IMG/VR virus record: IMGVR_UViG_3300045425_000030
Location: 1-23,604 of that record
DNA length: 23,604 bases
Reading direction: 5' to 3' (one strand)
Source of the DNA: a virus
Position 1 is the stretch's first letter, and every line of letters starts with the position of its first letter. Of this stretch, positions 1 through 23,604 are shown piece after piece. The position numbers were made by a program, and so were the translations under genes. The notes below the pieces were generated by a model that was not told the origin of the DNA, ran no database searches, and saw only the letters and a program-made list of their open reading frames with translations.

Positions 1-1439
1 TTTGTGCATTGATCGTTCAGCTTCATCAGGATGTCGAAAACTTCGTTCAGAAACGGACTGCGACCACCGGCGTTCTTAATCGAAGCGAAGTAGCGATTGA
101 TCTCATCGATCTGGAATAGACTGCTTGGATGCTCATGGATCGCAGTAACGAGAGCTGCGCCCGAAGCGGGATTCTCAGCAGCCAAGTAATCCTGCATCGC
201 CGCCACACTAAATATCTCCCGGCAGCATTTCCTAGACCAATCTTTTCCACTTCCTGATTCGGCCAACCCGATCATGTAGATGTTCGTCCTAAGCCCGCTC
301 TTATTTCGGATCTTGCGACCAGTGATTACGCCGATCATCGCCAACGCATTTGCAAGAGCCAGTTCCGGCCTCGGCCTCGGCGCGGTCGATACTGCGTAAT
401 CGACGAACAACTTAATTATTCCGGACGATTCAAATAGCATTTTTGGCATTGGAAACGGATCGCAATCGACGGTCTTCGGCTTTGGAGTTTCTGCTGTCCA
501 TGCCGCTTTTGGTTCAGCCGGCATGAAATCCGAAAAGTCCTCGACAGCTTTTTGTGCAAAACCCAAATCGAATAATCTAGCCGCCGCCCTCTTGTGATCG
601 CCAGCAAATGCAAGCGACGCAAACGCATGGAAGATATTGATCGAATCGCCGCTTGGAAAATTCGGATCGCTCAACGAGAAGCTAGTAAGTTGGTAATTTC
701 CTTGCTTCGATTTCTTGCCGAGATAACCAGAGCATTGGCTACCTGTCGATTTGTTTGGCCGGTCGAACTCGTAGTATTCGCCAACATTGCGAGTCGCGTA
801 GCCGTTCTTGTGCAGCTCGTTAATCATCGCCAGAAGTCCCAACGGCGATGAATTAAACTCTTGCCCGCTTCGATCGCCAGAGTCGTTAGATACTGCCTTG
901 GCGGTGAATTGCTTATCAGACATTTCAATCAGTCGATCCAATATGATCTTTGGTATCTCAACCAACTCAGCATCTTCGTTTAGCTCATAGATGCCTGGAT
1001 GTGTGTCGTGTGCCGAGTTTGCCGCTACGACTTGCTTCCCCTTCTTCGATAGGAAGTCGATCGCTGGATGCGTTTTCTTTTGAGTCCTTTTCAGCTCAAC
1101 GCCAGGCGGTTTTAGGAAATAGTAATGCCGTCCACCGCTTGGCGTTTGGACAATCGCCTTGCAGCAATCATCGAGAGATAGCCCATTCTCAGCATCGAAC
1201 TTTGCAAGCGACTCTAATCCATTTTCCGCTTCGCTGTGCATGTCAACGTCGATAACCAAATGCACATCATCGAGCGCCCAACCGTACTTGTTGAACTCGT
1301 TCCCTTTGTTTAGCTTCTGCTCAACTTCGTCGTATGGTAGGTTGAGGTCAGGCCAACCTTTGATTGGCGGGAACTTCGAGCCAACTGGTATCTGGTGGAC
1401 TCTAAGCTTATTACGCTTATAGAAGTCGTGGATTTTCAT
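1..1439 (-). CDS. Prim-pol and P-loop (primase-helicase-like) replication protein, C-terminus cut by window edge
   Basis: This gene starts at the ATG at 1439, and 479 codons are visible before it leaves the window without a stop. The N-terminal part looks like a bifunctional primase/polymerase (prim-pol) domain: the acidic DVD motif is at about residues 64-66, SGGRHYYF at 101-108, and the third acidic region AIDFLS at about 126-131, followed by a VVAANSAHDTHPGIY segment typical of the fold. After a linker, a P-loop AESGSGK sits at about 393-399 and a Walker B-like FQIDEI at about 442-447, suggesting a DUF3987- or helicase-like motor. The P-loop is followed by Asp instead of the usual Ser/Thr, which is unusual. 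Known prim-pol/helicase fusions prime and unwind DNA at phage origins. The start overlaps the stop of the upstream gene (ATGA), implying translational coupling. The domain calls are by motif, and the motor subfamily is uncertain. Confidence 0.85.
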   Translation of the reverse strand, partial: MKIHDFYKRNKLRVHQIPVGSKFPPIKGWPDLNLPYDEVEQKLNKGNEFNKYGWALDDVHLVIDVDMHSEAENGLESLAKFDAENGLSLDDCCKAIVQTPSGGRHYYFLKPPGVELKRTQKKTHPAIDFLSKKGKQVVAANSAHDTHPGIYELNEDAELVEIPKIILDRLIEMSDKQFTAKAVSNDSGDRSGQEFNSSPLGLLAMINELHKNGYATRNVGEYYEFDRPNKSTGSQCSGYLGKKSKQGNYQLTSFSLSDPNFPSGDSINIFHAFASLAFAGDHKRAAARLFDLGFAQKAVEDFSDFMPAEPKAAWTAETPKPKTVDCDPFPMPKMLFESSGIIKLFVDYAVSTAPRPRPELALANALAMIGVITGRKIRNKSGLRTNIYMIGLAESGSGKDWSRKCCREIFSVAAMQDYLAAENPASGAALVTAIHEHPSSLFQIDEINRYFASIKNAGGRSPFLNEVFDILMKLNDQCT

Positions 1440-2119
1440 GCCCACGATTCCTTGCGGGTTAAGTTGAAATTGCTAGTCACGCATCTAAGTATCGCTTTGC
1501 TCTTATGGAAATCTTGCCAGTCTTTTTTTAGTTTTGGATCGCTTATATTCCAATTCAATCCATCATCGAATACATCGAATGATTCTTCTTTAAAGAATTC
1601 CTTTTGTATTCTTTGAAACGGCCAAGGATCATTGTGGTCAACATGGCATTCGTTTTTTTTCATCACATCGCCGGTTGCCTCGCAGATCGCATTATCCAAA
1701 AAACAAAAGTAGTTTTCTTTGTACGCAATGACTTGATCTGCAATAGCAATCCTCTTTGCTCTATTAATCCTGTCTGATCGTACCTGCTCTGCTGTTTTTC
1801 CAAATTCACCAAAACCGAAAAGGCATTCAGTCCTATCGACTCGGACCGCATAGAATCCCCAGTGCGGTAATCCAATTTCAGGCGGCACGTAACCAACTTT
1901 AATAGCTGATAGACCTGGGCCTATGATCCAATTCGATCCAACTAATTGAGTTATCATGTCAGCAATAAAAGCAGCATCGTTGCCACTCAATAAAAAAAAC
2001 ATGTCTGGTCTTGGCTCAATGCCTGTAGTAGCTGTTTGTTTTATTTTTCGGCAGTGGTCTTGAACCGATTTAATCGAAGTAAATCCAATTCCGTTTATTA
2101 AGTATTTTGCTGTTTTCAA
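1436..2119 (-). CDS. DCL/DUF3223-like protein with C-terminal HNH-like motif
   Basis: A 227-residue protein. The first 125 residues (INGIGFTS near the start, then WGFYAVRVDRTECLFGF) resemble the DCL/DUF3223 domain found in chloroplast-development and bacterial/phage proteins. The C-terminal part has C146-E-x-T-G, CHVDH at 158-162 and a conserved HK at 205-206, a layout like a degenerate HNH zinc fold. A nuclease role is inference. Translation appears to begin at a TTG (2119-2117) that overlaps the helicase stop as TTGA; a strong GAGGAG Shine-Dalgarno lies 8 nt upstream, which decides the start. By eye the gene is clearly richer in A and T than its neighbours, hinting at separate acquisition. 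It sits between two replication genes, so it could be a replication accessory factor or cargo endonuclease. Confidence 0.75.
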   Translation of the reverse strand: MKTAKYLINGIGFTSIKSVQDHCRKIKQTATTGIEPRPDMFFLLSGNDAAFIADMITQLVGSNWIIGPGLSAIKVGYVPPEIGLPHWGFYAVRVDRTECLFGFGEFGKTAEQVRSDRINRAKRIAIADQVIAYKENYFCFLDNAICEATGDVMKKNECHVDHNDPWPFQRIQKEFFKEESFDVFDDGLNWNISDPKLKKDWQDFHKSKAILRCVTSNFNLTRKESWA

Positions 2120-3786
2120 AATGGCATCTCCTCATCTGCGTAAACATCCTGAACAAACTCAAACTCTTCCGGCATATCAAATAAATCATGCTTGATAATC
2201 CGCCACCAGCGTCCTTCACGCCTAGCTGTGATCGACTTAGTTTTCGCCAACGCTCCTTGGTTCGCTAACTCGACCGCTTCCGCTATCGTACTCGGTGCCT
2301 GAGTCGTTGATCGCTTCGACCACCACTCGATAGCCTTGTTCCGCGCAAAACCAAAACCATGCTCCAAGCAAACCCACTCAGAAATCATTTCAGTATCAAC
2401 CAAATTTCCTTCGTCGTCTTCCACCTGGACCGAGTAATCAACTCGGAACGTCGGCGGCGCATCGGGAGCGTTCTTCTTTTCGTGCAGTGCGTAGCGTTCG
2501 TGAGTCACTTCAAAATGGATTGGAAAGCTAAGTATCGCAGCATCTGCTGGAGTTTCTTCGTGTGATATCTCTGGCTTCGGGAATTCGAATCCGCAAGTGC
2601 AGACCCGCATCGCAGCATGAACTAGCTCTCTGCATCCAGGACATCGTTTTTGCGGAGCCTGTTGCTCGCTGTTCGATTTCGCTCGGACGTTGAAATCGAT
2701 TGCGTCTATCGGCCCGTGCCTCACTACGTTATTGCCGAAATCAAGAATCAGACAATCATCTTTGGACAAATCGGTACGCAGCCCTCGACCGCATATCTGA
2801 GCGAACAGCCCAGGGCTTGCAGTCGCTCGCAAGATTGCAATCAAGTCGATGCACGGCGCATCAAAGCCAGTCGTGAGTACATCGCAGTTCGTCAGCCATC
2901 GCAATTGCCGATTTTTGAATCGGTTCAGCAATGACATCCTTTCCATGGGTGTCGTTTCGCCGACTATATTTCCGCACTCTTCGCCCGTGAGCTTCGATAT
3001 CTCTTGTGCGACGTGCCGACTGTGATCCACGCCAGCACAGAAGATAAGTATGCTATGCCTGCCATAAGATCGATCGACAATCTCTTCGCAGGCCCGCGAT
3101 ATGATATCGTTATCATCGAATAGCCGAACCATTTCATCGGCTTTGAATTCGCCTCCCCTGATCTTCAATTTGCTTGTGTCAGCGTCGCGGATCGATACCG
3201 TCGAAGTAACAGGACAGAGAAAGCCATCGTCGATTAGCGGTCTAATGCCAGCCTCGTAGGTCACCCCTTGAAAAAACGATTCCTTCGAACCGTATAATTT
3301 GCCCGAGTCCGTTCGGTACGGAGTCGCAGTCAGTCCGACTATCTTGAGGTTCGGATTTAATGCACCGAGAGAGTCTAGGAACTGCCGATACATGCCGTCG
3401 CCATCATCAGGTAAGAGATGCACTTCGTCGATTATTACGAGTTGCCTACGGCCCAAGTCCGCAGCCTTCGAGTAAATCGATTGGATACCACCAACGATGA
3501 TATCTTCGTTGATCTGCTTGCGATTAAGGCCAGCCGAGTACAGCCCAACAGGGACGGAACAAAATCGTTTAATCTTGTCGTGATTCTGCTCGATCAATTC
3601 TTTCCTATGTTGCAAAACAACGACTCGACCACCGTATTTTTGAACTGCATCCATAGCCATCGAAGCAATGACCAAGCTCTTGCCAGATCCGGTTGGTAGG
3701 ACGATTAACGGATTGCCACCGCCAGGCGTTTTTAATTGACGCCAGGCGGCAGCTATCGCTTCGTTTTGGTATCCACGCAATTCCAT
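2116..3786 (-). CDS. Superfamily 2 DNA helicase with C-terminal zinc-binding motif
   Basis: A 556-residue protein from the ATG at 3786. Motifs appear in order: RGYQNEA (Q-motif-like, 4-10), PTGSGKS (Walker A, 31-37), DEVH (120-123), GLTATPYRTD (motif III, 151-160), TTGFDAP (307-312 region) and QICGRGLRTD (motif VI, 331-340). These identify an SF2 DEAD/DEAH-type helicase of the UvrB/RecQ-like phage group. After the motor, CPGC...CTC (C383, C386, C397, C399) likely binds zinc. It probably unwinds DNA during phage replication or recombination. The open frame extends upstream to 3906, but that stretch overlaps the SSB-like gene by 115 nt and its residues look non-native. The ATG at 3786 lies 4 nt after the upstream stop and directly precedes the helicase fold, so it is preferred. 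Confidence 0.92.
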   Translation of the reverse strand: MELRGYQNEAIAAAWRQLKTPGGGNPLIVLPTGSGKSLVIASMAMDAVQKYGGRVVVLQHRKELIEQNHDKIKRFCSVPVGLYSAGLNRKQINEDIIVGGIQSIYSKAADLGRRQLVIIDEVHLLPDDGDGMYRQFLDSLGALNPNLKIVGLTATPYRTDSGKLYGSKESFFQGVTYEAGIRPLIDDGFLCPVTSTVSIRDADTSKLKIRGGEFKADEMVRLFDDNDIISRACEEIVDRSYGRHSILIFCAGVDHSRHVAQEISKLTGEECGNIVGETTPMERMSLLNRFKNRQLRWLTNCDVLTTGFDAPCIDLIAILRATASPGLFAQICGRGLRTDLSKDDCLILDFGNNVVRHGPIDAIDFNVRAKSNSEQQAPQKRCPGCRELVHAAMRVCTCGFEFPKPEISHEETPADAAILSFPIHFEVTHERYALHEKKNAPDAPPTFRVDYSVQVEDDEGNLVDTEMISEWVCLEHGFGFARNKAIEWWSKRSTTQAPSTIAEAVELANQGALAKTKSITARREGRWWRIIKHDLFDMPEEFEFVQDVYADEEMPF

Positions 3787-3790
3787 TGCA

Positions 3791-4270
3791 TCAAGCCCAG
3801 GGGTTATCGCCAGCGGCATGCACAATCGGGGACTCCATCGCGGCAGCCGCAGCCGATGGCATTGGTGTAAACTTCGTGACGTTGTTCTGCATCCCGTATT
3901 CGCCATTTTCCTTGACGTTCAGCCGGATCAATAATGGGACTCCATGCAGCTCAGTCGAGTCCTTTGGCGTGCCAACGCCGACGGCCCTGCACAGTTCTGA
4001 CAACTGCCCTTTTGCAATCTTGATCGCCATCTTCTTTTTCTCGTCTGTTTGCGCAAGCCACAGATTGAGATTCGTAAAAATGTGCTGGTTCTGAAATTCA
4101 CCTCGAATGATTTGAAAGTCCATTTTCAAATAGCTTCCGCTATCGTCCTTCGTTTGCTTTTTTTCGGTTGCAACTAGTACCGCTGGATAGTCACCAGCCG
4201 GTAAAGCGTTATTCTCTTTTTGGTTCTCTTTCGCAGTCGAATCGAAACCGTTATCACCAAAACTTGCCAT
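3791..4270 (-). CDS. DUF669-family phage SSB-like protein
   Basis: A 159-residue protein matching the DUF669 family in length and pattern: an N-terminal LPAGDYPAVLVATEKKQTK strand pair, YLKMDFQIIRGEFQNQHIF in the core, and a helix followed by GVPLLIRLNVKENGEYG. The C-terminus ends in DNPWA, similar to the tail that phage and bacterial SSB proteins use to recruit partners. Family members are thought to bind single-stranded DNA and are typically encoded beside a Sak4-type ATPase, as here. A Shine-Dalgarno AAGGTG precedes the ATG at a suitable distance. The helicase gene follows after 4 nt. Single-strand binding is inferred from family and context. Confidence 0.85.
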   Translation of the reverse strand: MASFGDNGFDSTAKENQKENNALPAGDYPAVLVATEKKQTKDDSGSYLKMDFQIIRGEFQNQHIFTNLNLWLAQTDEKKKMAIKIAKGQLSELCRAVGVGTPKDSTELHGVPLLIRLNVKENGEYGMQNNVTKFTPMPSAAAAAMESPIVHAAGDNPWA

Positions 4271-4300
4271 TGTAAAACACCTTTTTTAAGTGAACTGAAA

Positions 4301-5152
4301 CTAGAACGGAGCGACATAATCAACCATCAACATATTTCCAGTAGCATCGCCAATCTTCGAAGATCCATCGATTACTATCGATTCAATGTCGCCTTTTTTG
4401 ATCGAAGCATAGTGAGCCTTGACGAACGCAAAGTACGCAGGCCACGACAGTGAAATCTCGGAAGGCATACCGCTAACGCGATTCTTCGCGTAAGCGTAAG
4501 GAGTCTCGGACGTTCGCACGGTAACCTCTTTGCCGCCCGATGCACGGCCCCGAGTCTTCTTGATTCCGTCCTCGATCTGTGCAACGTAGACCTTGAATTG
4601 CGCAAACAAAACTTCGTCGCACCACTCTTGCAAAACCATGCTCGCATGATTCGCCAGGTCAGGTGCGTACTTGTCATAGCCGTCTTGATCCGCAGGTTTA
4701 ATCTTCTCGATCTTCGCATGCGAAATCAGAATGATCGACATACCACGTTGACGTTGTAGGTTGCCGAGAACGTCAACGATTGCGGCCCATTTAGTAATTG
4801 CTCTTGCATTGCCTTTTCCAAATCCGCCACCGACTTCTGCTAGCGATTCCGCACCGCTCTTTTCGCAAAGATCCTTATTGATAGCCTGCTCCAACCAGTC
4901 GATCGTATCGACTACGCATGTCTGATATTCATGCGGTTCCTTTAGCAGCCAATGCAAGCAATACATTACCTCGTCTAGTGTTCGAAGTTGTTGCGACTTG
5001 TCGCAATCAATGTCGTTGACTCCGTCTTCCAAGTTGACAAAAAAAGGCTTTGGTGCTTGGCTTGCCCACGTGCTTTTGCCGCATCCGTGCACACCGTACA
5101 ACAGGATTCTGCGTGGCCTCGCTTTAATTCCCCTGACAATATTTATTTGCAT
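4301..5152 (-). CDS. Sak4-like phage recombination ATPase (AAA_24, RecA fold)
   Basis: A 283-residue P-loop ATPase. Walker A GVHGCGKST is at residues 20-28, and Walker B TCVVDTID at about 78-85, followed by the GGGFGKGN segment and ILISHAK typical of Sak4-like phage nucleotide-binding proteins. Such proteins work with a single-strand annealing or SSB partner in phage recombination and replication, and a DUF669 gene follows directly. The frame is open upstream to 5230, but the ATG at 5152 has a GAGGG Shine-Dalgarno about 8 nt upstream. The residues before it correspond to a strongly structured leader (5172-5254), so the shorter start is chosen. Translation may be controlled by that leader structure. 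Confidence 0.88.
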   Translation of the reverse strand: MQINIVRGIKARPRRILLYGVHGCGKSTWASQAPKPFFVNLEDGVNDIDCDKSQQLRTLDEVMYCLHWLLKEPHEYQTCVVDTIDWLEQAINKDLCEKSGAESLAEVGGGFGKGNARAITKWAAIVDVLGNLQRQRGMSIILISHAKIEKIKPADQDGYDKYAPDLANHASMVLQEWCDEVLFAQFKVYVAQIEDGIKKTRGRASGGKEVTVRTSETPYAYAKNRVSGMPSEISLSWPAYFAFVKAHYASIKKGDIESIVIDGSSKIGDATGNMLMVDYVAPF

Positions 5153-5171
5153 ATTTCTACCCTCAATGAAA

Positions 5172-5297
5172 CCCAGTCCTGCGCTGCGAAGTCGGTGCCA
5201 AGGAATGGCAAGACACGCAGGACTGGGCAATGTAGTTTTGTTTTCCGACTTCGCTTTTCGGTTGACGCAATCTATCGCAGCGATAATGGCGCGTCAA
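5172..5297 (-). promoter_or_regulatory. Structured 5' leader RNA of the Sak4-like ATPase gene (interleaved inverted repeats)
   Basis: The gap between the exonuclease stop and the ATPase start is almost fully self-complementary. The first hairpin pairs 5291-5297 with 5262-5268 (7 bp), with an inner 5-bp stem 5281-5285/5273-5277. Then come two interleaved perfect stems: 5245-5254 with 5186-5195 (10 bp), and 5216-5227 with 5172-5183 (12 bp). In transcript order they run a-b-a'-b', the topology of a pseudoknot or of two competing folds. A 5-bp hairpin, TGCCA/TGGCA (5206-5210/5196-5200), sits between b and a'. The last stem ends 19 nt before the start codon. No known RNA class was recognised. Confidence 0.75.
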
Positions 5298-6091
5298 GCA
5301 TTTACTAAAATGCTGCTTCCTTTTTCTTCATCTACCAACCTTTGCGCCAATGCAAACGTCATCCTTAAATCGTTTTGCAAATACGCCATTGCTTGGTCTC
5401 GTGTCTCAGGATTAAAATACAAATCCGAAAACTGCGAGCCGTCTATTCCTTCTGGTTTCTTACCGATTCCACACGCTCTGCAAATAGCATCGAGCGAGCC
5501 GCTTGGATTGTGTTTGCCAAATCCCCATAGCTTGCGCAGATCGATGAAAATCGAGTCGAGATACCGACGATTTTCAATCAATGTCTCAGGCGGCTTGAAT
5601 CCTGAAATTATCGACCTCTGGCAAAGAAAGGGAATGTCAAAGTCATCCGAGTTGAATCCGACCATATCAATTCGACGATTGCGGCACGACTCGTACAGAT
5701 CCCAAAACTTGCAAATCAAAGTAAGTTCATCTGAGTTCGGGTCGTCGATGCAGTCAGCAAATGTGATACCGTTAATGTCGGTAAAGCCAATCGCCACCAC
5801 TCGGCCCGTCATCGCAGACAACGCCGCTTTGTTCTTGTGTTGTTGCCAGTAGACAGACTCCGCTGCTACTAAATCGCCTGCATAGTTGCAGACGGATTCC
5901 TCGTGCTGAATGCGAGCCTCATCAATCTTTGCATCGATCTTTGTTTGGTCTTTAAGGTTGCCAACCTTGATTGACTTCGCATCAAAAAAACCAGGATGCG
6001 GAACCGTAGCCGGATCGAATGGAGGCAAAATTTCTTGCAAACAATTCATCGGTAGCGGTCCTGTTTCAATATCGAACGCTATGTAGCACAT
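5294..6091 (-). CDS. DnaQ/PolB-like 3'-5' exonuclease
   Basis: A 265-residue protein of the RNase H-like exonuclease fold. Exo I FDIETG lies at residues 6-11, Exo II VGFNSDDFDIPFL at about 153-165, and Exo III YLQNDLRMTFAL near 240-251. These supply the expected acidic metal ligands, and the length and order match the predicted PolB-like 3'-5' exonuclease domain found as a stand-alone gene in phages. It probably trims or proofreads DNA for the replication/recombination module that follows. No clear Shine-Dalgarno precedes the ATG at 6091. Instead an 8-bp inverted repeat (6102-6109/6130-6137) lies just upstream, so initiation may depend on structure or read-through. The stop lies inside the first stem of the structured leader downstream. 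Confidence 0.88.
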   Translation of the reverse strand: MCYIAFDIETGPLPMNCLQEILPPFDPATVPHPGFFDAKSIKVGNLKDQTKIDAKIDEARIQHEESVCNYAGDLVAAESVYWQQHKNKAALSAMTGRVVAIGFTDINGITFADCIDDPNSDELTLICKFWDLYESCRNRRIDMVGFNSDDFDIPFLCQRSIISGFKPPETLIENRRYLDSIFIDLRKLWGFGKHNPSGSLDAICRACGIGKKPEGIDGSQFSDLYFNPETRDQAMAYLQNDLRMTFALAQRLVDEEKGSSILVNA

Positions 6092-6206
6092 GTTATGTTT
6101 TCACACTTTCGCTAAACCACAGAAACTAAAAAGTGTGGCACTCTCTCCACCCGTCAAGCCTGCATCTTTTGCTGGTTAGCATCCCGGCTTTCTCGCTAAC
6201 TTTGGA
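6092..6206 (-). other. Intergenic segment with two hairpins
   Basis: No gene is visible in this 115-bp gap. It carries an inverted repeat GTTAGC/GCTAAC (6175-6180/6195-6200, 14-nt loop) and a perfect 8-bp repeat CACACTTT/AAAGTGTG (6102-6109/6130-6137, 20-nt loop). Neither is followed by a T-run on the minus strand, so they do not look like Rho-independent terminators. The second ends 10 nt before the exonuclease start codon and could affect its translation. Confidence 0.45.
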
Positions 6207-6461
6207 TCAATCCTTACTGCACCATTCATCTTCGAAAACGCGATCCCGATCTCGAATCTCACGATACCTTTCGCTGCAAATTTCAAGAACCTCGATAGAC
6301 CAAACTCGAGCATCGAGCCGCCGCTCAGACTTGCCCAGCACGTCCTCTATTGCTCTGCTCGACGTAATCTCTTTCGACGTTTCCAGCGCGATTACATTCG
6401 ATTCAATCAAGCCCGACGGGCTGCACAATCGACGTCGGAAAGTTACTCGGTATCTGCGCAT
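6207..6461 (-). CDS. Small charged protein of unknown function
   Basis: An 84-residue, highly charged protein rich in Arg and Glu, with a basic N-terminus (MRRYRVTFRRR) and a mostly helical-looking C-terminal half. I do not recognise a family. The start overlaps the end of csrA by 19 nt. A GAGGGG Shine-Dalgarno lying within the csrA coding end is 8 nt upstream of the ATG, which supports it as a real, translationally coupled gene. Its position directly after csrA could mean a related regulatory role, but nothing in the sequence shows this. Confidence 0.6.
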   Translation of the reverse strand: MRRYRVTFRRRLCSPSGLIESNVIALETSKEITSSRAIEDVLGKSERRLDARVWSIEVLEICSERYREIRDRDRVFEDEWCSKD

Positions 6462-6634
6462 GAGAGCATCCCCTCAACGTTGATCTGTGCCTGCACTTCG
6501 CCACGATGCACCGTGATGTTTTTGGAGGCATCGATGCCGATCCTGCATTTGTTGCCAGCGATCTCTAAAATTGTGATCGTTATGTTTCCGTCAATAACGA
6601 TCGTTTGAGTTTGTTTGCGACTGAGCACTAGCAT
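6443..6634 (-). CDS. csrA: CsrA-family RNA-binding translational regulator
   Basis: A 63-residue protein with the full CsrA pattern: MLVLSRKQTQTIVIDGNITI at the start, ILEIAGNKCRIGIDA in the middle and ITVHRGEVQ at residues 40-48, containing the Arg of the RNA-binding VHRxEV motif. CsrA dimers bind GGA motifs in mRNA leaders, usually over the Shine-Dalgarno, and repress or stabilise messages. Being inside a phage operon, it probably acts on phage and/or host messages. Its own Shine-Dalgarno (AAAGGAAA) lies between short complementary arms GTTTT and AAAAC, so the GGA could sit in a loop and allow autoregulation. The gene overlaps the upstream 111-residue gene by 44 nt and the downstream one by 19 nt. 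Confidence 0.95.
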   Translation of the reverse strand: MLVLSRKQTQTIVIDGNITITILEIAGNKCRIGIDASKNITVHRGEVQAQINVEGMLSCADTE

Positions 6635-6926
6635 GTTTTAATTTCCTTTCAAAACAACAAAAAACGTCATCATAAAACTCTGCGATAACATCGGCTAATT
6701 GGTCGTTGTTAAGATATTGCTGCCAAGACGACTCGCCTCCGTCAATGTCGTGTGACATCTCAACTAACGCATAGCGTAAGGATTTCTCCCAATTCATGTT
6801 TATGTCGAGTGACTCGCGCAGTTCGCCAACTTCAATGTGCGCTAAGGCTGGCTGCAACTCATTAAGCCAGCTCAAACAGGATTCCGCATCACCCTCGTAA
6901 TCACCTTTACACGACTTGATTTTCAT
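6591..6926 (-). CDS. Acidic protein of unknown function upstream of csrA
   Basis: A 111-residue acidic protein, predicted mostly helical, with WLNELQPALAHIEVGELRESL and FYDDVFCCFERKLKHA segments. No family is recognised. It ends 44 nt inside csrA, so the csrA ribosome-binding site is within its coding region and the two may be translationally coupled. The Shine-Dalgarno before its ATG is weak (GAG). A run of hairpins lies upstream (6927-7036). It resembles many small early phage genes, for which function cannot be read from sequence. Confidence 0.65.
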   Translation of the reverse strand: MKIKSCKGDYEGDAESCLSWLNELQPALAHIEVGELRESLDINMNWEKSLRYALVEMSHDIDGGESSWQQYLNNDQLADVIAEFYDDVFCCFERKLKHASAQSQTNSNDRY

Positions 6927-7036
6927 GATTTTACTCGTATGGACTTGGGACCATTCCCCGACATGGGGAGTGCATTAGGGCTTTCGCCCCCCTCTGCTTT
7001 GCCGCACTCGGCCTAATCCCACCGAGCCACTTCGTC
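6927..7036 (-). promoter_or_regulatory. Intergenic region with GNRA-type hairpin and adjacent stems
   Basis: This 110-bp gap holds several complementary elements on the minus strand. There is GGGC-GAAA-GCCC, a stem capped by a GNRA tetraloop. ATTAGG and CCTAAT flank that region and share two bases with the first stem. CTCGG/CCGAG is a 5-bp pair, and TCCCC/GGGGA a 5-bp stem with loop ATGTC near the start of the downstream gene. No T-run follows, so a simple terminator is unlikely. A structured leader is possible but unproven. Confidence 0.4.
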
Positions 7037-7360
7037 TTAGTATCGATCGCTAGGATCGGAGCCAGGAATCAATCGGCCATCGAGAGTCGATTCGACTTCC
7101 GACTCTACTGCGACTGCCTCGCAGTACGTCTTGCTCGTCCAAATAACCTCGGAGCCGATCGCAATTTGGCAACCAACATACTTCCAGTCAAATTTTTTGA
7201 TCGTTTCGGCCTGCGTTGCCGGATCGAGCAACCACGCGGCATGCGTGTCTGAAACGTTCTGCCACCAATTTTGGTTTTCTGGACTCCATCGCCAGCCGTC
7301 TTTTTTCAAAACTTCTTTGCGGGCTTTTGTGTTGCCGGTGACTCGTACTGTTTTTGACAT
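7037..7360 (-). CDS. Small protein with DUF5710-like motif
   Basis: A 107-residue protein starting MSKTVRVTGNTKARKEVLKK and continuing DGWRWSPENQNWW. This strand-helix-GxRWxxxxxxW pattern resembles the DUF5710-type module often joined to phage and plasmid DNA-processing proteins, where it is thought to bind nucleic acid. The remainder (KKFDWKYVGCQIAIGSEVIW) has no recognised family. The frame is open to a TTG at 7399, but that lies next to the predicted -10 box. The ATG at 7360 has a GGGAAA ribosome-binding site and begins the recognisable module, so it is preferred. It is the first gene after a candidate promoter/operator at 7402-7435. Confidence 0.65.
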   Translation of the reverse strand: MSKTVRVTGNTKARKEVLKKDGWRWSPENQNWWQNVSDTHAAWLLDPATQAETIKKFDWKYVGCQIAIGSEVIWTSKTYCEAVAVESEVESTLDGRLIPGSDPSDRY

Positions 7361-7401
7361 GATTGTTTCCCGTTTGCGTTGTGCGTCTGACTGATGCAAT
7401 A

Positions 7402-7435
7402 ACTATACGATATTCCTTGCATCGTGCAAGTGTAT
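7402..7435 (-). promoter_or_regulatory. Candidate promoter with overlapping operator
   Basis: On the minus strand TTGCAC (7429-7424) and TATAGT (7407-7402) are separated by 16 bp, close to a sigma-70 promoter, with the ATG of the downstream gene about 40 nt further on. A 6-bp inverted repeat CTTGCA/TGCAAG (7416-7421/7425-7430) covers the -35 box. The same 18-bp pattern, TACACTTGC-N3-ATGCAA, recurs at the start of the neighbouring helix-turn-helix gene, suggesting a repressor-binding site. Confidence 0.5.
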
Positions 7436-7458
7436 TCGCAAAAGAATTCCATAAAAGT

Positions 7459-7665
7459 TTACTTTCCAGCGTTTTTGCAGGGTTTTCTGCCAGTTTTTTC
7501 TTTTGCCGGTCTGCTCGCTGACGCTGGAATCATCCAGACTTTGCGACCCATCGGGTCGTTTTTCGTGCGTGCCCCGGCGATGCGACGATCAGCCAGCCAC
7601 TGCATGACACGCTGGCGAGAGACACTATTTTTCAAAGCGTACTGCGACGGAGAAAGGTATTGCAT
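7459..7665 (-). CDS. Small helix-turn-helix DNA-binding protein
   Basis: A 68-residue protein. The N-terminal segment LSPSQYALKNSVSRQRVMQW followed by LADRRIAGARTK...GRKVWMIPAS has the layout of a MerR/excisionase-type winged helix-turn-helix: helix 1, recognition helix starting VSRQRVMQWL, then a wing ending in W-x-IP. The C-terminal tail is basic (PAKEKTGRKPCKNAGK). It could be a transcription regulator or an excisionase-like protein; with no integrase in view, regulation is more likely. A matching operator-like site overlaps its own start codon (7659-7678) and another lies over the promoter just downstream (7416-7435), suggesting autoregulation. No good Shine-Dalgarno is seen. Confidence 0.7.
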   Translation of the reverse strand: MQYLSPSQYALKNSVSRQRVMQWLADRRIAGARTKNDPMGRKVWMIPASASRPAKEKTGRKPCKNAGK

Positions 7666-7678
7666 GCCGCAAGTGTAC
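7659..7678 (-). promoter_or_regulatory. Operator-like site over the start codon of the helix-turn-helix gene
   Basis: On the minus strand this reads TACACTTGC-GGC-ATGCAA, identical at all fixed positions to TACACTTGC-ACG-ATGCAA at 7435-7418. The partial dyad TTGC/GCAA overlaps the ATG at 7665. Two copies on either side of a small DNA-binding gene are typical of an autoregulatory pair, but binding is inference. Confidence 0.5.
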
Positions 7679-7682
7679 TTTT

Positions 7683-8246
7683 TTATTCTTCCGATGTCAA
7701 TTTATTTTCCGGCCAAATCGGCTTGCCGAGCTTTGCGTTGACCGCATTATGCAGGTCGATAGCCCATCGCGCAAAGTCGTCGTACCGAGGCGGAGAATGC
7801 ACGAGGTATTCTGCGAGCCACTTCCGACACCCGCAACTCGCTTGCGGCACTCGCACGAGCCAGCGCGCAAACCACTCCGGCGTCGCGTCTTGTTTTTCAT
7901 GCAGCTCGGACCACAGGCCATGATACAGAGCAAGAGTCGGATCGAGGTACTTAGGATGCGCAGGCCTCGAACGTGTGTACTCGCTCGATACCGGCCCTAC
8001 GTTGCCTTTTTCGATTGCGTTTTGATTTGGGCAAACGACTCGCTTCAGCAAGCCGATAAGATACTTTTTGTCTGCTGGTCTCGGATGTGGAATGACGTGC
8101 AACGCCAGCGATGCTGTCACGCTATTGATGCGTGTAGACTCGGCTAGGCATACATTGCAAGCACCGTCTGTTGTGCTTGCTGTGGCACCCGCCATCTCCG
8201 ATGCTTGCAGGCAGGTTGTGCCCTGACGGTACTCGCAGATTATCAC
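7683..8246 (-). CDS. Cysteine-containing protein resembling the ERV/ALR thiol-oxidase fold
   Basis: A 187-residue protein if it starts at the GTG at 8246, which overlaps the upstream stop as GTGA; an ATG at 8195 is the alternative. The N-terminal part carries ICEYRQGTTC and CNVC, possibly a metal site. The last 80 residues match the order of ERV/ALR sulfhydryl oxidase landmarks: a W-x-x-LH helix (LWSELHEKQ), a cysteine pair before a helix (CGCRKW), a PP turn, then W-x-x-x-LHNAVNAKLGKP near the end. In true ERV/ALR enzymes the pair is CxxC and the HN-x-VN helix binds FAD; here it is CGC, so the catalytic chemistry may be altered or lost. The assignment is by pattern only. It follows structural genes, including a cysteine-rich one. 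Confidence 0.6.
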   Translation of the reverse strand: MIICEYRQGTTCLQASEMAGATASTTDGACNVCLAESTRINSVTASLALHVIPHPRPADKKYLIGLLKRVVCPNQNAIEKGNVGPVSSEYTRSRPAHPKYLDPTLALYHGLWSELHEKQDATPEWFARWLVRVPQASCGCRKWLAEYLVHSPPRYDDFARWAIDLHNAVNAKLGKPIWPENKLTSEE

Positions 8247-8674
8247 GACAGGGTAAACACGCCCGACGCATGAGCTGCGACGGTCAGGGTGTTTCCAGAA
8301 GTGGCTGTAACATCGGCAGGCGTGGAATCTAAAAGGCAGTAGCAAAGCACGTTCCCACCCACCTCATAGATAACTGCGTGCCGTGCAACGATCGATCCAC
8401 CGCTAGCTGTCCAAACTGGATCGGTTTGGATGTCTACTGTAACCGTCGTTGTACCTCCAAGCGTCAATACAATTGATATACCACCATCCGTATAACCGTT
8501 TGCATTTGCATGTTCGCTTGTATCTAGTCCAGCCCATGTTGTCGTCCCAGAGCCAGGCTGTGTTCCTGTCGATAAATGTAACGCCATCTTCCACGTATCC
8601 GAATTGATGTCAAACGTGCCATCGAGTAGCTTCGTTCTGCCTTCATTCGTAAATGTCCATGCTCCAGCAGCCAT
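8243..8674 (-). CDS. Phage structural protein (beta-rich, tail/fibre-associated)
   Basis: A 143-residue protein beginning MAAGAWTFTNEGRTKLLDG and containing DTWKMALHLSTGTQ, SEHANANGYTDGG, VTVDIQTDPVWTASGG and ARHAVIYEVGG. This pattern is common in phage and prophage genomes as a small putative virion protein near tail genes, often of unknown role. It is beta-rich, with no signal peptide or membrane segment. A good Shine-Dalgarno (AAAGGGAAA) precedes the ATG. It lies between the large repeat-containing tail protein and the ERV/ALR-like protein. It may form part of the tail tip or fibres. Confidence 0.75.
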   Translation of the reverse strand: MAAGAWTFTNEGRTKLLDGTFDINSDTWKMALHLSTGTQPGSGTTTWAGLDTSEHANANGYTDGGISIVLTLGGTTTVTVDIQTDPVWTASGGSIVARHAVIYEVGGNVLCYCLLDSTPADVTATSGNTLTVAAHASGVFTLS

Positions 8675-8695
8675 GATAATTTCCCTTTAAGTAAG

Positions 8696-11212
8696 TTATT
8701 CAGAAGTAACAGTTGGTTCAAAAGTCGTCAAAAACAACGATCGTCTAATTGGTATTGGTGTGTCCACCGGAACCGTACCGCAGTCGCCAGAAACTAGCGT
8801 TTGGGTATCGTAAGTACCTGCCATCGTCGGCGGGTCGTTGCAGATGCAGTCATCGTAAAGCGCATCGGCACAATTGAAAGTTTCCTCAATCCATTCCCAT
8901 GATGCTTCGATCCAAATCCATGTGCACGGATCGGATGGACATGATACTGTGCCCGTAACCGTCGGTGCAAACGTCGTTATCACTAAATCAATTGTAGTTG
9001 GTGTCTCAACAACTGGTGTCAGTATTGTGCTGATAAACGTGCTTAGCGTTAGCGACTCTGTATCCGGTACTACGAGAATTGGAACATAAATCGTTGGCTC
9101 GAATGTTGCAAGCGTCAGCGTAGCGGTTGTTGGCGTCTCAACTACCGGTGCCGCTATCGTTGGCTCGAATGTTGCAACCGTCAGCGTAGCCGTGGTCGGT
9201 GTCTCAACTACCGGTGTTGCTATCGTTGACTCGAACGTCGCCAGCGTCAGTGCAGCCGTGGTCGGTGTAGCTAGTATTGGCGATCCAGCAGACGGGGCAA
9301 ACGTCGTCAGCGTCAGCGATGCAGTCGTCGGCGTCTCAACTACCGGTGCCATGATCGTTGGCTCGAACGTTGCCAGCGTGAGTGCAGCCGTCGTCGGTGT
9401 CGCTAGTATTGGAGATCCAGCGGTCGGTGCAAACGTCGCCAGCGTCAGCGATGCAGTTGTCGGCGTCGATAGTACAGCAGATCCAGCAGAAGGAGCGAAC
9501 CTTGAAATGGTTAGCGTAGCCGTCGTCGGCGTTGCTAGTATTGGTGTCACGATCGTTGGTGCAAACGTCGCAAGCGTCAGCGTAGCAGTTGTTGGCGTTA
9601 GCGTGCTTGGTGCCGCGATCGTTGGCACCAATGTTGCCAGCGTCAGCGTAGCATTGCTTGGCGTAAAACCTCCAGGCAAATTGGCTGAAGGTGCAAAGGT
9701 AGTGAGCGTCAGCGATGCAGTCGCAGGTGTAATCGTCGTCGGTGTTGAAACTGTCGGTGCAAAAAAAGATAGCGTTAGCTCTGCTGGTATCACCGATCCA
9801 GGCGGAGTCACAGTTATCGTCCAGCCCGAAAATGTCTGACATACCTCGACTTCGTTGTAGCCACTGCATGTCACCGTGCGAGACTCTGCAATTATGCGAT
9901 AATGCAATTCGTAATTTATCGGATCGCTAGTCACGACTCCAACGACTAAATCTGGATTGCTATTGCCGACTTGATCGGCTGGCGTTGGGCATTCGTCACA
10001 TGCGTAGGTTGGAAAGCAATCGAGATAGTCAGCAGTTGCTTTTGGTACCATGTAGTCGCAGTAACCAATAATTCCACCGTAGCCTACATGTGCTGTCGTC
10101 CAACTTGCCCACTCGTCGAGAGTCTCGCAATAGTCGTCAGGGTTATTTGGGCTTGCAAATGCGTTGCAGCACATTGTCATGTTTTGCGGAACAGAAATAT
10201 AAACGAATCCGTCTGGGTAACAATTTGTATTTGGGAAGCCCCAAAAATAATACTTATTCGTGCCGCAAATGTTTGTGAAACCAGCCTCAGACTCGGCAGT
10301 AACTATAGTTGCATCGCAAAAATACTGAGTAGGTTCTGCGTCTCCTGTCGGACCGCTTGACCAGCATTGCAAATTTTCGTCGCAAATTATGCACTCGTTG
10401 AAAACGCAACCAGCATTTGGAATATCGCCATTGGCAAACGTGTAGTTGGTGGCAACAGATGGCAGGGAGGTTAATACTTTCTCTCGGCAAACATGCGATG
10501 CTATGTCGTCATATGAGACAATGTCCGCAGGGTCATAATTGTACAAGTCAAAAGTAGGCGATCCAACGACGGAGTTAGCGGGAACCTCCCAGCAATCAAT
10601 ATCGGTAACGCCCTCGTCAGCAGCATAGGTCGTAGATAGCTCGTTGTAATTTCCGTAAAGATAACGTCCAGAATAATTGATTGTTGATCTAATGATATAT
10701 TTAGTAACCGCAGCCGCTGGAGCACAGACATAATCCTCAACCTTCAAAATCACTACGCTAATCGTGTCTGCTCGTAACTCAACAAAGAATCGTTGTCCTC
10801 CTCTCGACCTCACTGTTTTGGTCAACGTTGCAATTGATACTGGCGTAGCAGGGCAGCAGTCGTAAGTTGGTTGTGTTCCCTCTGGCAAATGATTTGGCTT
10901 TGGTGACGAACCAATTGTTGCCGCTTCACCCTCACCATTCTCGCTCCAAAATGATTGCGTGACCGAACCGCAGGTAAACGGGTAGTGGTACGTTTCTGTC
11001 TCGCAAATTTCGGTCTTGTCGTAGGTCATCACGTCGCCACCGTCAAGCACGGTAAAACCTTGCGGTGTGTCGTACTCAAAAACGATCATCGCACAGCATT
11101 GAGAAATCTTAACCCAGTCGTACAGAACCGACATATTGGCAATCGTTATCGTTGGCAGGTCCGCAATGAGCAGCTCGCACGTTCCGCAACAGCAGTTGCC
11201 AATTCCACCCAT
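8696..11212 (-). CDS. Large cysteine-rich, repeat-containing tail or fibre protein
   Basis: An 838-residue protein. The start is the ATG at 11212, overlapping the upstream stop as TGATG; a TTG at 11218 also keeps the frame open. The front half begins GGIGNCCCGTC and carries many Cys residues (CCPATP, CCNAF, CDECP, ICDENLQC), suggesting disulfides or metal clusters. From roughly residue 465 to 750, about thirteen 22-residue units of the form LTLATFxPTxxxPxxxTPTTAT follow; each looks like a beta strand pair joined by a Pro/Thr linker. Such repeats occur in phage tail fibres and surface proteins. The C-terminal part has a further Trp/Cys region (WIWIEASWEWIEE) and ends with one more LTTFEPTV strand. 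Its position after the tape-measure block fits a tail-tip or adhesion role, which is inferred. Confidence 0.75.
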   Translation of the reverse strand: MGGIGNCCCGTCELLIADLPTITIANMSVLYDWVKISQCCAMIVFEYDTPQGFTVLDGGDVMTYDKTEICETETYHYPFTCGSVTQSFWSENGEGEAATIGSSPKPNHLPEGTQPTYDCCPATPVSIATLTKTVRSRGGQRFFVELRADTISVVILKVEDYVCAPAAAVTKYIIRSTINYSGRYLYGNYNELSTTYAADEGVTDIDCWEVPANSVVGSPTFDLYNYDPADIVSYDDIASHVCREKVLTSLPSVATNYTFANGDIPNAGCVFNECIICDENLQCWSSGPTGDAEPTQYFCDATIVTAESEAGFTNICGTNKYYFWGFPNTNCYPDGFVYISVPQNMTMCCNAFASPNNPDDYCETLDEWASWTTAHVGYGGIIGYCDYMVPKATADYLDCFPTYACDECPTPADQVGNSNPDLVVGVVTSDPINYELHYRIIAESRTVTCSGYNEVEVCQTFSGWTITVTPPGSVIPAELTLSFFAPTVSTPTTITPATASLTLTTFAPSANLPGGFTPSNATLTLATLVPTIAAPSTLTPTTATLTLATFAPTIVTPILATPTTATLTISRFAPSAGSAVLSTPTTASLTLATFAPTAGSPILATPTTAALTLATFEPTIMAPVVETPTTASLTLTTFAPSAGSPILATPTTAALTLATFESTIATPVVETPTTATLTVATFEPTIAAPVVETPTTATLTLATFEPTIYVPILVVPDTESLTLSTFISTILTPVVETPTTIDLVITTFAPTVTGTVSCPSDPCTWIWIEASWEWIEETFNCADALYDDCICNDPPTMAGTYDTQTLVSGDCGTVPVDTPIPIRRSLFLTTFEPTVTSE
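8957..9815 (-). repeat. Tandem 66-bp coding repeat array (about 13 units)
   Basis: The DNA encoding the 22-residue units of the large tail protein forms a degenerate tandem array with a 66-bp period. Blocks such as GTCGGCGT, GCAAACGTCG and CAGCGTCAGCG recur along it. Units in the middle (for example those ending ETPTTA) are closer to each other than to the outer units, consistent with recent duplication or exchange within the array. Copy number is likely to vary between relatives. Confidence 0.85.
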
Positions 11213-11880
11213 CAGCAAATCTCCGAAGCAAACCAGCGTCCGTAAGAAGACAACATTAAAATCCTAGTGTCAGCAGGTATCGAAGCTCCAAGTGTTTCGG
11301 CCAAATATTCTTTTGCTGTGATCGTGTCCGTCGCATCGTAAGCCAGCACGTTTGCCGGAGCACCAGCAACTAACGCCGCCCCTTGCGTCTTGCCGTACAT
11401 GCACGAGGTATCGAACATGACTCGCACAATATCGGTTGCAATGTCATCCTCTCCCAGCACTGCGTACAAACTGCCATAGGTTGCCGTGAAAGTTGCGGTA
11501 AGCGAGCCGAGTCTGTCGCCTGCGACGTATGCCGTTCCGTTATGCAGGAGTCGATACACTGGCCCGATCTGTGCAGAGCCGTATTCGTTTGTCAGCACCT
11601 CACGAGGCCCGTTTATTAGCAGCGGGCATCGCATCAATGTTGCGTCAATCGGTCGCTTAATCGTCACGTAGTTAAACGAGCCAGTGACCTCGACTGTACC
11701 GCTAATCTGCATCAGCCCATACGGTGGTACTGTCTGAGCTGAGTCGTTCCGAAAGTAGATAGCGTTGGGAACGGCATTGATGGAATCGGTAGCAATGTCG
11801 CTTGGTAGCAATTCCACCTTGCGCGTAGCTGCCCAGACTCGTTTTTTTTGATCGCTTGAGAATTCTGTCCGCCTAGGCAT
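11212..11880 (-). CDS. Putative phage structural protein
   Basis: A 222-residue protein from the ATG at 11880 (MPRRTEFSSDQKKRVW), which overlaps the end of the upstream gene by 8 nt; a second in-frame start lies 7 codons upstream. The sequence is beta-rich, with YFRNDSAQTVPPYGLMQISG and alternating strands, and no cysteine-rich or membrane segment stands out. No family is recognised with confidence. It resembles accessory virion proteins (decoration or tail-tip) placed among late genes. It is coupled to the next gene by TGATG. Confidence 0.65.
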   Translation of the reverse strand: MPRRTEFSSDQKKRVWAATRKVELLPSDIATDSINAVPNAIYFRNDSAQTVPPYGLMQISGTVEVTGSFNYVTIKRPIDATLMRCPLLINGPREVLTNEYGSAQIGPVYRLLHNGTAYVAGDRLGSLTATFTATYGSLYAVLGEDDIATDIVRVMFDTSCMYGKTQGAALVAGAPANVLAYDATDTITAKEYLAETLGASIPADTRILMLSSYGRWFASEIC

Positions 11881-12283
11881 GGACGATACCCGTCGCCTCA
11901 ATGCTTAGAAGCATTTCGGTTGTAGTTGTCGCGGTACCAAGCCGCGAAACATAGTCGCCAGTCGTCAAATCACCATGAGGCACGATTGATCCAGCCGTCT
12001 GGCCGACAAAGTACGTTGTCCCAACAGCCATCGTAGTGCCTACCAATATCACACTGCCAGAGGTTGCAACAAGTCCATAGCCAGCGTCAATGCCGGGAGT
12101 CATAGCTAAGCCTGTGAGAGCACCAATCGCCGCTGTGCTATTCGCGTCGCATAGCTTGCGTTTTGCGTCCGCCGAGTCGGTGTACAACGTCTGACCTGCG
12201 GATATAGTCGCGCCGAGTAACGCCTGTGCAGATCGCGTCGTCACTGTCGGCCTCACCGCTGTAATTCCAGTTAATGCTGCCAT
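11873..12283 (-). CDS. Small phage structural protein, decoration-like
   Basis: A 136-residue protein rich in Gly, Ala and Thr, with short beta strands: ATISAGQTLYTDSADAKRK, SGSVILVGTTMAVGTTYFVG and PHGDLTTGDYVSRLG. The layout (stacked strands with GxTxxxG turns) resembles small trimeric decoration or capsid-surface proteins of the DUF2190 type, but it is located among tail-tip genes and may decorate the tail or fibre instead. Its start lies 3 nt after the upstream stop, and an AGGA ribosome-binding site is about 12 nt upstream. The assignment is tentative. Confidence 0.6.
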   Translation of the reverse strand: MAALTGITAVRPTVTTRSAQALLGATISAGQTLYTDSADAKRKLCDANSTAAIGALTGLAMTPGIDAGYGLVATSGSVILVGTTMAVGTTYFVGQTAGSIVPHGDLTTGDYVSRLGTATTTTEMLLSIEATGIVHA

Positions 12284-12286
12284 GAT

Positions 12287-13165
12287 TTACAAAAGTCCTA
12301 ATGCGTTAAATGGAAGTGAGTCGTACTTTTTTATCTCTAGCCAAAATGCGTTATTCGGATTCGTTTCTCGCGTCCCGTTTTCTTTGAGCAGTATAGGTTT
12401 CGTGACTGGCTCTTTATTTCCGTCCACCGCTCGAACGATAATGCCACCAGGCGTCAGCCGTTCATAGAATCCTTGATGCCGCATTCTCGAGTACCACGCC
12501 TTAGCCGATGTCGTTCTGTACGGATAACGAAACCGAATCGAGGCGTCAACTTGCCAATAGCCTAGCGTGTCCGTGTTTACTTGCCTTGCCCTGAGTTTTG
12601 TTATTCTTGCGGTGCCAGCAGGCCAGTTAAAAAACGAGTCAGAGTTCACCGCACGTCGGTACATGGCCTGCGTGTACGTGCTGTAGCTCGCGTAGTTCCG
12701 ACTGATGTTCATGACTAGATCGGGGATGCCAACTCGAACGCCTTCAATCGGTTCGTAGTTAGCGTTGATAATCGGGTAGCCGTCAAAGTCTTCATCGATT
12801 TCCTCTTCCGTTTCGATGTCATCGAAGTCGATAACAGGTGGGGAGTTGAGCGGGCTATCATCTCCGCTAGGCCCGACCTCGCCAACGTACTCGCAATCCA
12901 CTATCCAAAATATCGGAGAGATTTGCTTTGGCGAAACTGACTTTGCGTAAACAGTATCGACACCAGGAAACGGTTCGCCACGCAATGGCATTCGCACGCC
13001 TGTTGTCGGATCGACCGCAGCGTACACGTCTAGTACCGTTGAATCGTAAGAGCAAACGACTTGATACGCTTCTTTGAAGGTCACGTCCATCGTGCGAAAG
13101 TTAGCACGAACGACTGCGTTTGATTCGTTGCGTGACCACATTTTTACAACCGAGGTAATGCTCAT
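12287..13165 (-). CDS. Putative tail-tip/baseplate protein after the tape measure
   Basis: A 292-residue protein with no recognised enzyme motif. It has beta-rich ends around an acidic stretch (DFDDIETEEEIDEDFDGYP, about residues 113-131). Its second half has the pattern NISRNYASYS...INWPAGTARITKLRA-like strands, then PVTKPILLKENG and LPFNALGL at the end. Its place immediately after the tape measure is where siphophages encode distal-tail or baseplate-hub proteins, so that role is inferred. The start overlaps the tape-measure stop (ATGA) and carries a strong GAGGAGG Shine-Dalgarno, implying high expression. Confidence 0.65.
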   Translation of the reverse strand: MSITSVVKMWSRNESNAVVRANFRTMDVTFKEAYQVVCSYDSTVLDVYAAVDPTTGVRMPLRGEPFPGVDTVYAKSVSPKQISPIFWIVDCEYVGEVGPSGDDSPLNSPPVIDFDDIETEEEIDEDFDGYPIINANYEPIEGVRVGIPDLVMNISRNYASYSTYTQAMYRRAVNSDSFFNWPAGTARITKLRARQVNTDTLGYWQVDASIRFRYPYRTTSAKAWYSRMRHQGFYERLTPGGIIVRAVDGNKEPVTKPILLKENGTRETNPNNAFWLEIKKYDSLPFNALGLL

Positions 13166-14724
13166 GATACCTCCTCGTACTCTGGCTCTCGCTTGTTAGC
13201 GATTTTTTGCAGGTAGGCAGTCATTGCTTGCATCTGCTGTCGCTGCTCGCTGTTCTGCTGCACTAGCGTTGCTGTGTTGGCTGCTGTGCTAGCTCCAGCA
13301 TTATCGACCTTGCCGCGACTTAATAGCCGCGACTCTGACGCAACCAAGTTAGTTTCGTCGATCTTTAACTTTTGGTCTTTTTGCTTCATGGCCTCATTGA
13401 CTGATCGCTCCTTAGCAATCCTCGCTGCATCGCCTTTGCTTAGTCCTTGCTTCTCCAAAGCGAACGCAGCCGCCGCTTCTTTGCCTTGCGTCAGAAGGAT
13501 TCGTTCTTCTTCGAGCTTTTGCAACTCACTTTCTTTTAGGTCGGCAATGCGTTTTGATTCTGATTCCTTATCGGCAATCGCTTTCTTTTCAATTTCCCGA
13601 TTCTCAATCAGTAGATTCTTTTCAGAGATCAATGCCGCCGCGATCGCTGTGTCACCGCCAACAGTATCTTGGCTCGCTTGCATTGCGTCCCGTTCTTCGC
13701 CCGATAGTTTTAGCAATGCAACTTCATCGCGTAGTTTCGCAACGTATTCACTGGACTTCGCAACCAACGCCGCTTTTTGTTTTACGTCTTCAGCGTTCAA
13801 AGCGATCGTTTCTTTTTCTATAAGCAGTTTCCTTACTTCGTCCTGTGCTAATTCACCTATTGCGTTTCTTACCGAAAGTATTCCGGCCTGCTCTTCTTTG
13901 CTTGCGCGAAGTAATTCCAATTCGGATCGCAAGCTTGCGACGTAATCATCTGACTTTGTTTGCAATGCGTTCTTTAGTTTAAGTGCCTCGTTTTCTTCAT
14001 GCCGTGGCCCGAGCATCTTTTCAATCTCGAGACGCTGTGCATTCATCACGTCGAGACGTGCTTGGTCGTCAGCTAGTTTTGTTTTTGCTTGCTCTGCAAA
14101 TGCTGCACGGTTGCCGGTCTTCATCCAGGCAGCATCCCATTCCTCTACCTCCTTTTTGCCCTTTGAAACTGCTGATTCGACTCCAATCAGTTCCGTTCTG
14201 ATTGATTTCAATAAATCTCCGTACGCTTGTTTCTTTTGCTCTGGATCGGCGATCAGTTCTACGTCTTCTTTGTTTTCGCTAAATTTCACCGCTTGAATAT
14301 TAGCGGCCTGGCCAGAAAGCCTTTTAGCTTGCTCATTTGCTTCGGCTAGTTTCTTAGTCCATTTCTCAGTTTGGAAAATAACGTTTCCGAGTGCATTGCC
14401 GATACCAAACGCAATGGTACCAACCAACCCAACCAACCCTATTTTGAATGCAACTGCACCTGCCCCGCCAAGTTTTTGCACCTCAGCGAATTGTGCTGTC
14501 TTGTCCGCAGCTTCTCCAAGCTGTCCGATGTAGTTTCCGATCTCGGAACCACCTAAAGAAGATGCAATGATCCTTGCAAAGTCGGCTGACTTCTTAGCCT
14601 GGCTGCCAGACTCCTTAACCTTTTTTAGACTCGCATCCAATCCGTCAACAGCCTTGGCCGATTGGTTCACAACCGGCGTTGCGAGGTCTTCTGCTTTGAT
14701 TAGGATCTCTACCGATTCGCTCAT
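13162..14724 (-). CDS. Tail tape-measure protein
   Basis: A 520-residue, strongly helical and charged protein with long coiled-coil stretches (about residues 110-500, rich in Lys, Glu, Ala and Leu). A short hydrophobic, Gly-rich segment (AVAFKIGLVGLVGTIAFGIG, about 88-107) could be membrane-active during DNA injection. Three copies of a helix-turn unit with the pattern Y-V-A-x-L-R-x-E(V/L)-x-LL-x-x-S-x-EE occur near 255-275 and 325-345. Position after the G/GT pair and major tail protein is diagnostic. By the usual rule of about 1.5 angstrom per residue the tail would be near 75-80 nm. It is short for the family but complete. Its start overlaps the upstream stop (ATGA). Confidence 0.85.
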   Translation of the reverse strand: MSESVEILIKAEDLATPVVNQSAKAVDGLDASLKKVKESGSQAKKSADFARIIASSLGGSEIGNYIGQLGEAADKTAQFAEVQKLGGAGAVAFKIGLVGLVGTIAFGIGNALGNVIFQTEKWTKKLAEANEQAKRLSGQAANIQAVKFSENKEDVELIADPEQKKQAYGDLLKSIRTELIGVESAVSKGKKEVEEWDAAWMKTGNRAAFAEQAKTKLADDQARLDVMNAQRLEIEKMLGPRHEENEALKLKNALQTKSDDYVASLRSELELLRASKEEQAGILSVRNAIGELAQDEVRKLLIEKETIALNAEDVKQKAALVAKSSEYVAKLRDEVALLKLSGEERDAMQASQDTVGGDTAIAAALISEKNLLIENREIEKKAIADKESESKRIADLKESELQKLEEERILLTQGKEAAAAFALEKQGLSKGDAARIAKERSVNEAMKQKDQKLKIDETNLVASESRLLSRGKVDNAGASTAANTATLVQQNSEQRQQMQAMTAYLQKIANKREPEYEEVS

Positions 14725-15062
14725 TGCATTGATTCTGCTTTGGCTAGTGCTTCCTCGTTACTCAATACCTTTACCGCTTCTAAAAACCAAACCGACTGAT
14801 CTAGTGTCCCGCCCGCAACTGGCGGTAATCCCTTGCCAAACAGGTCAATTAGTTGGATCGCTGGTACGATCTCTCGACAGTACTTTTGCGGGCATCCGTC
14901 AATCTTTACTCGTCCATGATTGCAGTTGTCGCACCCGCGCCCATCGCACGCCTGGCACTCGATTAGCAATGGCGTAGCATCGCTTCCAATATCTTCGCAA
15001 TGCTTGTCGCTGCAGTGATTGCAAAGCAAGCCCTGCCTAATGCACGCTGCTATCCGGAACTT
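14721..15062 (-). CDS. T-extension of the tail assembly chaperone (GT), reached by -1 frameshift
   Basis: This segment is the -1 frame continuation of the gene at 15050-15406, and no ATG start is available in the part downstream of that gene's stop. Slipping on the A9 run (15061-15069) would join ...LEEKK to KFRIAACIRQ, giving a fused protein of about 228 residues. The extension is unusual: it carries CNHC, CQACDGRG, CDNC and CPQKYC, arranged like a DnaJ-type CxxCxGxG zinc domain. In lambda, the GT product helps load tail protein onto the tape measure. The tape-measure gene follows with an ATGA overlap. A minor alternative is independent initiation at the TTG at 15029. The same frame is open up to 15185, but that part only shadows gpG. 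Confidence 0.75.
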   Translation of the reverse strand, partial: KFRIAACIRQGLLCNHCSDKHCEDIGSDATPLLIECQACDGRGCDNCNHGRVKIDGCPQKYCREIVPAIQLIDLFGKGLPPVAGGTLDQSVWFLEAVKVLSNEEALAKAESMQ

Positions 15063-15406
15063 TTTTTTTCCTCCAAGGTTACGTGTTGGTTGTACGAAAC
15101 GAGACGCAATAACTCGCGTGCCTCGCTGTACGACAGGACATCCTCCAACGCTTCTTTCGAATACGGTTGGCCCATGTTCTGCCATCCGGTTAGCACCGTC
15201 GCCAACGCCTCGACAGCATCGTCGAACAACTGATCGGTAGTTACCTCTTTGTCCTCAGTTAAGCGATCGAGAACGACAGCTATACGCCGCTGCCCTCTCA
15301 TCGATTGCGACTTAGCGTAAAACGTCGGACGCGACTCGGCAGGCTTGTCCTTGTCGCTCGCGAGAACGATAGGAAACTTCTGGTCTGGTTCTAAAAAGAC
15401 TGGCAT
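15050..15406 (-). CDS. Tail assembly chaperone (lambda gpG-like)
   Basis: A 118-residue protein lying between the major tail protein and the tape measure, the position of lambda gpG. The N-terminal half is beta (PIVLASDKDKPAESRPTFYA; RRIAVVLDRL) and the C-terminal half helical (DQLFDDAVEALATVLTGW; KEALEDVLSYSEARELLRLV), typical of tail chaperones. Near its end the codons GAG GAA AAA AAA AGT contain an A9 run, and the stop TAG comes three codons later. This is the classic place for a programmed -1 frameshift to make the longer GT form. The start overlaps the major tail protein stop as TAATG. Confidence 0.82.
   Translation of the reverse strand: MPVFLEPDQKFPIVLASDKDKPAESRPTFYAKSQSMRGQRRIAVVLDRLTEDKEVTTDQLFDDAVEALATVLTGWQNMGQPYSKEALEDVLSYSEARELLRLVSYNQHVTLEEKKSSG
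15061..15074 (-). other. Programmed -1 frameshift site
   Basis: On the minus strand GGAGG is followed by nine A residues and a G. In the gpG frame this reads GAG GAA AAA AAA AGT, giving the slippery heptamer A-AAA-AAA. Slipping back one base moves the ribosome to AAG TTC, which stays open for a further 113 codons. The GGAGG is a Shine-Dalgarno-like sequence very close to the slip site. Confidence 0.75.
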
Positions 15407-16356
15407 TAGACTGCTGCTGTAAAGGTTATCGTCGCATCAGTATCTACGGACGAAGCGTTTTGATTGCAGGCCCATTCAAGTTCGTCGGTGACGATCTTGT
15501 TTCGATTTCCTTCCGCGACCTTGATTAGCTGTGCTTTGGGAGCTGCGATTGTCAGTACTGCTGTTGTCGGACCATCCAGACCCCACGTAAGAGCTGCCTC
15601 GGTCATTGCGGTAAACTGCGTCCAACGATCCTGAGTTGCGATCTTTCTCATTTCAGGATTGCCAGTGACCTTGATATGTCGATCGACGATCATTGCTGCC
15701 TCGTACCCGTTCGCCGCTGCACACTCCCGCATTACAACCTCGTTACCTGCGTCTAGCGTAATGTTCTCCAAGCAGAGTGCTACGCCGTTCCAAGTCGTCG
15801 TAGAGTTGGCGTATCGCAACGGTAGAGCCGTTGGATACGTTGGCACGATGAGAGCAACGTCCGTTGGCGGCACCCAGACGCCGCTGTACTCAAATTCAAA
15901 GTATGCCATCTTGCCAGTTGGACAGACGAGTTTGAACGTGCCAGCACAACCGCTGAGCGACTTAAAGGGACCACTGCTCGCACCGTCAGGTCCGAGGTAC
16001 ACGCCAATGGTTAGCGTCTTCACGTTGCTGCCTGGTCCCTCGCTGCGAGGTGTAAATACTTGCCCGCTTTTAACCCAGCCGCAAGCTGGAAAAAACGTGT
16101 CGGCCCATGCTGGCTCCGTCGCGGTTCCGTCCCAGCCGCAATCAATCTTGAACGTCGCTTTTCCTTTGTATCCGCCAGGAACCGCTGCGATACCGCCAAA
16201 CGAGCCTTGGCCTTCGCGTGCTTCGCTCTCGATGTCCATTTCTATTTTAACGTCGTAGGCACAAAACGAAGCGTCAGCCGACGTTAAAGCGATCGCAGTG
16301 CCAGATGTGGTTTCAATCTTGGCCGCGAGAACCCGTGTTTTTAATAGTACTGGCAT
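15406..16356 (-). CDS. Major tail (tube) protein
   Basis: A 316-residue beta-rich protein starting MPVLLKTRVLAAKIETTSG with the T-G-T-A-I-A-L-T segment usual in phage major tail and capsid-associated proteins. Paired-strand motifs such as YKGKATFKIDCGWDG, KTLTIGVYLGPDG and KMAYFEFEYSGVW fit the tail-tube fold (lambda gpV/phage tail protein family). It lies directly before the G/GT chaperone and tape measure. A good Shine-Dalgarno (TAGGAAA) precedes the ATG. The gene is expected to be expressed at high level. The exact family was not checked by search, but order and fold pattern agree. Confidence 0.8.
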   Translation of the reverse strand: MPVLLKTRVLAAKIETTSGTAIALTSADASFCAYDVKIEMDIESEAREGQGSFGGIAAVPGGYKGKATFKIDCGWDGTATEPAWADTFFPACGWVKSGQVFTPRSEGPGSNVKTLTIGVYLGPDGASSGPFKSLSGCAGTFKLVCPTGKMAYFEFEYSGVWVPPTDVALIVPTYPTALPLRYANSTTTWNGVALCLENITLDAGNEVVMRECAAANGYEAAMIVDRHIKVTGNPEMRKIATQDRWTQFTAMTEAALTWGLDGPTTAVLTIAAPKAQLIKVAEGNRNKIVTDELEWACNQNASSVDTDATITFTAAV

Positions 16357-16366
16357 TTGGTTTTTC

Positions 16367-16966
16367 CTAGAGTGTTGGTTGGTTTCCGCTCAGTCCGCCG
16401 GACTGTCGTAAAAGCAAAAATCTAATTCTTCTCTGTATGCGCTTTGGTAACTCTTTTCGAATCAATGCGATTGTTTTTTCATAGACGCCGAGAGCGTCCA
16501 TAAACTCGCCTGGCCGTGGCCCCATTTGTTCATCGATTGGCAATCGCTTCGATCCTTTGCCGTGTGTACGTCGCTCAAAAACCTTGCCTCCCAGTCTTGC
16601 AACAATAAATGCTCTCGGCAAAAACGTTTTTCCCGCCTTGCCTTTTATGTGGCGATTCAACTGAACTGTCACGCCGCCTTTTGCCTTGCGCGGATTAAAG
16701 TATCTCAACGAGATACGGTTGCCCTGCTCTAGACTCATTGCTGCGGCGAGGCTGTCTCTTCTTGCTGTCGCAATTACTCGTACTGCTGACTTAATAGCCT
16801 TTAACGGCACCTCTCGACCAAGTTCCTTTTTAACTGCTTTAGCGACTTCCAATCGGGCTTTTTTCGCTGTCGAGTTAATGCCTACCGCAATCGCCGTTGG
16901 CATGTCTTCAATTATGTATGCAAGCTTTTTTTTGTACGCATCGGATTTACCAGTTACGTTTATCAC
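16367..16966 (-). CDS. Minor tail protein Z-like (tail completion)
   Basis: A 199-residue basic protein. It has a long N-terminal helical region (DMPTAIAVGINSTAKKARLE, then VAKAVKKELGREVPLKAIKS), followed by ISLRYFNPRKAKGGVTVQL and KTFLPRAFIVARLGGKVFER, which is the pattern of the prophage minor tail protein Z (GPZ) family. In lambda, gpZ is needed for a functional tail end that joins the head. The gene overlaps the upstream gene by 4 nt (ATGA). Its C-terminus is very basic. The order relative to the neighbouring completion gene is reversed compared with lambda. Confidence 0.82.
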   Translation of the reverse strand: MINVTGKSDAYKKKLAYIIEDMPTAIAVGINSTAKKARLEVAKAVKKELGREVPLKAIKSAVRVIATARRDSLAAAMSLEQGNRISLRYFNPRKAKGGVTVQLNRHIKGKAGKTFLPRAFIVARLGGKVFERRTHGKGSKRLPIDEQMGPRPGEFMDALGVYEKTIALIRKELPKRIQRRIRFLLLRQSGGLSGNQPTL

Positions 16967-17466
16967 GACCGCACCTCGTAAGGATCGTTCTCGCTCGTGC
17001 GATAGAGCACATTCAATTCGACAGTGACGCCGTTATGATTTGATTCGGAAACTGAAAACTGCTTTATGTTTCCAAAGTCGGCAAGAATCGCGTTGCCCTC
17101 CAAGCTATACCACGCACCCGGATCAGTCGCTTCCGTCGTTAGTGCTTTGATTATTTGCGAGCCACGTTCGTTCTGATCTATGTTGTATTCGTCCGCATCA
17201 AAATCAGAACTGCGTAGAAAGCAATCGATCTCAAACGTGACATCGTATGCAATCGCTGGCGGATTCCCTGGATAACTTGCCTCTTCGTTCTTGGTTGAGT
17301 CGCCTTGCTTCACGATGATTAACTTATCCTCTGGAGCGTATGCCTTACCCGTTCTGTCTGGCCGCGCAACATAGCAAACCGAAAACGAGTAATCGTTTTC
17401 CGTTGTAATTTGTTCTAGCCGTCGCACTATTTCCAATGCGATCAACTCAATGATTGATGTTGACAT
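16963..17466 (-). CDS. Putative tail terminator/completion protein
   Basis: A 167-residue protein with an N-terminal helix (IIELIALEIVRRLEQITTEN), then strands (YSFSVCYVARP, DKLIIVKQGDS, AYDVTFEIDCFLR) and a final strand ending VTVELNVLYRTSENDP. This helix-then-beta layout and its position between the neck gene and tail genes fit the lambda gpU-type tail terminator, although sequence similarity is not obvious. It overlaps the Z-like gene by 4 nt. Function is inferred from position and fold pattern. Confidence 0.65.
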   Translation of the reverse strand: MSTSIIELIALEIVRRLEQITTENDYSFSVCYVARPDRTGKAYAPEDKLIIVKQGDSTKNEEASYPGNPPAIAYDVTFEIDCFLRSSDFDADEYNIDQNERGSQIIKALTTEATDPGAWYSLEGNAILADFGNIKQFSVSESNHNGVTVELNVLYRTSENDPYEVRS

Positions 17467-17469
17467 AAG

Positions 17470-17820
17470 CTACTGAACCAACAATCGAACAAAGCCGTTT
17501 ACGTCACTGAGTATTCGAACGACAGAACGAACCTCTGGATTACCATCTGATTCAAGCGGGACTCTGATGCGATCCCGTCCTGTATCGATGTCAGTAACTA
17601 ACATGCCAAGAACAGCATCGTTAGTTACACGCACGATCATTGCTTGAGTCAGCACCTCGCCAATCTCTGCAATGATCGCTAGCGGATCTCGCACAACAGT
17701 TGCTTCGATCTCTTTGCCCGAGCCAATGCCGCCAGCAAAGTAAACCACTGTTTCGCCAAACTGCCGCAGGATGTTTGGTACGGAAGTTCGCTTAAAATGT
17801 TGTGCGAATCGTGTTGCCAT
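17470..17820 (-). CDS. Head-tail joining (neck) protein
   Basis: A 116-residue protein with an N-terminal helix (MATRFAQHFKRTSVPNILRQ) followed by beta strands (GETVVYFAGG, IEATVVRDP, RIRVPLESDG, EVRSVVRIL). Position immediately after the major capsid gene and before tail completion genes matches lambda gpFII-like connectors that join head to tail. The gap to the capsid gene is 3 nt, so it is co-transcribed. No diagnostic motif confirms the family, so the role rests on order and size. Confidence 0.68.
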   Translation of the reverse strand: MATRFAQHFKRTSVPNILRQFGETVVYFAGGIGSGKEIEATVVRDPLAIIAEIGEVLTQAMIVRVTNDAVLGMLVTDIDTGRDRIRVPLESDGNPEVRSVVRILSDVNGFVRLLVQ

Positions 17821-17823
17821 CGA

Positions 17824-18801
17824 TTAAGCAATCTTTAGCAGGTGACCAGCTTGAGCATACAAAACGATCTCGTCCACATCGTGACGCACTCGAACGATGT
17901 TGGCTCGAACTGTTTCGTCACGGTAGCTTTCGACCGCTCCGTCGATATTGCTGCCATCAGCCCCCCAATGGAACGATCGACCGATGCAAGGCTCGCGGAA
18001 ATCGTTGCCGACTGCCACCTTGCAAACCATTGCGTATGTACTCGACCATAGCTGAGCTGGCGTTGCCGTCTGCCCTTCCGCTGCCGAGTTGTAAGAACCA
18101 CCGGCAACGATGATGTAGTCGAGGTCGAACGCCTGAGCGAGCATGTCGATTGTGACATCGCTTACAAGGTTGCGATTACCGGCACCGCTTGACGCAATCC
18201 GATCAATCACTTGTGCAGTGTTACGCAAGTTGCGAAACACCTTGCGATTAATAACCAACGCGTTCGGCCACAAGCCCGAACCGTCATAGACCTTTTGCAC
18301 CGCTGACTCAACATTGGTCAACGGAACAGCAGACGCGATAGTTGCCCAAGGCGTACCGGATACGTCAGTCGTTAGACTAGCTCCTGTCCATGTAGTGGTG
18401 TTGAAAATTGCGTCAGCGACTCGCTTTTCGGCGTTTCGCAAAACAGCGTTGTATGCCCGACGAGTCGAGATAACTTCTGCGTCGAAATACTCCGCGTACA
18501 TCTTCGCTTCGCGATCGTCGATCGGCTCTTCCGCACCATGCTCTTCGCAAGCATAGGTAGACGTGTCGAACGTGAAATTTCCGCGTGCATAACCGCTGCC
18601 GGGAGCACGTTTCGTATCTCGTTGCTGGAGCAACTGAGCTAGCGGGATCTTACCGAATGTTCCCGCTTGGCTTGCAACGTCGACCGTTGGCATAACCTTA
18701 CGAGCGATGTAACCGGCTTTCTCTGCTTCCAGGTCGAACGCTTCAAAGCTTTCGGCTAGGTCTGGTCGAAGAGTGCTTAAACTCGAACTTGGACTTGGCA
18801 T
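17824..18801 (-). CDS. Major capsid protein (lambda gpE/HK97-fold family)
   Basis: A 325-residue protein starting MPSPSSSLSTLRPDLAESFE. It contains ARKVMPTVDVASQAGTFGKI, the YACEEHGAEEPIDDREAKMY segment (about residues 82-102), and ALVINRKVFRNLRNTAQVID, then ends VRVRHDVDEIVLYAQAGHL. These are the usual landmarks of the phage major capsid protein E-like family: an N-arm, an acidic mid-region and a C-terminal strand rich in basic and acidic residues. Order also fits: decoration protein upstream, neck protein downstream. A Shine-Dalgarno-like GGGGAAAAGAG precedes the ATG. A Rho-independent terminator lies just upstream, so part of its expression may start or be processed between 18802 and 18845. 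Confidence 0.88.
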   Translation of the reverse strand: MPSPSSSLSTLRPDLAESFEAFDLEAEKAGYIARKVMPTVDVASQAGTFGKIPLAQLLQQRDTKRAPGSGYARGNFTFDTSTYACEEHGAEEPIDDREAKMYAEYFDAEVISTRRAYNAVLRNAEKRVADAIFNTTTWTGASLTTDVSGTPWATIASAVPLTNVESAVQKVYDGSGLWPNALVINRKVFRNLRNTAQVIDRIASSGAGNRNLVSDVTIDMLAQAFDLDYIIVAGGSYNSAAEGQTATPAQLWSSTYAMVCKVAVGNDFREPCIGRSFHWGADGSNIDGAVESYRDETVRANIVRVRHDVDEIVLYAQAGHLLKIA

Positions 18802-18845
18802 TGCATAACTCTTTTCCCCGATGCAATACGATTTTGAAACATATT

Positions 18846-18886
18846 AAAAAGCCCCCCGGTTTCGATGGCCATCTCCACCGGGAAGC
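18846..18886 (-). terminator. Rho-independent terminator between decoration and capsid genes
   Basis: On the minus strand a 10-bp stem (GCTTCCCGGT with ACCGGGGGGC, two G-T wobbles) encloses a 21-nt loop centred on the palindrome GATGGCCATC, and is followed at once by TTTTTAA. It begins 14 nt after the decoration gene stop. Because the capsid gene lies downstream in the same direction, it probably works as a partial terminator or a processing/stability element. Confidence 0.8.
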
Positions 18887-18899
18887 ACATCGGGATCAA

Positions 18900-19280
18900 T
18901 TACGAAGCCGCTGTATCTCCATGTGCGCCATACAGAACTTCGATGATGTCGTTTTCGGCAGTTGCAGCTTCCAGAGCTGTGCCAACTTGGAAACCAGTTG
19001 CTTCGGCAGTGTCTTGGACCTTGCCGCCAGCTTCGGTGTACAGTGTTGCTCCGATTGCCAAAGCTTCCTTTGCAATCATCTTGTGAGTGCCTGACCCGCT
19101 GCGTAGCTTCACGGCAATCACGTCGCCTGATACTGCAGCGCGTGTGGCAGTGCCAATTTCCTTGTCGGTCAGTCCGGCAGCAGTGATTGTTCCACCACTA
19201 CCAAGAACAACACGAGCGTAAATAGGAATGGTTCCAGCAGCAGTGAACGCCTTCGTGTTTGTGTCAACGTATTGACTCAT
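18900..19280 (-). CDS. Head decoration/stabilising protein
   Basis: A 126-residue beta-rich protein: MSQYVDTNTKAFTAAGTIPI, ARVVLGSGGTITAAGLTDKE, GDVIAVKLRSGSG and KEALAIGATLYTEAGGKVQD. This matches the DUF2190-type or lambda gpD-like head decoration proteins, which trimerise on the capsid surface. It lies between the protease/scaffold gene and the major capsid gene, the position of lambda gene D. A clear Shine-Dalgarno (AAAGGT) precedes the ATG, and a strong terminator follows the stop, suggesting high, insulated expression. Confidence 0.8.
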   Translation of the reverse strand: MSQYVDTNTKAFTAAGTIPIYARVVLGSGGTITAAGLTDKEIGTATRAAVSGDVIAVKLRSGSGTHKMIAKEALAIGATLYTEAGGKVQDTAEATGFQVGTALEAATAENDIIEVLYGAHGDTAAS

Positions 19281-19330
19281 AATTATTTACCTTTCAAAAA
19301 CTTTGCGTGATGAATGTTCGAAACGACTAA

Positions 19331-19801
19331 CTAGCCGTTTACTTCTGCCAGCATTTGCTCACGCAATCCTGGATTTTCTTTGTTGACAAGCTGAGTTGCC
19401 TTTGCCCTTGGCATGCCAGTACTTACCTTGGCTTGAATCAAAGTCGACCAGCTTTGCTTTGCTGACTTACTAGGTTGCGATTTCGCTTGCGCAAGCGGAG
19501 CGACTCCCGACTTAGCTTTGGCAATCGGAGGCGAGACAGCGACAGGCTGAATCGGTTCCTCTGCCACTGGAGGTTCCATTGCGTCTGGCATCGCCATCGA
19601 AGCAAGTTGTGCTTCGAGTGCCGTAATTCGATCAGCAAGACTTTGATTGTCGATCATTACTTCGGCATAGGCTGCCTCTGCAACTTTCGGCATTGGCATT
19701 TCTTGCTCCATGCACTTAACGATGAACTCGGCTTTCGCCTTTGGATAAGCCGCTTTGATTTCTTTAATCGTTGCAGCGACTGTTGCTTGAGATTCTGACA
19801 T
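19331..19801 (-). CDS. Nested scaffold protein (lambda Nu3-like) from internal start
   Basis: The ATG at 19801 is in frame within the protease gene (its residue 204) and would give a 156-residue product beginning MSESQATVAATIKEIKAAYP. It has a strong Shine-Dalgarno, AAAGGA, 6-7 nt upstream, much better than expected inside a coding region. In lambda the scaffold Nu3 is made from exactly such an in-frame internal start in gene C. The product contains only the helical, Ala/Pro/Lys-rich scaffold part. Confidence 0.7.
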   Translation of the reverse strand: MSESQATVAATIKEIKAAYPKAKAEFIVKCMEQEMPMPKVAEAAYAEVMIDNQSLADRITALEAQLASMAMPDAMEPPVAEEPIQPVAVSPPIAKAKSGVAPLAQAKSQPSKSAKQSWSTLIQAKVSTGMPRAKATQLVNKENPGLREQMLAEVNG

Positions 19802-20410
19802 TGGATTTCCTTTTGTCGGTTCTCGGTTATCGCCACTAAGAACGGCACCAAACAGTGCCTGTACAATCCCATGCGGCATCGTCTTAACTTTTGCAAACAC
19901 CCGGCCCATTACGGGAGTCGGCGTTATTCGATTTACGAAACCATTTGCTAGTGCACTGGTCGCGTCCATAAATGTTTCTGTAGCCAGAATGCCTCGGATC
20001 TCGTCCGCACTCTTACCAGTTTTCGCTGAGTAAGCATTGACCATGTTGGTCGTCATGTCGCTTAGCAATAGCGAACGCTTAGCAAAATCAACATCGTCAC
20101 CCTCAAAACCCATGTAGGGTTTGTGAAGCATTAAATAGCCGTTGGGCGTAATCTCGACGTCATCAAATGCCATTGGAATGAATGACGAAATCGAGAACGC
20201 CGACGATGCAATCACGCATCGCTTAGGACCGGCATAAGCTTTGAGTGCGTCGTAGATTGCAAAGCCTTCGATAACAGAACCGCCCTCGCTGTGGATGCAG
20301 ACCTCGATTGGATCGAGTCCGTTTGGTGGCAGTTGCGATTTAACCCAGGACGAAGAAACTTGACCGTCTTCGCGTCCAACTTCGCCGTCAATTGTGATTC
20401 GTTTAAGCAT
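19331..20410 (-). CDS. ClpP-type head maturation protease with C-terminal scaffold (lambda gpC-like)
   Basis: A 359-residue protein. The N-terminal 190 residues form a ClpP/S49-like protease: VCIHSEGGSV at 37-46, the nucleophile region SAFSISSFIPMA with the likely catalytic Ser at 73, the NGYLMLHKP strand with likely catalytic His96, and TGKSADEIRG...ETFMDA, where an Asp would complete the site. The C-terminal part is helical and Ala/Lys/Gln-rich (KEIKAAYPKAKAEFIVK; LADRITALEAQLAS), like a scaffold. It digests scaffold and trims head proteins during assembly. The ATG overlaps the portal stop region by 8 nt and has a GGAGGT Shine-Dalgarno. An internal start at 19801 probably makes the scaffold alone. 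Confidence 0.88.
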   Translation of the reverse strand: MLKRITIDGEVGREDGQVSSSWVKSQLPPNGLDPIEVCIHSEGGSVIEGFAIYDALKAYAGPKRCVIASSAFSISSFIPMAFDDVEITPNGYLMLHKPYMGFEGDDVDFAKRSLLLSDMTTNMVNAYSAKTGKSADEIRGILATETFMDATSALANGFVNRITPTPVMGRVFAKVKTMPHGIVQALFGAVLSGDNREPTKGNPMSESQATVAATIKEIKAAYPKAKAEFIVKCMEQEMPMPKVAEAAYAEVMIDNQSLADRITALEAQLASMAMPDAMEPPVAEEPIQPVAVSPPIAKAKSGVAPLAQAKSQPSKSAKQSWSTLIQAKVSTGMPRAKATQLVNKENPGLREQMLAEVNG

Positions 20411-22460
20411 CGATTGGCACCTCCGCTAATGGCTCTTCAATCGGTTCATCGACTTGACCGTCGAGAGCGTCTTTGATGTATGCATCAATCTTTTGCGGCG
20501 GGACGTTTAGAGAGTCAAGTTCTAATCGTGCTCTTGTTTCGCTGATCGTTCCAGCAATCATCTCGGCAAGGATGTCATTGATTGCCTTGCGCGCGTTCTT
20601 AAAGTCGGATCGCTTAACGCCGAGCATTTCCGCATTAGCTTCCGTTGCCTGCTCCGGTATCGGATTGCCAGCCGCATCAACTGGCAATGCAGCCGTTGGA
20701 GCAGGCACGCCGTCCGCTGTGATTGTGCCTGGTTGGATCGGATCAATAATCGACGCAATTTGTTCTGGTGTCATCGTCGGGAACGCTGCGTTGATAACCG
20801 CAATGGCTGTTTCTTTAGGCATCGCACCAGTGCCGACTTGCGTTACCACGTCCATCAAGCTTGTCACTTGAGCACCATTTAGCGCCGTTGCCGCTACGTT
20901 GATCTGTGACGTTGGATCTGTACCGTCGCCAGCTGCCTGACCTTCCATCATCGCCGGATCCTGCAAGGCCAACGTCTGCCCCGCTGGCATCACCAACGGA
21001 ATCAAATCTCGCCAGGTTAGCGGAGGACTCAATGGGTTGGCCGCATTAAACTCGGCAGCCGTCTTAGCTGCGTTGTTGATCGCGTAAATGTTGTCGTCGA
21101 TGATTTCCTCGCTGACCTCTTCCCAATCGCTACCACGTGCACTGTGCAGCCGTCGCGGGCTTGTCAGTGCGTTGCGTAGCTGAGTCGCATCGCCTTCCGC
21201 ATCGGCAACCGGCTCGATATAGGACCACGTGGGAAGGTTCCAGTTGTGCGAGTAGACTTTAATCTTTGGCTTGTCATTCCAATTGCGCAAATCAAAATCC
21301 TCTGCGATCTCACGGGACAACCACCATTCGTAGGCTGGCTTGTGGAGTCTTCGAACTAAGTTGAGTTGATCGGCAACGAAACCCTTGCGAGCTTCGTCTA
21401 CCGCGCCACGCCAGCCAGAGAAATTTGTTTCGCTGCCGTCCATTAAAACTAGGCAAAGAGGCAAACCGAAGTTGACTCCAAGCACTTGCAGAATCAATTT
21501 GACTTGCTGAAAGTATTCGCTGTTCGGCACGTTGGGCGAAAAGCCTTGCAACTCTTCGCCAGGTTGACCCACAATCTCCATGCCAGGACTAACGCCCTCC
21601 AGTTGCCGAACGCCCGCCGCTGTCGTCTCTGTTGACGACTGACCGTATCCGCCAGTAGACGGCAGGTTAGGAGCAAGACCCATCTTGCGAAAAATCGCAA
21701 AGCACGACACAACTTGCTGCTGGACTAGCTTCGCAAAGTTGATGTCCTCGAGCATGCCAGCGTAAGAAAACACCGGAGCGATTTGAGAAACGCCGCGAGT
21801 CTGCAAAACTCGCTTTGGATTGTAGACGTGGAACACTTGCCGCCGGTTGTCGCTGTCGCGCACGTCAATTGGCGTCGAGTCGCCTTTGGTCGCGAACTTG
21901 TTCAATTCCTCTTGGACATGATATTGTAATCGCTTGCCGTACCTGTCCGTTGTGACGCCAAGAAACGTATCCGGTACGCTGCCTTTAGTTTGGATTGAAT
22001 GCGATTCGATAACTTGCAACGGTCCATCCTGCGTGCCTGCAATCACAATGTCGCCATCAATCGATTCGGCCCGAGCTGCGTAGCGTTCCATCTCGGCCCA
22101 TGTCGATTCGCCCGCAATGTCGCATAGATCGGGGTCGGTGGAATAGGCCATCCAACGATCCCAAAGCTCTGTATCTAGTCCCTTGTCGCCAGTCTTCGGA
22201 TCGAGCTTGAATCCGCTCTGCACGATGTTATCGACTCGACGATCGGCAAGGATACCAATTACCGCATCGTTGCGGTCCATGTCGCGGGCCTGCTCAACGT
22301 CTCGGTAGTATTGCGACTCTAGCCGATAGTGGTAGTCGGCACCTGAACCCTGCGGTGCGACGCCTTTTCGCTTGCGAACGAAGCGGCTCTCCCGACTCAT
22401 TTCATAGTCTGCTCGAATACCGTCGAACGTACTTTGAAGCGTTTTCTTTTTTGCAGCCAT
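20403..22460 (-). CDS. Portal protein (lambda gpB family)
   Basis: A 685-residue protein of the lambda-type phage portal family. The N-terminal region has YRDVEQARDMDRNDAVIGI and RVDNIVQSGFKLDPKTG, the classic segment in which a portal crown residue pattern is followed by GDIVIAGTQDG and QVIESHSIQ. Further on are RQVFHVYNPKRVLQTRGVSQ, PVFSYAGMLEDINFAKLVQQ and NFSGWRGAVDEARKGF, all usual landmarks. The C-terminal 120 residues are Pro/Ala/Glu-rich and variable. It forms the dodecameric DNA-entry ring. The start overlaps the upstream stop (TGATG) and sits in a hairpin that displays GGA over the Shine-Dalgarno, suggesting regulation by the phage CsrA. Confidence 0.92.
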   Translation of the reverse strand: MAAKKKTLQSTFDGIRADYEMSRESRFVRKRKGVAPQGSGADYHYRLESQYYRDVEQARDMDRNDAVIGILADRRVDNIVQSGFKLDPKTGDKGLDTELWDRWMAYSTDPDLCDIAGESTWAEMERYAARAESIDGDIVIAGTQDGPLQVIESHSIQTKGSVPDTFLGVTTDRYGKRLQYHVQEELNKFATKGDSTPIDVRDSDNRRQVFHVYNPKRVLQTRGVSQIAPVFSYAGMLEDINFAKLVQQQVVSCFAIFRKMGLAPNLPSTGGYGQSSTETTAAGVRQLEGVSPGMEIVGQPGEELQGFSPNVPNSEYFQQVKLILQVLGVNFGLPLCLVLMDGSETNFSGWRGAVDEARKGFVADQLNLVRRLHKPAYEWWLSREIAEDFDLRNWNDKPKIKVYSHNWNLPTWSYIEPVADAEGDATQLRNALTSPRRLHSARGSDWEEVSEEIIDDNIYAINNAAKTAAEFNAANPLSPPLTWRDLIPLVMPAGQTLALQDPAMMEGQAAGDGTDPTSQINVAATALNGAQVTSLMDVVTQVGTGAMPKETAIAVINAAFPTMTPEQIASIIDPIQPGTITADGVPAPTAALPVDAAGNPIPEQATEANAEMLGVKRSDFKNARKAINDILAEMIAGTISETRARLELDSLNVPPQKIDAYIKDALDGQVDEPIEEPLAEVPIDA

Positions 22461-22479
22461 CAGCGAAATCCTTCGCTGA
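22460..22479 (-). promoter_or_regulatory. Hairpin over the portal ribosome-binding site, candidate CsrA target
   Basis: A perfect 8-bp stem (TCAGCGAA with TTCGCTGA) closes a GGAT loop; the last paired base is the A of the portal ATG. The AAGGAU across stem and loop matches the ARGGAU core recognised by CsrA and is also the portal Shine-Dalgarno. A csrA gene is encoded further along the same phage. Binding is inferred. Confidence 0.65.
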
Positions 22480-22732
22480 CAGACAAGAACTTGACGTTGC
22501 TCGATACAGTCTGATTGAGTGCAACGAAGTTGCGAGCACGGTTGAGAAGGTTCTCAATTTGCGTCGTGCTGATTGCCATCGACGAGCCTTGGTCGGATTG
22601 GCTCTGTGGCGTCAAAATAAAATAGCGGACCGCAGCAGTAATAAACGCCTGAGCTTTTGAAACCGATGTCGATTGTTCAAAGTCGGCGTTGTCGAGGAGC
22701 GTATCGATGACCTCGTCAATGGTTGCTGGCAT
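22460..22732 (-). CDS. Small protein in the gpW position, upstream of portal
   Basis: A 90-residue protein with two helical stretches (TIDEVIDTLLDNADFEQSTS; TQIENLLNRARNFVALNQTV) and a middle AQAFITAAVRYFI segment. It lies directly before the portal gene, where lambda encodes gpW, a small head-completion protein. Sequence similarity to gpW is not evident, so that role is only positional. No good Shine-Dalgarno precedes the ATG. Its last codons form the hairpin that controls the portal start. The CRISPR array begins 96 bp upstream. Confidence 0.65.
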   Translation of the reverse strand: MPATIDEVIDTLLDNADFEQSTSVSKAQAFITAAVRYFILTPQSQSDQGSSMAISTTQIENLLNRARNFVALNQTVSSNVKFLSVSEGFR

Positions 22733-22827
22733 GCACCAAAGATAAAGTGCAGCCGCTCAGAATGTCAGTTGTTTTAAGCCTGTTCGTATAATCGGTTTTT
22801 CCGAATCGTCATGCTGATGGAAAGGCA

Positions 22828-23604
22828 ATTGCATCGTCATTTGGTTTGTTCGGTCACTGTTACTCCAGTGCGGGCGGAAGCGATCCACCTACCCAATTTC
22901 TTGCATCGTCATTTGGTTTGTTCGGTTACTGTTACAAGCCGGACGAAAAGAAACCCGAAAACAACAACACCTTGCATCGTCATTTGGTTTGTTCGGTTAC
23001 TGTTACCAGACATGATCGGCATGATTGCATTGCGGCGTCTGCTCCTTGCATCGTCATTTGGTTTGTTCGGTTACTGTTACTTGGCTATCCTGGAATCATG
23101 CCCTGACCAAGAATGGCCTTGCATCGTCATTTGGTTTGTTCGGTTACTGTTACGTTGGCATCGCTGGAACCGCTTTTGGATCACTACTTGCTTGCATCGT
23201 CATTTGGTTTGTTCGGTTACTGTTACCAAGTCAGTCGCATGGGATCCGTCCAAAGGTACAATCCTTGCATCGTCATTTGGTTTGTTCGGTTACTGTTACA
23301 CCGTTGTTCGCAATGCGGACTCGGTTCCATGAAAACCTTGCATCGTCATTTGGTTTGTTCGGTTACTGTTACCCCCGCAGAAACCATCAAGGGAAATCCA
23401 GAAACAACACTTGCATCGTCATTTGGTTTGTTCGGTTACTGTTACACCTGCAAGCCGAAGAACGACGCACAGGGACGCAGGCGCTTGCATCGTCATTTGG
23501 TTTGTTCGGTTACTGTTACCAAGTCAGTCGCATGGGATCCGTCCAAAGGTACAAAGCTTGCATCGTCATTTGGTTTGTTCGGTTACTGTTACATTCAGCA
23601 AGCA
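22828..23604 (-). CRISPR. CRISPR array, 11 repeats visible, running off the right edge; no cas genes in window
   Basis: Eleven copies of a 36-bp repeat start at 22828, 22900, 22971, 23045, 23118, 23191, 23264, 23337, 23410, 23484 and 23557. On the plus strand each begins CTTGCATCGTCATTTGG and ends GGTTACTGTTAC. The ten complete spacers are 36, 35, 38, 37, 37, 37, 37, 37, 38 and 37 bp, and an eleventh is cut by the edge. Only the leftmost repeat deviates (its first base, and T to C near its end), which normally marks the leader-distal end. Transcription from a leader beyond the right edge, towards the portal operon, is therefore inferred. The repeat shows no strong internal hairpin. Repeat and spacer lengths are compatible with several types, including type III and some type V, so the type is left open. 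Confidence 0.93.

What the first reader, a model, noticed from the sequence alone, without database searches (positions are those of the whole stretch)
22828..23604. CRISPR array adjacent to the late operon of a lambda-like phage, without cas genes in view
Eleven nearly identical 36-bp repeats with unrelated spacers lie 96 bp upstream of the gpW-position/portal gene, roughly where a terminase would be expected. Only replication, small early and structural phage genes are visible over the rest of the window. Phage-carried arrays are known (large phages, mini-arrays), but one sitting in front of a morphogenesis operon is unusual. Transcription inferred from the degenerate leftmost repeat would run into the portal operon. 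The array may use host Cas proteins against competing phages, or an effector may lie just beyond the right edge.
Basis: partly seen in the sequence, partly recalled or inferred. Interest (0 to 1): 0.85.

Follow-up and report, generated by a model that had tools for sequence, protein, structure and literature searches.

The report
CRISPR array in phage weapon slot
A bacterial virus carries a CRISPR array (a list of target sequences) beside its shell-building genes, at the very spot where sister viruses carry a different RNA-guided weapon called VIPR, so this spot may be a bay for weapons used against rival viruses.

Summary
The array is real: 11 copies of a 36-nt repeat with ten 35-38-nt spacers; the record ends inside it. 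The window is a whole 23.6-kb IMG/VR record without recognisable cas genes. In relatives the order is terminase, small gene, 90-aa gene, portal. The gap before the 90-aa gene is at most 120 bp in 60 of 76 distinct relatives and 274-1859 bp in 12. The array starts 15 bp from a phage-conserved block in this gap, so a phage-borne array is much likelier than a random chimera, but one metagenomic contig cannot prove it. Three relatives (L012, L037, L065; L012 with an 80% identical portal) carry a Vipr gene plus GGYNN guide repeats in the same gap. VIPR is a recently described RNA-guided inter-phage system (PMC13142463). Best reading: cargo aimed at competing mobile elements, using host Cas proteins or an effector beyond the right edge; effector, targets and host are unknown. 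Phage arrays near terminase or in morphogenesis modules are already known (CL131, C. difficile prophages), so the array is a new member of a known kind. The shared CRISPR/VIPR slot looks new.

The parts
22828..23604 (-). CRISPR array: 11 repeats of 36 nt, 10 complete spacers of 35-38 nt, cut off by the contig end; minus strand is the inferred sense strand (repeat GTAACAGTAACCGAACAAACCAAATGACGATGCAAG)
   Evidence: strand inferred from the degenerate leftmost repeat
22828..22863 (-). degenerate terminal repeat (2 changes), taken as the end far from the leader
23227..23263 (-). spacer 6, 35 of 37 bases identical to spacer 10
23520..23556 (-). spacer 10, near-duplicate of spacer 6, differing in the two leader-side bases
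22813..22827 (.). 15-nt stretch between the phage-conserved block and the array, within which the junction lies
22783..22812 (-). phage-conserved block just before the 90-aa gene; about 25 of 30 bases identical in L003 and L007; in them it encodes the end of the small gene (..MTVRKNG*)
   Evidence: base count by eye on the alignment
22460..22732 (-). 90-aa gene directly before the portal, conserved in relatives
   Evidence: no Pfam or PHROG match
20403..22460 (-). portal protein (Phage_portal_2, lambda family)
19331..20410 (-). head maturation protease
17824..18801 (-). major head protein

Best explanation
A tailed phage of an unidentified host carries a CRISPR array as accessory cargo in the gap between the small gene that follows terL and the 90-aa gene before the portal. 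The array points the same way as the late operon. It would be transcribed from a leader to the right, or by read-through of late transcription, and give crRNAs against competing phages or other mobile elements. These would be loaded into host Cas proteins or into an effector encoded just beyond the right edge. Shown: the array, its phage context, the junction at a recurrent cargo gap, and VIPR systems in the same gap of sister phages. Inferred: orientation, transcription, effector, targets and benefit.
For: Eleven-copy array far beyond chance. The junction lies 15 bp from a block that relatives keep at the same place before the 90-aa gene. The gap is a cargo site: at most 120 bp in 60 of 76 distinct relatives, 274-1859 bp in 12. 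Only 2.6% of the phage part is intergenic, so a random join would seldom fall here and at the array's terminal repeat together. Three sister phages carry the inter-phage weapon VIPR in this gap (PMC13142463). Precedents: N-1, a cas-less array transcribed in infection (PMC4916379); CL131, terL then array then TnpB-like effector; archaeal virus mini-arrays in inter-viral conflict (PMC6858448).
Against: A single contig that ends inside the array; no relative has an array; no contig with the same repeat; no cas gene in view; no spacer target found; no leader, promoter or host identified.
Confidence: 0.7

Rival explanations
1. Chimeric contig: a host chromosomal CRISPR array wrongly joined to a phage fragment during library amplification or assembly.
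For: The record ends in the array; no relative or other contig confirms the join. Repeat and phage block share the 8-mer ATGACGAT near the junction, which could favour an amplification chimera. Spacers 6 and 10 share about 70 bp together with the adjoining repeat, so the order of spacers in the assembly is not certain.
Against: The junction lies at a gap used for cargo by relatives, next to a conserved phage block and at the terminal repeat of the array, in a genome with only 2.6% intergenic DNA. Eight shared bases are too few for a graph-assembly join at usual k-mer sizes (general knowledge).
Confidence: 0.17
2. The phage carries a complete compact CRISPR system, with a type V (Cas12f or V-U like) effector and perhaps a tracrRNA just beyond the right edge, so it does not depend on host Cas proteins.
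For: CL131 has this layout: terL, 36-nt repeat array, TnpB-like effector. The repeat has no stable hairpin. In the inferred sense orientation it aligns with a Cas12f1 repeat recalled from memory better than 5000 shuffles.
Against: The recalled repeat could not be confirmed from data; a type I-D repeat also scored p = 0.001 in the same test, so the test is not specific. No TnpB/Cas12f-like domain in 40 related records. Nothing beyond 23604 can be seen.
Confidence: 0.25
3. The array no longer guides interference; its transcripts act as repeat decoys that titrate host Cas proteins (RNA anti-CRISPR).
For: Phage-encoded solitary repeat units inhibit host CRISPR (PMC10651486 abstract).
Against: Racrs are solitary repeats; ten complete spacers of regular length and near-identical repeats look like a maintained guide array.
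Confidence: 0.05
4. A prophage integrated beside an ordinary host CRISPR array.
For: No read or extension data exclude host DNA to the right of 23604.
Against: The junction lies inside the late gene block between terL-side genes and the portal, not at an attachment site; no integrase was recognised in the scanned genes. No prophage of this family was found in 84,980 genomes.
Confidence: 0.04

Closest known systems
CRISPR locus of cyanophage vB_AphaS-CL131, putative type V-U2 (MG209611; PMC6293099)
   Same: Full-size array of 36-nt repeats with 10 spacers in a tailed phage, directly downstream of terL; both repeats read CTTGC...AC on the + strand.
   Different: CL131 has a TnpB-like effector beside the array and a 113-kb genome; ours shows no effector, and the gap and flanking genes are not homologous as far as tested.
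Cyanophage N-1 CRISPR array (PMC4916379)
   Same: Array without cas genes in a phage genome; [quoted passage not shown]
   Different: 5 repeats of 37 bp of the I-D type, flanked by exonuclease and hypothetical genes; ours has 11 repeats of unknown type before the portal.
Prophage-carried CRISPR arrays of Clostridioides difficile (as described in PMC4916379)
   Different: Repeats match the host's arrays there; here the host and its repeats are unknown.
Virus-borne mini-CRISPR arrays of Sulfolobales viruses (PMC6858448)
   Same: Viral arrays without cas genes that target related viruses and use host Cas.
   Different: 1-2 spacers; ours has at least 10 and no target found.
VIPR systems (PMC13142463)
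   Same: RNA-guided inter-phage system; occupies the same gap in the sister phages L012, L037 and L065.
   Different: VIPR uses GGY/NN repeats and a single RAMP protein; the window has a conventional repeat-spacer array and no Vipr.

Membership tests
CRISPR array | near-identical direct repeats of 20-50 nt at regular spacing | tested here: met
   11 copies of 36 nt at 71-74-nt spacing
CRISPR array | unique spacers of similar length | tested here: met
   10 spacers of 35-38 nt; one near-duplicate pair
CRISPR array | AT-rich leader at one end | not testable with these tools
   the presumed leader end lies beyond the contig edge
CRISPR array | spacers match mobile elements | tested here: inconclusive
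   no match in held loci, phages, plasmids or two IMG/VR scans
Phage-borne array | array lies within a phage genome, phage genes on both sides | tested here: inconclusive
   phage genes on the left only; the contig ends in the array
Virus-borne mini-CRISPR array | 1-2 spacers | tested here: not met
   at least 10 spacers
Virus-borne mini-CRISPR array | repeat identical to the host's repeat | tested here: inconclusive
   host unknown; no exact repeat in genome contigs
Type V-F / V-U CRISPR system | Cas12f or TnpB-like effector at the locus | not testable with these tools
   beyond the edge; none in the window genes scanned and none in 40 related records
Type V-F / V-U CRISPR system | repeat of the V-F kind | tested here: inconclusive
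   similar to a recalled Cas12f1 repeat, unspecific test, comparator not confirmed
VIPR (sister phages L012, L037, L065, not the window) | Vipr RAMP protein | tested here: met
   profile A5, built on L037, L012 and homologs, hits the SUSP1 Vipr chain at 2.8e-49; model pLDDT 91 matches Csm3 folds; L065 is 81% identical to L037
VIPR (sister phages L012, L037, L065, not the window) | vrRNAs of 9-16 GGY/NN units | tested here: met
   runs of 8-13 GG-NN units beside the gene

The most novel reading that the evidence does not exclude
The gap between terL and the portal in this phage family is a standing bay for RNA-guided weapons against other phages, in which CRISPR arrays and the proposed older VIPR system replace each other between close relatives.
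Probability: 0.35. Interest if true: 0.75.

Novelty: new member of a known kind. Interest (0 to 1): 0.52.

Why it matters
Phages with ordinary-size genomes rarely carry full-length CRISPR arrays. This one sits where sister phages carry VIPR, a system proposed to be older than CRISPR. If confirmed, one gene slot would hold two different RNA-guided systems for the same presumed job, giving a natural place to look for more such systems and to study how phages exchange them.

Tried and rejected
Exact repeat in IMG/VR and GTDB genomes: none. Relaxed repeat pattern and a Cas12f-repeat pattern in IMG/VR: none, so the Cas12f1 repeat recalled from memory could not be confirmed. Host search by the portal in genomes: one distant Clostridia hit, host not identified. 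Spacers against the window, related loci (DNA and peptide level), phage and plasmid records and two codon-degenerate IMG/VR scans: nothing above chance. Cas12f homologs in phage and plasmid records are mostly annotated as TnpB or transposases and gave no V-F repeat set. A two-copy repeat in L037 was first taken for a mini-array; it is GGCNN repeats. Sister-phage VIPR guides decoded with the 1-nt skip rule against 1.6 Mb of held DNA gave no target better than shuffles. Rfam: nothing in the window. Promoter and terminator scans: no more than chance. PADLOC hits of the helicase (2116-3906) to Cas3, PbeA and restriction-enzyme models are read as shared helicase domains, not as Cas.

Full report
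What is there. The right end of the window holds eleven copies of a 36-nt repeat with ten complete spacers of 35-38 nt. Ten copies are identical. The leftmost differs at two positions, which marks it as the end far from the leader and puts the sense strand of the array on the minus strand, the direction of the phage late genes; this is an inference from a general rule. A 35-mer occurs ten times, while shuffles never gave more than four copies of even a 12-mer. Spacers 6 and 10 share 35 of 37 bases and differ only in the two bases at the presumed leader side. The window is the complete IMG/VR record of 23,604 bp and stops 12 nt into the eleventh spacer.

The phage. The rest is a compact, leftward gene string: portal (PF05136), head maturation protease, cement-like and major head proteins, neck protein and tail-region genes, then a CsrA-like regulator, a PolB-type exonuclease, a Sak4-like annealing protein, SSB, helicase and prim-pol primase. 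No Cas1 was found in the record, and of 25 of the 29 listed genes scanned against PADLOC none is a credible cas gene; the other four include CsrA, the head protease and the major head protein. Relatives with 62-82% identical portals are common in IMG/VR, whereas isolated phages share only about 22-27% over part of the protein. A search of GTDB genomes found no prophage of this family, so the host is unknown.

The site. In relatives the order is terL (GpA nuclease domain), a small gene of about 90 aa, the 90-aa gene, portal. Among 76 distinct relatives the gap between the small gene and the 90-aa gene is 120 bp or less in 60, 187-238 bp in 4 and 274-1859 bp in 12; the long ones hold extra genes or repeats. 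In the window a 30-nt block (22783-22812) that relatives have at the same place before the 90-aa gene is still present, about 25 of 30 bases identical to L003 and L007, and the array begins 15 bp beyond it. In L003 and L007 this block encodes the last codons of the small gene (MTVRKNG); the window still reads MTIRKN in that frame, so the array sits at the very end of where the small gene would be. Whether the small gene and terL follow to the right cannot be seen. Only 2.6% of the phage part is intergenic, so a random chimera would rarely join here and at the array's terminal repeat at the same time. This favours a genuine phage-borne array without proving it.

An unexpected parallel. Three relatives with long gaps (L012, L037, L065) carry a protein of PHROG 4652, listed as unknown, beside pentanucleotide GGCNN-type repeats. 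A fourth, L026, shows such repeats just before its 90-aa gene, but its contig begins there. A 13-sequence profile of the protein hits the solved SUSP1 Vipr protein at E = 2.8e-49, and a confident model (pLDDT 91) matches Csm3-type RAMP proteins at E down to 1.3e-5. This is the VIPR system, an RNA-guided inter-phage system reported in a 2026 preprint (PMC13142463). In L012, whose portal is about 80% identical to the window's, it lies between the small gene and the 90-aa gene. Vipr also lies between terL and portal in phages with only about 23% portal identity (L162, L163, L164, L169). The array in the window thus occupies the position of another RNA-guided system in sister phages. Vipr and GGYNN arrays are absent from the window.

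How it would work. The most likely use is against competing phages or satellites, by crRNAs made during infection and loaded into host Cas proteins or into an effector encoded beyond the contig edge. Support is by analogy: the cas-less array of cyanophage N-1 is transcribed during infection (PMC4916379); mini-arrays of archaeal viruses are implicated in inter-viral conflict (PMC6858448); cyanophage CL131 has terL, then an array of 36-nt repeats, then a TnpB-like effector; VIPR in the same slot acts between phages according to its discoverers. The repeat has no stable hairpin. In the inferred sense orientation it resembles a Cas12f1 repeat that I recalled from memory and could not confirm from data. 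A type I-D repeat also scored well in the same test, so type V is only a lead. No spacer target was found.

Novelty. Phage-borne arrays are known, including arrays in the morphogenesis modules of C. difficile prophages and next to terL in CL131, so the array is a new member of a known kind. I found no description of a slot shared by CRISPR and VIPR in the few papers I read, but I made no systematic literature search for it. It rests on one CRISPR-bearing contig and three or four VIPR-bearing ones, and the gap also holds unrelated cargo in other relatives, so it is a hypothesis worth testing.

Noticed in passing
L037:4556-6181, L065:4210-5126, L012:1144-1884, L026:136-267: VIPR systems (Vipr/PHROG 4652 gene plus GGYNN guide repeats) in the gap between the small gene and the 90-aa gene of relatives; L026 shows only the repeats at its contig start. 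PHROG 4652, listed as unknown function, can be read as Vipr.
   Followed up: yes
L162, L163, L164, L169: Vipr genes between terL and portal also in phages with only about 23% portal identity, so this position recurs beyond the family.
   Followed up: partly
L168, L170-L178, L181: Further phage contigs with PHROG 4652 genes followed by GGYNN runs; types and targets not studied.
   Followed up: no
L012:1926-2402: A 158-aa gene between the Vipr gene and the 90-aa gene, possible vipr-accessory (vap) gene; no Pfam match.
   Followed up: no
L025:515-1054: Cargo gene in the same gap with a weak, below-cut-off match to a PD-(D/E)XK endonuclease (PF11645).
   Followed up: no
window 6443-6634: Phage-encoded CsrA-like regulator (PF02599, E 6.8e-21).
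   Followed up: no
window 1436-2119: Weak match to HamC2/DUF3223 of the Hachiman-type defence models in PADLOC (E 2.2e-10), in a replication gene block.
   Followed up: no
window 7683-8345: Weak, below-cut-off match to the Erv1/Alr sulfhydryl oxidase family, unusual for a phage if real.
   Followed up: no
window 8696-11218: 840-aa protein with a repetitive TPTTATLTLATFAPT-type region and a cysteine-rich first half, no family match; possibly a tail or fibre protein.
   Followed up: no
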